A program made the position numbers and the translations under genes. A stretch of 64,000 nucleotides of DNA, from the NCBI GenBank assembly GCA_020351995.1, contig CP070674.1, positions 1,323,145-1,387,144 on the forward strand, given 5' to 3'. The notes below the pieces were generated by a model. That model saw only the letters and a list, made by a program, of their open reading frames with translations. It searched no databases and had not been told where the DNA came from. This DNA comes from Candidatus Zixiibacteriota bacterium. Lineage in GTDB: Bacteria > Zixibacteria > MSB-5A5 > GN15 > FEB-12. Numbering within the stretch: position 1 is the stretch's first letter; every line of letters starts with the position of its first letter. Positions 1 through 64,000 of this stretch are shown here, piece after piece.

Positions 1-48
1 ATTTTCGGCGGTCTCAGTCGGCATATCCTTTTTAGTAGCTTCGGCCAT
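1..48 (-). CDS. nuoG: NADH-quinone oxidoreductase subunit G, N-terminal fragment (probable)
   Basis: Only the first 16 codons are in the window, beginning ATG at 48 and reading MAEATKKDMPTETAEN before the left edge. It starts 5 nt after the stop of nuoF in the same direction, where nuoG normally sits, so I infer the large iron-sulfur subunit of complex I. The visible residues carry no diagnostic motif. The call rests on position only. Confidence 0.5.
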   Translation of the reverse strand, partial: MAEATKKDMPTETAEN

Positions 49-53
49 GCGTT

Positions 54-1388
54 CTACTTAAAGTCGAAATTCGTTTTTACCATACACTGTTTCTGGTCAA
101 TGTGATATTGCCACTCGTCACGCCAGTGTTTGATGGCGGACTGGATGGGCATCACGGCGGCGTCACCAAGCGGGCAGATGGTCCGGCCGAGAATATTGCC
201 GCATACATCCTCGATTTTCTCAATATCGCCCGGTTGGCCTTCCCCGCTTTCAATTCGATTAATCATCTGTTCGAGCCAGCTCGTACCCTCACGGCATGGT
301 GTGCACTTTCCGCACGATTCGTGTCGGAAGAAGTGAATCAGTTTCTTGATGACCCAGACGATACAGGCATCTTCGTTAAACACTATAACGGCGCCGGAAC
401 CAAGCATGGAGCCGACCGTTTGTAACGACTCGTAATCGAGGCCAACGTCAATCATGTCGGGTGTCAAGAACGGGGTTGAAGCCCCACCGGGTATCACGCC
501 TTTGAGCTTCTTGTCCTCAAGCATGCCATTACCGTAAGCGGGATCGTAGATGAGCTTCTTGAGGTTGAAACCCATCTCGACTTCGTAGTTTCCCGGGCGT
601 TTGACGTGACCTGAGAGGGAGAATATTTTTGTCCCTTTGGATTTTTCAGTTCCGAGCGAACCATACCAGTCGGCTCCCCTGTTAATTATGTGCGGCACAC
701 TGGCCAGGGACTCGACATTGTTGACAATGGTCGGGCAGGCATAGAGCCCCTCTATAGCCGGAAAGGGCGGACGCATGCGCGACATACCGCGCTCACCTTC
801 AACAGAATTGAGCAGGGCTGTTTCCTCGCCGCAGATATATGCTCCACCACCGGTGTGAACGATCATCTCAAGGTCGTAGCCGCTGCCGTGAATGTTCTTG
901 CCCAGATGGCCGTGCTGGTAGGCCTCGTTCATGGCCTGTTCCATGCGCTCACGACAGTGGTTGAATTCCCCGCGTATGTAGATGAACATCAGGTGACAGC
1001 CGATAGCATAGGCAGCGATGGCCATGCCCTCGATAACGCCGTGCGGATCACGCTCCATCAGAACACGGTCCTTGCAGGTACCCGGCTCGGATTCGTCGGC
1101 ATTGCAGCAGAGGTAGCGCGGCTTGGGGGATGCCTTAGGCACAAATCCCCATTTCATGCCGGTTGGGAACCCGGCGCCACCGCGGCCCCTCAGACCCGAT
1201 TTCTTGACTTCTTCGGTTACCTGATCAGCGGTCATGCCGTTGAGCACTTTTTTCCAGGCTTTGTATCCGCCGTGAGCTTGATAAGTACCGATCTCGTGCT
1301 GCTTGGGGTCTTCCACATACTTAAACAGATGCAGGTCTTTATGGCTGGCCACCTCGGCGGCGTTTGTTATGACCGGTGAATAAAACAT
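54..1388 (-). CDS. nuoF: NADH-quinone oxidoreductase subunit F (NADH/FMN-binding, 4Fe-4S)
   Basis: This is the NADH-oxidising flavoprotein of complex I: it binds NADH and FMN and passes electrons to a 4Fe-4S cluster (N3) on the cytoplasmic arm. The glycine-rich GRGGAGFPTG (residues 68-77) and the FMN-site stretch CNADESEPGTCKDR (95-108) are intact. The cluster motif CGKCTPCREG lies near residue 360, with the fourth cysteine in ILGRTICPLGD further on. At 444 aa it is full length with a normal C-terminus. Its ATG shares one base with the nuoE stop (TGATG), which indicates translational coupling in the nuo operon. Confidence 0.97.
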   Translation of the reverse strand: MFYSPVITNAAEVASHKDLHLFKYVEDPKQHEIGTYQAHGGYKAWKKVLNGMTADQVTEEVKKSGLRGRGGAGFPTGMKWGFVPKASPKPRYLCCNADESEPGTCKDRVLMERDPHGVIEGMAIAAYAIGCHLMFIYIRGEFNHCRERMEQAMNEAYQHGHLGKNIHGSGYDLEMIVHTGGGAYICGEETALLNSVEGERGMSRMRPPFPAIEGLYACPTIVNNVESLASVPHIINRGADWYGSLGTEKSKGTKIFSLSGHVKRPGNYEVEMGFNLKKLIYDPAYGNGMLEDKKLKGVIPGGASTPFLTPDMIDVGLDYESLQTVGSMLGSGAVIVFNEDACIVWVIKKLIHFFRHESCGKCTPCREGTSWLEQMINRIESGEGQPGDIEKIEDVCGNILGRTICPLGDAAVMPIQSAIKHWRDEWQYHIDQKQCMVKTNFDFK

Positions 1389-1864
1389 CAGGCTTCCGAC
1401 CTCAATGTCTCGAGTATACCGTCTACTTTCTCCCGCGTCAAATTCTCGTGGAAGTCATGATTGATTTGCATCATGGGCGCGGTCGAACACGAACCCAGAC
1501 ATTCCACAGAAATAAGGGTGAACAGGTTGTCCGCGGTGGTCTCCCCTTTCTTGATTCCCAGCTTGTCCTCCAGGTACGAGATCAGAGAATCGGCTCCAAG
1601 CAAGGCGCACGAGATGTTATGGCAAACCTGGATGAGGTACTTGCCCCTCGATTTCTTGGGGAACATAGTATAGAAAGTAGCCGCCTCGGCGATTTCCACG
1701 TACGGAACTTTGATCACTTTCGAAATCTCGTGATAAATCTCATCGTCGACATAGCCGAGTTGCCGGTAAGCCACTGTCAGAGCCGGCAGGATCCCCGATT
1801 TCTTACGAGGGTATTTCGCAGTCTTTTCTTTGATTTCCTGTATTGATTCTTGCGTCAGAATCAT
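1388..1864 (-). CDS. nuoE: NADH-quinone oxidoreductase subunit E (2Fe-2S, thioredoxin-like)
   Basis: This 158-aa subunit carries the 2Fe-2S cluster N1a of complex I and partners NuoF. The four ligand cysteines are visible at 81, 86, 122 and 126, in the usual CxxxxC...CxxxC arrangement (QVCHNISC and VECLGSC). The N-terminal helical part (ALTVAYRQLGYVD) is also typical of the family. The start overlaps the nuoD stop by 4 nt (ATGA). Confidence 0.97.
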   Translation of the reverse strand: MILTQESIQEIKEKTAKYPRKKSGILPALTVAYRQLGYVDDEIYHEISKVIKVPYVEIAEAATFYTMFPKKSRGKYLIQVCHNISCALLGADSLISYLEDKLGIKKGETTADNLFTLISVECLGSCSTAPMMQINHDFHENLTREKVDGILETLRSEA

Positions 1865-3033
1865 CTGTCAACCTCGCCCAGTACAATGTCAACCGAGCCG
1901 ATGGCACACACAACGTCCGAAAACAGCCCACCTTCAACCAGTTTTGGCAGAGAGGCCAGGTTGATGAACGACGGCGGGCGTACCCGTACCCGGTTAGGTT
2001 TGTTGGTCCCGTCGCCGGCAATATAGAATCCAAGCTCACCTTTAGGTGCCTCAACAGCCTGATAAACGGAGCCACAGGGGGCCTTAAACCCTTCGGTAAT
2101 AATCTTGAAATGGAAAATCATTGACTCCATTTTATAGAGGATGTCCTCCTTCGGCGGAAGAACAACACCTGGGATATGAGCCCGATAAGGTCCCTCGGGC
2201 ATGCCATCAATAGCCTGCTGTATTATCCGTAGCGACTGTTTGATCTCCTCAACGCGTATCAGGTAGCGGTCGTAGGCATCACCCTTTTTACCGAGCGGGA
2301 TCTGGAAGTCGAAGTTTTCGTACCCGCTATAAGGATTGGCTTTGCGAACGTCATAATTGACCCCACTGCCACGAAGCATCGGACCTGACAGGGAATAATC
2401 GATAGCATCTCCGGCCGATATAACCGCCACGTCCCTTGTTCTTCGAATAAAGATCTCATTGGCCGTGAGGAGATCTTCATAGTCTTTGACACCCTGCGGA
2501 ATTTGTTTGAGGGCTTTTCTGACAAGTTTGTCAAAATCCCTGGGCAGTTCATGGGCCAGACCACCGATTCTGATATACGATGTCATCATCCTCTGGCCGC
2601 CGCAGGCTTCATAGATGTCGACGATTGATTCGCGCTCGCGGAAGGCGTAAAGAAGCATCGACATGGCCCCCAGGTCAAGAGCGTGCGTGCCGAGCCAGAC
2701 GAGATGTGATTTTATGCGAGTCAGCTCCGCGAGACAAACTCGTGCCCACTTAACCTTCTCCGGAACATCAATATCCATCAGCTTTTCCACCGCGAGGCAG
2801 TAGCCGAGGTTGTTGGACATCGGAGAGAGATAATCCATGCGGTCGGTAGCCGGCAAAGCCTTATAGTAAAGCTTGCTTTCCATGGTCTTCTCGATACCGG
2901 TGTGGAGGTATCCGATGACCGGAGTGGCCTTGATCACGCGTTCACCGTCCAGCTCCAATACAACCCTGAGCACACCGTGGGTTGACGGATGCTGCGGGCC
3001 CATATTAAGGGTGACAGTCTTGCCGGCGCTCAT
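1861..3033 (-). CDS. nuoD: NADH-quinone oxidoreductase subunit D (49-kDa, quinone site)
   Basis: This is the 49-kDa-type subunit that, with NuoB, forms the quinone-reduction site of complex I. It opens with the family signature MGPQHPSTHGVLR and ends with the conserved DIVLGEVDR. The length of 390 aa matches stand-alone NuoD, so it is not fused to NuoC as in enterobacteria. It overlaps nuoC upstream by 4 nt (ATGA) and nuoE downstream by 4 nt. Confidence 0.97.
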   Translation of the reverse strand: MSAGKTVTLNMGPQHPSTHGVLRVVLELDGERVIKATPVIGYLHTGIEKTMESKLYYKALPATDRMDYLSPMSNNLGYCLAVEKLMDIDVPEKVKWARVCLAELTRIKSHLVWLGTHALDLGAMSMLLYAFRERESIVDIYEACGGQRMMTSYIRIGGLAHELPRDFDKLVRKALKQIPQGVKDYEDLLTANEIFIRRTRDVAVISAGDAIDYSLSGPMLRGSGVNYDVRKANPYSGYENFDFQIPLGKKGDAYDRYLIRVEEIKQSLRIIQQAIDGMPEGPYRAHIPGVVLPPKEDILYKMESMIFHFKIITEGFKAPCGSVYQAVEAPKGELGFYIAGDGTNKPNRVRVRPPSFINLASLPKLVEGGLFSDVVCAIGSVDIVLGEVDR

Positions 3034-3563
3034 CTGATCACCTCAGGCGGTTCGTCTTTATTCCAGCTGAAAGCGGGAACTTCCCATGTAAGGGGGAAAT
3101 CCTTACGCAAGGGGTGGCCTTCGAGATCATCCGGCGTCAGAATCTTTGTCAGGTTGGGATGTCCATCAAAATGGATTCCCATGAGGTCGAACACCTCGCG
3201 TTCCAGCCAGTTGGCGCCGGCCCAGAGGCCGGTCAGAGACTGGACAGTTGGCTGCTCCTCAGGCAAAGGCACTTTAATAAAGAACCGATACCGGTTTGAG
3301 ATGGAATAAAGGTTGTATACGACCTCGAAGCGTCCGTCCTTTTCCTGCTCGTGATTCAGCCAGTCGAGAGAGGTTATGTCCGACAGGTACCTGACATCGA
3401 GCTCTCCGTCATCGAGCAAGGCCTGGCAAATGTCCAGCAAGCGGTTGGGCTTTATGTAGAAGGATTGCTGGTGTCTGAAGTTGTCTTCTTTAATTACCGC
3501 GTCGGCGAATCGCGAGTCGAAAAAAGCTCTTACCTTATCTACCATAGCCGTCGAAAGTTCCAA
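3030..3563 (-). CDS. nuoC: NADH-quinone oxidoreductase subunit C (30-kDa)
   Basis: A 177-aa subunit of the peripheral arm of complex I that supports NuoB and NuoD and has no cofactor. The C-terminal signature is clear: EVFDLMGIHFDGHPNLTKIL followed by the DDLEGHPLRKDFPL motif. It sits in the canonical B-C-D order, 47 nt after nuoB. Nothing in the sequence suggests loss of function. Confidence 0.95.
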   Translation of the reverse strand: MELSTAMVDKVRAFFDSRFADAVIKEDNFRHQQSFYIKPNRLLDICQALLDDGELDVRYLSDITSLDWLNHEQEKDGRFEVVYNLYSISNRYRFFIKVPLPEEQPTVQSLTGLWAGANWLEREVFDLMGIHFDGHPNLTKILTPDDLEGHPLRKDFPLTWEVPAFSWNKDEPPEVIR

Positions 3564-3610
3564 TTTTCACAAGCTCCGATTTCAGTATTACCTTGGTTGG
3601 CGGCGCGGTT

Positions 3611-4114
3611 TTAAACAGCTTTCCGTCCCCATTCCTGGCGAGAATCTTTCAGGGATTCCTTTTCAACCTTCTCTTGTAGCTTAAGAATACCTTGCATTAG
3701 CTGTTCCGGGCGCGGAGGGCAGCCAGGAACATATATGTCAACAGGGATGATGCGGTCGACACCCTGAAGTATCGCGTAATTATTAAATATTCCACCGCAA
3801 GAGGCACATGCTCCCATAGCGATGACCCATTTAGGATTGGGCATCTGTTCATAAAGTGTCTTGATGACGGGGGCCATTTTCATCGAGACTCTGCCCGCCA
3901 CTATCATCAGGTCGGCCTGACGAGGGGATGGTCGCATGACTTCCATGCCGTACCGGGCCAGATCAAAATGGGCAGCGAAGGTCGAGATCATCTCGATAGC
4001 ACAACAGGCCAGGCCGAAGCCCAGCGGCCACATTGAGCGCTTGCGAGCCCAGTTTACCATCTTATCCAGGGTGGTAAGTATTATTGAATCCGGAATCTTT
4101 TCTTCTAATCCCAT
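3611..4114 (-). CDS. nuoB: NADH-quinone oxidoreductase subunit B (cluster N2)
   Basis: This 167-aa subunit holds 4Fe-4S cluster N2, the last electron carrier before quinone. Its ligands are visible as the adjacent CysCys at 37-38 ([10 protein letters not shown]), a cysteine in GACASCGG (103/106) and Cys132 in VPGCPPRPE. The [12 protein letters not shown] stretch is the usual family hallmark. The start overlaps the end of nuoA by 10 nt, so the two are read in one transcript. Confidence 0.97.
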
Positions 4115-4461
4115 TTGAACGCTCCGCGGCCAAGCTCATAGAGATAGCCAATAAGGATGACACCGACAAAGACCGAGATAATAATGAAACCGTACAGGCC
4201 CAGATCTCGCGAGACGACAGCCCATGGATAGAGGAATATGACTTCGATATCAAAAAGGATAAATGAAATAGCGACCAGATAGAATTTAACCGGAATTGGG
4301 TCTTTGGTGGAGCCGACCGGTTCCATTCCGCACTCGTACGGGTCGTTTTTCTTGCCCATTCTGGTTCTGCGGCCGAGAATAACAGAGAGTACGGCGAAAG
4401 CGACGGCTATCACGCCAGCCAGAATTAAGAGCAATAAGATTGGGAAAAAAGTCTCAAACAC
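4105..4461 (-). CDS. nuoA: NADH-quinone oxidoreductase subunit A
   Basis: A small three-helix membrane subunit of complex I (118 aa) and the first gene of the operon. It shows the conserved loop [11 protein letters not shown], followed by [22 protein letters not shown], the strongest signature of NuoA/ND3. The start is GTG at 4461 with GAGG about 10 nt upstream; no in-frame ATG fits better. A predicted promoter lies immediately upstream. Confidence 0.96.
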
Positions 4462-4492
4462 CGATGTAAATCCTCAAGTAAAACAATCCGTA

Positions 4493-4521
4493 ACTTTAGC
4501 CAATATACGTATACTTGTCAA
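4493..4521 (-). promoter_or_regulatory. Sigma70-type promoter for the nuo operon
   Basis: On the minus strand a perfect -35 TTGACA (4516-4521) is followed after 17 nt by TAAAGT (4493-4498, 4 of 6 matches to TATAAT). A start site near 4486 would leave a leader of about 25 nt before the nuoA GTG. Confidence 0.6.
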
Positions 4522-4669
4522 GGTATTTTGGCCTTGCCCGATGATTATTTATTGCTCGCGCCAAAATCCCTGCCCGACGAAGTTACTGTATGACACGATC
4601 TTATTGGGCACCTAATTGGGAGCAGCAAAACGCCAGGCGTGACCTTGGTCCAGGCGGGGTCGTCAACGC

Positions 4670-5083
4670 TCATTCGTCGATGGTGATTTGATAGCCACTG
4701 ACGTTCTCGTGGTTTTCGAAAAGATATACTATATCTTCGGGATCGAACGGTCCGTAAGCGGTAGAATAGCCATAGAATCTGAGGTGCTTCTGCCCCGGCT
4801 TTTCCTCCATCCAGCCGCCCCCCCGGAGGCGGTAGGAATCGGCGTATATACCGTACAAATCCGGTTTTCTTATCCAGCCGGAGGGAATGCCACTGATGTC
4901 GCAAAAACGCTTGACAAGTCCCGCGTGGTAAGAAAACTCCTTAACCGAACCATAAACGAAGATTAACCGGTCATCGAAAGAGAAAATAACGAATTTTGAG
5001 ATTACAGACTGTTCAGGGTTTTCGTGCGACTCCCCGGTAGGGCCGCCCGAAGAGAGGTTGATAATTTGCGCTGACTGAGACAT
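4670..5083 (-). CDS. Janus/PHPT1-like putative protein-histidine phosphatase
   Basis: This 137-aa protein matches, by eye, the Janus/Ocnus family that includes animal 14-kDa phosphohistidine phosphatase PHPT1. The catalytic histidine context FSYHAGLVK has His at residue 53. It is followed by a glycine-rich LRGGGW (86-91), then HLRFYGYSTAYGP (100-112) and a C-terminal GYQIT strand. These correspond in order to EYHADIY, CLGGGRI, VYGYSMAYGP and YEVTW of PHPT1. I chose the ATG at 5083, 2 nt after the PHP gene stop. A longer in-frame start at 5146 would add 21 residues inside that gene. Family recognition is from memory; substrate is unknown. Confidence 0.7.
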   Translation of the reverse strand: MSQSAQIINLSSGGPTGESHENPEQSVISKFVIFSFDDRLIFVYGSVKEFSYHAGLVKRFCDISGIPSGWIRKPDLYGIYADSYRLRGGGWMEEKPGQKHLRFYGYSTAYGPFDPEDIVYLFENHENVSGYQITIDE

Positions 5084-5085
5084 AA

Positions 5086-6141
5086 TCAGGTTTCGGTGGC
5101 AATCCTGATATGATTTGAGAATATCCACCCGCGCCCATTTTTCCATACTTCTATCCTGTAAATACCTTGCCTGACATCGGTAAACTCGAGGTAATCAGAA
5201 TGGCATTCAACGACAGTACGGCCGTTATGAACCAGTTTGATCTGCGCAGGCTCGGGAAGTCGGGTCTTCAGGCGGACTCCCTCAGGGTACGGTAGCCAAC
5301 CCCCGCAACTGACAGTTTTAGACGATGATTCGGCTACGAACTCGAAGTCATCCGCAATCCCCCAGCGCATATTAGAGAAAAAGAGCCTGCAATCGCGGAT
5401 AGCCTCGTACAGTTGCTTTTTGGCCACCTCGAAATCAGACGACATCCTTTCTTTCAGGAGCAAGTGGGATCGCAGACATCGGAAGTGCACTTTATAGGGG
5501 AAGATTTCCACGGTGAAGGGCCCGGCTTTGATTGGGAACGCATGAGCGTCGGCACCAGCCAGGCCAACTACTTTCCGGAACATGTTGAGTTCATCCCATT
5601 TCCGCAGGATCCTATCAGTAGGACCTTCCATTGACCTCCTTGGTGAGAACGACATCATCAGCTTGTTATAACGAGTGAGTTTTTCCATCCATTCCGACAT
5701 CTGATTCCACAACTCAATCCCCACAAATCCGTCGACGGACCAGTCAGTCCAGGGGTAAGCCGGATGGTCTTCCAGCGCCGTGCGAATCTCGTCAGGATGA
5801 GCGAGAATCCCCAGTGCTCCATCGCGGGCACCGGCTGCCACGTATTCAGCGACAGTCATGTCAGCCGGATAAACTCCGGGCGATTCGAACAGGAGATAAT
5901 GATGGTGGTCTCTGACGTCATTATGTTCATAGCCAATTACGACAAGGGTGTCGCCGTAGAAGCCTTCCAGGCCGCGCTCGCGGTTGCTCAGCGTCATGTG
6001 GTCGCTGAACATCATGAATTCGAGTCCAGCATCGCGCCCGATCCGGACAACCTCGTCGAGCGTCTTGGTCCCATCGGATTCGGTGGTATGAATGTGGATG
6101 GCCCCGCTATAAGCGTACCAATCACCGACTTTCTTCGGCAT
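5086..6141 (-). CDS. PHP-domain phosphoesterase with C-terminal beta domain
   Basis: This 351-aa protein has a PHP (polymerase and histidinol phosphatase) metal-dependent hydrolase domain. Metal ligand motifs are HIHT near residue 18, SDH near 47, a glutamate in GYEH, HPD near 121 and GADAH near 200. The last ~90 residues look like a small beta-sandwich (SYLEFTDVRQGIYRIEVW), as in PHP proteins that bear a carbohydrate- or sugar-phosphate-like appendage. It overlaps the MFS gene upstream by 20 nt and is followed 2 nt later by the PHPT1-like gene. The substrate cannot be read from sequence. Confidence 0.8.
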   Translation of the reverse strand: MPKKVGDWYAYSGAIHIHTTESDGTKTLDEVVRIGRDAGLEFMMFSDHMTLSNRERGLEGFYGDTLVVIGYEHNDVRDHHHYLLFESPGVYPADMTVAEYVAAGARDGALGILAHPDEIRTALEDHPAYPWTDWSVDGFVGIELWNQMSEWMEKLTRYNKLMMSFSPRRSMEGPTDRILRKWDELNMFRKVVGLAGADAHAFPIKAGPFTVEIFPYKVHFRCLRSHLLLKERMSSDFEVAKKQLYEAIRDCRLFFSNMRWGIADDFEFVAESSSKTVSCGGWLPYPEGVRLKTRLPEPAQIKLVHNGRTVVECHSDYLEFTDVRQGIYRIEVWKNGRGWIFSNHIRIATET

Positions 6142-7459
6142 CTTCTCTCCCGTGGGTATCCGGTACTTTCCTAAATATGTAGAGTCCGATGAGCATTATC
6201 AAGCTTAGTGATAATACGGCCATTTTATACGGCAGTTTGACGTAGTCGTCGGGGTGAATGTCCAGAAGGTTCACTGCCATCTTTCCCAACACTCTGTCGG
6301 CATTAAACAGGTATACGATAGTGGTCCATACGAGTGGTCCGATGATAGCGGCCGCCCGTCCGGAGAGCGAAAATAGGCCGAAGAAACGACCCAGTTCAGC
6401 CCTGGGCACCAGCTCAGCCAGCAGCGGACGAGTGGTGGTCCAGAGCCCGCCAAGCAGAATGCCTATGATCGAGCCTAATATCCAAACCACTGTTACACTA
6501 TTAGTGAACACGAACGTGGCGAGCGATATAATCCATCCCCAGATGATCAATATGAGCAGTTTCTTCAGGGACCAGTGCTCGGCAACTTTGCCCATAATGA
6601 ACGAGCCGAGAACCGCCGAGCCTATCGAGATCATGAGAAAGTAGTGCATGTGCGCCTCTCGAAAGCCGATCACAATTGAGCAGTAGAGACCAATATTTAT
6701 AATAACGGTCATGGCGGAATCTTCGAAGAAGTAGTCAGAAATCAAGAAGCGGAGTACTCCGGGGTACTTGCGGGTAGCCGTGACTCCTTCCCAGACTTCT
6801 CTGTAGGATTGTCTAAAATTGGTTCTCCGCGGAACAGTGATCTTGGCTTCCCGGACCCACCAGAATAGCGGAAGTGAGAATAACATAAAGAGGAACGCTG
6901 TGGGGAGAAACGACGCGACCTTTCCCCCGCCTTCGAGAAAAGGAATGTTGATCGAGAATACCTCACCGGTGACAAAAGCAAGACCCACGACGGTACCAAC
7001 CGCCGAGCCGACATATCCAAGAGCCACGCCCGCTCCTGACACGAACCGAGCCTTCTGGCCATCGGCAACGGAATAAAGCAGGGCGTTATAAAACGGTTGG
7101 CCGGCCTCATAGGAGAAGTTAGCCACAATAAAGAGCATAATGGTAAGTATCAGCATCGATGCCGGTACGAAGGCCATCAATCCCACCGCCGCACAGCAAC
7201 TCAGTGTGAACAGAAATACGAATAGTTTCTTCTTGGTGGAGTGATCCGACATGGCTCCGAGAGCCGGGAGGAGCACAGCGGCTACCAGCATTGATACGGA
7301 AAAGGGAATGTCGAAATAGCGATCATCCTTACCCAGATCTTCGATGATATATCGCTTGAGATAAAGCGAAACGATATTCATGGAATAGATGGTATTGGCG
7401 AAATCATAGAGAGTCCAGCCAACAACATCTTTCCTCCACACGGAGGTGCTGTTGTCCAT
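6122..7459 (-). CDS. MFS transporter, UMF1/Atg22-like
   Basis: A 445-aa polytopic inner-membrane permease of the major facilitator superfamily with about 12 hydrophobic segments. The N-terminal motif VGWTLYDFANTIYSMNIVS closely resembles the UMF1 (Atg22-like) subgroup. A GAMSDHSTKKK loop marks the conserved MFS cytoplasmic loop after helix 2. Members of this subgroup in bacteria are mostly uncharacterised exporters, so the cargo is unknown. Its 3' end overlaps the PHP gene by 20 nt, so they are likely expressed together. Confidence 0.85.
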   Translation of the reverse strand: MDNSTSVWRKDVVGWTLYDFANTIYSMNIVSLYLKRYIIEDLGKDDRYFDIPFSVSMLVAAVLLPALGAMSDHSTKKKLFVFLFTLSCCAAVGLMAFVPASMLILTIMLFIVANFSYEAGQPFYNALLYSVADGQKARFVSGAGVALGYVGSAVGTVVGLAFVTGEVFSINIPFLEGGGKVASFLPTAFLFMLFSLPLFWWVREAKITVPRRTNFRQSYREVWEGVTATRKYPGVLRFLISDYFFEDSAMTVIINIGLYCSIVIGFREAHMHYFLMISIGSAVLGSFIMGKVAEHWSLKKLLILIIWGWIISLATFVFTNSVTVVWILGSIIGILLGGLWTTTRPLLAELVPRAELGRFFGLFSLSGRAAAIIGPLVWTTIVYLFNADRVLGKMAVNLLDIHPDDYVKLPYKMAVLSLSLIMLIGLYIFRKVPDTHGREDAEESR

Positions 7460-7462
7460 TAC

Positions 7463-8023
7463 CTACAAACCGAGTTGATCTGATATGGTCATCATGCCAT
7501 CACGGACCAGTACAAGGAACTCTCTTAGTTCCAGGCCGAGGTTAGACGAGGCAGCCATGTTTTCCCGGCTGGCTCCAGCCGCGAAACGCTTTTCGTCAAA
7601 GCGGCGCAGCATAAAGTCACCGTCGACAGAGGCCAGCTTTTTATCGGGGTGCATCAGGGCGCAGGCAACAATAAAGCCGGTGGCCGGGTCAACCGAATAG
7701 AGCGCCCAGTCCATCTTGTTGTTACATGGCACGTGGCCGGGGTGGGCATGAATAGCGTACAACATATCCTCGGGGAGGCCGAATTCTTCCAGCCACTTTT
7801 CGGTGATGTAGGTATGGTTAGCTTCGTCGTTTTTGGTCTCATTGTAGTCGAGATCGTGCAGAAGACCGGTCATTCCCCAGTACTCGATATCCTCACCAAT
7901 ATGATCGGCTAACTTGCGCATGCCGGCCTCAACAGCAAGGATGTGCTTTAACAGATTATTGACGCCTATCTTTTCTTCAACCAGCTGATAGGCTTGCTCG
8001 CGAGTTATATTAAGTTGTGGCAT
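7463..8023 (-). CDS. HD-domain (HDIG-type) phosphohydrolase
   Basis: A 186-aa single-domain protein with the HD superfamily metal site: an upstream histidine in LKHILAVEAGM, the HD pair in LLHDLDY, and downstream histidines in AIHAHPGH, with a late aspartate in SVDPATGF. The layout is that of small HDIG proteins acting on nucleotides or phosphoesters. It lies 3 nt upstream of the MFS gene. No strong ribosome site precedes the ATG at 8023. Confidence 0.82.
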   Translation of the reverse strand: MPQLNITREQAYQLVEEKIGVNNLLKHILAVEAGMRKLADHIGEDIEYWGMTGLLHDLDYNETKNDEANHTYITEKWLEEFGLPEDMLYAIHAHPGHVPCNNKMDWALYSVDPATGFIVACALMHPDKKLASVDGDFMLRRFDEKRFAAGASRENMAASSNLGLELREFLVLVRDGMMTISDQLGL

Positions 8024-8084
8024 AAAAGCAAATAAATTATTCGATGAACCCTAAGTCAAGCGCCTTATCGACGCGGGGATAAGC

Positions 8085-10109
8085 TTAATCCATGAAATTC
8101 CATGTCAGACCAAAGAAACTGTAGCGACCGGGAATGAGGAGTCCTTCCCGGGCATAGTGCTCAGCCGAAAGCGCATTCTGGATCACGAAATGAAAGCGAA
8201 AACCCTTAATGCGAAAAGAGAGCTTGACATTGGCGACCAGAACGTCGCCGTAACCCCCATAATGGTAACCATCGTATTCCGAGCAATAGCTTATCTCGCC
8301 ATAAACGTACAGATGCATTATACGCTGTGGCCAGTAGCAATGCAGTTCGAGGCCAGAGAATAACTGGTAGTCGGGAAGATACGGTTTGTCTTCAATATTC
8401 GCGTAATTAACATTGTGATACGCCAGTCCTGACCGAAGATTGAGAATGTCGGAAAGACGGAGTTTTTGCTGTACGGAAGCATTGAGAAAATCAATGTCAC
8501 CGTTGGCGGGCTGGAATAGAGTGTAAACTGACTCACCGGAAATCGGAATCCGGGCATTTTGCCAGTCGATTCCGCCGTTGATTTTTCCGCCGGTCAACGT
8601 GAATTTGATATTTGTATGTATCCCGCCCAATTCAACCAACCCGGAAGCAACCAATTGTTTTTCCTTCTCCAGGGCGCCATTGCCGGCATCGGCATAATCT
8701 TCAACATCGTCCGAATACATATAGACGCGCTGGAATCGCAGGTGCAGCTGATGTAGAGACGGTGCCTGTTCGGAATATCCCGCCGACAGGAGCATATACC
8801 AGCCCGGCCTGTCCAGTGTAATGACAAGGGCGACCGACGGCAACCAATCAAAGCCATCAATGTATCCGGTGCCAGCCATGACAGCGTAGCGCAGCTGTGG
8901 CAGGTACTTTACATAGCGCGCCGATACTCTGCCATCATCGCGGATAAAATCCTCGTAACCATTATTATAATTGAGATGGCTACTGCTTACTTCTACCTTG
9001 AGCAGCGAACTTCCGCTTACCCACTCCCGCGCTACGAAGAACCCCCGGCCGCCGTAGTCAAAGGCGCCCCGATAGGTGCCCATCATATGCGACCCCTGCC
9101 GAAGGTAACGATAGCCAAGCAGGTAGCGAGCAGTGTGATCGGCATTATGCCGCTCAAACGAGATTTCGGCTGAGCGATCGATACGCTCCCTGGCGAAAGT
9201 CGCGTACGAAGTTCCTGCTCCGGTAGTCCGGGCGACCCAGTATTGACCTCCCCGATCATATAGATGACCGGAAGCGCTGAAACCGTAGTCGAGACCCAGC
9301 GGTTGATACAGTCGTCCAGTATAGTGATAGGTGTCATCTTTTCGCAATGCGAATTCACCATCACCATTCCGATATCCGATGGACAGATCTATTTCTCTGC
9401 CCGACGAAAACAACCGGGAATAACTACCCCGGACATGATTGAACTCAAAAGAGCCCTGGTCGACAAGAAAGGCGCTCTCATAGGCGCTGGAATCGGGTCT
9501 TTGCGGATAAGTAATCAAAGAAGCGGTACTATTACTCCCCTCGAACAGCATTCCTGCGGCTCCGGGAACAACGTACTGATCGTGGTCACCAGCAGTAGGT
9601 ATATCATTGAGGTCTATCTGGCCGTCCGGCTCGATATAATGCTCGAAAGGGTGAAGCGGTAACCCGTTGCTGATAACATTTAGCCGGTCTCCAGAGAGTC
9701 CGAACGGCTGGACGGTTTTGCGCATCGGTGACGAGACATAATCGATCACAAAGTAAGACGGGTCGAAGCGAAAATAATCGCCGGCATCAACATAGTAGGA
9801 TTGCTCCACGCTCGCCCGCTGGTTGAGACGCGGTGAAAGGAAATATGTCGAGAGACTGTCAAGAAAGCACAGATTCGGTCTCCGCTCGACTTTTTCCTCC
9901 TCATATTCTTTTCTTTTTTCTTCGAACTGAAGAAGGGCTTCTTCGGCCCCGGTAAGGGAGTCAGGCTGAATAAGCGAGTCAGGCTCGGGCGCTGGCTGGC
10001 GGGTCGAATCCGGCTCCGGGGGGATAAAAGCGGTATCCTGATCCTGGCCGAAGCCGATCTTCGCCATCGCCAGAAGGAGCACAATTACAAAAGGTACAAC
10101 GTTTCGCAT
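8085..10109 (-). CDS. TonB-dependent-receptor-like outer-membrane barrel
   Basis: A 674-aa secreted protein. A signal peptide (residues 1-21, ending IGFGQ) precedes a proline/acid-rich linker and a charged helix (FEEKRKEYEEEKVERR). A plug-like region follows at about 130-210 (SGDRLNVISNGLPLHPFEHY ... LNDIPTAGDHDQYVVPGAAG). The remainder is alternating amphipathic beta strands with many Tyr/Phe, ending in NFMD as outer-membrane barrels do. The linker replaces the usual N-terminal carboxypeptidase-like domain. The ECF S-component gene just upstream shares a TGATG overlap, which suggests uptake of one small ligand such as a vitamin. The ligand is not known. Confidence 0.75.
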   Translation of the reverse strand: MRNVVPFVIVLLLAMAKIGFGQDQDTAFIPPEPDSTRQPAPEPDSLIQPDSLTGAEEALLQFEEKRKEYEEEKVERRPNLCFLDSLSTYFLSPRLNQRASVEQSYYVDAGDYFRFDPSYFVIDYVSSPMRKTVQPFGLSGDRLNVISNGLPLHPFEHYIEPDGQIDLNDIPTAGDHDQYVVPGAAGMLFEGSNSTASLITYPQRPDSSAYESAFLVDQGSFEFNHVRGSYSRLFSSGREIDLSIGYRNGDGEFALRKDDTYHYTGRLYQPLGLDYGFSASGHLYDRGGQYWVARTTGAGTSYATFARERIDRSAEISFERHNADHTARYLLGYRYLRQGSHMMGTYRGAFDYGGRGFFVAREWVSGSSLLKVEVSSSHLNYNNGYEDFIRDDGRVSARYVKYLPQLRYAVMAGTGYIDGFDWLPSVALVITLDRPGWYMLLSAGYSEQAPSLHQLHLRFQRVYMYSDDVEDYADAGNGALEKEKQLVASGLVELGGIHTNIKFTLTGGKINGGIDWQNARIPISGESVYTLFQPANGDIDFLNASVQQKLRLSDILNLRSGLAYHNVNYANIEDKPYLPDYQLFSGLELHCYWPQRIMHLYVYGEISYCSEYDGYHYGGYGDVLVANVKLSFRIKGFRFHFVIQNALSAEHYAREGLLIPGRYSFFGLTWNFMD

Positions 10110-10633
10110 CAGTTCAGTTTCCCCTTATTATACAAGAGACGCACCGGTCGGAACAGAACTGAAAAAATAACCATATTCGCCACGAGTGAGATCACCGCCC
10201 ACAGCATGCCGCCAATGAACCGCGGCCAGAACGGCTGATAAAGCCAGGCATCAATGACGTTAACGGGTAGATAGAATAACAATGTGCACACTATGGCCGC
10301 CAATAGCAGGTATCCAGACAAGGTCTTTCCAGACAGCAGATGCCAGTTGTACGCCCGAAACGCCGCTCCCACTACTCCACTCAGAGCCATGCCGATCACC
10401 TGAGCCACCATCACCTGCAGATAGGCCGGACCGAACGGGTTAAACAGTGTCCAGAGGGCCATTCCCAGAGCCCCAACCAGCGCCCCGGGAAGAATTCCCC
10501 AGAAAACCCCGGCGTAGAACGCAATGAAAAAAGCCAGGTTGATATTCGGCAAATACGATGTTCCCCAGGAGAATACATAAATCAAGGCAGCGAACAACGC
10601 GATTCGCGGTATCAACCTGAGCCTGGAATTCAT
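10109..10633 (-). CDS. ECF transporter S-component-like membrane protein
   Basis: A 174-aa membrane protein with five to six hydrophobic segments and the look of an energy-coupling-factor substrate-binding (S) subunit. It has an N-terminal basic start (RLRLIPRIALFAALIYVFSW), a PNINLAFFIAFYAGVFWGILPGALVGALGMALW core and an alanine/glycine-rich helix 3-4 turn. No ATPase (A) or transmembrane (T) subunit is in the window, so it would have to share a general ECF module elsewhere. It is coupled by ATGA and TGATG overlaps to the metalloprotease and the TonB-type barrel. The substrate is unassigned. Confidence 0.7.
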   Translation of the reverse strand: MNSRLRLIPRIALFAALIYVFSWGTSYLPNINLAFFIAFYAGVFWGILPGALVGALGMALWTLFNPFGPAYLQVMVAQVIGMALSGVVGAAFRAYNWHLLSGKTLSGYLLLAAIVCTLLFYLPVNVIDAWLYQPFWPRFIGGMLWAVISLVANMVIFSVLFRPVRLLYNKGKLN

Positions 10634-12711
10634 CGAATGACCAGAACCTTGGTTCTTCCTTCGGCTATTATCTGCCTGTGCTCACTATCGCCAAATAATC
10701 GGCCGTACGCGATATAAACACCAGAGGCAACCGGATCACCGGCACCGTTTTTGAGGTCCCATTCCGTCCAGTACTGACCCATCCTTTCACCACCCAGATC
10801 GAAATCAAGAAGCTCCAGGGTTCGAATATACTCACCGGCGACGGTGAATATATCCACATATAAAGACACGCTCGACGAATCAGGGTAGATCGGGAAACTC
10901 TCGTCGTCAGTGGGAACCTGGAATTTGAATCTGACACCGGCGTCACCAAGCTCGCTAACGACCGCAGGGTTTGGATATGGAGCCAACATCGCGCCAGGGA
11001 GCGAGATCAGACTGCTGTCAACAATTGCCAGGTCAGTGGCGATCTGGTAACCGATATCGAACTCACCGTTCACATATTCAAATAACGTATTGTCATCAGA
11101 CGCGGGTGTAAGGATAAATGACATGGAGGCATAAGGCTCGAGGTCACTCAAATAGAAATCTATCAGGTCGCCGAAATTGGCCGGAAGAGTTAATTCCTCA
11201 ACGTCGGAACCCGGAGAACCGTAGTTTTCATACACGATATTCAGTCCCCACGCGTAAGGAAAATCCTGGTCCAGGTCAAACCCAACCGAGAATACCGAGT
11301 CGATGTGCATAATGTCATAAGGATCGTTGGGATCAAGGACCTGTATCGAATCAAGGCAGGCCGGGAAGGACCCGTCAAGGCACAGCCAGTAGGTTGTGTC
11401 AGGCTGGAGATTCTGAATATCATCAAGTTTAAGGTAGAAGGCGGCGTTATGATACGGATTGTACGGATTATCGGCGCCGTCAACGATTATCGAATCGGTA
11501 AAATTCCTGTAGACAGCGATGATGCTGTCGATCCCCGAATCGCGGAACTCATCGTATTCCGCGCGCTCCTCGTATCCATAACTCGGAGGGGCCCAGCTGG
11601 CTCTGGAGCCGGTAAAATAATTCCACAGGGTAAACTCATGGAAACTGGAGGCAAATGATTCCTGTCCTGAGGTGAAGGTACCTATGACCTCGTGGGCAGC
11701 CTCAAGCAGATTATCCTGGTAGGCCCCCAGCTGGCCACAGCGGATCCATATATCCCTGATCAGATCACGGTCATGTCTTTCCGCCAGGAAAAGCGGATAA
11801 AGCATAGATGCGTAGGGGTGCAGATCACTCGATCCTGTAAAGCGCTCGATCGATACGGCCGCGCTGTCAAAGAAGTACGGCAAATAGAAGTAGTAGTCGT
11901 TGATGTGATCGTACTTCTCTTCTTCCATGTAGGTGGCCGTCATTTCCATCCAGTAGCTGCGCCAGAAGCCGTCCGGGGACTGCGAGCCTTCGGTGAAATC
12001 GATCCCGAATTGCACCACGTGAAAGAACTCATGGGCACACGTAACCCTGACTGCCATCAGCGGGTTGCTGACGTACGGGGGAATCTCCTGATAATCATTA
12101 TCCAGAATCTGAAAGGCCGTAGCGCTGGTTGGATGTTGAGCGTCGATCGGGTAATAATCAAGATAGGTCAGCCCGAAATACATTCCACCAAGGTCCTGGA
12201 GATAAACATCAAAAGCGGCGCTGCCGCCTTCAGGGTAGAAATCGTCCGTTGGGGGGTCAGGATAACCGAGGGTATCAACGAGAAAAGCATACACTTCGTC
12301 GTAGATCTTCGCGACCGAATCCGCGTACCCCGGGAATCCGTCATAGACGGCATCGGACCCATTGTCCGTATAATGGATAAGAAAGCGCCCCGAAGGTGAG
12401 GGAACGGTAAGGTTCAAATTGGTGGGGCGCGGTACGATCAATTCGCTGAGAATCTTGGCAAGGTCGGGATCGAATTTGTCCCGATTGAAAACGAAGTCCA
12501 TTATGGCCGGCGTTCCGCACTTGATAGGGACCTCACGCGTCGGGATTTCTCCGGTTCCGATAGCCAGAGATTCCAAACCTTCCGTTTGCCCTGTTGCCAT
12601 CAGGTAATTTTGAATAATCTCGATTTGCCTCTCCCGGCTGAGCTGGTCAGCGGAGACGCCCGCCACGGCAATAGCCAGGACAACGAAAACAGACACAACT
12701 TTCTTTATCAC
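10630..12711 (-). CDS. MXAN_6640-like secreted putative metalloprotease
   Basis: A 693-aa exported protein with a signal peptide (1-21, AVAGVSA). The catalytic region holds the zinc motif HEFFH in CAHEFFHVVQFGID near residue 230, with a likely third ligand in the WMEMTATYMEEE helix about 25 residues on. The C-terminal ~110 residues form a FlgD/T9SS-type Ig-like fold (MLAPYPNPAV ... WDLKNGAGDPVASGVYIAYG), common in FCB-group secreted proteins. The start is GTG at 12711, sharing its first base with the TAG of the upstream PHP gene. Protease activity is inferred from the motif. Confidence 0.78.
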   Translation of the reverse strand: MIKKVVSVFVVLAIAVAGVSADQLSRERQIEIIQNYLMATGQTEGLESLAIGTGEIPTREVPIKCGTPAIMDFVFNRDKFDPDLAKILSELIVPRPTNLNLTVPSPSGRFLIHYTDNGSDAVYDGFPGYADSVAKIYDEVYAFLVDTLGYPDPPTDDFYPEGGSAAFDVYLQDLGGMYFGLTYLDYYPIDAQHPTSATAFQILDNDYQEIPPYVSNPLMAVRVTCAHEFFHVVQFGIDFTEGSQSPDGFWRSYWMEMTATYMEEEKYDHINDYYFYLPYFFDSAAVSIERFTGSSDLHPYASMLYPLFLAERHDRDLIRDIWIRCGQLGAYQDNLLEAAHEVIGTFTSGQESFASSFHEFTLWNYFTGSRASWAPPSYGYEERAEYDEFRDSGIDSIIAVYRNFTDSIIVDGADNPYNPYHNAAFYLKLDDIQNLQPDTTYWLCLDGSFPACLDSIQVLDPNDPYDIMHIDSVFSVGFDLDQDFPYAWGLNIVYENYGSPGSDVEELTLPANFGDLIDFYLSDLEPYASMSFILTPASDDNTLFEYVNGEFDIGYQIATDLAIVDSSLISLPGAMLAPYPNPAVVSELGDAGVRFKFQVPTDDESFPIYPDSSSVSLYVDIFTVAGEYIRTLELLDFDLGGERMGQYWTEWDLKNGAGDPVASGVYIAYGRLFGDSEHRQIIAEGRTKVLVIR

Positions 12712-13538
12712 TACCGCCTCACTTCTTTTGTCGCTTTTAACTGTTCCAAGTATTCAAAAGGCACTTTCTGGGTGCCGATCATTGCGTAGCGACCGTTCGC
12801 ACCATGGAAATCCGAACCACCCGTCATCACTAACCGATACCTCCGGGCCATATGCTTGTAACGATCCACCAGGCCCTGGGAATGATAAGGATGATAAACC
12901 TCGATTCCGTCAAGACCGAGGTCAACCAGCATTTCGACGTATTTATCCTTGCCATCAATGGCGGGGTGGGCCAGAACCGCCAACCCGCCGGCCCCGTGAA
13001 CGAGATTGATGGCCTCATCGGGAGTCAGATTGGCTTTAGGCACGTAAGCCGGGCCGTCATAGCCGATGTAACGCTCGAAAGCTTCCTCGTAATACCGGGT
13101 GCTTTTTCTGTCAAACATCGCTCTGGCGACGTGGGGCCGTCCGACAACTCCGCCACCGGAATGCTTCTCCACATCTTCGTATGTGACCTCTATTCCAAGA
13201 GCATTGAGTTTGTCAACCATCAGACGTCCGCGTTCGCTACGCCGCTGTTGAAAACCACTGAGAGTCTCCGCCAGTCGCCCGTTTTCGGGTTCGATAAGGT
13301 AGGCCAGGATATGCATATCCCCGCTGTCCACGGTCACGGAGAGCTCCAATCCCGGAACCAATTCCGGGTCCTCATCGGCCCTCAGATCGCGAATGGCCCG
13401 ATAACCATCGAGAGTATCGTGGTCGGTGACGGAAAATGCCACAAGGTCACTACCCCTGACCATGCTCAATAACTGTTCAGGTGTGCTGGTTCCATCTGAA
13501 AAGGTTGTATGCATGTGCAGGTCGACGTACCTTTTCAT
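12711..13538 (-). CDS. PHP-domain phosphoesterase (YciV/RNase AM-like)
   Basis: A 275-aa PHP protein of the TrpH/YciV type. Motifs include VDLHMHTTFSDGT at residues 5-17, TDHDTLDGY near 40-48, HILAYLI, HPAIDG near 190 and GGSDFHG near 242. Relatives act as 5'-3' exoribonuclease/oligonucleotide phosphatases or on 3',5'-bisphosphonucleosides. This gene is colinear with that family, but the substrate is not proven. The ATG at 13538 directly follows the ftcD stop TAG with no gap. It shares little beyond the metal motifs with the second PHP gene at 5.1-6.1 kb. Confidence 0.85.
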   Translation of the reverse strand: MKRYVDLHMHTTFSDGTSTPEQLLSMVRGSDLVAFSVTDHDTLDGYRAIRDLRADEDPELVPGLELSVTVDSGDMHILAYLIEPENGRLAETLSGFQQRRSERGRLMVDKLNALGIEVTYEDVEKHSGGGVVGRPHVARAMFDRKSTRYYEEAFERYIGYDGPAYVPKANLTPDEAINLVHGAGGLAVLAHPAIDGKDKYVEMLVDLGLDGIEVYHPYHSQGLVDRYKHMARRYRLVMTGGSDFHGANGRYAMIGTQKVPFEYLEQLKATKEVRR

Positions 13539-15038
13539 CTACAATTTGCTTTCCACCCGTTGCTTGATTCTGGCCGCTATTTCCCGGCCGTCTTTGATAA
13601 TGCGGTTGGCTTCGGTGCTGAGCTTCTTGACGAAGCCCTTATCTTCAATTGATGTCAGGTTGATCTTGACGTTGTACCCGGCACCGTCTATGGAGGCCAT
13701 AGCCATCAGGCCGGCAACCCCGGCATCGGTAATCGAGTTTTCGTTCCCCTTATTGGCCACGGTTTCAATCATTTTAAGGGCCTCCAATGACTTGTCCATC
13801 ACCGTAAGGGGAACCGAGGCCGCTTCCTTGTTGGCATCTTCAATCACCTTATCATCCTTGGTCTTGAAGGCCTCCATTACTTTATTGAAAGCGTCTTTAT
13901 CAGTATCGATGAGAGTTACCAGCTCCTCACGGAGGACATCGCATTTGTCGCGTATCTCTGAAAGCTCATCCTTAACATCGGCGTACTGCTTCTTACCGAC
14001 GCTCAGACGGCAGACCATGGCTGATAGAGCCGCCGCCAGAGCCCCGGCTGATGCGGCTACCGAGCCACCACCCGGTGCCGGCGCCGATGAGGCCACCTCG
14101 TCGTAGAAAGATTCACCACCGTCACCCATTACCGTGCCGGCTTCTTTGAGCTTCTCTTCGAGGATCTGGGCTTTGGTGAAATTCTCCAGCCGGAGATAGA
14201 AATCGCCGACATCTACAAGCGCGTCATTGGGGACCAATCCGACTATCTCGGACGACGTTACCATCACGCCGTATCGTTCGGCCTCAGACTTGATCGTTTC
14301 GAAAACGCGAAAAATAGGGGTCCTGGTGTAATTCACCAGGTTCATCGAAATTTGAACCTGATCGCGTTCCTTGATGGCAAAACCGAGGGCCTTAACAAAG
14401 CGATAGCCGCCTTTGAGAGACTTAACGGCCTCGGCAATCCGGTCGGCAATCCATTTCCTGTTGGTACCGAGATAGACATTGAATGCGACCAGCGGAAAGC
14501 GAACGCCTATCGCAGTCGCACCCGACTTGAGATTCATTCTGGCCGGTCCATAGTCGGGCCGACGGCTTTTTTCGTTTTCTATGGAATCGCGAATGCCCTC
14601 GTATTCTCCCTGTCGGACCTTGGCGAGGTTCTTTCGCTTAGGCGAGGTCGCAGCATCTTCGTACAGGTAGACCGGAATCTTCAGTTCTTCCCCAACCCTC
14701 TGACCAAGCCTGTTGGCCAGCTCGATAGCATCTTCGATTGTCACATCCGAGATGGGAATAAAGGGACAAACATCACAGGCACCCATACGCGGGTGCTCAC
14801 CCTTATGGGTTGTCATATCGATCAGCTCCGCGGCTTTCTGGTAGCCGCGAAAGGCTGCCTCGACAGCGTTATTGGGATGGCATACAAAAGTTACGACAGC
14901 ACGGTTATGATCGGCATCCATTTCCTTGTCAAGTAAGACGACTCCGTCAACAGAAGTGATTGCGTTGCATATGGCGTCGACAACTTCGGGTCGACGTCCT
15001 TCGGAAAAATTAGGTACACATTCGATGAGTTTTGCCAT
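13539..15038 (-). CDS. ftcD: Glutamate formimidoyltransferase / formimidoyl-THF cyclodeaminase fusion
   Basis: A bifunctional histidine-degradation/folate enzyme of 499 aa. Residues 1-~300 are the formimidoyltransferase (LIECVPNFSEGR at the N-terminus, HPRMGACDVCPFIP near 80). Residues ~310-499 are the helical cyclodeaminase (DEVASSAPAPGGGSVAASAG). The first half moves the formimino group from formiminoglutamate to tetrahydrofolate; the second releases ammonia to give methenyl-THF. The fused order is as in animals, whereas many bacteria have separate genes. GGAG lies 10 nt before the ATG. No other hut gene is nearby. Confidence 0.95.
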   Translation of the reverse strand: MAKLIECVPNFSEGRRPEVVDAICNAITSVDGVVLLDKEMDADHNRAVVTFVCHPNNAVEAAFRGYQKAAELIDMTTHKGEHPRMGACDVCPFIPISDVTIEDAIELANRLGQRVGEELKIPVYLYEDAATSPKRKNLAKVRQGEYEGIRDSIENEKSRRPDYGPARMNLKSGATAIGVRFPLVAFNVYLGTNRKWIADRIAEAVKSLKGGYRFVKALGFAIKERDQVQISMNLVNYTRTPIFRVFETIKSEAERYGVMVTSSEIVGLVPNDALVDVGDFYLRLENFTKAQILEEKLKEAGTVMGDGGESFYDEVASSAPAPGGGSVAASAGALAAALSAMVCRLSVGKKQYADVKDELSEIRDKCDVLREELVTLIDTDKDAFNKVMEAFKTKDDKVIEDANKEAASVPLTVMDKSLEALKMIETVANKGNENSITDAGVAGLMAMASIDGAGYNVKINLTSIEDKGFVKKLSTEANRIIKDGREIAARIKQRVESKL

Positions 15039-15056
15039 GTCGATCTCCGTCAGGTA

Positions 15057-16016
15057 TTATTTCTTAAACTTCTTTCTCAAGCCCCACGCAAGGAGTGGAA
15101 TCATAATTTCGTGATGCCCCACGAAATTGAAACCCTTGCCGGATTTGAAGGTAGGTCTGTCCACAACATTCACGCGGGGTCGATAGTGCATGATCATGTC
15201 AAAATTCGCGGTGGTAAGGTCGCCTCCGCCTCCGTAAACATTACGGGCAACGGTCAGCGCTTTTAAGAAGACTTCCGGTAGTATCACAGCAGAGCCTATG
15301 TTGGCCACAGCTCCACCGCGATTGATGTCACGACATATGCTGGATAGAATCCTGAAATCCACGTGCGAGGCCTCGCCCAGTTGGGCGGCGTTGAAGTCCG
15401 GCTGCTGAGAAACGATATCGGTGCCGATTCCGACATGGACGGTAGCCGGAAGGCCCAGTTCATGCGCGGTCGCAAAGATCGAGTGCTTGCGGAATCGCGC
15501 TTTAACGGTATGCAAGTAGGACCCGGCCGCTTCTCCCAGACCAATACTCTTCTCTGAGGCCAGTTGGCCGACGGCGGCTACGACCTCGGCCGTCTCTTTT
15601 ACCATACCGAAACTTCCGTTCTCAAGTCCGGCCTGCACGTCCTCAGAAGTCTCCCCCCAGAAGGCAAGCTCCACATCATGAATCAGTCCAGCACTGTTAA
15701 GCGAGACACCGGTAACGATCCCGCGGCGCATAAGGTCATTGATCACCGGCGACAGGCCCACTTTGATAGTATGGGCCCCGAGCAGTAGATGAAAAGGTCG
15801 TCGGTTCTTCCTTGCTTTTGCCACCCGCGCTATGAACTCATTAAAATCGGAGGCTTTCAAGAAGTCGGGGAGGGATTCAAAAAAGTCCGCACGGTCAACG
15901 GCAGCCATCGGACGGCCAAACGCTTTGACCCGGGTGCGGTTCTTGCGACCGCGAATGGAGTAGGTTCTCACCTTTGTCAGGTCAATCGGTTTTATGGTGC
16001 GTTTATTCTGAGGCAT
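15057..16016 (-). CDS. Deoxyhypusine-synthase-like protein, function unknown
   Basis: This 319-aa soluble protein looks to me like the bacterial deoxyhypusine-synthase-like group. It has LLLGAHTIKVGLSPVINDLM followed by LNSAGLIHDVELAFWGETSEDV and a VHVGIGTDIVSQQPDF segment. True bacterial substrates for such proteins are not established, since the eIF5A target is archaeal/eukaryotic; relatives make homospermidine or are unassigned. I chose ATG 16016, one base after the DUF3108 stop, over a GTG at 16037 inside that gene. It lies 18 nt before ftcD. The family call is from memory and needs a profile search. Confidence 0.55.
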   Translation of the reverse strand: MPQNKRTIKPIDLTKVRTYSIRGRKNRTRVKAFGRPMAAVDRADFFESLPDFLKASDFNEFIARVAKARKNRRPFHLLLGAHTIKVGLSPVINDLMRRGIVTGVSLNSAGLIHDVELAFWGETSEDVQAGLENGSFGMVKETAEVVAAVGQLASEKSIGLGEAAGSYLHTVKARFRKHSIFATAHELGLPATVHVGIGTDIVSQQPDFNAAQLGEASHVDFRILSSICRDINRGGAVANIGSAVILPEVFLKALTVARNVYGGGGDLTTANFDMIMHYRPRVNVVDRPTFKSGKGFNFVGHHEIMIPLLAWGLRKKFKK

Positions 16017-16017
16017 G

Positions 16018-16875
16018 CTAAAAGACTTCGATATCACCGAGGCTATATTCGCTCAGTTCAGCCGATATGGATCCCACCAATACTTTTGATTTCATCAGAA
16101 CCGGCATTTTGAGCCGGTCATCGGTAAGCCAGACCGTCAATTTACCTTCGTGTTTGAAGACACCAACCGACTGCAGAAGCGGCTCCACAACAATACAATC
16201 AAATGTGCCTGCCGGGACGGTTTTCTCTTCTTTGCGAAGCACCTTGATTTCCAGCGAATACATCTCGTCATCGGTAAAGTTATCGACGAAGACGGATTTG
16301 CCAACTTCAAGCTCCTGGGTTCTGACATAAAACAGTACCGACAGGGCATCCTGAATGAACGGTGACACCTCAACGGTATCCTTGCCGGAATAGGCGAGAT
16401 TCCGGCGCTGATCAAAGGTGATCTGCTCGTCGGCCCGGTATTTGCCTTCCCTCAAGTTCTTCTCAAATCGCCAGCTGAACAGACCAATAGCGTCAATTAT
16501 CGACTCCACGCGATCGTCCACCCGGAAGAAAGTTGAAAAGAAACTGTTCGAAAAGGCGTGCGTAACAACCTGGTAACAAGGCCGGTTATTGTATTCGATC
16601 AGGCGGGCGACTTCCATAGTGGCACCGCCGGCATTGATGAAACCGTAGTTAATCTCAAAAGTGAGCTTTTCATTAATACCGAAGGCCACGTTCTCCACGT
16701 AGCGGTCCAATGGATCCTCTGGCGACGCTATGTTTCCGCTGTCACTGACCTCGGCACGGGCCACGCCGATCTCAATAGTAGCAAAATAGAGCAGCGGCAC
16801 CAGCCCCAAGAAAACAATGCTCAGCACAACGAAATTAAGTGTTTTGGAATTACTTCTCATTGATGGTCTCGTCAA
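16018..16875 (-). CDS. DUF3108 domain protein, periplasmic
   Basis: A 285-aa protein with an N-terminal hydrophobic segment (VVLSIVFLGLVPLLYFATI, a signal peptide or anchor). The body is beta-rich and opens with INEKLTFEINYGFINAGGATMEV, the characteristic beginning of DUF3108 (related in fold to lipoprotein carriers LolA/LolB). The family is cell-envelope located and its job is unknown. It overlaps the phosphatase gene upstream by 26 nt. The exact start is uncertain among the first few codons (Met1 or Met6). Confidence 0.8.
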   Translation of the reverse strand: MTRPSMRSNSKTLNFVVLSIVFLGLVPLLYFATIEIGVARAEVSDSGNIASPEDPLDRYVENVAFGINEKLTFEINYGFINAGGATMEVARLIEYNNRPCYQVVTHAFSNSFFSTFFRVDDRVESIIDAIGLFSWRFEKNLREGKYRADEQITFDQRRNLAYSGKDTVEVSPFIQDALSVLFYVRTQELEVGKSVFVDNFTDDEMYSLEIKVLRKEEKTVPAGTFDCIVVEPLLQSVGVFKHEGKLTVWLTDDRLKMPVLMKSKVLVGSISAELSEYSLGDIEVF

Positions 16876-17344
16876 TTCGTCTTACAATCTCGTCGCGTGA
16901 TTTGCCTAAGTATTCTCCAATTTCGAGGAACGTCGCATTGTACCGCTCCAGGCTCTGCCCGATCGGATCGGCAACCGGTTCGCCCTCCAAACCTTCTTCC
17001 GGGAAATTTTTTAGAAGAAATGTCTTACTCGCCGCGTCTCTTCGCAAGCGGATAACCTCCCGAAAGTGTTCCGGCGTCATAACCAGAACAAGATCCGCTT
17101 TGTCCAGCAAGGCTCCTGTGAGGGGTTGGGAAATGTGCCCGGAAATGTCAACATTCCACACCTTAGCCGCCTCAATAGCATAGAGGGTAGCGGGGAATCC
17201 CGAGGCAGCAGCGGTACCAGCAGAAATCACTTCGAACTTCCCGGACCGCTCCTTTCCAAGAATGGAACGCAGCGCTCCCTCCGCCATCGGCGAACGACAG
17301 GTATTACCGGTACAGACAAACAAAACTGTATACTTCCCCTTCAT
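16850..17344 (-). CDS. Low-molecular-weight protein-tyrosine phosphatase family
   Basis: A 164-aa cytoplasmic phosphatase with the P-loop FVCTGNTCRSPMAEG at residues 9-23, which contains the CxxxxxR(S/T) active site. The general-acid loop normally gives DP near the C-terminal third and is present as EPVADPIGQSLE. Bacterial members dephosphorylate tyrosine kinases of polysaccharide export or protein-arginine phosphate. The TsaC-type gene next door recalls the sua5-ywlE pairing of Firmicutes, where YwlE is an arginine phosphatase. The start overlaps the upstream stop by 4 nt. Confidence 0.88.
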   Translation of the reverse strand: MKGKYTVLFVCTGNTCRSPMAEGALRSILGKERSGKFEVISAGTAAASGFPATLYAIEAAKVWNVDISGHISQPLTGALLDKADLVLVMTPEHFREVIRLRRDAASKTFLLKNFPEEGLEGEPVADPIGQSLERYNATFLEIGEYLGKSRDEIVRRIDETINEK

Positions 17345-17982
17345 ATCAACTGGCTATCCAGGAGGCTGAATAATTCCTGGTCGGGAATGGCGCCCTGCCT
17401 TATAATCGCGGCATTGTCAGAACTGACATCGACTACCGTAGAAACCGGGTTGTCGAGGACCCCAACATCAATGTAAAGTTCAATCTTACCTCCGAAAGCG
17501 CGAGCAATCTCATCAATGGTGTCGAGCTCCTCGCCCCCCGACGGGTTGGCCGAGGTGGCCGTAACCGGGAAGGTTACCTGCCGAAGCAATTGCGTGATGA
17601 ACGGAGCAGCAGACATCCTTATACCGATTTTCCCTTCGACAACGAGCGGTTCATCCAGCACCGCGGACGCTCTCAATACCAGGGTGAGGGGACCGGGCAA
17701 ATACTTCTCGGCCAGCCTTCGCGCAGCGGCGTTAACGGTGCCATATCGGGCAGCATCGGTAATACTCTTAACAAATATCGCCGTGGGCAAACTGGCTGGA
17801 CGACCCTTGACACTATATAACCGGGAAACTACCGTTGCCTGATCGGCTCTGGCCAGTAATCCATAGCGTGTCTCGGTAGGAGCCACCACCAATCCGCCTT
17901 CGCCAAGTATCGTAGCGGCCCTGCCGACCACTTTTTTATCAGGCGAAGAATAGTCGATTGCCTCAATCTTAGGGCCCGTCAT
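17341..17982 (-). CDS. L-threonylcarbamoyladenylate synthase (Sua5/YciO/YrdC family)
   Basis: This 213-aa protein makes threonylcarbamoyl-AMP from threonine, bicarbonate and ATP, the first step of the t6A37 tRNA modification. Conserved stretches are GGLVVAPTETRYGLLARA, RLYSVKGRP, LPGPLTLVL, GIRMSAAPF and VTATSANPSG. I chose ATG 17982, which overlaps the SPOR gene by 14 nt. The longer reading frame from 18078 lies inside that gene and adds a non-family sequence. The PTETRYGL loop (rather than PTDTVYGL) is slightly atypical. Confidence 0.88.
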   Translation of the reverse strand: MTGPKIEAIDYSSPDKKVVGRAATILGEGGLVVAPTETRYGLLARADQATVVSRLYSVKGRPASLPTAIFVKSITDAARYGTVNAAARRLAEKYLPGPLTLVLRASAVLDEPLVVEGKIGIRMSAAPFITQLLRQVTFPVTATSANPSGGEELDTIDEIARAFGGKIELYIDVGVLDNPVSTVVDVSSDNAAIIRQGAIPDQELFSLLDSQLI

Positions 17983-18601
17983 CTTCGAACAATTCCTCAG
18001 CTTCATACAGAACGGTATCAATAATTTCCGGGAGTGCGGTCTCATCGTAAAGGGGGGCTGTTTCCTTGACCCGCACATTAACCATTACTACCCAGGCGTC
18101 GGTGTACCCGGCCGCCTTGGCTCGCATCAGATACTCCTCAGCTTCGTCACGATCGGCAAAACTGCCCACTCGAACCTTGAAGTACGGCACTTCATAATCC
18201 ATAAAGACCGGACGGTCAAATATCTCCTCGGCCACCTGCCGTGCCAGGTTGGCTTCGCCGTAAACCTTGGCGGTGAACAACTGGATTCGATAAGCCTGGT
18301 TATACAACGAATCAACTGTGGCAGGCGAACCATCGGACGGACGATAGGTTGTGTCGGAAACCGACGGTTGCGCCTCCACGAATTCCGTGCGACCGGAGAT
18401 CTGCCCGGGTCGAGGGTGCTCAATCGGCACAACCTCACGGTCTTCGGGGAGTTCAAGAGGGTCAAATCCGCGCGGGTCGACGCCCGATACGGGTGGTCGC
18501 TGCGGCTCTTCTTCGGCGGCAGGTCGTTTCACCCGACATCCCATTGCCACGAGAAGCAGGCAGAGTAAAGTGATATTACAGATATTGCCGCGTGTTTTCA
18601 T
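17969..18601 (-). CDS. SPOR-domain lipoprotein
   Basis: A 210-aa predicted lipoprotein. The signal segment ICNITLLCLLLVAMGC has its lipobox cysteine near residue 22. A proline/acid-rich linker (RPAAEEEPQRPP onward) leads to a C-terminal SPOR domain of about 75 residues (YRIQLFTAKVYGEANLARQV ... YFKVRVGSFADRDEAEEYL). SPOR domains bind denuded septal peptidoglycan. ATG 18601, not the in-frame codon at 18658, gives a proper signal peptide; it starts within the last 26 nt of manC. Confidence 0.82.
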   Translation of the reverse strand: MKTRGNICNITLLCLLLVAMGCRVKRPAAEEEPQRPPVSGVDPRGFDPLELPEDREVVPIEHPRPGQISGRTEFVEAQPSVSDTTYRPSDGSPATVDSLYNQAYRIQLFTAKVYGEANLARQVAEEIFDRPVFMDYEVPYFKVRVGSFADRDEAEEYLMRAKAAGYTDAWVVMVNVRVKETAPLYDETALPEIIDTVLYEAEELFEDDGP

Positions 18602-19655
18602 TTTCTTCCAGTCTTGCCAGTATTTCTTTAACACGATCCGCCTTCGTTTTGTGCACAACCAAGGTAATATTTGCCGAACGAACCACGATCAGGTCTGACA
18701 CCCCCAGACACGTGATTATTCCATCCCCCTCATTATACACCACAGTCTCGTAAGAGTCCAGTACAAGCGCATCTCCGACAACAACATTATTGTCATTATC
18801 ACTGTCCCGGTGTCTCGAGAGCGAGTTCCAGCCACCGATATCGTCCCAAATAATGTCAGCCTTAACTGTTAGGACATTGGTGGCTTTTTCGAGAACCGCG
18901 AAATCTACGGAAATCGAAGTAGCTTTTTCGTAGAGGGATTCCCGGGCAGCATTTTCACCGGGGGTGCCGATGTGGGTGGCATACTCGACAAGAAGCTCGC
19001 CGAGATCGGGTTGACATTTCTTGATAGCCGCCAGGATAGATTTAGCTGACCAGACAAACATACCGCTGTTCCATAAGTAATCGTGACTATAGTAGTACTC
19101 GTGGGCCACGGCTGCCTTCGGTTTTTCGGTAAACGCTGAGACCCGGTAAAAGATAAAATCCTGCTCGTGCTTATAAATGTCTCCCAGCTTGATATAGCCA
19201 TAGGCTGTCTCAGGGCGAGTCGGTACTATGCCAATTGTAATCAGGCAATCCTCGGCACTGGCGATGGCGGCAGCGCTGTTGAGAATACGGAGCAGCTTTT
19301 CGGGCGGTTTCACCAGATGGTCGGCAGATAGTGTCACCAGAACAGCATCTTCGTCATCGTGTACGAGATGTACCGCGGCTAAACCAACCGCCGCGCAGGT
19401 GTTGCGCCCAAAGGGCTCGGCCAGAATATGGCGCTCATCGAGACCCTTGACGTTTTCTCTGGATAACTTGCTCATGGAGCGACCGGTTACAATTCGTATA
19501 TTTTCAAAGGGAATCAGAGGTAGAACCCGGTCGATTGTCTCTTCAATCATGGTCTTGTCGGAAATGAGCCTCAGAAACTGCTTGGGTCGCTCGGCGAGAG
19601 AAAGCGGCCAGAATCTTTCTCCTTTTCCACCAGCCAGAATAACCCCGTATAACAA
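18576..19655 (-). CDS. manC: Mannose-1-phosphate guanylyltransferase
   Basis: This 359-aa nucleotidyltransferase makes GDP-mannose from mannose-1-phosphate and GTP for envelope polysaccharides. The signature ILAGGKGERFWPLSLAERPK sits at residues 6-25 and FTEKPKAA near 178. The IWDDIGGWNSL stretch near 270 is typical. It is the short, stand-alone form without the isomerase cupin domain. The start is TTG at 19655: AAAGGAG lies 6 nt before it and no ATG is available. It is the first gene of a long downstream run. Confidence 0.9.
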   Translation of the reverse strand: MLYGVILAGGKGERFWPLSLAERPKQFLRLISDKTMIEETIDRVLPLIPFENIRIVTGRSMSKLSRENVKGLDERHILAEPFGRNTCAAVGLAAVHLVHDDEDAVLVTLSADHLVKPPEKLLRILNSAAAIASAEDCLITIGIVPTRPETAYGYIKLGDIYKHEQDFIFYRVSAFTEKPKAAVAHEYYYSHDYLWNSGMFVWSAKSILAAIKKCQPDLGELLVEYATHIGTPGENAARESLYEKATSISVDFAVLEKATNVLTVKADIIWDDIGGWNSLSRHRDSDNDNNVVVGDALVLDSYETVVYNEGDGIITCLGVSDLIVVRSANITLVVHKTKADRVKEILARLEENENTRQYL

Positions 19656-19690
19656 TGCTATCTCCTTTACTAAATTCTCGTAATTTGCTG

Positions 19691-19719
19691 ATAATAATTG
19701 GGTTAAATCAATTAGTCAA
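19691..19719 (-). promoter_or_regulatory. Sigma70-type promoter for manC and downstream genes
   Basis: Minus-strand -35 TTGACT (19714-19719) and -10 TATTAT (19691-19696, 5 of 6) are separated by exactly 17 nt. They lie 36 nt ahead of the TTG start of manC and downstream of the phosphotransacylase stop. This separates the manC run from the butyrate-kinase genes. Confidence 0.65.
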
Positions 19720-19765
19720 GAAAAGAATGGCCCGGTCGAGTGCTGCCTGTCGTTGTAATGACATC

Positions 19766-20722
19766 CTACCTGTCGGAAGCGACCGCTAACGCCGCCAGGA
19801 CAATGGAATTAAAGCGGTTATCAGTTGTATCGGAGCGAGAATTCAACACCAATGGAACCTTGCCGCCAACAATCATCCCCCCCATGGCGGCGTTACCGAA
19901 TAAGGTCATAGCCCTGTAAACACCGTTGGCGGTGGCGATGTCCGGGGCGATCAGGATATCGGCCTGGCCAGCTACGAGGGAGTCTTCGATCCCTTTTGCG
20001 CGAGCCGCAGCAACATCCACAGCGACATCAAACGAAAGCGGTCCGTCGACATAGGCTCCCACGATTTGTTTGCGATCGGCCATCTTGGCTATGATAGCCG
20101 CATCAATCGTGACCGGCATCTGAGGGGAAATCACTTCTACCGCAGCGATGATGGCAACCCTCGGCATACTGATTCCAATTACGTCGGCGACTCGCACAGC
20201 GTTATCGACTATAGCGAGTTTGGTTTGCAGAGCAGGCTCCATGTTTACAGCCGCATCGGACAGGAGCAGAAGCTTGTCATAAAGTGAAGGTTTCATTACA
20301 GCAACATGAGACAAGACACTACCTTCAGGCAGATATGAGTTCTCCCTGTTGAGAACCTGTTTTAGAAGCTCAACGGCTGGAACGCGGCCGTTAATAAGGA
20401 TATCCAGCTCCTCCCCCACGGCCATTCTAATAGCAGTCTGCACGGCCGCTTCTGGCTCGCTGATGTTTACAAAATTGACTGAGCCTACGTCAATCCCATT
20501 CTGGAGGGCGGTCTGTCGGGCGAGCCTCTCATCCCCTATCATGTAAGGCTCAATCAGCCCTTCGTGGTCCGCGCGGGCAACCGCCCTGAAGGTATGAATA
20601 TCAAGAGGCACCACGACAGCCGCCCGAGGTTTTCCCTTTTCACTCACAATCCTGGCGGCTTTATCGCGGATCTGTTCAAATGAACGCACGCTGGGGACAG
20701 CAGATTCAGAGGTACCAGACAT
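19766..20722 (-). CDS. Phosphate acyltransferase (phosphotransbutyrylase type), copy 1
   Basis: A 318-aa member of the phosphate acetyl/butyryltransferase family. The motifs VVPLDIHTFRAVARADHEGL, LDILINGRVPAVELLKQVLN, LSHVAVM and ADILIAPDIATANGVYRAM are recognisable. It would exchange acyl-CoA and acyl-phosphate. It is the third gene of the butyrate-kinase cluster, 5 nt after a second paralogue. The usual KG in the acyl-site loop is NG here (LINGRVP, versus MKGFLP in copy 2), so specificity or activity may differ. Confidence 0.82.
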   Translation of the reverse strand: MSGTSESAVPSVRSFEQIRDKAARIVSEKGKPRAAVVVPLDIHTFRAVARADHEGLIEPYMIGDERLARQTALQNGIDVGSVNFVNISEPEAAVQTAIRMAVGEELDILINGRVPAVELLKQVLNRENSYLPEGSVLSHVAVMKPSLYDKLLLLSDAAVNMEPALQTKLAIVDNAVRVADVIGISMPRVAIIAAVEVISPQMPVTIDAAIIAKMADRKQIVGAYVDGPLSFDVAVDVAAARAKGIEDSLVAGQADILIAPDIATANGVYRAMTLFGNAAMGGMIVGGKVPLVLNSRSDTTDNRFNSIVLAALAVASDR

Positions 20723-20727
20723 GCAGA

Positions 20728-21678
20728 TTATATCCCCTTTCCGGTGTGACTAATGTAATCGGATAATACACACGCCAGCGCCAGGGAGGCTTTCTTATTC
20801 TTCATTGTATCTGTTCGTGAGACAAGCGATATCGGCACTTTTGCCCCGACAATAACTCCAGCGTGAACGGCTCTGGCAAACTGTATAAGTGACTTGGCAA
20901 CGATATTGCATTCCTCGATGGAGTCAACGAGATAAATATCGGCATCGCCCACTACCGGTCCTTCTGTCTGCTGCGGGTCGGCAACCGCTTTCGAGGTAGC
21001 CAGGTCGAAGGGAAGGGGTCCCTGAATGACGATGTCCTCAAGCTTCTTCATAGCCTCGGGGATGATGAAATCCATATCGGAGAAGGCGTGAGAGAGTTTT
21101 TCTGATGGTTTGTCGTATGCGGCCGAAATAGCAATCTTGACCGGGGAAAGTCCCAGGGCACGCCCAACAAGGACAGCGTTTTCCAGTATCTGAAATTTTT
21201 GTTCGCTGTCCGGTTTGACGACCACGCCACCATCGGTAAGATTCAGCAGCTTATGGTAACCTGGAATGTCAAGAACGGCACAATGCGAAAGGGTATTCTT
21301 CCCGCATAGGCCATAGCGTTTATCAAGTACGATCTTAAGCAGCGCCGACGTTGGCAGGAAGCCTTTCATGATAACGTCGGCCTCTCCATTTGCGGCCAGA
21401 TTAACTACGACATGAGCCGCGCGATCAGTATCTCTCTCATTGATAATCCTCATGCCGCTTACGTCAATCGCATTTTCGGAAGCTAACCTCTCGATACCTG
21501 TAGCTTCACCAACAAGCATGCCTTCCAGAAAGCCGTCAGCGGCCGCTTCGGAAACAGCAGCGATAACGTCGATATCCTGAGCCACCGCGACGGCTACGCG
21601 TTTCTTTCGACCCTGGCCGGCGATGTCGGCGGCTCTCTCTATGAGTTGATCTGAGGAGTGTATCGGTTCCACTGTCAT
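20728..21678 (-). CDS. ptb: Phosphate butyryltransferase-like, copy 2
   Basis: A 316-aa phosphotransacylase with the canonical loop ADVIMKGFLPTSALLKIVLD, then KNTLSHCAVLDIPGYHKLLN, a GGVVVKPDSEQKFQI helix and a late DIYLVDSIEECNIVAKSLIQ. It converts butyryl- (or branched acyl-) CoA plus phosphate to acyl-phosphate and CoA. The kinase gene 11 nt upstream would then use acyl-phosphate to make ATP and the free acid. Copy 1 follows 5 nt downstream. Which acyl chain is used cannot be read. Confidence 0.85.
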   Translation of the reverse strand: MTVEPIHSSDQLIERAADIAGQGRKKRVAVAVAQDIDVIAAVSEAAADGFLEGMLVGEATGIERLASENAIDVSGMRIINERDTDRAAHVVVNLAANGEADVIMKGFLPTSALLKIVLDKRYGLCGKNTLSHCAVLDIPGYHKLLNLTDGGVVVKPDSEQKFQILENAVLVGRALGLSPVKIAISAAYDKPSEKLSHAFSDMDFIIPEAMKKLEDIVIQGPLPFDLATSKAVADPQQTEGPVVGDADIYLVDSIEECNIVAKSLIQFARAVHAGVIVGAKVPISLVSRTDTMKNKKASLALACVLSDYISHTGKGI

Positions 21679-21689
21679 AAAGGTCTATC

Positions 21690-22757
21690 CTAGTACTTCT
21701 TGAGTTTCTCCCGGCCCGTCAGAAAACGAAGCCCGGCGGCGGCCAGAGCCTCCATCTCATACTCCCCAGCCACCACTACGATTCGCCCCAGAAAGCCGAC
21801 ATATTTCGCGATTTCGTCGATCAGCATCCGCGAATGGGCCATGCCGCCGGTCAGCACGATGGCTTCAAACTTTCCGTGCAGACAAACAGCGGCGGCACCA
21901 ATCTCCTTGGCAATCTGATAGGCCATGGCAGCGAAGTATAATCTTGCCTTATCGTCTCCGCTCTGTATCATCCGTTCGACCTCACGGAGATCGGCTGATC
22001 CAAGATATGCCACCAAACCGGATTGTCTGGATAACTTGTCAAGCATTTGCTTTTCCGTGAACTTGCCGCTGTAACATAATCTCACGAGGTCGCCGATCGG
22101 TACGGCACCAGCCCGATCGAATGAGAAAGGTCCCATACCCAGCAGGGCGTCATTAACGTCAATGACCTGACCGCCCCGGAGAGCCGCGACCGATACACCA
22201 CCACCCATATGCACGGCCACAAAGTCCACCTCGTGCAGTGTCTTTCCCAGCTTGTGCGCCTCTCGGCGACAGACTTCCTTGATGTTGAGAGCATGAAGCC
22301 GAGACTTTCTCTCTATTTCCGGAACACCACTTACCCGAGCTATGTCAATGAAGTTATCCACGGTGCTCGGATCCGATATTAGCGATGGAATGCCATACTT
22401 GTCGCCGAGATGGTGGGCAATGACAGGTCCCAGATTTGAGGCATGGTTGGAATACCGCATACACCTGACGTCGGCCAGCATTTTCTCGTTAATTTCATAC
22501 GAGCCTCCCTCAAGAGGCTTGAGTGGGGCGCCGCGGCCGATAACGGCTGCGATTTCCGTAGCCTGGTCACCCAGGGATTCGATCCAATCTTCTATTAGTC
22601 TGGTACGATACTCGAACTGGTCGGCCACGTTGTCGAAGCGGGCCAGTTCGGCACGATCATGGCTAACGGCGACTTCCGCCAGCCTTACTTCGCCTTCGAA
22701 AAGTGCTACTTTGGTCGATGTCGACCCAGGGTTAATGATCAACATCTTCTGAGACAT
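21690..22757 (-). CDS. buk: Butyrate kinase
   Basis: A 355-aa ASKHA-fold kinase making ATP and butyrate (or a branched-chain acid) from acyl-phosphate and ADP. It opens with MLIINPGSTSTKVALFEGE, carries VAVHMGGGVSVAALRGGQVID near 200 and ends with IVLTGGMAHSRMLIDEIA. ATG 22757 has AGGAT about 8 nt upstream and fits the family length. The in-frame extension to 22922 reads as non-conserved leader sequence. It is transcribed first, ahead of the two transacylase genes. Confidence 0.92.
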   Translation of the reverse strand: MSQKMLIINPGSTSTKVALFEGEVRLAEVAVSHDRAELARFDNVADQFEYRTRLIEDWIESLGDQATEIAAVIGRGAPLKPLEGGSYEINEKMLADVRCMRYSNHASNLGPVIAHHLGDKYGIPSLISDPSTVDNFIDIARVSGVPEIERKSRLHALNIKEVCRREAHKLGKTLHEVDFVAVHMGGGVSVAALRGGQVIDVNDALLGMGPFSFDRAGAVPIGDLVRLCYSGKFTEKQMLDKLSRQSGLVAYLGSADLREVERMIQSGDDKARLYFAAMAYQIAKEIGAAAVCLHGKFEAIVLTGGMAHSRMLIDEIAKYVGFLGRIVVVAGEYEMEALAAAGLRFLTGREKLKKY

Positions 22758-23047
22758 TTTATCCTGACCCTCCACCAGAGCTGGTATCGCTTGCGGCCCG
22801 GGCTCAAGGTCGGCAAAATCCGCATCACTCGATTTTGCCCCGTTTGTTTGCTGAAAGTTGCGTTGTTCTTTGCCCTTTTCCCCCGCCGGCCGAAGATGTA
22901 AGATGGTGCGCCATAAAATCAAGGCGTGCGAATTATTTCACGATAATAACAGGAAGGGTTAGACCGGGCAAGGCTTTTTTGGCTGGCCGCATTGTCGCTC
23001 TTGGCAGTGATACTGCTCAATTCCTTGTCACATGCTTTAAAGACTCC
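22758..23047. other. Divergent intergenic region between buk and the plus-strand genes
   Basis: This stretch of 290 nt separates the minus-strand buk from the plus-strand gene at 23.0 kb. It must hold the buk promoter, but no hexamer pair was convincing by eye. The plus-strand frame stays open back to 22835 with no ATG or GTG; a TTG at 22979 preceded by AAGG is a possible earlier start. Confidence 0.4.
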
Positions 23048-23413
23048 ATGACCGTCAAAGTCACTGCGATAGCGGAAAAAGATTTTTTCAGCATTGCTTC
23101 GGTCTGGGATTTTCCCGATGACCTTCTCATATTCCAGATGGAGGGTAGCAGCGAAAACCTCTGTCGGGAGATCTGCCGACTGTTGCACGGGCGGGCGAAG
23201 GAGATGGTTATTGAGGGCGGCTTCTATCGTGGCCTGGCATCGCTGGTGTGTCTGGATCAGCTTGGCGGAAAGTGTCTAAACCACACAGCCCAGGGGCGGC
23301 TGCTGGCCATAGAAATGGAACGCCAGCTCGACGAACAGACCTATACCGCCATCGAAACACTGGCCAAAAGACACGGACTATACTGGTTCTCCGCATCGGG
23401 AAACCTTCGTTAG
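23048..23413 (+). CDS. Unrecognised protein, start uncertain
   Basis: The first ATG of an open frame at 23048 gives 121 aa (MTVKVTAIAEKDFFSIASVW onward). It looks like a mixed alpha/beta domain ending in a helix pair (LLAIEMERQLDEQTYTAIETLAKRHGLYWF). An open frame continues upstream to 22835 without ATG or GTG, so the real gene may start at TTG 22979. I do not recognise the family. It precedes the octaheme cytochrome by 122 nt on the same strand. Codon pattern and length favour a real gene, but this is not proven. Confidence 0.5.
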   Translation: MTVKVTAIAEKDFFSIASVWDFPDDLLIFQMEGSSENLCREICRLLHGRAKEMVIEGGFYRGLASLVCLDQLGGKCLNHTAQGRLLAIEMERQLDEQTYTAIETLAKRHGLYWFSASGNLR

Positions 23414-23535
23414 TCGGAATTTAAAATTCACCTGTGCTTGGCAGCCATCTTTAATTCCTTGTCATCCGGCCAATTATCGATTTTATTAACAACTAGAATC
23501 GCATACCATCTTAAGATGACAAGCGGGGTCAAGAG

Positions 23536-25425
23536 GTGAGAACAAGAAATCTTTTTCCGACAATACTCCTAATTTTGACAATACTGGTGATAATTGCTGC
23601 GTTCAACTGGTCCTCGCTGATTCACAAGATGTTGCCATCCGACAGCAGGCCCTCAGCGATCACCTTTGTCGCAGAAGCCATCTCGCCGGAGAAGCTTACC
23701 ACCTTAGGGCATGAGATAACCACCGACTACGATGGGAACTTTGGCCATATCGACTATTTTCTTGACGCCGGCATATACAGTTATGAGGGTCCCGCAACCT
23801 GCCTCGGATGCCACGCCGAGATAGAATACACCGACGCACATACCGGGCAGACAGTGGCAACCGAGCTGATGGAGAATCTGACGAGCTCAGCCCACTACCG
23901 TTTCTTCACCAGCAGGCATCCGAATGTCTACGGCTTCAACGGTGAGTTGGCCGACAATTTTCCGATGGGCAAGATCAACCGGCCGTGCCCCAAGCCAGGT
24001 TCCTTCGCCATGACAGCCTGGGCCGAAATAGTGGTTACAGAAAACGGTGACACTTTGTCCGAAGGTTGCGGGCAATGCCACATCGGTGGTCAGTATCAAG
24101 CTCCCCTGGGCGAGATGATGCCGATGTATAAGACCACTCAGGTGGAAAAAGACGCCATTGATTGCCTCATCTGTCACGCGGCGGCCTATGACATGAACGA
24201 GAAACAGGTTGTGGTTGATGGCAACGGACTTAAACGATGGGAGCAGGACCGATCAATGCGAGCAGCCCTATCCGTGACGACGCCTTCCGCTCAAAGTTGC
24301 CTGCGATGCCACCAGCATAATTTCGGCGGCGATATTTATATCGATGAAGGCGACCCTTCATACATGGAAAGCCTGCGTAACACCGGCGACAATCGACCCC
24401 GGGTGCTTCACCCCGGCTCCAAGCGTGGAACACCGTACTCGCCGGCATGGGATGTTCACGCGGCGGCGGGAGTGTCGTGCATAGAATGCCACACCACCCA
24501 GGGACACTACATTGCCAAAGGGACACATTCTACGACGATTATGGCCAACGACCTGCCTGAGGCTGAAGTTGCCTGTGAAAACTGCCACGGTGCCAAGCCG
24601 CATGCCGAGGACAGCGCAACAGCCAGGTATTTAAATCAACATGTCGAGCGAATCGCCTGTCAGACCTGCCACATTCCCAGCCTGCACGATGACAATGTCA
24701 CCATGCGGGATTTCGGCAATGCCGAATTCGAAGAGCATCCGGGAATCTACATTTACAGTGACATTGTCAAGGAGTCACTGCCAGGATCAGGAATCGAATA
24801 TCGCTGGTGGAACGGTGATGCCACTTTTCTAGGCAATCCGATCGGCGACAATCCGAACGGTTCCAACCTTTACAGGTTTTATACCGCCAACCGGGTCTGG
24901 CCGGAGTATGCGGGATTTGACTATGAAGCGTGGTACGAAAAGATAATGAGACCGATAGCTAAGAGTGGGCGGCCTTCGAAAATATATGCCATGAAAAAAT
25001 TCAACGGCAGACAACATATCGACCTGTCCAATATGGGGCCATTCGGGGGCATGTTTGTGCCTTACAACCTGCCGGCCTACTACGCATCGGGCGATCCCGA
25101 CAGGGCAGCTTCGATCGAGATGGACAAGAGCATGATGGAGATGATGTACGGAATTATGTTCAAGTATTACATGCTCGACAAGTTCATGTCGTTTATGGAT
25201 ATCGATGGCTGGAACACAGGCGCGTACGAAGATGTTCGAGAGATAAAGAATGTGGAGCCGCGCTGGATTCCCAACGATGCATCGCTGGAGATAAGCCACG
25301 CTATTCGCAGAGTGGGAGCGCTTTCGTGCGGCGACTGCCATACCGAATCCGGCGTTCTCGATTTCGCAGGATTAGGGTATACCACCGACGAGATAGAGAC
25401 GCTTCGGTCACACCCTCTTGAATAG
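23536..25425 (+). CDS. Octaheme c-type cytochrome (tetrathionate-reductase-like)
   Basis: A 629-aa exported cytochrome. An N-terminal anchor/signal (LFPTILLILTILVIIAAFNW) is followed by eight CxxCH heme sites: CLGCH, CGQCH, CLICH, CLRCH, CIECH, CENCH, CQTCH and, far downstream, CGDCH. The long heme-free stretch of about 190 residues before the last site, and the overall spacing, fit the octaheme tetrathionate reductase (OTR/Shewanella-type) family, periplasmic multiheme reductases of S or N compounds. Start GTG 23536 is the only one that keeps the anchor. The true substrate is not decided. It stands alone on the plus strand with a VOC gene after it. Confidence 0.85.
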   Translation: MRTRNLFPTILLILTILVIIAAFNWSSLIHKMLPSDSRPSAITFVAEAISPEKLTTLGHEITTDYDGNFGHIDYFLDAGIYSYEGPATCLGCHAEIEYTDAHTGQTVATELMENLTSSAHYRFFTSRHPNVYGFNGELADNFPMGKINRPCPKPGSFAMTAWAEIVVTENGDTLSEGCGQCHIGGQYQAPLGEMMPMYKTTQVEKDAIDCLICHAAAYDMNEKQVVVDGNGLKRWEQDRSMRAALSVTTPSAQSCLRCHQHNFGGDIYIDEGDPSYMESLRNTGDNRPRVLHPGSKRGTPYSPAWDVHAAAGVSCIECHTTQGHYIAKGTHSTTIMANDLPEAEVACENCHGAKPHAEDSATARYLNQHVERIACQTCHIPSLHDDNVTMRDFGNAEFEEHPGIYIYSDIVKESLPGSGIEYRWWNGDATFLGNPIGDNPNGSNLYRFYTANRVWPEYAGFDYEAWYEKIMRPIAKSGRPSKIYAMKKFNGRQHIDLSNMGPFGGMFVPYNLPAYYASGDPDRAASIEMDKSMMEMMYGIMFKYYMLDKFMSFMDIDGWNTGAYEDVREIKNVEPRWIPNDASLEISHAIRRVGALSCGDCHTESGVLDFAGLGYTTDEIETLRSHPLE

Positions 25426-25438
25426 GTTAGGTGAGATT

Positions 25439-25777
25439 ATGCCCTACAAGTTCAGCCGGTGCTTCGCCATGGAGCATCCCCAGAGCACGGAACTAATCCG
25501 ATTTTACCGCGAGCAAATAGGCCTCAAAATCGTGGAGGCCGGCCCCGACCAGGTCGAGTTCGGCACAGATCCGGTTAGACTTTTTGTCAACCAGGGTGAC
25601 CAGCAGACCTTGATTTTTGAGTTGATCGTCCCGGATCTGGAAAAAGCCCGGGAAGACTTAACAGCCAAAGGCTGCGAGATCCTCCGGTGGGAAGGCAAGG
25701 GGAAGACCTGTTATGTTCGCGATCCCTTTGGATTTGTTTTCAACATATGGGAAGACCCATCCGCCTTCGGCGCGTGA
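25439..25777 (+). CDS. VOC (glyoxalase/dioxygenase superfamily) protein
   Basis: A 112-aa single VOC domain with paired beta-alpha-beta-beta-beta units. It includes FYREQIGLKIVEAGPDQVEFG, IFELIVPDLEKAREDLTAKGCEI and YVRDPFGFVFNIWED, the usual C-terminal metal-strand with Glu. The start ATG 25439 has GGTGAG 8 nt upstream; an earlier in-frame TTG at 25418 would overlap the cytochrome. Small stand-alone VOC proteins include isomerases, lyases and resistance proteins, so the role here is unknown. Confidence 0.82.
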   Translation: MPYKFSRCFAMEHPQSTELIRFYREQIGLKIVEAGPDQVEFGTDPVRLFVNQGDQQTLIFELIVPDLEKAREDLTAKGCEILRWEGKGKTCYVRDPFGFVFNIWEDPSAFGA

Positions 25778-25853
25778 GCAAGGAATTCCCCTGCTGTTGG
25801 TCAGGATAGTGTTGTCTGCTCGAGGGCTGGCTGTGACCCGAAAACGGTAAAAC

Positions 25854-25872
25854 CTATCCGAGGATAGTTTTT
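25854..25872 (+). terminator. Weak hairpin with U-tract after the VOC gene
   Basis: CTATC-CGAG-GATAG (25854-25867) followed by TTTTT on the plus strand forms a short stem with a U-tract. It lies 76 nt past the VOC stop and overlaps the mntP stop on the other strand. The stem is only 5-6 bp. Confidence 0.35.
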
Positions 25873-26408
25873 ACTGCCAGGCCTATCAGAATCAATCCGC
25901 CGAAAATGCCAGCTTTTTGACTGAACCTTAGCCCCAGAGCGCGACCAAAGACAAGACCCAATACCGTCATAGACGCCGCTACTACTCCAATAATCAAGGT
26001 TGGGTAGAGAATTTGAATGCCCACCAAGCCAAGTGTAAAACCCGCGGCCAGAGCGTCAATAGAAGTAGCAAACATCAGGATTATAAGACTTAGCCCCCGG
26101 GTGGGGTCACCCTTCCACTGCCGGCCGTCGGGGTCAAATTGCTCGTAGATAAGTCTGGCACCAATTCCGGCCAGAACGATGGCCGCGAGCCATCGGGCGT
26201 ATTCGCCGATTACACCGGACAGGTACTCGCCGGCCATCCACCCGACAATCGGCATTCCAAACTGGGCAAATCCAAAATGCCAGGAGAGCCGAAAGATGAC
26301 CCACCGGTCGAGGCGGCCGAGTTTAATTCCGACCGCAACCGCCACCGCGAAAGCGTCGAAGGCCAGTGCGAAAGCCAGCAGGATAACGTTTACAAATTCA
26401 ATGCCGAT
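25854..26408 (-). CDS. mntP: Manganese efflux pump MntP (non-standard start codon)
   Basis: A six-helix exporter of Mn2+. The body matches MntP: SIDALAAGFTLGL in the second half repeats the pattern of the first-half LLAFALAFDAFAVAVAVG, with the paired key aspartates. The first canonical start (GTG 26345) lies after that essential N-terminal aspartate and would delete helix 1. The frame is open upstream to a TAG at 26418-26420, with no ATG/GTG/TTG between. ATC 26406-26408, preceded by TAGGA at about 7 nt, or ATT 26400-26402 would give a full-length protein of about 184 aa. I annotate from ATC. A sequencing error is an alternative. Confidence 0.75.
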   Translation of the reverse strand: MGIEFVNVILLAFALAFDAFAVAVAVGIKLGRLDRWVIFRLSWHFGFAQFGMPIVGWMAGEYLSGVIGEYARWLAAIVLAGIGARLIYEQFDPDGRQWKGDPTRGLSLIILMFATSIDALAAGFTLGLVGIQILYPTLIIGVVAASMTVLGLVFGRALGLRFSQKAGIFGGLILIGLAVKTILG

Positions 26409-26563
26409 GTTGGTGTCCTACAATTCCAATGTGTTTCAAGGCATTAGGCAGGCACACAGGCTCTTTGAGGCCGCCCGGTCACTGAAAACAACAAAATAAC
26501 TCACAACGGTCGGAATTGGGAAACTTTTTTTTAGGCAGACGGTTATAAATAAAAGCATACAAA

Positions 26564-26588
26564 ACAGTAAAGTATTCGTATTAGCTGT
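26564..26588 (+). promoter_or_regulatory. Imperfect dyad upstream of the Rrf2-suf operon
   Basis: ACAGTAA (26564-26570) and TTAGCTGT (26581-26588) are inverted around a central AT-rich segment, 36 nt ahead of the Rrf2 ATG. It is a candidate autoregulatory operator. The surrounding 100 nt are AT-rich and probably contain the promoter, but no clean hexamer pair was found. Confidence 0.3.
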
Positions 26589-26624
26589 AGGGAATTATAT
26601 CAAGCCTTTGGAAGTGGTAGAATT

Positions 26625-27164
26625 ATGAGAATATCAGCCCTTGAGGAGTATGGTTTGAGGTGTTTGCTGGCGCTGGCCAGAGTGGGGTGCGACGGGCAGT
26701 TGTCGATTGCGGATATCGCTGAAAGGGAAGCGATATCAGTGCCGTACGCCTCAAAACTGCTCTCCACCTTGCGCAAGACCGGTTTGGTCAAAGCGGTAAG
26801 AGGTCGTGGCGGCGGCTTCTGTATAGCCCGTCCCGCGTCAGAGATAAACCTGCTGGAAGTTATAACCGGAATCGGCGGGCCGCTCATCGATCCCAATCAT
26901 TGCCGCCGGTACTCGGGGAATCTTGAAAAGTGCATTCACACCGATAATTGTTCCGTTCACTATACGTTGGTTGGGCTGTCCCGGCTCGTGGGAGAGTTTC
27001 TTAGCAAGACTACCCTTGAAGACGTTCTGAATACTCCCGGAATTCAGGATCTTACCAAGATTGAGTCGAGAGTAATGCTTGCCGCGGCGTCGGCAAAACC
27101 ATCCAGATCAAGCGCTGATGTACCTGGTAATCCGGTTACCGGGCAGGCAAATATCAAAAACTGA
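26625..27164 (+). CDS. Rrf2-family transcriptional regulator (SufR/IscR type)
   Basis: A 179-aa regulator. An N-terminal winged helix (LEEYGLRCLLALARVG ... SVPYASKLLSTLRKTGLV) is followed by the wing GRGGGFCIARP. Cysteines in HCRRYSGNLEKC and TDNC lie at about 90, 99 and 106, the three-cysteine 2Fe-2S-type cluster site of IscR-like proteins. Its gene opens the sufCBD...STU run. I infer it senses Fe-S status and controls the operon that follows. Confidence 0.88.
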   Translation: MRISALEEYGLRCLLALARVGCDGQLSIADIAEREAISVPYASKLLSTLRKTGLVKAVRGRGGGFCIARPASEINLLEVITGIGGPLIDPNHCRRYSGNLEKCIHTDNCSVHYTLVGLSRLVGEFLSKTTLEDVLNTPGIQDLTKIESRVMLAAASAKPSRSSADVPGNPVTGQANIKN

Positions 27165-27197
27165 AAAAGGACTATTGAAAAAGGAAATAAACCAGTC

Positions 27198-27968
27198 GTG
27201 AAGAATAGGAAAGCGGTCTTTTCGTTTAGCGACATTCATGTCGAAGTCGAGGGGAAGGAAGTTGTCAAGGGGGTGTCTTTAGCAATTGCCCCGGGGGAGA
27301 TACATGCTATAATGGGACCAAACGGGTCCGGCAAGTCCTCTCTTTCCAACGCATTGATGGGCCATCCGGGATACGAGATTACCGGGGGTGAGGCTTATCT
27401 CGACGGTAACAATTTGCTCGAGATGGAGGCTGACGAGCGTTCCCGTGCAGGTTTGTTTCTGGCCTTCCAGTACCCCCTCGCGATTCCGGGTGTGACGGTG
27501 GCCAATTTCTTGAGAGCAGCCCTTAAATCACAGCGGGGACCCGAGGCCGATATGTCGGATTTCCGCAAACTGCTCAAGAAGAAGATGGCGGGTTTGTCGA
27601 TTGATGAGTCATTCGCGACCCGTTATTTGAACGACGGCTTTTCAGGCGGCGAAAAGAAGCGAATAGAAATTCTCCAGATGTCAGTTTTGAATCCCAAGGT
27701 AGCCCTTTTGGATGAGACCGATTCCGGTCTAGATATCGACGCCCTGAAGACGGTCGCCGCGGGTATCAACCAGTTCCACGATGAAACCAAAGGGATCCTG
27801 CTGGTCACTCATTATCAGCGCCTTTTGAATTACGTAAAGCCACATCACGTGCATGTGATGATTGACGGTCGGTTGGTGAAATCCGGGGGCCCGGAACTGG
27901 CCCTGAAGCTGGAGGAGTCGGGCTACGATTGGGTTGGCGCCGAGGCCGGTTTGAAAGCGGGGGCATAA
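27198..27968 (+). CDS. sufC: Fe-S assembly ATPase SufC
   Basis: A 256-aa ABC-type ATPase that powers the SufBCD scaffold for Fe-S cluster assembly in the cytoplasm. Walker A is GPNGSGKSS near residue 41. The SufC form of the signature is [14 protein letters not shown], and Walker B is [12 protein letters not shown], with the late H-loop VTHYQRLL. The start is GTG 27198 with only a weak ribosome site. It is 33 nt after the regulator and 2 nt before sufB. Confidence 0.96.
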
Positions 27969-27970
27969 GT

Positions 27971-29404
27971 ATGTCAGAATCCCTCAGGCAGCAGAATCAG
28001 CAACTCAGGGCTATAAACGAGGACTATGCTACCCGGTACGGTTTTCGTGACCCGGTAGACTATTTTCATAAGGGAGCCAGAGGCCTCAGCCACGAGGTGG
28101 TTGAGATGATCTCCCGGATGAAAAATGAGCCGCGATGGATGGCTGACCGTCGTCACGAAGCACTCGATATCTTCTACAGCAAACCGATACCGAAATGGGG
28201 TAACACCCTGCTTCTGAATGAGATCGACTTCGATAACATCTATTATTTCATGAAGCCAATCGAAAATCAGCAGACCAACTGGGACGACGTTCCGGAGTAT
28301 ATCAAGAAGACTTTCGACCGACTGGGCATACCGGAAGCCGAGAAGAATTTTCTCGGGGGGGTATCAGCACAGTACGAGTCTGAAGTAGTCTATCATTCCT
28401 TGAAAGAGGAGCTCAAGCAGCAGGGAGTGGTCTTTCTGGACATGGATGGAGGTCTGCGCGAGTATGGTGATATCGTCAAGAAGTACTTCGGCACGGTGAT
28501 TCCGTCGGCCGATAACAAGTTCGCCGCCCTCAACACCGCTGTCTGGTCGGGTGGGTCGTTTATTTACGTGCCGCCTGGAATCGATGTCGAGATACCTCTT
28601 CAGGCATATTTCCGCATCAACGCGGAAAACATGGGCCAGTTCGAAAGGACTCTAATCATCGCCGACAAAGGCTCGCGGGTGCACTATATCGAGGGTTGCA
28701 CAGCGCCCGTCTATTCGACAAACTCGTTGCACTCGGCAGTCGTTGAGCTTATCGCCCTGGATGACGCGTACATCCGCTATACCACCATTCAGAATTGGGC
28801 GCGGAATATATATAATCTTGTCACCAAGCGTGCCACGGCCCACAAGAATGCCACCGTGGAATGGGTCGACGGCAATCTGGGGTCTCGCCTGACGATGAAA
28901 TATCCATGCATACAGCTAGTTGGCGAAGGCGCCAGAGGTGAAATACTATCAGTCGCCTTTGCCGGTGTCGACCAGCATCAGGATGCGGGCGCCAAGGTCA
29001 TTCACGCCGCGCCAAACACGTCATCAAGAATAACCTCTAAGTCTATCTCGAAAGACAACGGTCGTGCCTCATATCGCGGGCTGGTCAAAGTCCACAAGAC
29101 TGCCACTAATGCCAAGGTGTCGGTGGAGTGCGACGCTTTGCTGATTGGTGAAGAAGCGCGCAGCGACACCTATCCGACTATGGAAATTGACAACGAGCAC
29201 GTACGGGTTGAGCACGAGGCAAGAGTATCCAAGGTGGCCGAAGAGCAGTTGTTTTACTTGACCAGTCGTGGTCTGACCGAAGACGATGCCCGGTTGCTGA
29301 TTGTCAACGGCTTCATGGAGCCGTTTACCAAAGAGTTGCCGCTGGAGTACGCGGTTGAATTGAATCGATTGATCGAGCTGGAAATGGAAGGATCGATCGG
29401 CTGA
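27971..29404 (+). CDS. sufB: Fe-S assembly scaffold SufB
   Basis: A 477-aa scaffold subunit of the SufBCD complex, on which 2Fe-2S/4Fe-4S clusters are built. The [18 protein letters not shown]-terminus, [20 protein letters not shown] near 245 and the C-terminal beta-helix with [18 protein letters not shown] are all family hallmarks. I start at ATG 27971, two bases after the sufC stop; an in-frame earlier ATG at 27929 is inside sufC. Full length. Confidence 0.96.
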
Positions 29405-29424
29405 TAGGCCGCTGGAGAAGACAT

Positions 29425-30741
29425 ATGAGCGAAGCAAAGCACGACATCATCATTCCGGACATTATCCCGGAACTCGAACGCGGTCCACTGTGGCTTCGAC
29501 AGAAAAGAAGATTTTCCCGGGAAGCCTATAACGACGCTCCTATCCCTCCCCGTGGTCTGCATCTGTGGCGTTATACTGACCCGGCAGCGTTTGTTGTTGA
29601 CCGCACCACATCCAGTGACACGGCCTACCATGATAATTACGATGTCATCGAAAAGGTCGAACTCCACAACCTGAGTGAGGGCCACCTGTCCGGATTGGTG
29701 AGTGATTTCGGTGGCCGCGAAATTCGGTTTCACGGCTTCGACAGGCTGAGAGATCAGGGGATAGTAGTGACCACTCTATCAGAGGCTGTTGAGCGTTATC
29801 CCGGACTGGTAGAAAGATATCTGTACGAGCTTGTTAATGCCGGCGTGGGAAAGTTCGAAGCCATGAACGGGGCACTCTGGAACGACGGAATTTTCATTCA
29901 CGTCCCCGACGGAGAGGTAATCGAGAAACCGATTCACCTGTTAAGAGAGGCGGGTTCATCGGATTCGGCCCAGTTTCCTCGGGCGCTTGTGGTAGTCGGT
30001 CAAAACGCACAGTTAACTTTGATCGATGAATATGGCGGTGGCGCGGCGGGCAACGGCAGCGGGGGAAGTTATAGCAACGGGGCCGTAGAGATGTTCGGTC
30101 TGCCTGACAGCCGCACACGCTACGTGATGCTTCAGCGGCAGAGCTCAGTGACAACTTCCTACTTGACTCATCGGGCTCGGATAGACCGCGGCGCGAATAT
30201 GTTGACGATCGCTCTGTCGTTCGGAGGAGCTGTTACCAAACAGAATTTCGGCGTCACGCTGAACGGTCCCGGTGCCGAGAGCAACATGTACGGACTGCTT
30301 TTTGGTTCCGGCAATCAGCACTTCGATAATCATACCATCCATCATCATGCCTCCGGTCAGACCCGCTCTGACATTGACTTTAAGGTGGTCCTGCGTGATC
30401 GGGCGGTATCAGCCTACACCGGTCTGATACGTATCGATCGGATGGCCAAATCATGCGAAGCCTATCAGGAAAATCGCAACTTGCTGCTTAACCTGGGAAC
30501 GCGGGCGGAAACGATCCCGGAACTCGAGATTCTCAATGAAGACGTCATGTGCTCGCACGGCGCCACCATCGGGCCTATCGACCCAATGATGGTCTTTTAC
30601 CTGCAGGCTCGCGGAATCAGACACCAGGAAGCAGTGCGAATGATTGTGTCCGGGTTTGTTTCTGACACCCTCAGACAGGTCCCTCGGGATCTTCAAGAGA
30701 GAATTACAGGGTTTGTTACCCAGAGATTGGAGCACATATAA
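29425..30741 (+). CDS. sufD: Fe-S assembly protein SufD
   Basis: A 438-aa paralogue of SufB that forms the SufBC2D complex. It has NGALWNDGIFIHVPDGEVIEKPIH near 150-172, a beta-helix core, the GLIRIDRMAKSCEAYQENRN stretch near 335 and the end CSHGATIGPIDPMMVFYLQARGI. A weak N-terminal third is normal for SufD. It follows sufB by 20 nt, and its TAA shares a base with the next ATG. Confidence 0.93.
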   Translation: MSEAKHDIIIPDIIPELERGPLWLRQKRRFSREAYNDAPIPPRGLHLWRYTDPAAFVVDRTTSSDTAYHDNYDVIEKVELHNLSEGHLSGLVSDFGGREIRFHGFDRLRDQGIVVTTLSEAVERYPGLVERYLYELVNAGVGKFEAMNGALWNDGIFIHVPDGEVIEKPIHLLREAGSSDSAQFPRALVVVGQNAQLTLIDEYGGGAAGNGSGGSYSNGAVEMFGLPDSRTRYVMLQRQSSVTTSYLTHRARIDRGANMLTIALSFGGAVTKQNFGVTLNGPGAESNMYGLLFGSGNQHFDNHTIHHHASGQTRSDIDFKVVLRDRAVSAYTGLIRIDRMAKSCEAYQENRNLLLNLGTRAETIPELEILNEDVMCSHGATIGPIDPMMVFYLQARGIRHQEAVRMIVSGFVSDTLRQVPRDLQERITGFVTQRLEHI

Positions 30742-31052
30742 TGGCTGAATTTATCAAGGTGGCGGCAGTCGAAGATATCCCGGTCGGTTCGGTGAAGTCA
30801 GTTTGGGCCCACGGCCGACGTATTGCTGTGTGTCATACCGAGGATGGGTTTTTCGCTGTGGCGGACGAATGTTCCCACGACTATTCCCCAATCAGTTCCG
30901 GTCAATTAAGAAATGGTGAGATCGTCTGCCCGCGTCACGGTGCCCGGTTTGATATTCGAACGGGCGAGGCGAAAGCGCCACCGGCCGTGATCGGTATAGA
31001 TAGGTTCGAGATAAAGATTCAGGATGAACATATCTTTGTGTCGGTAGATTGA
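30741..31052 (+). CDS. Rieske 2Fe-2S ferredoxin-like protein
   Basis: A 103-aa soluble Rieske protein. The two ligand sets CSHDYSP and CPRHGARFD (Cys-x-His ... Cys-x2-His) are present, which is a bona fide Rieske cluster site. In dioxygenase systems such small Rieske proteins pass electrons to an oxygenase, but none is near here. Its position between sufD and sufS is shared by many bacterial suf operons and suggests a link to cluster delivery or electron supply. Confidence 0.9.
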   Translation: MAEFIKVAAVEDIPVGSVKSVWAHGRRIAVCHTEDGFFAVADECSHDYSPISSGQLRNGEIVCPRHGARFDIRTGEAKAPPAVIGIDRFEIKIQDEHIFVSVD

Positions 31053-31070
31053 CCTGGGGGAAAACAGTAT

Positions 31071-32348
31071 ATGAATCCGGACATCAGAAACGACGCCACA
31101 GCCCTGAAGGGCAGATCTGGCCAGATGGATATCGACAGAATCAAAGCCGATTTCCCGATTCTCAAACAACCGGTAAACGGTCATCGCCTGGTTTACCTCG
31201 ACAACGCCGCGACATCACAGAAACCAAAGCAGGTTATCGATGCCATCGTGAAATACTACAACGAGTCCAACGCCAATATTCACCGTGGGTTGCACACACT
31301 GGCCGAGAAAGCCACATCAGCCTACGAAAATGTTCGCGTCCATGCGGCACGGTTTATCGGTGGCGTCGACAATAGTGAAGTTATTTTTACCAGCGGTACG
31401 ACTGAATCGATAAACACGATAGCGCGGACGTGGGGAGAAAAGAACATCCGTTCGGGAGATGAGATTGTAATCACCGAGATGGAGCATCACGCCAACCTTG
31501 TACCCTGGCTGGTGTTGAGCCAGAACACGGGGGCCACGTTGAGGAGAATTTCTCTAACGCCGGACGGCCAGCTGGATCTGACAAACATCAACGATATCAT
31601 TACCGCCAGGACAAGGCTTGTTGCAGTGGCTCACATGTCAAATGTCCTGGGCACAATCAATCCAGTTGCTGATATCGCTGAACTGGCTCACAGGCGAGGC
31701 GCGATCGTCCTAGTCGATGGCGCCCAGGCGGCTCCTCACATGCCCGTTGATATCAAACAGACAGGTGCCGATTTCTATGCGTTCTCCGCGCACAAGATGC
31801 TTGGCCCGACCGGTGTTGGGGTTCTCTGGGGACGAAAGACTCTTTTGGAGGATATACCGCCGTTTACCACAGGTGGTGAGATGATACGCGAGGTTAGGTT
31901 CGACCGTGTGACCTGGAACGACGTCCCGCACAAATTTGAGGCTGGCACGCCCAACATAGCCGGAGTAATTGCCTTCGACCGGGCTCTTTCATATCTCGAG
32001 GAACTGGGTATGGAAAACATCAGGAGTCATGAGATTGAGTTGTCCGGATACGCTATCAACAGGTTGCTGGAATTGGATGGAATTGAAATTCAGGGCCCGC
32101 TGGATCCGCACCTTCGCGGCGGAGCGATATCGTTTACGGACGCCAAGATTCATCCCCACGATATCAGCACTTTTTTGGATTCGCGAGGCATAGCCATTCG
32201 GGCCGGGCACCACTGCGCCCAACCTTTAATGCGGACCATGGGGAAAGTCGCCACGGCTCGGGCATCACTCTACATTTATAATGACAGGATGGATATCGAC
32301 GCCCTGATAGACGCCTTGAAGGAGACGAGGAGATACTTTGGAGTATGA
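31071..32348 (+). CDS. sufS: Cysteine desulfurase SufS
   Basis: A 425-aa PLP enzyme that takes sulfur from cysteine (and can act on selenocysteine) as the S donor of the SUF system. Visible are LVYLDNAATSQKPKQV at the N-terminus, the PLP lysine in FYAFSAHKMLGPTGVG near 243 and the mobile-loop active cysteine in RAGHHCAQPLM near 380. GGGGGAAAACAG precedes ATG 31071; a second Met (residue 19) before the conserved core is an alternative start. Confidence 0.95.
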   Translation: MNPDIRNDATALKGRSGQMDIDRIKADFPILKQPVNGHRLVYLDNAATSQKPKQVIDAIVKYYNESNANIHRGLHTLAEKATSAYENVRVHAARFIGGVDNSEVIFTSGTTESINTIARTWGEKNIRSGDEIVITEMEHHANLVPWLVLSQNTGATLRRISLTPDGQLDLTNINDIITARTRLVAVAHMSNVLGTINPVADIAELAHRRGAIVLVDGAQAAPHMPVDIKQTGADFYAFSAHKMLGPTGVGVLWGRKTLLEDIPPFTTGGEMIREVRFDRVTWNDVPHKFEAGTPNIAGVIAFDRALSYLEELGMENIRSHEIELSGYAINRLLELDGIEIQGPLDPHLRGGAISFTDAKIHPHDISTFLDSRGIAIRAGHHCAQPLMRTMGKVATARASLYIYNDRMDIDALIDALKETRRYFGV

Positions 32349-32824
32349 CCAATTCACTGGATGAATTATACCGGGAGATAATTCTCGACCACTATCGTTC
32401 GCCGCGCGGCAAGAAGCCGGTCGACAAAGTTGATATCGCTTCGGATGGGCAGAATCCCTCGTGTGGTGATGAAATCGCGGTGCAGGTCACCATGGATGAT
32501 GGAACGGTCAAGGATGTTCATGTGGACTGTAAAGGATGCGCTATTTCGATAGCCTCAGGCTCCATGCTGGCCGAATACACGAAGGGCAAATCACTGGGTG
32601 AGGTGAAACAATTGGCCGACACGGTAAAGAAGATGTTGAAAGGTGAGGGGGATGAAATTCCGCCCGAACTCGAAGATCTGGATGCCCTGAAGGGAGTACG
32701 GAAGTTTCCGGTTCGGATCAAGTGTGCTCTATTAGCATGGATGACCCTGGTTGAAGGGCTCAAGAATTACGAGAACGGTAAAACCGGTCAAACACCCCTG
32801 GTTTCGACCGAGGACGAGAGTTAG
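32345..32824 (+). CDS. sufU: SufU, NifU/IscU-like sulfur transfer protein
   Basis: A 159-aa zinc-dependent sulfurtransferase of the IscU fold that partners SufS. The ligand set is visible: NPSCGDEI, CKGCAISIASGSML and IKCALLAWMTL, with the aspartate of CGD included. The ~20-residue insertion of the SufU subtype is present between the second and third motifs (KMLKGEGDEIPPELEDLDAL). It overlaps sufS by 4 nt (ATGA). Confidence 0.93.
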   Translation: MTNSLDELYREIILDHYRSPRGKKPVDKVDIASDGQNPSCGDEIAVQVTMDDGTVKDVHVDCKGCAISIASGSMLAEYTKGKSLGEVKQLADTVKKMLKGEGDEIPPELEDLDALKGVRKFPVRIKCALLAWMTLVEGLKNYENGKTGQTPLVSTEDES

Positions 32825-32829
32825 AAACC

Positions 32830-33141
32830 ATGGCCCTGCCAACAGAAGAACAGATATACGAAGTTCTCAAGCCGGTTCAAGACCCGGAAATCCGGATAGG
32901 AATCATGGATCTAGGTCTAATATATGATGTGCTGATCGAGGAAGAGGGCAAAGTCGTGGTTAAGATGACACTCACAACTCCGGGGTGTCCTTATGGCGAA
33001 ATGCTCATGACCCAGGTACACCAAGCGGTCGCGCAGCTTGAAGGTGTGAGAGAGGTCGAGGTCAAACTGGTGTGGGCTCCCCCGTGGGATCCGAGAGAAA
33101 TGTGCTCCGACGAAGTTAAGGATCGATTGGGAATATGGTAG
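32830..33141 (+). CDS. sufT: SufT / MIP18 (DUF59) protein
   Basis: A 103-aa single DUF59 domain with IYEVLKPVQDPEIRIGIMDLGLIYDV, the conserved cysteine in LTTPGCPYGEML and the ending WAPPWDPREMCSDEVKDRLG. Such proteins assist maturation of Fe-S proteins under high cluster demand. It is the last gene of the suf operon, followed by a separate promoter for the export system. Confidence 0.92.
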   Translation: MALPTEEQIYEVLKPVQDPEIRIGIMDLGLIYDVLIEEEGKVVVKMTLTTPGCPYGEMLMTQVHQAVAQLEGVREVEVKLVWAPPWDPREMCSDEVKDRLGIW

Positions 33142-33177
33142 GACCGCAACTCTGGCCAATTGTGTGAAATAACACCA

Positions 33178-33207
33178 TTTGCATTTGCAGCACCCGGGTA
33201 TTATAAT
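33178..33207 (+). promoter_or_regulatory. Sigma70-type promoter for the efflux operon
   Basis: TTTGCA (33178-33183) and a perfect TATAAT (33202-33207) are spaced by 18 nt in the 108-nt gap after sufT. The transcription start would be near 33214, 36 nt before the ATG of the adaptor protein. Confidence 0.6.
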
Positions 33208-33249
33208 ATCAGAACCCTTTCCCTTTAACGCAGTTTACTAATTACGATT

Positions 33250-34440
33250 ATGGCAGAAGAAAACAAAGCTGATCTCGCCTCACTGAAGATTGACCGGGAC
33301 AAACGATACGATGACAGGCCGGGGAGTAAATTCTGGCGATATTTTATCCCTGGCATGGTGATTGCGGTTGTTGTCGTAGGCTATTTTCTGCTGAAAGATT
33401 CGGTCAGCCCGGCAACTAAAGTGAAAGTGGCCGTGGTTACTCACCTCTCGGGGTCGGAGTCCCAGGCAAGCCTGGTCGCATCGGGCTACGTCGTAGCCCA
33501 GCGCAAAGCTGAAGTGGCTTCGAAGGGTACGGGACGCCTTAAGTACCTCGGCTTTGAAGAGGGTGACACCGTGCTGGCTAACCAGGTGATTGCCGAGCTG
33601 GAAAACGACGACATCAAGGCTAATCTCGAATTGGCCAGAGCCAACCTGCTCAGTGCTGAGGCCGACTCACTCAATGCCGGCCGGAACTTCCGTCGCCACA
33701 AGCAGCTTTACGAATCCGGCTCCATCACTCTGGCCTTATACGAGGATGCCGAGACAGCCTTCACGCTTGCCAGAGCATCGGTCGCCGCCTCCGTTGCCGC
33801 CGTGGCAGCGGCTGAAGTCGAACTGGAGAATACCTATATCAGAGCTCCATTCACCGGCACTATCCTGACCAAGAACGCCGATGTCGGCGAGATGGTAACA
33901 CCTTTTGCCTCGGCGGCTTCTTCGAAGGGTTCGGTGGTGACGCTGGCCGACATGGGTTCACTTGAGGTTGAGGCTGATGTATCGGAGTCCAATATTCACA
34001 AAGTGAAAGTCGGGCAGAAGTGTGACATAATACTCGATGCCTATCCATCGGTGAGTTATCCCGGGTATGTCAAGAAGATAGTACCCACAGCGGATCGCGC
34101 CAGGGCGACGGTTTTGACAAAGGTTGCCTTCGAGCAGATTGATGACCGGGTTTTGCCGGAAATGTCGGCGCGCGTGAATTTCTTTGAGGCCGGACAGCCG
34201 GTGGCTGACGCCAGTCTAACAAAAGCTATTGCCGTAAACAAGGACGCCGTGACCAGCCGCGATGATCAGAAAGTTGTTTTCGTGGTAGAGGACAACGAGG
34301 TGCGCATGGCAAACGTCGAAACGGGTCGCATGCTGGCTGACAAAGTCGAAATTATCACCGGGCTCACGGCAGGTGACGTGGTCGTCCTCTCCCCTCCCGG
34401 CAAGATGGTCTCCGGGCAAAAGGTTGAAATCGCCAACTAA
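33250..34440 (+). CDS. Efflux periplasmic adaptor (RND/MacA-like membrane fusion protein)
   Basis: A 396-aa membrane fusion protein with one N-terminal anchor (YFIPGMVIAVVVVGYFLL, residues ~32-49). The lipoyl halves VASKGTGRLKYLGFEEGDTV and IRAPFTGTILTKNADVGEMV flank an alpha-hairpin rich in alanine and coiled coil. The beta-barrel part follows (LEVEADVSESNIHKVKVGQK). It bridges the inner-membrane transporter to the outer membrane. The ABC genes follow 17 nt later, so this is a MacA-like partner rather than an RND one. Confidence 0.88.
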   Translation: MAEENKADLASLKIDRDKRYDDRPGSKFWRYFIPGMVIAVVVVGYFLLKDSVSPATKVKVAVVTHLSGSESQASLVASGYVVAQRKAEVASKGTGRLKYLGFEEGDTVLANQVIAELENDDIKANLELARANLLSAEADSLNAGRNFRRHKQLYESGSITLALYEDAETAFTLARASVAASVAAVAAAEVELENTYIRAPFTGTILTKNADVGEMVTPFASAASSKGSVVTLADMGSLEVEADVSESNIHKVKVGQKCDIILDAYPSVSYPGYVKKIVPTADRARATVLTKVAFEQIDDRVLPEMSARVNFFEAGQPVADASLTKAIAVNKDAVTSRDDQKVVFVVEDNEVRMANVETGRMLADKVEIITGLTAGDVVVLSPPGKMVSGQKVEIAN

Positions 34441-34457
34441 AGCTACAAAGGAAATAG

Positions 34458-35138
34458 ATGTCTAAATCATTCGTTCAACTTCACAACGTGAACAAATCCT
34501 ACTGGCGCGATACACTGGAGATACCGGTACTGCACAATATAAATCTCGATGTCCCCGAGGGCGAGTTCGTTGCCCTGATGGGACCGTCGGGTTCAGGCAA
34601 AACCACTCTTCTGAATCTCATCGCGGGCATCGACCGGCCATCCTCGGGAGAAGTATCCGTAAACGGTGAAAGTGTGTCACGTTTGTCCGAGAGTGCCCTG
34701 GCCCGGTGGCGCAGCCGCAATATCGGTTTTGTCTTTCAGTTTTACAACTTGATGCCCGTGTTAAACGCCTTTGAAAATGTGGAGCTGCCGCTCTTACTGA
34801 CAAAGCTGAACAGGCGCGAGAGACGCCGGCAGGTGGAGACAGCGCTGTCTATCGTCGGGCTGGCCGATCGTATGAAACATTACCCCAACCAGCTATCGGG
34901 TGGGCAGGAACAGAGGGTGGCTATCGCGCGGGCAGTTGTGACTGACCCCAGACTGATTCTGGCCGATGAACCAACCGGCGATCTGGACAAACAGTCGGCT
35001 GAAGAAGTTATGGAGTTACTGAGTCGACTCAACAAGGAATTCAACAAGACCATTATTGTGGTTACCCATGACCCGCGCGCGGCAGAAAAGGCCCACATCC
35101 AACGGCATCTGGACAAAGGGGAACTCAACCATCTATGA
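34458..35138 (+). CDS. ABC transporter ATP-binding protein (MacB/LolD type)
   Basis: A 226-aa stand-alone ATPase of the MacB/LolD/FtsE family. Motifs are Walker [13 protein letters not shown] (43-54), Q-loop [21 protein letters not shown], signature [15 protein letters not shown] and Walker [13 protein letters not shown]. The signature reads Q-E-Q-R rather than the usual Q-Q-Q-R. It overlaps the first permease by 4 nt. Confidence 0.93.
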
Positions 35139-36292
35139 AAGTCCTCAAGCTCGTCAGCAAGAATGCCACCCGGCATCTGCTGAGGACATTTCTCACTATT
35201 CTGGGATTGGCAATAGCCGTGATGGCTTTCGCCGTGATACGCACCAGTATCGATGCCTGGTATGCCGGGGCCAACGCGTCCTCACCCAACCGGCTGGTGG
35301 TGACCAATAACATCTCTCTGGTGTTTCCCCTGCCGCTGGCATACAAAGAGAAGATAGAACAACTCGATGGTGTCACAGGGATATCGTGGGCACAGTGGTT
35401 CGGAGGGACTTATGTTGACCCGAAAAATTTCTTCGCCCAGTTCGCAATCGACGGCGAATCATACCTGGCCCTCTACCCCGAATACATAATCCCCGCCGTA
35501 CAAAAAGAGACTTTTCTTAAGGAACGCAACGCCGTTATTGTCGGCCGGGCCCTGGCAGACCGTTTCGGCTGGTCAGTCGGCGATCCAATAAGACTTATCG
35601 GAACCATATATCCCGGAGAATGGGATTTTGTTATCAGGGGAATATATACCGGCAAAGAGGAGACAACCGACGAAGCCCAATGGTTTATGCGTTACGAATA
35701 TCTGGATGAACGTATGAAAGCCGAAACACCGGGCCGCGCCGGTCAGGTGGGGTCGTTTATTGTCCAGATCGCCGATCCGTCGAAAGCCGCGCAGATGTCG
35801 GCTACTATCGACAGCATTTTTGTCAACTCGCTTGCAGAAACCAAGACCCAGACAGAAGAAGCGTTTCAGCTCAGTTTTGTGGCCATGGCCAGTTCTATCG
35901 TAACCGGGCTACGCATAGTATCATTTATGGTTATCGGGATCATTCTACTGGTGCTGGCCAACACGATGGCTATGACAGCCAGAGAGCGAGTCTCCGAGTA
36001 CGCGGTCATGAAAACGCTCGGGTTCAGGCCAATTCATATTCTCGGTCTCATTTTCGGGGAGTCACTCGTGATCGCCGGCATCGGGGGACTTCTGGGCATA
36101 CTCGTCACTTTTCCCATCAGCAATCTACTTTCAATTGTAATAAAGGATTTCTTCCCCGTATTCAAGCTGGAGATCATCACCCTTGCCATCGGAATGATTG
36201 CCTCTATCACAGTGGGCATTGTGGCGGACATATTCCCGGCCCTTAAGGCCGTTAAAACCCCAATCGTAGAGGGACTCCGAATAGTCGACTGA
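35135..36292 (+). CDS. FtsX-like ABC permease 1
   Basis: A 385-aa MacB/LolC-type permease: one N-terminal helix ([21 protein letters not shown]), a large periplasmic domain of about 230 residues and three C-terminal helices ([54 protein letters not shown]). The conserved [12 protein letters not shown] cytoplasmic stretch is present. Together with the second permease it would form a heterodimer, moving lipoproteins, peptides or drugs. It lies 3 nt before the second permease gene. Confidence 0.9.
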
Positions 36293-36295
36293 GAA

Positions 36296-37459
36296 ATGCT
36301 GCTTATTCACTACTCATATAAGAATATTCTTGCGCGCAAACTGACATCGTTGCTCACCGTTTTCGGTATTGGCCTGGTCGTATTCGTTTTCTGCGCCGTG
36401 CTGATGCTCTCCAACGGTCTCGGTGAGACGCTGATAGCTACCGGCGAGGACGGTAACGCCATTGTCATCCGGAAAGCATCACAGACCGAGGTGCAGTCAA
36501 TAATTTACCGGGATGTGGCCAACGCCATTAAGGCCGACGCAGCGATAGAAAAAGACGCCGATGGAGTCCCAATTGTCACGAGCGAGATTCTGGTCCTGAT
36601 TAACCAGAACAAACGCAGCAACAACAAACCAAGCAATGTCCCGGTTCGTGGCGTAACCGGGATGTCAATCAATATCAGACCCGCGTTCAAATTAGTCGAA
36701 GGACGGATGTGGCAGCCGGGAACGTCGGAGATTATCGCCGGCTCAAAAGTCGCCGAGTCTTTCCAGGGATGCGGCCTGGGCGAAACGGTGCGGTTCGGCA
36801 TGAGAGACTGGACCGTGGTGGGTCTCTTTGAAACCGGTGGCTCCGGGTTTGAATCAGAGTTATGGGGTGATATCGACCAGCTTATGGATGCTTTCGGCCG
36901 ACCGGTTTTTTCGTCGCTTACCATGCGACTGGCGAATCCGGAGGAATTCGAAGTTTTCAGAGCACGGCTGGAGGGTGACCCTCGTTATACAGTTGAGGTG
37001 ATGCGTGAAAAAGAATATTACGAGGAGCAATCTAAATTCACGACCATCTTCATTAACGCAATGGGCGTGACTATCTCCATCATATTCTCCCTGGGAGCCA
37101 TTGTCGGCGCGATGATTACTATGTACGCCGCGGTAGCAAACAGAACCACAGAAATTGGCACGATGCGTGCACTCGGATTCAGCCGGCGGACGATTCTCTT
37201 CGCGTTTCTGACTGAGTCACTTCTGATAGCTCTGATTGGCGGAGCGATCGGGGTGCTTACGGCGACGTTTTTGAGACTCGTGGAAGTTTCGACCACCAAT
37301 TGGAACACCTTCGCAGAACTCGCTTTTTCATTCGAAATATCCTCAGAGATAGTTCTCTACGCATTTATCTTTGCGATAGTGATGGGTATTGTCGGTGGTT
37401 TCTTACCGGCCGTCAGAGCGGCTCGTTTCCGAATTGTGACTGCTCTCAGGGCCAAATAG
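36296..37459 (+). CDS. FtsX-like ABC permease 2
   Basis: A 387-aa paralogue of permease 1 with the same layout: N-terminal helix (LLTVFGIGLVVFVFCAVLML), periplasmic domain, then TTEIGTMRALGFSRRTILFAFLTES between C-terminal helices and the ending GFLPAVRAARFRIVTALRAK. Two unequal permeases with one ATPase and one adaptor is a common bacterial variant of MacAB/LolCDE. The start is the ATG after the 3-nt gap. Confidence 0.9.
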   Translation: MLLIHYSYKNILARKLTSLLTVFGIGLVVFVFCAVLMLSNGLGETLIATGEDGNAIVIRKASQTEVQSIIYRDVANAIKADAAIEKDADGVPIVTSEILVLINQNKRSNNKPSNVPVRGVTGMSINIRPAFKLVEGRMWQPGTSEIIAGSKVAESFQGCGLGETVRFGMRDWTVVGLFETGGSGFESELWGDIDQLMDAFGRPVFSSLTMRLANPEEFEVFRARLEGDPRYTVEVMREKEYYEEQSKFTTIFINAMGVTISIIFSLGAIVGAMITMYAAVANRTTEIGTMRALGFSRRTILFAFLTESLLIALIGGAIGVLTATFLRLVEVSTTNWNTFAELAFSFEISSEIVLYAFIFAIVMGIVGGFLPAVRAARFRIVTALRAK

Positions 37460-37525
37460 GCCGAAGATCCAAATCCAATCTTTGCTCAAAAAACAGCCAA
37501 AGCGTGGGATGAAATCCCCGGAACT

Positions 37526-37539
37526 GTACCCAGGGGTAC
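37526..37539. repeat. Palindrome GTACCC-AG-GGGTAC
   Basis: A perfect 6-bp inverted repeat around AG in the 265-nt gap before the small secreted-protein gene. Related GTACC words recur at 37664-37669 and 38141-38167 (a further palindrome). Possibly a protein-binding site; no protein is suggested by sequence. Confidence 0.4.
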
Positions 37540-37639
37540 GTGACGGCGCCCTGGGAAGTGTTCCTGACAAAAGCCCACAGAAAGCGTCTGTTTTGGCAAG
37601 GTGAAAGCGGCATAGTGGGTTCCGTGGCACAATCTTTGG

Positions 37640-37656
37640 CCGGTATGAAGTTTGCA
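37640..37656 (+). promoter_or_regulatory. Sigma54-like promoter ahead of the 100-aa secreted protein
   Basis: CGG-TATGAAGTTT-GCA has GG at 37642-37643 and GC at 37654-37655 with exactly 10 nt between, ending TTTGCA as in the sigma54 -12 element. The -24 half is weaker (CGG instead of TGG). It is about 70 nt before the ATG. Confidence 0.35.
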
Positions 37657-37725
37657 CATTGTCGGGTACTTGGTCAAGGGGAAGCCAGGAATCAGTTAAC
37701 CCGCAACTTAAGGAGGACAGCAGAA

Positions 37726-38028
37726 ATGCGAAGAACTACTGTGATTTTTCTCGTGCTTGCTGTGGCCCTGTTCATGTTGCCCTCTGCCACCCTGGCAGTT
37801 AACGGCAACTTTTACCAGTGGCTTCACGACGATGATGGGGACGGGATTCCGAACTGTTTAGACCCTGACTGGTATCCGCCTGAGGACGGATCCGGTTATA
37901 AGAACGGGAATGGCCAAACTATCGAGGCAACGGATGCCTCTGACAATGGCAGCAATGGAGATTGTGACCGCCTCCAGTTGAAGGATGGAACCTCCGGAAA
38001 CTGCCCTGACACCTGTCACATTCCGTGA
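37726..38028 (+). CDS. Small secreted protein with Asp-rich motif
   Basis: A 100-aa protein with signal peptide MRRTTVIFLVLAVALFMLPS, then a mature part that carries a calcium-loop-like DDDGDGIPNCLDPDWYPPED and six cysteines in total (CLDP, DCDR, NCPDTCH). The type-3-thrombospondin-like loop suggests Ca2+ binding. AAGGAGG precedes ATG 37726; a larger in-frame extension to 37540 is not credible. The family is unknown. A hairpin terminator follows, so it is transcribed alone. Confidence 0.75.
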   Translation: MRRTTVIFLVLAVALFMLPSATLAVNGNFYQWLHDDDGDGIPNCLDPDWYPPEDGSGYKNGNGQTIEATDASDNGSNGDCDRLQLKDGTSGNCPDTCHIP

Positions 38029-38063
38029 GGGAATGGGCCAGATCAAAAAATCCGCAATTACGG

Positions 38064-38094
38064 GCCCCCTGCCATCACGAAGGAGGGGGCTTTT
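38064..38094 (+). terminator. Rho-independent terminator after the secreted protein
   Basis: GCCCCCT (38064-38070) and AGGGGGC (38084-38090) form a 7-bp GC stem with a 13-nt loop followed by TTTT, 35 nt past the stop. Confidence 0.75.
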
Positions 38095-38153
38095 AACTTG
38101 AAAAACGCACCGCCCCCAAGTTCACATCCGCATCCCTAAATGTACCCTGACAT

Positions 38154-38167
38154 GTACCCGCCGGTAC
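38154..38167. repeat. GTACC palindrome with adjacent TGTACCC repeat
   Basis: GTACC-CGCC-GGTAC is an inverted repeat. A direct copy of TGTACCC lies 12 nt upstream at 38141-38147, so three half-sites are spaced within 27 bp. The rest of the 325-nt gap (38029-38353) holds the terminator above and the sigma54-like promoter below, nothing else seen. Confidence 0.45.
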
Positions 38168-38276
38168 ACGAATGTCTCCGCGGTGAGCCTCCCCGTTCAC
38201 TTTGAGACTGTGAGCAAGGCTGTCTATCAAAAGGTAACTAATTGAGTCGTAATTGTCTTGATAATTATGGTTCTTC

Positions 38277-38293
38277 TTGGCCCGAAGTTTGCA
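38277..38293 (+). promoter_or_regulatory. Sigma54-type promoter
   Basis: TTGGCCCGAAGTTTGCA matches the sigma54 consensus TTGGCACG-N4-TTGCA at all but one position, with GG at 38279-38280 and GC at 38291-38292 separated by 10 nt. It lies 61 nt ahead of a small ORF with a good ribosome site. Confidence 0.55.
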
Positions 38294-38353
38294 GGACTAA
38301 AAATGTCTGATTTTTAGGAAGGCTTAGAACTTGCGACTCAAGGAGACGGAAGA

Positions 38354-38446
38354 ATGCGTAGATTGTGGATCATCTTGTTAGTACCGACTTCGTATCTGCT
38401 ATTCTCTTCCGGCAAGCTTCTGGCCTGCTCCGTAGTACCTTGTTGA
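38354..38446 (+). CDS. Tiny signal-peptide-like ORF (30 aa)
   Basis: A 30-codon ORF (MRRLWIILLVPTSYLLFSSG and ten more residues, ending CSVVPC) with AAGGAGACGG just before its ATG. It begins like a secretion signal or small membrane peptide, with cysteines at positions 25 and 30. It starts much like the 100-aa secreted protein (MRRxxxIxLV) and has a similar sigma54-like promoter distance. After the TGA another frame encodes a glycine-rich stretch (CGGGNGGGR), so a frameshifted longer product is conceivable. No known family. Confidence 0.4.
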   Translation: MRRLWIILLVPTSYLLFSSGKLLACSVVPC

Positions 38447-38483
38447 GGCTGGTTTTTGTGGTGGCGGAAACGGCGGCGGCAGA

Positions 38484-39230
38484 CTACATAAGTGAGTAGC
38501 CGCCGTCGACTATTACTGTCTGGCCGGTAATCCAAGTCGCCTTCGGCCCCGCCAGGAACACCACAACATCCGCAATTTCCTCCGGTCTGCCGACCCGTTT
38601 GAACGGAGTGCGATCGGACACCTCCTGAAGCATCTGCTGATAATTCGGAAAGCTTTTCAAAGCATTGGTATCGATGAATCCGCCGGACACGCAGTTGACT
38701 GTTATGTGTCGCGAGGCCAGTTCGATAGCCATATACTTGACCATGTTTTCAATAGCGGCTTTGGACACACCGATTGAGGCGTAACCGGGAATGTACCGAA
38801 TGGAGCCGAGCGATGATAATGTTACGATGCGGCTGTGGTCGGGCATGATGGGCGAAGCCAGTTGGACACTATTGAGAAAGGCCCGGGCGTTGGTATGCAT
38901 GGACAGGTCCCAGGCTTTGTCATCGATGTCAATCATACTGGTAAACAAGCCGAGGGCGGCATTGGATATCAGGATATCTAGCTTGCCGAAACGTTCTTTA
39001 ATACCTTCGAATATGGGCGGTAGCTGATCGTGGTTTCCCATGTTGGCCCGGTGAGCATAACTCTCGACACCGAAGCTTTTGATCTTTTCAACGGTTTCAT
39101 TGGCGGCCTGGCGTAAGCGGAAATAATTGACGACGACATGGGCTCCTTGCTCGGCCAGCTTTTCCGCCACACATCGACCGATTCCTTTCGTCCCTCCCGA
39201 GACGAAGGCAACTTTACCTTTGAGTTCCAA
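38484..39230 (-). CDS. Enoyl-ACP reductase III-like SDR (FabL type)
   Basis: A 248-aa short-chain dehydrogenase that closely resembles Bacillus FabL by eye: LSSLGSIRYIPGYASIGVSKAA, VNCVSGGFIDTNALKSFPN and a QTVIVDGGYSLM end. The catalytic pair is Tyr-x6-Lys (YASIGVSK), the enoyl-reductase spacing, not the Tyr-x3-Lys of ketoreductases. The NAD(P) motif is SGGTKGIG. The start is TTG 39230 after a GGGGGC purine run. It is 18 nt after lipB, consistent with a role in fatty-acid synthesis. No fab gene is near to confirm. Confidence 0.8.
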   Translation of the reverse strand: MELKGKVAFVSGGTKGIGRCVAEKLAEQGAHVVVNYFRLRQAANETVEKIKSFGVESYAHRANMGNHDQLPPIFEGIKERFGKLDILISNAALGLFTSMIDIDDKAWDLSMHTNARAFLNSVQLASPIMPDHSRIVTLSSLGSIRYIPGYASIGVSKAAIENMVKYMAIELASRHITVNCVSGGFIDTNALKSFPNYQQMLQEVSDRTPFKRVGRPEEIADVVVFLAGPKATWITGQTVIVDGGYSLM

Positions 39231-39248
39231 CCCGGTTTGCCCCCTGTT

Positions 39249-39953
39249 TTATATCACATTTCCGCCAGCCTGCGACTCGATATCCTCGGCGATTTCGTCC
39301 AGTCGGACAGGATAAAATGCTGTCTCGAACACATCCGTATAGGCCTCGATCAATTGCCGGCCAAATTCCGCCATATCGATCTGATGACCCACCAGGGCTT
39401 TTGCCGAGGTCATAACGTCGGCATCAAGCCCGCAAGGGCTGATTCTCTTGAAATCGCTCAGGTCGGTATTAAGATTGACGGCGGCACCGTGAAAGGATAT
39501 CCAGTTTCTCACCGCCACACCGACAGAGGCAATTTTCTTCTTATCCACCCAAACGCCGGTGTGTTCTTCATCCTTTCTTGCCTTTATTCCAATCTGTTCC
39601 AGGGTTCTGATAATTCCATCCTGTATATTGGACATAAAGGCGTGAATGTCGCGCCCCCGCCGGCTCAGGTTGAAAATAAAATAAGCTACAAGTTGGCCCG
39701 GCCCGTGATACGTAACATCTCCCCCGCGCTCGATGAAATATGGCTCGCAATCAAGAGCTTCAAAGTTCTCAGGATGACCGTCCTTGCCCACCGTTATAAC
39801 CGGCGGGTGCTCAACCAGAATCAGGGTATCGCGTACCAAACCCTCCTTGCGGAGTTTGACCAGCCCGTGCTGCCATTGAAGGGCTCGCTCAAACTCGACC
39901 CTGCCGAGTTGCAAGACCCAGCCGAGATATTTTGCTTTTTCTTCGATTACCAT
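39249..39953 (-). CDS. lipB: Octanoyl-ACP:protein octanoyltransferase LipB
   Basis: A 234-aa enzyme transferring octanoyl from ACP to lipoyl domains. Signature ERGGDVTYHGPGQLVAYF at about 91-108, the general-base lysine in DKKKIASVGVAVRNW and the catalytic cysteine in RISPCGLDADVM. The gene is 2 nt after the E2 gene, and the E2 carries the lipoyl lysine this enzyme would modify. No lipA is in the window. Confidence 0.94.
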   Translation of the reverse strand: MVIEEKAKYLGWVLQLGRVEFERALQWQHGLVKLRKEGLVRDTLILVEHPPVITVGKDGHPENFEALDCEPYFIERGGDVTYHGPGQLVAYFIFNLSRRGRDIHAFMSNIQDGIIRTLEQIGIKARKDEEHTGVWVDKKKIASVGVAVRNWISFHGAAVNLNTDLSDFKRISPCGLDADVMTSAKALVGHQIDMAEFGRQLIEAYTDVFETAFYPVRLDEIAEDIESQAGGNVI

Positions 39954-39955
39954 TC

Positions 39956-41311
39956 TTAACGCAGCTGCATCAGCAGCAACCTGGGATCAGCCAGATATTC
40001 ATGGATACGGTGTAAGAACTGCACCGCGATATGGCCATCGATAAGCCGGTGGTCAAAGGACAAGCCGAAATTAGAGATGTCGCGGATCACAATCTCGCCT
40101 TTTACCACCCATGGCTTTTTGATAATGGCGTGGACCCCGAGAATAGCCACCTGCGGCTGATTTATGATGGGGGTGGATGATGCGGCACCGAACATACCGG
40201 CGTTGGTGATTGAAAAGGTACCGCCGCTAACGTCGTCGGGCATCAACTGATTAGTTCGCGCTCTTTCTCCTATAGAGTTTAGCTCCACCGCCAGCTCAAC
40301 GATGGTTTTTTTGTCGGCATTCTTGATTACAGGTACGATGAGCCCTTCTTCGCGCGCGACGGCAACACCGATGTTATAGTAGTTTTTGAAGATTATCTCT
40401 TTTTCGGTCATCGAAGCGTTTATTTTTGGAAATTCCTTTAAAGCGAGGCAGGCCGCCTTGATGATAAAGGGCATGTACGTAATCTTGGCACCGTAATTGG
40501 TCACAAAGCTGTTCTTGATCTCTTCGCGATACTTAACCAGCTCGGTGAAATCTATGTCCTCGAAAGTCGTTACATGAGGCGAGGTATGCACGGATTTAAC
40601 CATGTGATCGGAAATCATCTTGCGGATTCCAGCTAACGGCGTTCGCGTCTCGCGCTGCGCGGCAGGTAAAGGCTCAAATACAGGAATCTCAACCTTGACG
40701 AGGGGTTCTCGGGCTTTCTCCGGGGCCGGGGCCTTTTCGGCCGGAGGAGCGGAGGGCACAGCTACCATAGGTGCCGGAGGCGCCGGAATGGGACCCGGAG
40801 TAAACCCGGCGGCCTGCGAGCGCTCTTCGACAGCTCGCATGACATCATCGACAGTCACCCGTCCTTCTTTGCCAGTCGGAGTAACCGTCAGAGGATCGAC
40901 CGAGTATTCGCGAATCATCATCCTGACCTTGGGCGACATCTTCCCCTTGCCCATCTCAGCAGTTGCTTTGATTTCGGCTCGCGGTTTGGGGGTGGGCGGG
41001 GCGGCCGCAGGTTGTGCGGGTGCTTCCGGGGCGGCTTTCTTTGGAGCAGCTTCGGCCTTAGTCGCCGGTCCCTTGCCATCATCGATAACAGCGATACGCG
41101 TTCCGACCGGGACTACTTCTCCCTCTTTGGCAAACTGATGAGTGAGAATCCCTTCGATTTCGGCGGGAATTTCCACGTTGACTTTATCCGTCATCAACTC
41201 CACAAGAACCTGATTGAGTTTGACCGGTTCGCCAACCTTGACCTTCCACTCCAGAATCGTGCCTTCGAGGACCGATTCTCCCATCTGCGGGACCAACACG
41301 TCAAGCGCCAT
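39956..41311 (-). CDS. 2-oxoacid dehydrogenase E2 (dihydrolipoyl acyltransferase)
   Basis: A 451-aa acyltransferase of a pyruvate/branched-chain/2-oxoglutarate dehydrogenase complex. An N-terminal lipoyl domain (lysine in ELMTDKVNVEIPAE near 43) is followed by an Ala/Pro linker, the E3/E1-binding segment (MSPKVRMMIREYSVDPLTV), a second Pro-rich linker and the catalytic core from about 220, with SFDHRLIDG at the end. E1 and E3 genes are not adjacent, so the acyl chain is open. lipB follows 2 nt later. Confidence 0.92.
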   Translation of the reverse strand: MALDVLVPQMGESVLEGTILEWKVKVGEPVKLNQVLVELMTDKVNVEIPAEIEGILTHQFAKEGEVVPVGTRIAVIDDGKGPATKAEAAPKKAAPEAPAQPAAAPPTPKPRAEIKATAEMGKGKMSPKVRMMIREYSVDPLTVTPTGKEGRVTVDDVMRAVEERSQAAGFTPGPIPAPPAPMVAVPSAPPAEKAPAPEKAREPLVKVEIPVFEPLPAAQRETRTPLAGIRKMISDHMVKSVHTSPHVTTFEDIDFTELVKYREEIKNSFVTNYGAKITYMPFIIKAACLALKEFPKINASMTEKEIIFKNYYNIGVAVAREEGLIVPVIKNADKKTIVELAVELNSIGERARTNQLMPDDVSGGTFSITNAGMFGAASSTPIINQPQVAILGVHAIIKKPWVVKGEIVIRDISNFGLSFDHRLIDGHIAVQFLHRIHEYLADPRLLLMQLR

Positions 41312-41417
41312 ATTTGGATCCTTTTATTTCTAAGCTCATGAGATTACTTATTGTGAAACATAGGCAATATATAGAAGGTTCACCACTATAGTCAATATTC
41401 GCCCCGAAGGTGATGAA

Positions 41418-42497
41418 TCAGTTGACTTCGAGCATTTTCTCAAGAGCCAGCAGAGCCTCCCCCCGAACAGGCTCCTTGACTTTGATCGGTTTGATTTCGC
41501 CTAAGTTTTCCAACGTATATGCCAAGTCATTAATAGTGGTGCGATACATATTGGCACAAACAGGACAAGTCTGACCCGATAATTCAAATATCTTCTTGTC
41601 CAGGTACTGGTGAGCCATTCGGTTGATCAGATTGATCTCAGTCCCGATGGCTATGGTTGCCCCCGAAGGTGCCTTTGCGCAGTACTCGGTGATGAAACGA
41701 GTGGAACCGGCAGCATCAGCCAACTCAACCACCTCACGCGGGCATTCCGGGTGAACCACCACTAGAACTCCAGGGTACTTTTCCCTCACTTCGCGAACAT
41801 GCTCTGCTGTGAAGTTAGTGTGGACGTGACAGTGGCCCTTCCATAGTATGACCCTGGCCCTGTCTATCTGTTCGGTCGTCAAGCCACCGCCATCGCGAGA
41901 GAAATCCCAGATTACCATTTCCTCCGGTTTGAGGCCATACTTGATGCCACTGTTGTAACCAAGATGCTCATCGGGGAAGAAGAATAGCTTTTTGCGACGC
42001 TCGAAAGCCCACTTGTAGGCGGCGTCGGCATTTGAAGAGGTGCAGATAAGTCCCCCGTGGCGCCCGGTAAAGGCCTTAAGCCCGGCCGCCGTGTTCATGT
42101 AGGATATGGGCATGAATGTCTTATCGCCACCGAATTCTTCAAGATATTCCCACGCCTCCATTACATCGGCCATCTCCGCCATGTCGGCCATCGGACATCC
42201 CGCCAGCGGATTGGGCAGATAGACATTTTTGGATTCGTCGGTAAGGATATCAGCCGATTCGGCCATAAAATGCACTCCACAGAATACAATCGTTTCAACA
42301 TCCTTCTGCTCCGCCGCAATCTTGGAAAGACCGTAGCTATCACCGATGTAGTCGCCGAACCCCACGACTTCAAGGCGCTGGTAATGATGGGCGAGAATGA
42401 CCAGTTTATTACCCAGTCGTTCCTTGGCCGCAGCAATTCGTTCTTTCAGATCCTCATTGGTAGATTCACGATATTCTTTTGGAAGCGAAAAATACAT
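41418..42497 (-). CDS. nadA: Quinolinate synthase NadA
   Basis: A 359-aa 4Fe-4S enzyme that condenses iminoaspartate and dihydroxyacetone phosphate to quinolinate for NAD synthesis. The LVILAHHYQRLEVVGFGDYIGDS start and three cluster cysteines are seen, in VFCGVHFMAESA, HPECPRE and GQTCPVCANMYRTTI. ATG 42497 adjoins the stop of the reductase gene directly. NadB and NadC are not in the window. Confidence 0.95.
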   Translation of the reverse strand: MYFSLPKEYRESTNEDLKERIAAAKERLGNKLVILAHHYQRLEVVGFGDYIGDSYGLSKIAAEQKDVETIVFCGVHFMAESADILTDESKNVYLPNPLAGCPMADMAEMADVMEAWEYLEEFGGDKTFMPISYMNTAAGLKAFTGRHGGLICTSSNADAAYKWAFERRKKLFFFPDEHLGYNSGIKYGLKPEEMVIWDFSRDGGGLTTEQIDRARVILWKGHCHVHTNFTAEHVREVREKYPGVLVVVHPECPREVVELADAAGSTRFITEYCAKAPSGATIAIGTEINLINRMAHQYLDKKIFELSGQTCPVCANMYRTTINDLAYTLENLGEIKPIKVKEPVRGEALLALEKMLEVN

Positions 42498-43556
42498 TTA
42501 CTTATCTCTCCGATTATTATCGGCTTTCTTTTTCTCCCGGGCTATCTTTCTCATCACCAGTTCATGCTTATCCGTTGAGTGACCCGGGCTTACTTTGGCC
42601 TTTGGGTCAATATAATGCTTGGCGTTGTTGACGGCAATAGCCGCCTCGCCGCAGCCGATAGATATAAGCTTCAGTTTGCCCTCGTAGGTTACAATATCAC
42701 CTGCTGCATAAACGCCTTCGATGTTGGTACGCATACGTCCGTCCACTTTGATGGAATTTTTGTCGATTTCAAGACCCCAATCGGCGATTGGCCCCAGATT
42801 TGTGATAAAACCGATATTAAGGACAACCGCGTCAACTTTCAGCCTCTCCTGCTCGCCGGTTTGCGTCTGGACGATAGTACAATGTCTTACCCAGTCGTCA
42901 CCCTCAATCTGCTTCAACTCCCAGAAAGGATATTTGAGACGCACTGATGATTGTTTGACCTTGCGCACGGTGTCCTCGTGAGCGGAAAAGAAATCGTTAC
43001 GATGTATGTGCGTTATAGATTTTGCGACCGGTTCAAGCATAAGGGCATAATCAAAAGCGGAATCGCCGCCACCCACAATCAAGATATCCTTGTCTTTGAA
43101 ATCATTCAGGCGACGCACGAAATAGTAAACTCCGGCCCCTTCCAGCTCTCTGACATTGGGAATATCAAGTCTTTTGGGGATGTATGCGCCAAGACCAGCA
43201 CAGACTATTACGGTTTTTGAAAGATGCTCAGCCTTCGGTGTGGTTAATCTTACCGTGCCGTCAGGTAGCTTCTCGAGGCCGATGACCTTCTCTTCGAGGC
43301 AATAAGTGTGCTCGTACTGATCTGCCTGTTGTCTCAACTGCTTGACGAGGTCCTTGGCAAGGATTTTCGGAAATCCCGCCACGTCGTAGATGTACTTCTC
43401 GGGGTATAGAGCCATCAGACCGCCCCCGACTTCACCCAGCATATCGATGACTTTCGATCTGGTTCGTCTCAGTCCGCTGTAGTACATGCCATAAAGAGCC
43501 ACCGGTCCGGCCCCGACGAAGGTAATGTCGTAAATGTCGTTGCTATGCGTGCTCAT
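42498..43556 (-). CDS. Ferredoxin-NADP+ reductase, thioredoxin-reductase-like (YumC type)
   Basis: A 352-aa FAD/NAD(P)-binding protein with the FAD motif FVGAGPVALYGMYYSGLR near the N-terminus, the second nucleotide motif VGGGDSAFDYALM near 165 and the end motif GDIVTYEGKLKLISIGCGEA. It lacks the CxxC of true thioredoxin reductases, as in the bacterial ferredoxin:NADP+ reductase group. I chose ATG 43556; the longer TTG start at 43577 lies inside prxU. It is sandwiched between prxU (4 nt) and nadA (0 nt), and may supply electrons to Fe-S or redox enzymes. Confidence 0.88.
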   Translation of the reverse strand: MSTHSNDIYDITFVGAGPVALYGMYYSGLRRTRSKVIDMLGEVGGGLMALYPEKYIYDVAGFPKILAKDLVKQLRQQADQYEHTYCLEEKVIGLEKLPDGTVRLTTPKAEHLSKTVIVCAGLGAYIPKRLDIPNVRELEGAGVYYFVRRLNDFKDKDILIVGGGDSAFDYALMLEPVAKSITHIHRNDFFSAHEDTVRKVKQSSVRLKYPFWELKQIEGDDWVRHCTIVQTQTGEQERLKVDAVVLNIGFITNLGPIADWGLEIDKNSIKVDGRMRTNIEGVYAAGDIVTYEGKLKLISIGCGEAAIAVNNAKHYIDPKAKVSPGHSTDKHELVMRKIAREKKKADNNRRDK

Positions 43557-43560
43557 TGAT

Positions 43561-44022
43561 TCAACTTGAGAACTCAATCACGGCCAGGATATCATCGTAG
43601 CTAGCCTGTCCTCTCTCGGCGAAAATTACCTTGCCCTGAGGGTCGACAGCATACACCGTCCTCAAGACCCCTTTGCCTCCGGCTTTCTGACTATTATAAG
43701 CCGCCAACACTTTCTCACCCGGGTCTGACAGGATCGGAAAACCGAAACCCTTTTTTGCGGCGTAGTTTTTGTGCGATGAAGGGGAAGCTGAGTTGATAGC
43801 TAAAACCTGTGTGTTGTGGGCCTCGAACCGAGGCCGATAGTGCTCCAAGCCGGCGAGCTGACTGTTTCAGCCGGGGGTATTGTTCTTAGGGTAAAAGACA
43901 ATAACCGCGAATTTGCCTTTCAGGTTCGCCAGGGATAACCTGCCGCCATCATACGCTTCGAGCTCAAAATATGGCGCCTTTTGTCCCAGAGGAAGCAGCG
44001 CTTTTTCCGAATTACCGGCCAC
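43561..44022 (-). CDS. prxU: Selenocysteine peroxiredoxin (Bcp/AhpC family, in-frame UGA)
   Basis: Reading through one in-frame TGA at 43867-43869 gives a complete 153-aa peroxiredoxin. It starts GTG 44022 with GGGGGTAAG just before it and TAGTG overlap with glnS. The UGA is codon 52 in VIVFYPKNNTPG-U-NSQLAGLEHY, precisely where Bcp-type enzymes have the peroxidatic Cys (FYPKDNTPGC). No cysteine remains elsewhere, so it would be a 1-SeCys enzyme. Without readthrough only a 51-aa stub is made; an automatic call would give the 95-aa tail (43561-43848). The alternative is a nonsense mutation, but flanks are intact and a SECIS-like hairpin follows. Confidence 0.85.
43839..43863 (-). promoter_or_regulatory. 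SECIS-like hairpin downstream of the UGA
   Basis: Beginning 4 nt after the UGA, AGU pairs with ACU and, after a 2-nt bulge (CA), GCUC pairs with GAGC around a 9-nt loop, GCCGGCUUG. Apical guanines lie about 16-17 nt past the UGA, in the range of bacterial SECIS elements. It was found by eye only. Confidence 0.55.
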
Positions 44023-45773
44023 TACTTACCCCCTTTCTTTTCAGCTTTTTCGATTTTGGCCCAGGTGTCGCGCAACGATACGGTGCGATTGAATACCGGC
44101 CTTTCGCTGCTGAAATCCTTGGAATCCACACAAAAATAACCGTGTCTCAGAAACTGGAAACGCTCTCCCGCCTTCACATTTTTCAAGTTTGGCTCCACCT
44201 GACATCCGGACAGGATTTCCAGAGATTGCGGATTTATACACTGTCTGAAATCTTCGCAATCGTCGGGAGACTCAACGGTGAACAGGTTATTATAGATCCT
44301 GACCTCGGCGGGAACGGCGTGATCGCACGAGACCCAGTGCAGGGTACCCTTGACCTTCCGCCCATCATGTGCTTCGCCGCTTTTGGTCTGGGGGTCGTAG
44401 GTGCATCGCAGTTCGAGTACCTCACCGGTCTTATCATCTTTGATCACACGCTCGCATTTAATGAAATAGGCGTGCTTGAGACGTACCTCTCTTCCGGGTG
44501 ATAGCCTGAAGAATTTCTTCGGGGGGTCCTCTCGGAAGTCATCGTGTTCGATATATATTTCGCGCGAGAAGGGAATTCTCCTCACACCCATAGACTCGTC
44601 CTCTGGATTATTGATAGCCGTCAACTCCTCGACCTGACCTTCGGGGTAGTTCTCAATTACCACCCTGAGCGGCTTCAATACGGCCATTACCCTCGGTGCT
44701 GCTATATTCAGATCCTCGCGGACACAGTGCTCAAGCAGGGCGATATCAACGACACTTTCCCTCTTGGCCACGCCAACCTTGTCTAAAAAGCTCCGGATTG
44801 ACTGCGGCAGGTATCCTCTTCGGCGCATACCCGAAAGGGTGGGCATCCGGGGGTCGTCCCAGGCGTCAACATGACCTTCCTCAACCAGGACCCTTAATTT
44901 GCGTTTGCTCATTACTGTGTAGTTAATATTGAGGCGGGCGAACTCGATCTGCTGGGGGTGAAAAACGCCAAGTTGCTCCAGGTACCAGTCATACAGGGGA
45001 CGATGATCCTCAAACTCGAGCGAGCATAACGAGTGCGTAATCCCCTCAATGGAATCAGACTGCCCGTGGGCCCAGTCATACATGGGGTAAATGCACCACT
45101 TGTCGCTGGTGCGGTGATGGGTGGCATGGAGCACCCGATACATCACCGGGTCACGCATATTGAGATTACCAGCGGCCATGTCAATCTTTGCCCTCAACAC
45201 CCGTGAGCCATCAGGAAACTCGCCGGCTTTCATACGCTGGAACAGATCAAGATTCTCTTCAACGGGCCGGTTACGGTAGGGACTTTCTCTGCCCGGCTCG
45301 GTAAGAGTACCACGGTACTCCCTGATCTGGTCAGCGCTGAGATCGTCCACATAAGCTTTACCATCCTTGATGAGTTTCAAGGCCCATTCGTAGAGCTGAT
45401 CAAAGTAATCCGAGGCATAGAACAACCTGTCTTCCCAATTGAAACCGAGCCACCGGATATCTTCCATAATCGAATCTACGTACTCGGTATCCTCTTTGAC
45501 CGGGTTGGTATCGTCGAAGCGAAGATTATACAGGCCGTTGTAATCTTCAGCAATACCGAAATTGACAAACATGGATTTGGCGTGACCGATGTGAAGATAG
45601 CCGTTTGGCTCCGGGGGAAAACGGGTATGAATTCTTCCGCCATTCTTGTTATTGCCCAGGTCCTCGTCGATTATGTCACGGATGAAATTGGAAACGCCAG
45701 GCTTTTCATCCGTTGCCTTTTCGGGACCCCGGGGTTTATCGTCCTCTTGCGATGTCGAACCGGGTTTCTTCAT
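44022..45773 (-). CDS. glnS: Glutaminyl-tRNA synthetase
   Basis: A 583-aa class I synthetase charging tRNA-Gln. The N-terminal catalytic core has [21 protein letters not shown] with the HIGH motif, and the second signature is [16 protein letters not shown]. The C-terminal anticodon-binding beta barrels are complete ([21 protein letters not shown]). About 30 N-terminal residues are a charged extension ([17 protein letters not shown]). It is the first gene of glnS-prxU-reductase-nadA. A direct GlnRS means the organism need not use GatCAB for glutamine. Confidence 0.95.
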
Positions 45774-45910
45774 TTACTCTAGTCCTTGTTTCATTTCGAT
45801 AGTGCTGTTGCCCATTCAATAAATGGATATCGAAAGCCCTCGTATTGAGTATATGCGTAAAAACAATCAGCACTCATGAAGGTTCACAGGATTGACCGGC
45901 CGCGCGCACT

Positions 45911-46411
45911 CTATTGCAGTTTGGCCAGTTCCTCTAACAAACGCTCATTATCGGGCAGTTGGGCCAGATTTACATGCTCGATGTATCGGATTATTCCCTT
46001 CTTATCAATCAAGAAAACAGCTCGCCCGCTATACCCTCGCTCTGTGAGAACACCATACTTTTCAGCTACGGCACCGTGGGGATAATAATCCGACATCAAC
46101 GGAAAGGACAGACCGCCGAGCGATCGCGCCCAGGCCTTGTGGCAGGGGACAGAATCAACCGACACACACAGGAGCTGGCAGTCATGTTCTTCAAACCGGT
46201 CGGCAAGCTTCTCGTATTGCGGTATCTGGTTAGCGCAAACCGGGGTCCAGTCACCGGGGTAAAAAGCCAACACCACGTTTTTCCGTCCCTGATACCAGGC
46301 GAGATTCAACTCACCCTCATTGTGCGTGGGCAAAGTAAAGTCCGGGGCCGGGTCATTTACGGACGGCCCTTTACAATCGCGGTCAATGTGCTGCACTTTA
46401 TCACCACTCAT
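45911..46411 (-). CDS. Peroxiredoxin (AhpE/Bcp-like, cysteine form)
   Basis: A 166-aa thiol peroxidase with the peroxidatic cysteine in [17 protein letters not shown] near residue 58. [11 protein letters not shown] and [22 protein letters not shown] flank it as in AhpC/TSA. This is a Cys counterpart of the selenoprotein about 2 kb away. Its ATG overlaps the rubredoxin gene's TGA by ATGA, within the gltX-rubrerythrin-rubredoxin set, so I infer defence against peroxide. Confidence 0.9.
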
Positions 46412-46602
46412 TCTTCGTAATCCCCGTACAGGTCACTTTCAAAACTGTCGCCATCACCTTCTACGGTTTCATCAGAGAGAAAATCCGGATCCTCCTCAGT
46501 CCACTCTGTGAACTTGCTCTTCGGAGCACCACAAACGGGGCACATATCGGGCAGGTCTTCCCCGTCGTGGACATAACCACAGATTTCACATACATATTCC
46601 AT
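46408..46602 (-). CDS. Rubredoxin-like protein
   Basis: A 64-aa rubredoxin domain with [10 protein letters not shown] and [11 protein letters not shown] (Cys 5, 8, 21, 24) for a single Fe(Cys)4 site. Its acidic tail ([19 protein letters not shown]) is unusual. I start at ATG 46602, because GGAGGAG lies just before it; the upstream GTG contains that ribosome site. It resembles the C-terminal domain of rubrerythrin, here split from the diiron gene upstream, and may pass electrons to it. Confidence 0.9.
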
Positions 46603-46637
46603 GCTGTACTCCTCCTGCACCACTCAACGAGACTACC

Positions 46638-47138
46638 TTAGTGTTCTTGCGGTGACGTATCACCGTAATCAAACCAATAATAATTGCCCGACAAGGCCTC
46701 TTTCTCTGCCATCAGTAATTCGTAGTGATTGTGTTCTTCCCCGGCCAACTGGTCGAAGATATCGCGAAATATGACATCATCTACCAGATCTCTTTCCTGC
46801 TGATAATACCTGGTCGCGGCCAGCTCAGCCTCTATAGCCAGATTGATGAAGTCCATCTCCGTCTTGTGTTCTTCGAGGTGTCCTTTACGAAAGACTTCGG
46901 CCAGAGCCGTAATACCTTTAGCGGGCAGCTCGCCCACTTCACCGCCGACATGCTTGTCATACATTTCCAACAGGGTGGCTTTGTGTCTGCGTTCATCATC
47001 ACGAAGGCTCTTGAGCTTACGCCTGGCCTCCTTGTTAGTGGTTTTCTCAGCTAACAGATTGTAAAAGAAATACCCGTCCTGTTCACCCTTAATGGCCATC
47101 CTCAGCACTTCCGCCACCCGTTTTTTCTGTTCCGACAT
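46638..47138 (-). CDS. Ferritin-like diiron protein (rubrerythrin type)
   Basis: A 166-aa four-helix bundle with two ExxH-type half sites, in IKGEQDGYFFYNLLAEKTTN ... DDERRHKATLLEMY and EAELAATRYYQQERDL ... GEEHNHYELL. Rubrerythrins reduce peroxide with electrons from rubredoxin; the rubredoxin domain is on the separate gene 35 nt downstream. The C-terminus ends in a Tyr/Trp-rich tail. It follows gltX by 17 nt. Confidence 0.9.
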   Translation of the reverse strand: MSEQKKRVAEVLRMAIKGEQDGYFFYNLLAEKTTNKEARRKLKSLRDDERRHKATLLEMYDKHVGGEVGELPAKGITALAEVFRKGHLEEHKTEMDFINLAIEAELAATRYYQQERDLVDDVIFRDIFDQLAGEEHNHYELLMAEKEALSGNYYWFDYGDTSPQEH

Positions 47139-47155
47139 TGGTCCCTTTCACTTAT

Positions 47156-48604
47156 TCAATGATACTTGTTTTCGATATATGTTACGGCTTTTCTCATTCT
47201 TTCGATAACGACCGGCTTTGTCAATAAGACAAGAATATCGTACAGACCCGGGCCACCCGGCACACCCGATACGGCAAGCCGGGTGGGGTGAATTAGTTTC
47301 GCCCTCTTTATGCCCTTATCCTCGGCCAATTCGTCCAGGGTGCTTTCGGTGTTTTCATGAGTAAACTCGCTCAACAATTCGAATCGGCCGGTAAGCTCGG
47401 ACAGCAGCGTGCCGGACTCAGGGGTAAAGGTTTTCTCCACGGCCTGCTCGTCGTAGTGATAATCGAAGCTGAAAAAGTAATTCCCGAGGGTGACGAAGTC
47501 TGTTAACCGGCGGACGCGGTCTTTCAGGGCGCGGATGACGGCCCTGAGATACTCCCACCTTGTCTCCAGCCAGTACTTCGTGGTGCAACCGGATTCTATC
47601 AGGAGCGGGGCAACCAGCGTGGCCAGTTCATGATCGGTCTTCTTAAGAATATGTTCCCTGTTAAACGCAACCAATTTCTCCTCATCGAAAATAGCATTCG
47701 AGGTATTGAAGTTATCCGGCGTAAATATCTCTATCAGTTCGTCGGCGGTGTAGATTTCCCGGTCGGTCTTGGGCGACCAGCCAAGCAGACAGAGGAAATT
47801 AAACATGGCCTCGGGAAGAATACCCTCGTTTTTGTACTGCTCAACGTCCTTGTCGCCCAATCGCTTCGAGACTTTCCTCTTGTCAGGCCGCAGAATCAGC
47901 GGGATATGACCGAATTGCGGCAGTTCATAACCCAGCGCCCGGTAGATGTGAATCTGTTTGAAGGTGTTGGTGATATGGTCATTACCGCGAATCACATGAG
48001 TAATACCCATGTCATGGTCATCCACCACTACAGCCATGTTATAAGTGGCGCTACCGTCTGAACGCGCAATAACAAAATCCTCAATTTCAGTGTTGGCCCG
48101 TCTCAACTGCCCGGACACCATGTCGGTAAAAGTCGTCTCACCCTCGGGGATTTTTATACGGATGGCGAACGGCTCTCCGTTTGACAGCTTCTCTTCTATA
48201 TCCACTTCCGTAAGGTTCAAACAGCGCCGATTATAATGCAGGGGAAGCTTCTTTTCTTTGGCTATCCGGCGGTCTTTTTCGAGCTGGTCGGGCGAGCAGA
48301 AACAGCGATAGGCATGGCCACTGTCCAGAACCTGCCGGGCCTTCTCGCCGTAAAGCTCAAGACGAAGAGACTGATATATTATATCGCTATCCCACTGAAG
48401 ACCCAGCCATTTCAGGGCGGAGAGAATCGGTTCAATCAGGGCCTTATCGGACCGTGAAGCATCGGTGTCCTCGATGCGGATCAGGAATTGTCCACCGAAG
48501 TGACGCGCGAAAAGGAAGTTGGCAATGGCCGTGCGGGCAGTTCCGACATGGAGGTACCCCGATGGCGAGGGAGCAAGGCGTACTCTGACAGGCTGATGGC
48601 TCAT
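47156..48604 (-). CDS. gltX: Glutamyl-tRNA synthetase
   Basis: A 482-aa class I synthetase for tRNA-Glu. HIGH-like APSPSGYLHVGTARTAIANFLF is at residues 12-33 and the KMSKS-like RKVSKRLGDKDVEQY near 240. The C-terminal anticodon domain is present. There is no sign of the truncated YadB form. It is the first of gltX-rubrerythrin-rubredoxin-peroxiredoxin. The small membrane protein gene lies 17 nt upstream in the same direction. Confidence 0.95.
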   Translation of the reverse strand: MSHQPVRVRLAPSPSGYLHVGTARTAIANFLFARHFGGQFLIRIEDTDASRSDKALIEPILSALKWLGLQWDSDIIYQSLRLELYGEKARQVLDSGHAYRCFCSPDQLEKDRRIAKEKKLPLHYNRRCLNLTEVDIEEKLSNGEPFAIRIKIPEGETTFTDMVSGQLRRANTEIEDFVIARSDGSATYNMAVVVDDHDMGITHVIRGNDHITNTFKQIHIYRALGYELPQFGHIPLILRPDKRKVSKRLGDKDVEQYKNEGILPEAMFNFLCLLGWSPKTDREIYTADELIEIFTPDNFNTSNAIFDEEKLVAFNREHILKKTDHELATLVAPLLIESGCTTKYWLETRWEYLRAVIRALKDRVRRLTDFVTLGNYFFSFDYHYDEQAVEKTFTPESGTLLSELTGRFELLSEFTHENTESTLDELAEDKGIKRAKLIHPTRLAVSGVPGGPGLYDILVLLTKPVVIERMRKAVTYIENKYH

Positions 48605-48621
48605 GGGAAAATATTATACCG

Positions 48622-49134
48622 TTAGCTGTTGGGTTGGCCTTCCTGGGATTCATCGACACCCGGTTCTGGTCCGGGGGACTTAGTTTCCCCTTCTGGAGGA
48701 GAGGGGGGCGGCTCAGTAGTGACCGGTGGGGGAGGTAAAGGCCTATCAATGACGGATTCCGGCTTAGAGGGCGCCAGCCGAGTGGGATCGGGCAACTGGG
48801 CAGATTCCACAGTCGGTTCCAGGTGACACTCTACTCCACCGATAATCTTGGCCGTAAGATTATAAACCAGGCCGAGTATTATTACGAACAAGGTCCCGAA
48901 GCAGGCACACCAGAGGGCCGACAGAAACGGGAGCATCATTGCGGCAGCGCCGGTAGGCCCCGCGTCGATGTCAATGTACCCGGTATCGTACGCAGCCATG
49001 GCGTTTACAAACGCCAGTAAAGGAACCATAAAGACCGCCAGGAATATCCCCCCGATGAAACCGACAATAAGGTTCACGAAGAAAGCCAGCCTGGTCAGGG
49101 GCCATATCGGAATTGATTTAATCTCGTAATTCAT
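48622..49134 (-). CDS. Membrane protein, DUF3566-like, with Pro-rich tail
   Basis: A 170-aa protein starting MNYEIKSIPIWPLTRLAFFV, with two hydrophobic helices (FFVNLIVGFIGGIFLAVFMVPLL and LSALWCACFGTLFVIILGLV) and a proline/acid-rich C-terminus of about 65 residues (RPLPPPPVTTEPPPSPP). The N-terminal two-helix pattern recalls the DUF3566 family. ATG 49134 is preferred over the GTG three codons earlier. The role is unknown; it precedes gltX by 17 nt. Confidence 0.65.
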   Translation of the reverse strand: MNYEIKSIPIWPLTRLAFFVNLIVGFIGGIFLAVFMVPLLAFVNAMAAYDTGYIDIDAGPTGAAAMMLPFLSALWCACFGTLFVIILGLVYNLTAKIIGGVECHLEPTVESAQLPDPTRLAPSKPESVIDRPLPPPPVTTEPPPSPPEGETKSPGPEPGVDESQEGQPNS

Positions 49135-49208
49135 ACCGCTCACACTGGGGGTTTGTGCCTATTTTCTCACAATGGTATATAACAAACAATTTTCAGGCAA
49201 CAGCAAAA

Positions 49209-49313
49209 AAGTCAATAATCGATAGACTCCCGAGGGGCTCACTCGGGGCCGGTAGCCAATTTTCAATTGAGGAAAAGATAGCATGCCCTGTCGGGGACGC
49301 AAGTCAATAATCG
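49209..49313. repeat. 13-bp direct repeat AAGTCAATAATCG in intergenic DNA
   Basis: AAGTCAATAATCG occurs at 49209-49221 and again at 49301-49313 in the 201-nt gap between genes. A CCCGAG/CTCGGG hairpin (49229-49247) follows the first copy without a U-tract. No function assigned. Confidence 0.45.
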
Positions 49314-49335
49314 CCACGACCCCAAAGACATGGGG

Positions 49336-51450
49336 CTAAAGGACGCACTCCTTGATGATGAACCTGGCATCGACCGCCTTGCACATCTCTTTAGCCGGCG
49401 AGGCAATGAAGGGGTTTATATCAATTTCGGCAAAGCAATCAAAATCGCTCACCAGCTGCGACAGTCGGAGCAGGGTTTCTTCGATTGTGGCCAAATCTAC
49501 CGGTGGCGCTCCCCGAAAACCTGTCAGCAGGGGGTACGATCTTATAGATCGAATCATGTCTTTGGCAGCCTCGTCGGTAAGGGGATTAATCTTGAAGGAG
49601 ACGTCCTTCATCACCTCCACGTAGATACCTCCCAGACCAAACATGACCAGCGGCCCGAACGAAGGATCAATCGTCATGCCCATGACGGTCTCGATTCCTC
49701 CGGATATCATTCGTTGCATGGCCACGGTAAATTTTTCCCTTTTTTTGAGTGTCCCGATTCGCTTCTTTAATTCGTTGAAGGCGTCGCGGACTTCCTTATC
49801 TGTTCGGAGGTCCACCATGACGCCACCCAACTCCGTTTTGTGCAAGATTGGAGGGGTATTCACTTTCATCACAACCGGGTAACCAATTTTGTTAGCGCGC
49901 GTGACGGCTTCCTTCGCGTTCGACGCGTATGTGTATCCGGCCGCGGGTATCCCGTAAGCTTTTAGAATAGCTGTGGCGGCGTCTCCGACCAGGGCTCGAT
50001 CACCGTTATCAAGGGCGGTCTTAATGATGCTCCGGACCTCGTCAGAGTCCACTTTGAAGTTCCGGTATTTGCCCTTCGGCTTGCTGAGCCACTTCTTGTG
50101 ACTGGAAATAGTGGCGAGGGTTCTTGCTATCGCCTCGGGAAAAATATAGACCGGTATGTTATTGTCTTTAAGATACTCAATACCCTCAGATTCCTCACCG
50201 GCCCCCATGAAGCAGGCCAGCACAGTCTTCTTGGTATCTTTTAGAGACTGGTGTATTTTCCTGGCGACTTCCAGCTGGTCCACGGTCACGGGTGGAACAA
50301 ATATGGGAATAATCGAGTCATATCGTTTATCGTTCTTGACCACATCAAGTGTCATTTTGAATACCTCGGCGCCCGCGCCCGCGACCAGGTCCATCGGGTT
50401 GGAAAAAGAGGCCTCCGCCGACACAAACTTCCTGAGCTTGGTGACTGTCTGAGGCGACAGTGAAGGCATTGCCATACCATTGTTTATGAGGGCATCAGTG
50501 GCCAGAATACCGGGACCGCCGGCATTGGTGACAACAACAACCCGGTTGCTTTCGGGCAAAGGTTGCTTGGAAAGAGCGGCCGCAACATCGAAGAGCTCTT
50601 CGACGGTGTCAACTCTCATAACGCCGGTCTGTTCAAACAGCGCGTCAACGCCCACATCAAGTCCCGCCAGGGCGCCGGTGTGCGAGGAGGCCGCTTTGGC
50701 ACCAAGCTTGGTACGTCCGGATTTGACCGCAACGATAGGTTTGATGCGAGAGACTTCACGGGCTATGCGAGTGAAATTGAGAGGATTACCGAAATTCTCA
50801 AGATACATCAGGATCACGTCCGTGTCGGGGTCGTCTTTGAGGTAGGCCAAAATATCATTGGAGGAAATGTCCGCCTTGTTACCGATCGAGGCCACATATG
50901 AAAACCCAATTCCGAGCTCATTGGCGTGGTTCATAATTGCCTCGCCCATGGCGCCGGACTGAGTGATAAAACCGGTCCGGCCTACCCTGGGATAGACTTT
51001 GCCAAAGGTCGCATTGAGACTGACCTCCGGGTTGGTATTGACTACACCGAAGCAATTAGGTCCGATCATCCGCATGCCGTACCCATGGACTATTTCCAAA
51101 ACTTCCGTTTCGCGTTTCTTCCCCTCCGGGCCTACTTCAGAAAATCCAGCCGAGATGACTATCAGACCCTTGACACCTTTATCGCCGCACTGCGCGACAA
51201 CATCCTTGACGTATTCCTTGGGGACGATCACAATGGCCAGATCAACAGCATCAGGCACATCAAGAATGGTCGAGTAGGCTTTGATAGAGTGGATGACCTG
51301 TGCTTTTGGATTGACTGGGAATACCTTACCGTTGAACTCGGCTAAAAGGATATTGTGAAGAGTTTCACGACCTATCTTTCCTGCGGAACTGGTCGCACCG
51401 ATTACAGCAACCGATCTCGGTTTGAATATGGCATCTAATTGGTGTCTCAT
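49336..51450 (-). CDS. ADP-forming acetate/acyl-CoA synthetase, fused subunits
   Basis: A 704-aa enzyme making ATP and acid from acyl-CoA, ADP and phosphate. Residues 1-~125 are the CoA-binding domain (SVAVIGATSSAGKIGRETLH). A CoA-ligase domain follows (TQSGAMGEAIMNHANELG with the histidine region and HTGALAGLDVGVDALFEQ). The C-terminal ATP-grasp domain runs from ~475 (KTALDNGDRALVGDAATAIL ... GYPVVMKVNTPPILHKTELGG). The alpha-beta order is the fused archaeal/bacterial form. With butyrate kinase this gives the cell two substrate-level routes from acyl-CoA. Confidence 0.92.
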   Translation of the reverse strand: MRHQLDAIFKPRSVAVIGATSSAGKIGRETLHNILLAEFNGKVFPVNPKAQVIHSIKAYSTILDVPDAVDLAIVIVPKEYVKDVVAQCGDKGVKGLIVISAGFSEVGPEGKKRETEVLEIVHGYGMRMIGPNCFGVVNTNPEVSLNATFGKVYPRVGRTGFITQSGAMGEAIMNHANELGIGFSYVASIGNKADISSNDILAYLKDDPDTDVILMYLENFGNPLNFTRIAREVSRIKPIVAVKSGRTKLGAKAASSHTGALAGLDVGVDALFEQTGVMRVDTVEELFDVAAALSKQPLPESNRVVVVTNAGGPGILATDALINNGMAMPSLSPQTVTKLRKFVSAEASFSNPMDLVAGAGAEVFKMTLDVVKNDKRYDSIIPIFVPPVTVDQLEVARKIHQSLKDTKKTVLACFMGAGEESEGIEYLKDNNIPVYIFPEAIARTLATISSHKKWLSKPKGKYRNFKVDSDEVRSIIKTALDNGDRALVGDAATAILKAYGIPAAGYTYASNAKEAVTRANKIGYPVVMKVNTPPILHKTELGGVMVDLRTDKEVRDAFNELKKRIGTLKKREKFTVAMQRMISGGIETVMGMTIDPSFGPLVMFGLGGIYVEVMKDVSFKINPLTDEAAKDMIRSIRSYPLLTGFRGAPPVDLATIEETLLRLSQLVSDFDCFAEIDINPFIASPAKEMCKAVDARFIIKECVL

Positions 51451-51635
51451 ATCTCTTTACATTCTATTATCTTATGAGGCCGGGGCGACTACGGCCGGGT
51501 TTTCTCAAAGGCCATTCGTCGCGGCCGCCCGTTATTTATATCCACACTTCCCCACAAGAAAATCAACATGATCTTTGTCAAAAGTCAAGCTAAAGCCAGG
51601 CAAAATGGTTGAATTTTTCAGCCCGGAGACAAATT

Positions 51636-51665
51636 CAGCCGCCCAGCAACGTCGCCAGGCGGCTG
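51636..51665 (-). terminator. Hairpin downstream of PPDK
   Basis: On the minus strand CAGCCGCC pairs perfectly with GGCGGCTG over 8 bp with a 14-nt loop, 34 nt past the PPDK stop. Only a weak AATTTGT follows, so termination strength is doubtful. The 248-nt gap 51451-51698 holds nothing else recognised. Confidence 0.4.
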
Positions 51666-51698
51666 GAACAGTTGTTCAGAACTCGTCAGGTCTTCTTT

Positions 51699-54524
51699 TT
51701 ACTCTCTTTCGGCCGAATCGTTCTCCGTCAGTGCGGCCTGAGCAGCAGCTAACCGGGCGATGGGCACACGATATGGCGAGCATGAGACATAATCCAAGCC
51801 TATCCTGTGACAGAAATGAATCGACTCGGGATTGCCTCCGTGCTCTCCGCAAATGCCAACTTTGAGGTCGGGACGGGCCTGCTTCCCCTTTTCCTTCCCC
51901 ATCTGAATCAGTTGGCCGACTCCCGTCTCGTCGATCTTTACAAATGGATCAAAGGGAAGAATACCCTCGCTGATATAGTAATTCAGAAACTTGCCGGCAT
52001 CGTCGCGGGAGAATCCCATAGCCATTTGAGTAAGGTCATTGGTTCCGAAGCTGAAGAACTGCGCCTCAGTGGCAACCTCGTCGGCGGTAAGAGCGGCCCG
52101 GGGTATCTCAATCATGGTACCCACGAGGTACTCGAGCTTCTTTATCTTTTTCCGATGAAGAACCTCGTTGGCAATCCGGTCGATGACCTCCTTCTGGTTC
52201 TTGAACTCATTGACATGACCAACGAGGGGGATCATTATCTCGGGGCGGACCTGCTTTTTATCCTTGAGAAGCTCGCAGGTAGCTTCCAGAATAGCCCGGG
52301 TTTGCATCTCGGTTATTTCGGGATACACAATCCCCAACCGGCATCCGCGGTGGCCGAGCATAGGGTTAAGTTCACTCAGTTCATCGATTCTGCGGAGAAC
52401 TTTCTTGAGACGCTCAAGGTCTTCTTCGTATTCGTCACTCTTGCGATCAAGTGTTTCGATCTTCTCTTCTATCTCGGCGCGCCGGGGGAGAAACTCGTGC
52501 AGGGGCGGGTCAAGAGTACGAATGGTGACCGGAAGACCACCCATGACATCGAATATCTTCTTGAAGTCCTTTTTCTGGAAGTTCAGGAGCCGATCGAGAG
52601 CCGCCTGGCGTTCTTCTGTCGAATCAGCGAGGATCATCTCCCGGACGATTGGGATTCGATCCTCGGCGAAGAACATATGCTCCGTGCGACACAGTCCAAT
52701 GCCCTCGGCACCAAACTTTATGGCCTTCTGCGCGTCGCGGGGCGTGTCGGCATTGGTTCTTACACCAAGCTTTCGGATACCATCAGCCCAGTCCATGAAC
52801 TCGGCGAACTCACCTGACAGTTCCGGCTCAATCGTCGGTACTTCGCCTAATATGATATCACCGTTAGAGCCGTTAATGGTAATTGTCTCTCCCTCTTTGA
52901 TCACCAGCTTGCCGACCTGGAAGCGTTTCTTGGCCGCGTTGACCCTGATGGCTTCAGCGCCTGACACGCAGCATTTACCCATTCCGCGTGCCACCACGGC
53001 CGCGTGTGATGTCATGCCCCCGCGGGCCGTAAGGATACCCACAGCCACGTTCATGCCTTCGATGTCATCGGGGTTGGTTTCCTCGCGTACTAGAATAGCC
53101 GGATGGTTGTTTCCATGCCGAACAACATCATCAGCTGTGAAATACACTTTACCGGAGGCAGCCCCGGGTGAAGCCGGTAGGCCTCGGGCAATGACTTCGA
53201 AGCTTGCCTTCGGGTCGATACTCGGGTGGAGCATCTGGTCAAGCTGCTTGGGCTCAATACGCATAATAGCTTCTTCTTTGGCGATGAGCTTCTCCTTGAC
53301 CATATCTACAGCGATCTTAATAGCTGCCTGTACCGTTCGCTTGCCGTTGCGCGTCTGCAGCATATAAAGTTCGCCTTCCTGGACAGTGAATTCAAAATCC
53401 TGAAGGTCACGGTAGTGAGTTTCCAGCCGACTCGTTATGGTCTTAAGCTGTTTGTAAACCTGGGGCATCTCATCGGCCAGCTGTTCGATCGGCTGGGGAG
53501 TCCGAAGTCCGGCCACGACATCTTCTCCCTGGGCATTAACAAGGTACTCGCCGTAGAATTCCTTATCACCGGTCGAGGGATTTCGAGTAAAGCCGACACC
53601 GGTACCCGACTTGTTACCCATGTTGCCGAAAACCATGGCCTGTATATTGACGGCCGTACCAAGATCGGAGGGGATGTTGTTCATCCGGCGATACGAGATT
53701 GCCCGCGGGGTATTCCAGCTGCGAAAGACAGCGTCTCGCGCCATGCGGAGCTGGTCAAAGGGGTCGTCGGGAAAGGCTTCGCCGGATTTCCGCCTGATAA
53801 TCTGCTTGTACTTCTTGATTATATCCTTGAGGTCATTCACCTGCAAAGAGCTGTCCTGACGAACGCGGCGCTCCGATTTCTTCTTGGTAATGACGCTCTC
53901 AAAGAGATCCTTATCGATACTTAGCACAACATTGCCAAACATCGAGATGAAGCGGCGGTAGTTGTCCAGGGCGAACCTCTGGTTACCGGTCTTTTTGCCA
54001 AGTCCCTCGACAGTCTTCTCATTAAGCCCCAGATTCAAAATGGTATCCATCATGCCGGGCATGGAGAATTTGGCCCCCGAGCGCACGGAAAACAGAAGCG
54101 GATCCTCCGAATCGCCGAATTTCTTGCCAGTGGCTTTCTCCACCACGGCAACATACTTTTCCAGTTCCTTATCAATTGCCTTCGGTACTTCAAGATTCTT
54201 CTCGTAGTAGATATTGCAGACTTCGGTAGTAATCGTGAATCCGGCCGGAACCGGGATACCAGCGTTGCACATTTCGGCCAGGTTGGCGCCTTTTCCGCCA
54301 AGCAAATCCTTCATTGAAGCGTCGCCTTCGGCCTTTCCTGGACCAAAGAAGTAGTAATATTTATGGGAAGATGATGCCCTGTGTTCGGCCGCCCTGGCGG
54401 TCTTGGCCCGACGCGCCCTTTTTATTTTCGAGGCCTTCTTGGCTGTCCTGGGCTTACTAACAGTTTTCTTCCTGCCCCTTCCGGCACCGGACTTCTTGCC
54501 AGAAACCTTTTTCTTAGCAGACAT
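51699..54524 (-). CDS. ppdK: Pyruvate, phosphate dikinase with basic N-terminal tail
   Basis: A 941-aa enzyme interconverting pyruvate+ATP+Pi and PEP+AMP+PPi. After a nonstandard tail it begins YYYFFGPGKAEGDASMKDLLGGKGANLAEM. The phospho-histidine motif GGMTSHAAVVARGMGKCC and the C-terminal PEP-binding end VSCSPYRVPIARLAAAQAAL are intact. The first ~50 residues are Lys/Arg/Ala/Ser-rich (SAKKKVSGKKSGAGRGRKK onward) like histone H1, absent from usual PPDK. AAGGGAG 9 nt before ATG 54524 supports that start. No PEP carboxylase gene is near. Confidence 0.95.
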   Translation of the reverse strand: MSAKKKVSGKKSGAGRGRKKTVSKPRTAKKASKIKRARRAKTARAAEHRASSSHKYYYFFGPGKAEGDASMKDLLGGKGANLAEMCNAGIPVPAGFTITTEVCNIYYEKNLEVPKAIDKELEKYVAVVEKATGKKFGDSEDPLLFSVRSGAKFSMPGMMDTILNLGLNEKTVEGLGKKTGNQRFALDNYRRFISMFGNVVLSIDKDLFESVITKKKSERRVRQDSSLQVNDLKDIIKKYKQIIRRKSGEAFPDDPFDQLRMARDAVFRSWNTPRAISYRRMNNIPSDLGTAVNIQAMVFGNMGNKSGTGVGFTRNPSTGDKEFYGEYLVNAQGEDVVAGLRTPQPIEQLADEMPQVYKQLKTITSRLETHYRDLQDFEFTVQEGELYMLQTRNGKRTVQAAIKIAVDMVKEKLIAKEEAIMRIEPKQLDQMLHPSIDPKASFEVIARGLPASPGAASGKVYFTADDVVRHGNNHPAILVREETNPDDIEGMNVAVGILTARGGMTSHAAVVARGMGKCCVSGAEAIRVNAAKKRFQVGKLVIKEGETITINGSNGDIILGEVPTIEPELSGEFAEFMDWADGIRKLGVRTNADTPRDAQKAIKFGAEGIGLCRTEHMFFAEDRIPIVREMILADSTEERQAALDRLLNFQKKDFKKIFDVMGGLPVTIRTLDPPLHEFLPRRAEIEEKIETLDRKSDEYEEDLERLKKVLRRIDELSELNPMLGHRGCRLGIVYPEITEMQTRAILEATCELLKDKKQVRPEIMIPLVGHVNEFKNQKEVIDRIANEVLHRKKIKKLEYLVGTMIEIPRAALTADEVATEAQFFSFGTNDLTQMAMGFSRDDAGKFLNYYISEGILPFDPFVKIDETGVGQLIQMGKEKGKQARPDLKVGICGEHGGNPESIHFCHRIGLDYVSCSPYRVPIARLAAAQAALTENDSAERE

Positions 54525-54592
54525 TCAGGTCTCCCTTATCTTACTGGTCAAAACTTTGGCGGAATGTATCAAAAAAGGACCCATGACGCAAT

Positions 54593-54631
54593 AAAAAAGG
54601 CGATTGAGTTAGTTCGTTTTTCTCAACCGCC
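54593..54631 (-). terminator. Rho-independent terminator of the basic-protein gene
   Basis: On the minus strand GGCGGTTGAG pairs with CTCAATCGCC (one G-U pair) around a 13-nt loop, followed by TTTTTT. It ends the 116-aa gene and lies before the PPDK ribosome site. Confidence 0.85.
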
Positions 54632-54652
54632 CTAAGCTTGCTCAGGGAAAAC

Positions 54653-55003
54653 CTACATCGTAAAGAACCTTTCCCCCCTGATGATCTTTTCCAGGATCCT
54701 TATTGTCTTCTCTACCGGCGAATGCATAATATCAGTCGTGTTGTAAGTCGAGCGGACGACCTCCCTGGGGGCCACAAAACTTGCTCTACCTCTTCCCCCC
54801 CGAGCCTTCTTCTTGTGAGTCAAATTATACTGCCGCTGGTACTCTTTGGCTTTCTCCTTATGCATTTGATAGTAGCGTCGTTGATACTCCCGGCGCGCCT
54901 CAGCGGTCGAGAGCTTGCCCGTCCTTTTCGTTTTTCTTCCTTCGGTTTGAGCTTGAGTGGTAGTGTCGGTTTTGGCTGGAGTACCTCTCCTGGTCCGAGC
55001 CAT
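54653..55003 (-). CDS. Small basic protein with tandem 15-residue repeat
   Basis: A 116-aa Arg/Lys-rich protein without cysteine. After a Thr-rich start there are two adjacent 15-residue repeats, REYQRRYYQMHKEKA and KEYQRQYNLTHKKKA, then an RGGRGRA patch and a mixed C-terminus. The YQRxY...HKxKA pattern occurs in many phage and bacterial DNA-associated proteins; I infer nucleic-acid binding. It has a consensus promoter, GAGGT ribosome site and strong terminator, so it is a separate gene. The ORF on the other strand across this region is not credible. Confidence 0.75.
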   Translation of the reverse strand: MARTRRGTPAKTDTTTQAQTEGRKTKRTGKLSTAEARREYQRRYYQMHKEKAKEYQRQYNLTHKKKARGGRGRASFVAPREVVRSTYNTTDIMHSPVEKTIRILEKIIRGERFFTM

Positions 55004-55086
55004 TTAACTACCTCACTTTCCCTGTGTAGAAGTGACTACCCTATTCTGTTTTTGCCTAACCCTGCTCTGGTTCCACCACCAAACTC

Positions 55087-55116
55087 ATTGTATACTTTCG
55101 CAAGATGGGTTGTCAA
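55087..55116 (-). promoter_or_regulatory. Sigma70-type promoter for the small basic protein
   Basis: Minus strand: perfect TTGACA (55111-55116), 18-nt spacer, TACAAT (55087-55092, 5 of 6). The mRNA leader would be about 75 nt. Confidence 0.65.
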
Positions 55117-55368
55117 GGAAAATTTTTCACTTTTTTAAAAATATTTCTCCTAAGTAATGGGTTATTAAAGAGTTAATTTTGCGTTAAATTAGCGATTGTA
55201 TATTCCTTTAGTAATTAGCAACTTATAAGGGCAAAACCTGTAACATATAAGCCATTGCGCATCAGATACTACCTGCCACTGCTCTCCGGAAATGACATAC
55301 ATCAAGCGACACACACAAACCTTATACGCAGCAGTGCTGTCAAAGTTTTAACTAAAGCGCACAAATGG
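55117..55368. other. AT-rich intergenic region, no gene seen
   Basis: About 250 nt between the small-gene promoter and the terminator of the membrane cassettes. The first half is very AT-rich (runs of TTTTTT, AAAATATTT). No coding frame, RNA gene or repeat was recognised. Confidence 0.6.
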
Positions 55369-55399
55369 AAAAGTCCCGCCACCAAGGTGGCGACGGGAC
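55369..55399 (-). terminator. Terminator after the tandem membrane cassettes
   Basis: On the minus strand GTCCC + GCCACC pair with GGTGGC + GGGAC (a 3-nt bulge on the 5' arm), followed by TTTTCC, 28 nt after the last cassette gene. It closes a transcript that would include all cassette genes in the window. Confidence 0.75.
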
Positions 55400-55426
55400 C
55401 AATCCTTAATCGCTATTAGTACGTTG

Positions 55427-56248
55427 TCAGCTCGATTTAGCCTTTCCCCTGACGTGAATGATGATCTCTCGTGTCGCGTAACCAACCACCAGGAGTACCA
55501 TTAACCAGAAGAATAATTGGAACCAGGCGGTGTAGTTTTCATTGGGAGTGGTGCCGGATGCGTTGAAGGCCTCCGCACCCCATCCTCCCAGAAACTGCAT
55601 GCGATTGATAAAAAGCGAAATTCGAGCCATGACCGTAAATCCAAACGAGGCACCGAACCCAATCATCAGTGTCCATATGCCAAGTTTGGCGGTCGCTCCA
55701 AAAACTCCCGTGTGGGCCTTCGAGAAAAAGAAATAGATCAGAGCGGCGACGACACCTATCACAATCAGCAACTGCGAAAGACCAGAGGCGGTATCAAGGA
55801 AGAAGAATCGACCTTGACCCAGGAAGTTGGCCCAGTCGAGATCGGCCATGGTATCATACAACTGTTTGTTGACACGGTTGGACATCTCCAGCGGAACCGC
55901 TATACCGGCCGAGATACCGATATACAGCGCCATCGGCCAGCGCGAGATCCACTGGTAGTTCTTGGAGAATCGCGTCCACATCAGCACCCCGAGCAGAGCC
56001 GGTATGAGATACCATGGTTTCGAGGAATTCAGCCACAGCGTCCACCAGTCACCGTCATCGAGTCGCTGGAACCAGAGTTTGGGTACCAGTCCATTATGCC
56101 ATAGCAGAATGGCAAAGTATCCGGCGGCCACGCCGGTTACGATGTGCTCGGCAATCTTGTAAAATGGATTGTCCTTATATAGGAACGAGTATGTTGCCAG
56201 AGTCAAGAAGGCAGCAAATGTCGTCCATAGGAAAGTCGAAAAATCCAT
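55427..56248 (-). CDS. Cassette 1, protein A: polytopic membrane protein
   Basis: A 273-aa protein with about seven hydrophobic segments and the last gene of cassette 1. Shared with A2 and A3 are the N-terminal AAFLTL...SFLYKDNPFYKIAEH, the central ISRWPMALYIGISAG and the C-terminal YFFFSKAHTGVFG followed by GFGASFGFTVMARISL. It has a 40-residue C-terminal extension with an extra helix (LFFWLMVLLVVGYATREII) that A2 and A3 lack. The start is ATG 56248, 2 nt after gene B. No known family was recognised and the function is unknown. Confidence 0.85.
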   Translation of the reverse strand: MDFSTFLWTTFAAFLTLATYSFLYKDNPFYKIAEHIVTGVAAGYFAILLWHNGLVPKLWFQRLDDGDWWTLWLNSSKPWYLIPALLGVLMWTRFSKNYQWISRWPMALYIGISAGIAVPLEMSNRVNKQLYDTMADLDWANFLGQGRFFFLDTASGLSQLLIVIGVVAALIYFFFSKAHTGVFGATAKLGIWTLMIGFGASFGFTVMARISLFINRMQFLGGWGAEAFNASGTTPNENYTAWFQLFFWLMVLLVVGYATREIIIHVRGKAKSS

Positions 56249-56250
56249 GC

Positions 56251-57129
56251 TTACCTCCTCTCCTCTCTTCTGGCTCTATACCGGCTGACAAAATAGCCGA
56301 CATTACCGAGAATGATGAATAAGATGATTACCATATGGGCTGACCACTGCACACGCATACCGTCCTTTGCCAGCCCGGGGTTATCAGCCAATTGTTCATA
56401 TTGAGCCGCGCCCAGCATGCCACCCATAATGCCAAATATCTGACCCGATCCATAAAACGGGTAGTACTGGGCGGTGCTGACGCCCGTTACTCCAATGGCC
56501 AGGGGGAAGCCGTAGCGTCCCTGACCATAGGAAATCCAGTAGTCAGTCGAATTGGTGCCTGAAATATCAATGACGCAGGCGACATCATCGTAATTCTGGA
56601 TATTCCTCATCATCGGTAGCGAATCGAGTGGCGTACCGTAGTAGTCCAGGGGGAACGGCAGGCGGAAGTTCTGGCCCATGCTCAAGATGATTATGGCGGG
56701 GTAAGGTTTGTATCCGAGAAAACAGTAGTCAACACCGTTGACTATTTCCCGCGGCGGGTACACGACGCCGTTATATTCCTTTTCCACTTTCAGCGAATCG
56801 GAGATATCGCGAATAGCCTGATCGGCCATGCCGGGACTGTTCTGTGACAGCGCTGAAAAGATCAGCTTAATTTCCTTTCGCCAGCACTGTTCGACAATGG
56901 CGTAGGTCATCGGGTGAAGCTCCGCCAGAGAACCTGGGTCATAATCAATAGGGATCATAACCACTGAGCCGGCCGGCAGGGTATCAACGAAGTCGAATAT
57001 GGCCTCGACCTCGGGCTCAACCAGAACCGGAATCTCGAAGTCAAAAGCGTAAGTTAGCACGCAGACAACAATCAGGAAAAGGAACACCCAGCGCCGGTCA
57101 AGCCTCATCAGTTTTTCAAATATATCCAT
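56251..57129 (-). CDS. Cassette 1, protein B: membrane-anchored alpha/beta protein
   Basis: A 292-aa protein with an N-terminal helix (WVFLFLIVVCVLTYAF), a ~220-residue soluble alpha/beta domain and a C-terminal helix (VIILFIILGNVGYFVSRYRA). Conserved with B2 are GSVVMIPIDYDPGSLAELHPM, DYCFLGYKPYPA and QIFGIMGGMLGAAQYE. The soluble part would lie outside the cytoplasm if the terminal helix is followed by the Arg-rich cytoplasmic tail. It lies 11 nt after C1 and 2 nt before A1. Family unknown to me. Confidence 0.85.
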   Translation of the reverse strand: MDIFEKLMRLDRRWVFLFLIVVCVLTYAFDFEIPVLVEPEVEAIFDFVDTLPAGSVVMIPIDYDPGSLAELHPMTYAIVEQCWRKEIKLIFSALSQNSPGMADQAIRDISDSLKVEKEYNGVVYPPREIVNGVDYCFLGYKPYPAIIILSMGQNFRLPFPLDYYGTPLDSLPMMRNIQNYDDVACVIDISGTNSTDYWISYGQGRYGFPLAIGVTGVSTAQYYPFYGSGQIFGIMGGMLGAAQYEQLADNPGLAKDGMRVQWSAHMVIILFIILGNVGYFVSRYRARREERR

Positions 57130-57140
57130 AGTAGTGACCC

Positions 57141-57965
57141 TTATCCTTTCCCCATGTATCCGCGTTCGATACCCAGAATTACCTTCAGGGCGGTCGCGAC
57201 AATACCCAGACCAACTCCTATGATGATTGCCCTCTGGGCGGCCAGATTAGGAACATTCATAAGCCAGTTGGAGGTCTTCGACATGAAGGGTGCGATGTAT
57301 GGCGTGAGAGGACCGTAGAAGGGGTGGAATCTGAGCATAACGATCAACGCCGCCAGAAGCAACAGGGTCGCCATGACATTGCGGGCCCTGAACGCGCGGT
57401 AGGCTGCCGAGGCAATGAAGAAGGCCAGCAGCGAGAACATGGTGGCGAAGATTGGAATCAGAATGTGATCGAAAAAGGCCCGGAACATGGTGCTCTGAAG
57501 ACCTTGAGCTGTCTCGAAGTGAAAGCCCCAGGTATTGTCAAAAACTATAATCACAACGCAGGCTACCAGGAACACTCCGGCCAGGCCCAGAAACAATCCT
57601 CTGCCGCCTTTGTTTACAGAGGCCTGAATCATCAGGACCAGGACCAGATTAGCTGACACCAGGAACGGAAAAAACCATCCCCAGGCTTCACCGTTCTGAG
57701 TTGTAAAACCGAAAAACATCATGGTGAATAAGCCGCAGAGCGTAAGATAGTTGTAGCCCCAGGCAGGCTTGCGTGTCTTTATCTTCTCGACCGATACTCG
57801 ATACAGGGACCACAGTCCCAGTGCCATGGCGAAGATGCCAATGATTATGGTCCAGTCGAGAAGAAACTCGTAGACCCATTCGGAAGATTCATGAGGGACA
57901 AAATATTGGAAGATCATGAACAATCCGAACATTCCCACGAGAATAACAGGAATTTGTCTTTTCAT
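57141..57965 (-). CDS. Cassette 1, protein C: polytopic membrane protein
   Basis: A 274-aa protein with about seven hydrophobic segments. Conserved with C2 are LLAFFIASAAYRAFRARN-x3-TLLLLAAL and the C-terminal NLAAQRAIIIGVGLGIV...ILGIERGYMG. It is 48 residues longer than C2, mostly from extra helices in the middle (FLVSANLVLVLMIQA and GLAGVFLVACVVIIVF). The arginines of the YRAFRARN loop should be cytoplasmic. It lies 13 nt after D1. Unknown function. Confidence 0.85.
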   Translation of the reverse strand: MKRQIPVILVGMFGLFMIFQYFVPHESSEWVYEFLLDWTIIIGIFAMALGLWSLYRVSVEKIKTRKPAWGYNYLTLCGLFTMMFFGFTTQNGEAWGWFFPFLVSANLVLVLMIQASVNKGGRGLFLGLAGVFLVACVVIIVFDNTWGFHFETAQGLQSTMFRAFFDHILIPIFATMFSLLAFFIASAAYRAFRARNVMATLLLLAALIVMLRFHPFYGPLTPYIAPFMSKTSNWLMNVPNLAAQRAIIIGVGLGIVATALKVILGIERGYMGKG

Positions 57966-57978
57966 GCTACATGTCCTC

Positions 57979-59448
57979 CTAATCCACTACGCGGAAAAAA
58001 TCTACGATGTTATTAGCCCAGGCCCAGTCGTTGCCAACACCGAGGTTGGCAAGGATCAATCCCGCCAGGACCAGTATGATGACGGCCGCCTTGGCCCAAT
58101 CCTGAGCCTTAAGTGACCCCAGTAGAATCGGCTCACGTCCCAGATATGCCGAGGCCGCGTAAAGTTCCTCACCTATCAGAGTATAGTCACAGGCAACTAT
58201 GAAGAAAGGAATCTGGGCAATCTCGTCGGTCCCGGCTATTTGAATGGAGCCGGCCACGGCGCCCGTCTCGGCCAGCAGCAGCGATTCCGCAAAGAATTTG
58301 CCCATGTACACGTTGGTGGCGGGCAGCTCTCGTAGCATCAGGCCGTTTACAGCTGCGACGTAAGCGAACTGGAGACTGGTCACGAAAAAGACTATATCTT
58401 CTTTGTAATCATCGGGCCGACCAGCGTCATAGTAGGCGGTTTTCACGACCTCCTGTGCCACCGCCATCACGACCGACTCGTAAGCGGGAACCATCAGCTT
58501 GGTCTGGTACTCGGCAACCCGCTTGGCGACGCGACCCAGAATAGTGAATGAAGCAATGGTAGCTATCTGATCCGCTGTTCCCAAGCCCATCACGTATAGT
58601 ATGGGGCGTCCCATCTCCGTAGCCCGGCCGATAGCGTCGTCAACTGCTTCTATACCGGCCAGGGGACGAACATACAGATCGGCTCCGCGGCGCGCGTGGC
58701 TGACGAAGAAAATCGTCAGGAAACCAAAGATCATAACAAAAACGAAGACCGCCAGTCGCCCCAGATTGAACCACTGGCCGTAGCTTTGCACCGGACCGAA
58801 GATCTCCGAAGGTGTGCGGATATCGGGGTCGGCCGTAACCGCGTTCACCCGATAGTAAAAATCGCTGTAGTCGGGGAGGTAATCAGGCGAGTCCTTTTCC
58901 TTGGTACCTACGTCCTCGGCGGTGACCGACCCGGACGGCGCAACGGCCACCTGTTGCCAACTGCCGTTCTCCGGGTAAGCGGCATGGGCCGCGGGCAGGT
59001 CACGGATGGCCTGGCCTATTGTCCGCTCCAGCGTTTCTTTCTTCTGCTCAAGCTGGGCCATATCCAGTTTCGCAAAAACACTGTGGATGGAGTCAGTCCT
59101 GCTACCCGGCTCAGGTTCACTCCAGCTGCTGCTCGTCCGTAGTTTCAGGTAATCGAGGGTATCGCGAAAAGACGGGATAGCCGTCATGAGATCGGGTACC
59201 CACCTGAAGACCTCGTACATCGCCACCGACTGCTTCCCTGCTCCGTCATCCACAGAAATTTCCCACTCCAGCGTAATGGCATGGCCGTGGTCGTTCTCGG
59301 TATCAAAGGCAACCAGATTGGTCACCGGCGCCGGTAACAAGGTGGAATCGAAAAGCAGGGTATCTTCCGGTGGGGAAGTACCTTCTTGAGCGGAAGCGAC
59401 ACTGAAGCAGGACAGCAGCAAGCACAATACGAGAAGTTTAAGCTTCAT
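57979..59448 (-). CDS. Cassette 1, protein D: FN3-like plus DUF6754-like protein
   Basis: A 489-aa protein. A signal peptide (MKLKLLVLCLLLSCFSVASA) precedes an FN3-like region to about 230 (PAPVTNLVAFDTENDHGHA ... YYRVNAVTADPD), then a helix (LAVFVFVMIFGFLTIFFV). A conserved cytoplasmic domain of ~200 residues follows and a C-terminal helix ends it. Motifs shared with D2: GIEAVDDAIGRATEMGRPIL, LLAETGAVAGSIQIAGT, QIPFFIVACDYTLIGEELYA, GSLKAQD. I believe this is Pfam DUF6754, from memory. It has more inserted residues before the helix than D2. Confidence 0.85.
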   Translation of the reverse strand: MKLKLLVLCLLLSCFSVASAQEGTSPPEDTLLFDSTLLPAPVTNLVAFDTENDHGHAITLEWEISVDDGAGKQSVAMYEVFRWVPDLMTAIPSFRDTLDYLKLRTSSSWSEPEPGSRTDSIHSVFAKLDMAQLEQKKETLERTIGQAIRDLPAAHAAYPENGSWQQVAVAPSGSVTAEDVGTKEKDSPDYLPDYSDFYYRVNAVTADPDIRTPSEIFGPVQSYGQWFNLGRLAVFVFVMIFGFLTIFFVSHARRGADLYVRPLAGIEAVDDAIGRATEMGRPILYVMGLGTADQIATIASFTILGRVAKRVAEYQTKLMVPAYESVVMAVAQEVVKTAYYDAGRPDDYKEDIVFFVTSLQFAYVAAVNGLMLRELPATNVYMGKFFAESLLLAETGAVAGSIQIAGTDEIAQIPFFIVACDYTLIGEELYAASAYLGREPILLGSLKAQDWAKAAVIILVLAGLILANLGVGNDWAWANNIVDFFRVVD

Positions 59449-59483
59449 GGGATGCTCCCTGATATTAAGGGATATTCTTAAGT

Positions 59484-60296
59484 TTATATTAATTCCAACC
59501 AGTCTCTAAAGAGGAATGTGATTCGCCCGACCAGCAACGATATACGACCCATGACAGTGTAACCGAAGGAAGCCCCGAAGGTTATCATAAGTATCCAGAT
59601 GCCGACTCGAGAACCGGCGCCGAATACCCCTTTGTGCTCCCTGGAGAAGTAGAAATATATCAGGCCGCAGAACACACCAAGGAAGATTACCCAGTTGCTC
59701 ACCATCATTACCAGTTGACCGGTCGCCGACAGGTCGAGATTCGAGAAGAAGGCACCGATTCCCTCCCAATCTCTACCTAATAGCGGTACGAAAGTAGAAG
59801 ATATCTGCTTGATGAAATCAGAGCGTAAATAACGAATGAAGTTCAGTCCGGCCGTCGTACCTACGATAAATGCCAGGGGCCAGCGGGAGATCCAGCCAAT
59901 CTTGCGCGACAGGCGCAAGAGCAGCAGGATACCAAGAATAACCGGTGTGTAAAAGAAGAAGTTGAGACCTTCGGCCCGCTGAGGCACCTCGAAGAAATCG
60001 GCCAGGCTGGTGGAAAGCCTGGGAACGAGGTTCTGCACGATAGTGGTCCAGAATCCCATACACATCCAGAAGGCCGCCGAGACTCCGACAAACAGGTGCT
60101 CGGCAAATTTGTAGTAAGGGTTATCCTGATAAAGGAAAGACATCACCGCCAGAGTGAGAAAAGCCGCGAAGGTAACCAGGAAACCGCGGATGATATAATG
60201 GTCGTGTTCTCCCTGAAAGGCACCGGCTTTAAGTATCCAGCTGGCCAGGAACAGGACGATCACCGCCGCCATAACTATGATGGTAACTTTCCTCAC
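59484..60296 (-). CDS. Cassette 2, protein A
   Basis: A 270-aa paralogue of A1 and A3. It adds an N-terminal helix (VTIIVMAAVIVLFLASWIL) before the family start AAFLTLAVMSFLYQDNPYYK. The ISRWPLAFIVGTTAGLNFIR and YFSREHKGVFGAGSRVGIW motifs are intact and MITFGASFGYTVMGRISLLVG follows. The start is GTG 60296, overlapping the B2 stop by GTGA. It is 35 nt before D1, the only spacing between the two cassettes. Confidence 0.85.
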   Translation of the reverse strand: MRKVTIIVMAAVIVLFLASWILKAGAFQGEHDHYIIRGFLVTFAAFLTLAVMSFLYQDNPYYKFAEHLFVGVSAAFWMCMGFWTTIVQNLVPRLSTSLADFFEVPQRAEGLNFFFYTPVILGILLLLRLSRKIGWISRWPLAFIVGTTAGLNFIRYLRSDFIKQISSTFVPLLGRDWEGIGAFFSNLDLSATGQLVMMVSNWVIFLGVFCGLIYFYFSREHKGVFGAGSRVGIWILMITFGASFGYTVMGRISLLVGRITFLFRDWLELI

Positions 60297-61288
60297 TGAC
60301 CCTTCTCCTTACGGCGTCCTCTGAAGTAGATAATGTTTCCAATAACGATAAAGGATATTATCACAATATGCGCCAGTGTCTGAGGACCCATCATCTTCAG
60401 TCCCGGTGTATCCATGTCCTTTAAATCAGGGTAAGTCTCTTTCAAGGAAAATTCGTATTCGGCGGCGCCTTTGACGCCACCGAGAATGCCGACCAGCTGT
60501 GCCGGGTAGTAGGGATAAAGCTGTGGCGCGACCACTGCCGCTACACCAGCGGCCACATCAACGCCCCCCGGGTCGCCGACGAACAGCACCCATTCCTTTG
60601 AACCGGGCAAGCCACCACCAAATGAAACGATGAAGTCAAGATCCCGGCAGGAGCGGATATCGTCGAAAATCTCAATTTCGCCCAATGGGACACTGTTAAC
60701 ATCAGTCGGAAACATCTTTTCGAAATTGCTGACGATCACATTCAGAACGCCTTCATTGCCGGCTTTGTAGCCAATATTCACGTAATCGATGCCATCCTGC
60801 TTTTCGGGGAACTCGGGAAGAATCGTGTTGGTCAACGATTGCGTCAAAAGGGCTTGACCGGTAGCCCACAGCGACATGAAGATGACTTTGTGTCCTTTCT
60901 TGAGGCAGTGGCGACTGATGGCGTTGGCCATCGGTTGTACCTCTGGTGCCATAGCCGGATCGAAATCGAAGGACAACAACACCGTTGAACCGGGCGGAAG
61001 ACTTTCAACTCTATCAAACACGGCTTTAACTACCGCGGTGGGTTTCTCGGAGAAGGTTATCGGGAATAACAGCGGCGCAGCTACAGCCACAAAGATGAAC
61101 AGGAAGATGATTCGCCGGTCGACTTCCTTAGCAAAGATAGAGCGCAGCAGCAAAGCCACCAGCCCACCAAATATAAGCAGGAGTGAATAAAGCTGTCCCA
61201 ATCGCTCCAACGGGAAGATCAGCGCGATCGCGATAATGATAACTATAGCGACAGCAGCAAGCAGTAAAGTAAGGTTGACTTTACCCAC
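60293..61288 (-). CDS. Cassette 2, protein B
   Basis: A 331-aa paralogue of B1, about 40 residues longer, with extra N-terminal helices (LTLLLAAVAIVIIIAIALIF, LYSLLLIFGGLVALLL, IIFLFIFVAVAAPLLF). The domain shows GSTVLLSFDFDPAMAPEVQPM, KKGHKVIFMSLWATG, DYVNIGYKAG and QLVGILGGVKGAAEYE, then a C-terminal helix ending in a basic tail. The start is GTG 61288, inside the last codons of C2 (8-nt overlap). Confidence 0.85.
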   Translation of the reverse strand: MGKVNLTLLLAAVAIVIIIAIALIFPLERLGQLYSLLLIFGGLVALLLRSIFAKEVDRRIIFLFIFVAVAAPLLFPITFSEKPTAVVKAVFDRVESLPPGSTVLLSFDFDPAMAPEVQPMANAISRHCLKKGHKVIFMSLWATGQALLTQSLTNTILPEFPEKQDGIDYVNIGYKAGNEGVLNVIVSNFEKMFPTDVNSVPLGEIEIFDDIRSCRDLDFIVSFGGGLPGSKEWVLFVGDPGGVDVAAGVAAVVAPQLYPYYPAQLVGILGGVKGAAEYEFSLKETYPDLKDMDTPGLKMMGPQTLAHIVIISFIVIGNIIYFRGRRKEKGQ

Positions 61289-61961
61289 GATCTTCTCCCA
61301 GATAACTGCGTTCTATCCCCAGTATTAATCGCAACGACATAGACACTACGCCCAGGCCGATACCGATGATAATCGCGCGCTGTCCCGCCAGGTTGGGTGA
61401 GTTCATAATCCAGACGGCCAGATTCGGTATTTGCGCAATCGACCACGATTCCGGAACCCAGGCTGTCAGCATAACTCCGAAGGGAGTACGCCCCAAAAGG
61501 ATTATGAACGCCGCCAACAGCAACAGAGTGGCCTCACGGTTCTTAGCGCGAAAGGCGCGGTAAGAAGCTGATGCGACGAAGAACGCCAGAAGGGCGTACA
61601 TGGTCGACTGAAGCGGATTGATTACATAATTGAAGGTCTCCTGGAACCAGGAACCCTCGGCCGTCGGATCTGCTCCGATTCCACCGGGGTTGCCGATCTT
61701 CAAAAGGCCTATCACCAGCATGAAGAAAAACCCAAACAGAGTCACAATGGAGAAGCCCCAGTCCTTTCTCTTGCGCCAGAGCTTATTGAAATGAATTCGA
61801 ACGAGGTTGCCTCCGCCAAGAAAGAAAGCGAATACAGCAATGATGTCAAAGAAGAGAGTGAAATCTTCACCCAGGTTTTCCAGGGGCGGGAGGAATACGG
61901 AGACTATTAGAACCGTTCCAACTACAGCCAGTATGGTTAAAGGTATCGCCCGTCTCATCAC
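61281..61961 (-). CDS. Cassette 2, protein C
   Basis: A 226-aa paralogue of C1: six or so helices, LLAFFVASASYRAFRAKN-x3-TLLLLAAF, and the C-terminal NLAGQRAIIIGIGLGVV...LILGIERSYLG. It lacks the extra middle helices of C1. The first codons read GTG-ATG (61961 and 61958), so Met may be one codon later. It lies 4 nt after D2 and overlaps B2 by 8 nt, so C2-B2-A2 are translationally linked. Confidence 0.85.
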   Translation of the reverse strand: MMRRAIPLTILAVVGTVLIVSVFLPPLENLGEDFTLFFDIIAVFAFFLGGGNLVRIHFNKLWRKRKDWGFSIVTLFGFFFMLVIGLLKIGNPGGIGADPTAEGSWFQETFNYVINPLQSTMYALLAFFVASASYRAFRAKNREATLLLLAAFIILLGRTPFGVMLTAWVPESWSIAQIPNLAVWIMNSPNLAGQRAIIIGIGLGVVSMSLRLILGIERSYLGEDRG

Positions 61962-61965
61962 TCAA

Positions 61966-63186
61966 TCATCTTGCCGAAAATACGTCCGACAGATACTCCA
62001 CAATATCATTGAAGAACTCTATATCCCATGCTAAACCAACGGTGGCCGAAAAAACACCCACCAGAATGGCCAGCATGGCGATAGCCTTGCCCACATCCTG
62101 CCCTTTCAGTGACCCCAACTGCATTGGTTCACCGGAAAGGTAAGCCGACGCAGCGAAAAGCTCTTCCCCTATCAGCGTAAAATCACAGGCGGCGATAAAG
62201 AACGGCAACTGGGCCGGGCGAGCTGTTCCCGCGATCTGTATCGCACCGATACTGTTGCCCGTTTCAGCCAAGATCAGCGACTCGGCAAAGAATGCGCCGA
62301 GCAGAAACACCGTCGCCGGTTTCTCACGAACCATAACGCCATCGACCGCGGCCACGTAACCGAACTGCTCATCGGTATAATACGTCACCATGTCATCGTT
62401 GTATTTATCCGGTCTTCCCGCTGCCGTGTAGGCGGCCTTTACCGTCTCGCGCCCGGCTGTCATCACCAGGGAACGTGAGGTTGGCATAAAAATCCTTGTA
62501 TCGTAATCGGCAATCACTCTGGCTACCCGGCCAAGAATGGTTAACCCGGCCAGTGTTTGCACGTCATCCATATCGCGGATGCCGGGGATAAACAAGATGG
62601 GGCGTCCCATTTCGGTAGCCCGTCCTACGGCGTCATCCACTGCTTCAAGACCGGCTATCTTCCTCACGAAGAGCTTGGTGCCCCTCTTGGCGGCGTTGAT
62701 GAACAACAGCACTGAACCACCCACAATTAAGGCTATAAGGAACAGCCAGCCACGATGGAGGTTGAGCCACTCGACTTCGGGTGCGATTGGCGCGGTACGA
62801 TTGGATTCAGCCGCATAGTTTTCTGAGAGTGCCGCGATGAAATAGCTGTAGGTGGAGTCACTATATACGCCGTCATCGGTAAAGGCATTTGTGCCGGGGG
62901 GGAACTCCTCGACGAGAACAGGCTCCCCTCCATTCGCGCTACGATAAAGCTTATAACCTATGACCGTGCCATCCAGGAGTTGATCGTCGATGGATGGTAC
63001 CCAGCTAAGGTCGATATGGTCGCCCTTATCGTACTTGTGGTCCTCGGCAATAAGTGAAGTCACCGGCGCCACAACGACCAGCTCGGAATCAGGTACTATA
63101 ATAGCGGGGTCTGTATCGGATGGTTCGTCTTGTGCTGAAATGGAAATCGATAGAAGCAGGACAAATAGGAAGACTGATAATTTCAT
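61966..63186 (-). CDS. Cassette 2, protein D
   Basis: A 406-aa paralogue of D1: a signal peptide (MKLSVFLFVLLLSISISAQ) followed by an FN3-like domain of about 100 residues (PVTSLIAEDHKYDKGDHIDL ... YSYFIAALSENYA), one helix (WLFLIALIVGGSVLLFINA), the DUF6754-like domain (GLEAVDDAVGRATEMGRPIL, LILAETGNSIGAIQIAGT, QLPFFIAACDFTLIGEELFA, GSLKGQD) and a final helix. The FN3 region is clearer than in D1. It follows A3 by 45 nt. Confidence 0.85.
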   Translation of the reverse strand: MKLSVFLFVLLLSISISAQDEPSDTDPAIIVPDSELVVVAPVTSLIAEDHKYDKGDHIDLSWVPSIDDQLLDGTVIGYKLYRSANGGEPVLVEEFPPGTNAFTDDGVYSDSTYSYFIAALSENYAAESNRTAPIAPEVEWLNLHRGWLFLIALIVGGSVLLFINAAKRGTKLFVRKIAGLEAVDDAVGRATEMGRPILFIPGIRDMDDVQTLAGLTILGRVARVIADYDTRIFMPTSRSLVMTAGRETVKAAYTAAGRPDKYNDDMVTYYTDEQFGYVAAVDGVMVREKPATVFLLGAFFAESLILAETGNSIGAIQIAGTARPAQLPFFIAACDFTLIGEELFAASAYLSGEPMQLGSLKGQDVGKAIAMLAILVGVFSATVGLAWDIEFFNDIVEYLSDVFSAR

Positions 63187-63231
63187 CTATATGACTTCAA
63201 CGGCCGTAGTCGCCTTAAGCCGAATAATAAT

Positions 63232-63942
63232 CTATTTAATCATTCCCAACCAGTCACCCAGCAGATAGTCAATACGCCCGATCAGAAGAGACATACGACT
63301 CATAACCGTGTACCCGAACGAGGCACCGAAGGTGATCATCAGGAAGAGAATTCCGATCTTTGCGGTCGTACCAAAAGCCCCCGTGTGAGCCTTGGAGAAG
63401 AAGAAGTAAACCAGACCGCTGAAAGTACCAACGAATATGACTATCGTTCCGATAATGGCTCCCAGACTGCTGTCAAAACCGGAACCGAAGGTCGACGAGA
63501 AAAGCGGCACCATGGTTGCCTGGACCTGCACCATTACGTTTGAAGCAACGTAGTTGATGAGCCATAGTCCGGCGGTGGCACCGACAATAAAAGCCAGAGG
63601 CCAGCGAGACAGCCATCCAATCTTTGGAATCAGCCGCAGCAGCATCAGGAAGCCCAGAATGGCGCCGACCCAGAGCATAAGGTCAATGCCGCTGGATGAA
63701 GGCACCTCACCACCAGACAATTTAGCACCGATCCACCCGAAGGTGTAATCGCCAGCGCCAACCCAGAATTTGCCGTAGAAATTGTCCCAGAAGAGCACTA
63801 CAAACCAGTATCCAGCGGAGATGCCGACAAAAATAGCCTCGGAGAGTTTGTACCACGGGTTATCTTTATAGAGAAAAGAGAAGATTCCCAGTGTCAGGAA
63901 GGCGGCTAACCAGAGCCTGAAATGTTCAAATAAGACTTCCAT
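63232..63942 (-). CDS. Cassette 3, protein A
   Basis: A 236-aa paralogue of A1 and A2: AAFLTLGIFSFLYKDNPWYK, LSRWPLAFIVGATAGLWLIN, YFFFSKAHTGAFGTTAKIGI and MITFGASFGYTVMSRMSLLIG. It is the shortest of the three, without the N-terminal helix of A2 or the C-terminal tail of A1. GAGGAG lies 6 nt before ATG 63942. It is the last gene of a third cassette whose D and C genes are outside the window. Confidence 0.85.
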   Translation of the reverse strand: MEVLFEHFRLWLAAFLTLGIFSFLYKDNPWYKLSEAIFVGISAGYWFVVLFWDNFYGKFWVGAGDYTFGWIGAKLSGGEVPSSSGIDLMLWVGAILGFLMLLRLIPKIGWLSRWPLAFIVGATAGLWLINYVASNVMVQVQATMVPLFSSTFGSGFDSSLGAIIGTIVIFVGTFSGLVYFFFSKAHTGAFGTTAKIGILFLMITFGASFGYTVMSRMSLLIGRIDYLLGDWLGMIK

Positions 63943-63955
63943 ATTCTCCTCTAAC

Positions 63956-64000
63956 TCACTCGCCTTTCAGCGCTGACTTACGACCCGACATAATGAATGC
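63956..64000 (-). CDS. Cassette 3, protein B, C-terminal end
   Basis: The 14 codons visible before the right edge (AFIMSGRKSALKGE, stop TGA at 63956) sit immediately upstream of A3 (13-nt gap). They resemble the basic C-terminal tail after the last helix of B1 and B2 (YFVSRYRARREERR, YFRGRRKEKGQ). The call rests on position and this tail. Confidence 0.55.
   Translation of the reverse strand, partial: AFIMSGRKSALKGE

What the first reader, a model, noticed from the sequence alone, without database searches (positions are those of the whole stretch)
55427..64000. Tandem array of a four-gene membrane system (D-C-B-A) of unknown function
Seen: at least three successive copies of a four-gene set, all membrane or exported, with signature motifs kept in each type (D: GxEAVDDAxGRATEMGRPIL and QxPFFIxACDxTLIGEEL; C: QRAIIIGxGLG...ILGIER; B: DxDPxxxxExxPM; A: SRWPxAxxxG and GASFGxTVMxR). 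No ATPase, sensor or enzyme accompanies them. Strict order and overlaps imply one complex per cassette, and repetition suggests specialised versions. The only recognisable parts are FN3-like domains and a DUF6754-like domain.
Basis: partly seen in the sequence, partly recalled or inferred. Interest (0 to 1): 0.9.

Follow-up and report, generated by a model that had tools for sequence, protein, structure and literature searches.

The report
Unknown eight-family bacterial membrane machine
A block of four membrane-protein genes, repeated three times here and five times in the genome, is the duplicated core of a larger and apparently undescribed machine of eight protein families, including a predicted actin-fold ATPase, found throughout this uncultured bacterial phylum and in about a quarter of sampled bacteria from other groups, but in none of the 14 control genomes.

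Summary
Two complete D-C-B-A cassettes and the A gene of a third lie at window 55427-63942. The array runs past the window; a 100-N scaffold break hides its first cassette, whose two contig ends share 140 identical bases. The genome has five cassettes; a close relative has the intact three-cassette array. D is DUF6754 (PF20539) with an FN3 ectodomain; A, B and C match no family. DUF6754 is in 132/132 genomes of the window's phylum (relatives are Zixibacteria) and 66/254 others; 35 of 40 outside loci keep D-C-B-A. The four proteins co-evolve cassette by cassette, and array positions 1-3 are three ancient clades.

They sit beside DCBA in many genomes as H-G-E-F-D-C-B-A, are mostly single copy, and share its phyletic distribution. 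B and D models show the same element order but probably lie on opposite membrane faces.

Best reading: an undescribed envelope machine with one shared cytoplasmic ATPase/adaptor module and several specialised membrane cores. Its substrate is unknown. No paper found mentions DUF6754.

The parts
63956..64000 (-). 3' end of B1 (rest at L001:2101-3111, outside the window)
   Evidence: ORF 336 aa in L001; window coordinate = L001 coordinate + 61855
63232..63942 (-). A1: 236 aa, six core membrane helices; last gene of cassette 1
   Evidence: orthologue in L009 cassette 1
61966..63186 (-). D2: 406 aa; signal peptide, FN3 ectodomain, TM helix, DUF6754 domain, C-terminal TM helix
   Evidence: PF20539 5.9e-122; FN3; AF2 pLDDT 92.1
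62014..62778 (-). DUF6754 domain of D2 (residues 137-391), predicted cytoplasmic
   Evidence: positive charges directly after the TM helix
61281..61961 (-). C2: 226 aa, six membrane helices, predicted N-in
   Evidence: no Pfam family
60293..61288 (-). B2: 331 aa; TM helices, Rossmann-like domain predicted extracytoplasmic, C-terminal TM helix
   Evidence: AF2 pLDDT 92.8, pTM 0.87; no Pfam family; no close PDB fold
59484..60296 (-). A2: 270 aa, six core membrane helices (plus one N-terminal extra), predicted N-out core
57979..59448 (-). D3: 489 aa; longer ectodomain, DUF6754 at residues 224-471
   Evidence: PF20539 3.4e-115
58036..58779 (-). DUF6754 domain of D3
57141..57965 (-). C3: 274 aa membrane protein
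   Evidence: cassette-3 clade
56251..57129 (-). B3: 292 aa
   Evidence: cassette-3 clade
55427..56248 (-). A3: 273 aa membrane protein; last gene of the array
   Evidence: cassette-3 clade

Best explanation
The array is the amplified membrane core of one multi-protein envelope machine made of eight families, H-G-E-F-(D-C-B-A)n. Each D-C-B-A cassette makes one inner-membrane complex. A and C (six helices each) form the membrane core. B holds a Rossmann-like domain on the extracytoplasmic side. D holds a Rossmann-like DUF6754 domain of the same element order on the cytoplasmic side, plus, in most copies, an FN3-type ectodomain for a specific partner. One shared cytoplasmic module, E (an actin-fold ATPase of the MutL/GlmL kind) with adaptor F (barrel-sandwich and KOW domains), works on the cytoplasmic face of all cassettes in the cell; G and H are small accessory proteins. 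The cassettes are old specialised paralogues for different clients. Most likely action: ATP-driven or ATP-gated transfer or assembly of an envelope component. Shown here: the gene set, its order, cassette-wise co-evolution, ancient paralogy, single-copy E/F, phyletic linkage, ATPase motifs and the B and D folds. Inferred: physical assembly, sidedness, and the transport or assembly function.
For: Gene order D-C-B-A with median gaps of 0-11 bases in 95 of 109 D loci, 35 of 40 loci outside the phylum. Cassette-specific co-evolution and three ancient cassette clades. E and/or F next to DCBA in 16 of 40 outside loci, with G in 12 and H in 5 of the loci held. Phyletic linkage over 254 outside genomes: D 66, B 66 (64 shared), F 62 (61 shared), G 64 (61 shared), Fisher p 1e-48 to 1e-55. 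E: strong matches in 38 of 43 D+ genomes sampled; among D- genomes only one, weak and at GlmL level. H: 31 of 43 against 1 weak in 33. F is single copy in almost every genome while cassettes number 1-7. E has invariant ASKHA segments (DIGGATTD; DCGSTTTK nearly so). B and D models are confident with the same element order; the B-D profile alignment scores higher than 299 of 300 permuted controls.
Against: No complex could be predicted and no interaction is known. Transport is inferred only from anatomy: A and C have few conserved charged residues inside the membrane and match no transporter family. E's ATPase activity is untested. Some D+ genomes lack detectable F or G (5 of 66 each), so these may be dispensable or diverged. 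Genomes are related, so the p-values overstate independence. The opposite sidedness of B and D rests on the positive-inside rule, and the B-D sequence homology is only suggestive (whole-profile comparison not significant).
Confidence: 0.5

Rival explanations
1. A sensor/receptor complex: D's FN3 ectodomain binds an extracellular or envelope ligand, A-C pass the signal, and DUF6754 passes it to E-F as a regulatory ATPase switch.
For: Ectodomain length varies widely (D 258-975 aa) and is absent in free-standing cassettes; paralogues diverge by cassette.
Against: No kinase, regulator or second-messenger domain travels with it consistently in the neighbourhoods read; the conserved core is the cytoplasmic domain, and several cassettes lack any ectodomain.
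Confidence: 0.2
2. A redox or ion-pumping complex of the Rnf/Nqr kind: an inverted pair of six-helix proteins (A, C) with a barrel-sandwich soluble subunit (F).
For: F N-domain weakly matches RnfC_N (11 of 16 members, best 2e-5) and NQRA_N (4 of 16); A and C are predicted six-helix proteins of opposite orientation, as RnfA/RnfE are (my knowledge).
Against: A and C have no conserved cysteine column and no Rnf-Nqr Pfam match; no flavin or Fe-S subunit in the cluster; E is an ASKHA protein, not a redox subunit; A-C homology not supported (33 of 300 controls).
Confidence: 0.07
3. An accessory system of a B12-dependent mutase: E is a GlmL-type reactivase and DCBA are its membrane anchor.
For: E matches MutL PF13941 over its full length (4e-127).
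Against: E scores below NCBI cut-offs for GlmL (229.5 against 475) and for glmL_fam (168.9 against 204); no mutase subunit was seen in the neighbourhoods read; E keeps about 120 extra C-terminal residues.
Confidence: 0.05
4. D-C-B-A is a self-sufficient four-protein complex, and E, F, G, H are neighbours only.
For: Free-standing cassettes (L011, L012) have no E/F beside them; DCBA is often separate from E-F.
Against: F, G and B follow D's phyletic distribution almost perfectly, and E and H largely so in samples, even where unlinked, as H-G are in this genome.
Confidence: 0.12

Closest known systems
DUF6754 (Pfam PF20539)
   Same: All D proteins are full, high-scoring members (1e-96 to 1e-124 in this genome).
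   Different: Pfam gives only a domain of unknown function; the partners, array and operon were not found described anywhere searched.
MutL/GlmL family (PF13941; methylaspartate mutase accessory protein GlmL)
   Same: E matches PF13941 end to end and keeps both ASKHA phosphate motifs.
   Different: Below the GlmL and glmL_fam cut-offs, about 120 residues longer, 48-70% identical to the first sequence across phyla, tied to DCBA rather than to a mutase.
Rnf / Na+-NQR complexes
   Same: A soluble subunit with a barrel-sandwich domain; two six-helix membrane subunits of predicted opposite orientation.
   Different: No Rnf-Nqr family match in A or C, no conserved cysteines, no flavin or Fe-S proteins.
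FESNov-type novel gene families of uncultured bacteria (PMC10849945)
   Same: A phylum-wide unknown family set with conserved context, as that survey looks for.
   Different: Not restricted to one clade; the main text does not mention Zixibacteria; its supplements were not searchable.

Membership tests
DUF6754 (PF20539) | Match over the curated cut-off (27 bits) across the domain | tested here: met
   384-406 bits in D2 and D3; 5 of 5 in the genome
MutL/GlmL (PF13941) | Match to PF13941 over the cut-off | tested here: met
   E: 425 bits, residues 14-491
GlmL equivalog (NF040745) / glmL_fam (TIGR01319) | Score over the curated cut-off | tested here: not met
   229.5 of 475; 168.9 of 204
GlmL system | Gene next to a B12-dependent mutase | tested here: inconclusive
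   None seen in the outside neighbourhoods read by eye; not searched systematically
ASKHA (actin/Hsp70/sugar kinase) ATPases | Phosphate-1 and phosphate-2 motifs | tested here: met
   DCGSTTTK nearly invariant, DIGGATTD invariant in 11 E sequences
Rnf/Nqr | Rnf-Nqr family match in six-helix subunits | tested here: not met
   No hit for A or C
Rnf/Nqr | Conserved membrane cysteines for the [2Fe-2S] site | tested here: not met
   No cysteine column of 30% or more in A or C
Rnf/Nqr | RnfC/NqrA barrel-sandwich subunit | tested here: inconclusive
   F: weak matches, 11 of 16 members RnfC_N, best 2e-5
ABC/ECF transporters | Walker-type ATPase subunit in the unit | tested here: not met
   None among A-H by Pfam; a separate ABC gene pair lies near one outside locus only
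Single multi-subunit complex | Physical interface of A, B, C, D | not testable with these tools
   Only single-chain prediction was available

The most novel reading that the evidence does not exclude
H-G-E-F-(D-C-B-A)n is a previously unrecognised class of bacterial envelope machine in which two probably homologous Rossmann-like subunits (B, D) sit on opposite faces of the membrane on a core of two six-helix proteins, driven by one shared actin-fold ATPase and duplicated into client-specific versions.
Probability: 0.5. Interest if true: 0.92.

Novelty: categorically new. Interest (0 to 1): 0.82.

Why it matters
A set of eight protein families present throughout one phylum and in about a quarter of sampled genomes from other bacterial groups, highly conserved in sequence (E 48-70% and F 37-69% identity to the first sequence across phyla), is absent from the 14 control genomes and has no known function. 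Such conservation implies a basic cell-envelope process of under-studied diderm bacteria. Defining the parts list and the shared ATPase/adaptor turns a DUF into a testable machine, and the five cassettes per genome give a natural series of specificities to compare.

Tried and rejected
1. Homology of A with C by profile comparison: not above permuted controls (33 of 300); dropped. 2. Homology of B with D by sequence: colinear over 194 columns and reached by 1 of 300 controls, but the whole-profile comparison is not significant; kept as suggestive together with the identical order of predicted elements. 3. First profile comparison used global mode by mistake and was redone. 4. PDB fold search: D matched only through FN3, B gave TM-scores of at most about 0.3 (0.4 by target length); no functional lead. 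5. A plasmid-borne origin: no DUF6754 in plasmids; E's plasmid hits are distant MutL/GlmL-family proteins, most annotated as GlmL or glutamate mutase L. 6. Diderm-only trait: Omp85 is present in nearly all D+ and D- genomes sampled, so it does not discriminate. 7. A truncated first cassette as real biology: rejected, the 100-N run is a scaffold break with a 140-base end overlap. 8. Literature: no paper with DUF6754, no GlmL operon paper, others off topic.
Full report
WHAT IS THERE. The window is G000:C1:1323145-1387144. On the minus strand, window 63942 down to 55427, lie A1, then D2-C2-B2-A2, then D3-C3-B3-A3. Pfam recognises only D, as DUF6754 (PF20539), at 3e-115 and 6e-122; A, B and C have no family in Pfam or NCBIfam. 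The FN3 part of D is confirmed by a profile match to titin FN3 domains, 3e-25.

HOW FAR THE ARRAY GOES. To the right of the window come B1 and the last 128 residues or so of C1, then exactly 100 Ns. DUF6754 occurs five times in the genome. One of the others (L010) is D1 followed by the start of C1 and again a 100-N run; beside D1, divergently, is a MutL-family gene. The contig end in C1 at L001 and the contig end at L010 share 140 identical bases and join into one C1 reading frame. The array therefore has three whole cassettes and the scaffold order is wrong at this point. A relative, CP070777 ('Candidatus Zixiibacteriota'), shows the intact array D1C1B1A1-D2C2B2A2-D3C3B3A3 with the same flanks. 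Two more D-C-B-A cassettes stand alone at L011:6894-9933 and L012:8670-11537; their D proteins lack the ectodomain.

DISTRIBUTION. DUF6754 is in 132 of 132 genomes of the window's phylum, typically five copies, in 66 of 254 sampled genomes of other phyla, and in none of 14 named control genomes. Neighbourhoods were read in 20 in-phylum and 40 outside stretches. Of 109 D genes, 95 are followed by C-B-A in order, with median gaps of 11, 0 and 1 bases; many of the exceptions end at contig or stretch ends. In 35 of the 40 outside loci at least one complete D-C-B-A is present.

ONE COMPLEX PER CASSETTE. If A, B, C, D of a cassette form one complex they should evolve together more than with paralogues of the same locus. 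Pairwise distance matrices correlate at 0.72-0.85; exchanging paralogues within a locus lowers this to means of 0.34-0.46 and never above 0.62 in 300 trials. In a tree of concatenated cassettes, array positions 1, 2 and 3 form three separate clades across the phylum (support 0.99-1.0) with relatives from other phyla between them, and one genome of another phylum (L083) also has a three-cassette array. The cassettes are thus ancient, separately maintained versions.

FOUR MORE PARTNERS. Next to D in many genomes are E and F. E (617 aa here) matches MutL PF13941 at 4e-127, below the cut-offs for GlmL proper, with the ASKHA phosphate motifs DCGSTTTK (nearly invariant) and DIGGATTD (invariant) and 48-70% identity to the first sequence across phyla. 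F (376 aa) has no family over cut-off in the window's genome; of 16 members, 11 weakly match RnfC_N, 12 Biotin_lipoyl, and 3 KOW. Upstream of E in several phyla lie G (about 80-170 aa, motif PAIxxLExxKPLNFIGSQ) and H (about 140-170 aa, two predicted TM helices by eye and the motif LSPFxxxSRLxxFRG); neither has a Pfam family. The full order H-G-E-F-D-C-B-A is seen in L069, L094 and L098. In the window's genome E and F lie beside D1 (L010) and H-G form an overlapping pair elsewhere (L103:7361-8319).

PHYLETIC LINKAGE. Over the same 254 outside genomes: B 66, of which 64 with D; F 62, 61 with D; G 64, 61 with D (two of the three without D do have B). Fisher p-values are 1e-48 to 1e-55; these ignore relatedness and are only a guide. 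E has strong matches in 38 of 43 D+ genomes sampled, and among D- genomes in only one, at the weak level of GlmL proper. H is in 31 of 43 D+ genomes and, weakly, in 1 of 33 D- (a notebook entry says 32, the recount is 31). F is single copy in almost every genome while cassettes vary from one to seven: one E-F module appears to serve several membrane cores. A and C were followed by neighbourhood only.

STRUCTURE. AlphaFold2 models are confident: B2 pLDDT 92.8, pTM 0.87; D2 pLDDT 92.1. After the first TM helix both show the same order of elements, helix then six strand-helix pairs, ending in a long TM helix. A profile alignment of the two domains runs colinearly over 194 columns and is reached by 1 of 300 permuted controls, but an unrestricted comparison is not significant, so homology is suggestive. 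B has no close fold in the PDB; D is matched only through FN3. By the positive-inside rule D's domain is cytoplasmic and B's is extracytoplasmic, C is six-helix N-in, A is six-helix N-out (the last is the weakest call). Invariant or nearly invariant residues include, in D, R287, E302, E308, Q317, Q326, D335, E341-E342, D364, K367, and in B D108, E116, Q264, and H307 and N318 inside the C-terminal TM helix, suggesting a functional site rather than a mere scaffold.

MECHANISM. The best-supported reading is an envelope machine with a membrane core (A, C), two Rossmann-like caps on opposite faces (B outside, D inside), an optional ectodomain for client choice (D), and one shared cytoplasmic ATPase/adaptor module (E, F), with G and H as accessories. 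The step from this anatomy to ATP-driven or ATP-gated transfer or assembly of envelope components is inference. Sensor, Rnf-like and B12-mutase-linked readings are less supported (see rivals).

KNOWN OR NEW. DUF6754 is a catalogued domain and E's family is known, but no paper in the library mentions DUF6754 and no search found a description of the cluster. Subscription journals and preprints were not searchable, so earlier description cannot be excluded. As a system it matches none of the kinds tested.

LIMITS. No complex prediction, no structure superposition of B and D, unnamed outside genomes, and the relatedness of genomes not modelled in the phyletic test.

Noticed in passing
L001:3498-3597 and L010:7763-7862 (G000:C1:1388497-1388596 and 803762-803861): Scaffold breaks of exactly 100 N; the two contig ends share 140 identical bases, so the published single-contig chromosome is mis-ordered here.
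   Followed up: yes
L001:3481-3837: Across the gap the scaffold creates a false junction with a fragment whose N-terminus looks RmuC-like (by eye).
   Followed up: no
L010:11849-12628: A 259-aa secreted, membrane-anchored protein of no family sits between E and F in this genome and in L009.
   Followed up: partly
L010:14282-17469: By eye a TolQ-TolR-TolA-TolB-like cluster follows F; TolQ/TolR-like genes are also near F in L009.
   Followed up: no
L096:1263-3968: Three successive B genes after an A gene in another phylum, so B can be amplified on its own.
   Followed up: no
G223 and G361 (outside genomes): Have weak B (6e-29, 1e-27) and G (6e-7, 3e-8) matches but no detectable D, E or F; possibly a divergent or partial version of the system.
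   Followed up: partly
L071, L084, L086, L102 D genes: D proteins of 909-975 aa carry ectodomains of about 650 residues with hardly any recognised Pfam domain.
   Followed up: partly
window 54653-55003 (-): A 116-aa basic protein just downstream of the array is strongly conserved in L009 in the same place, next to the pyruvate phosphate dikinase gene.
   Followed up: no
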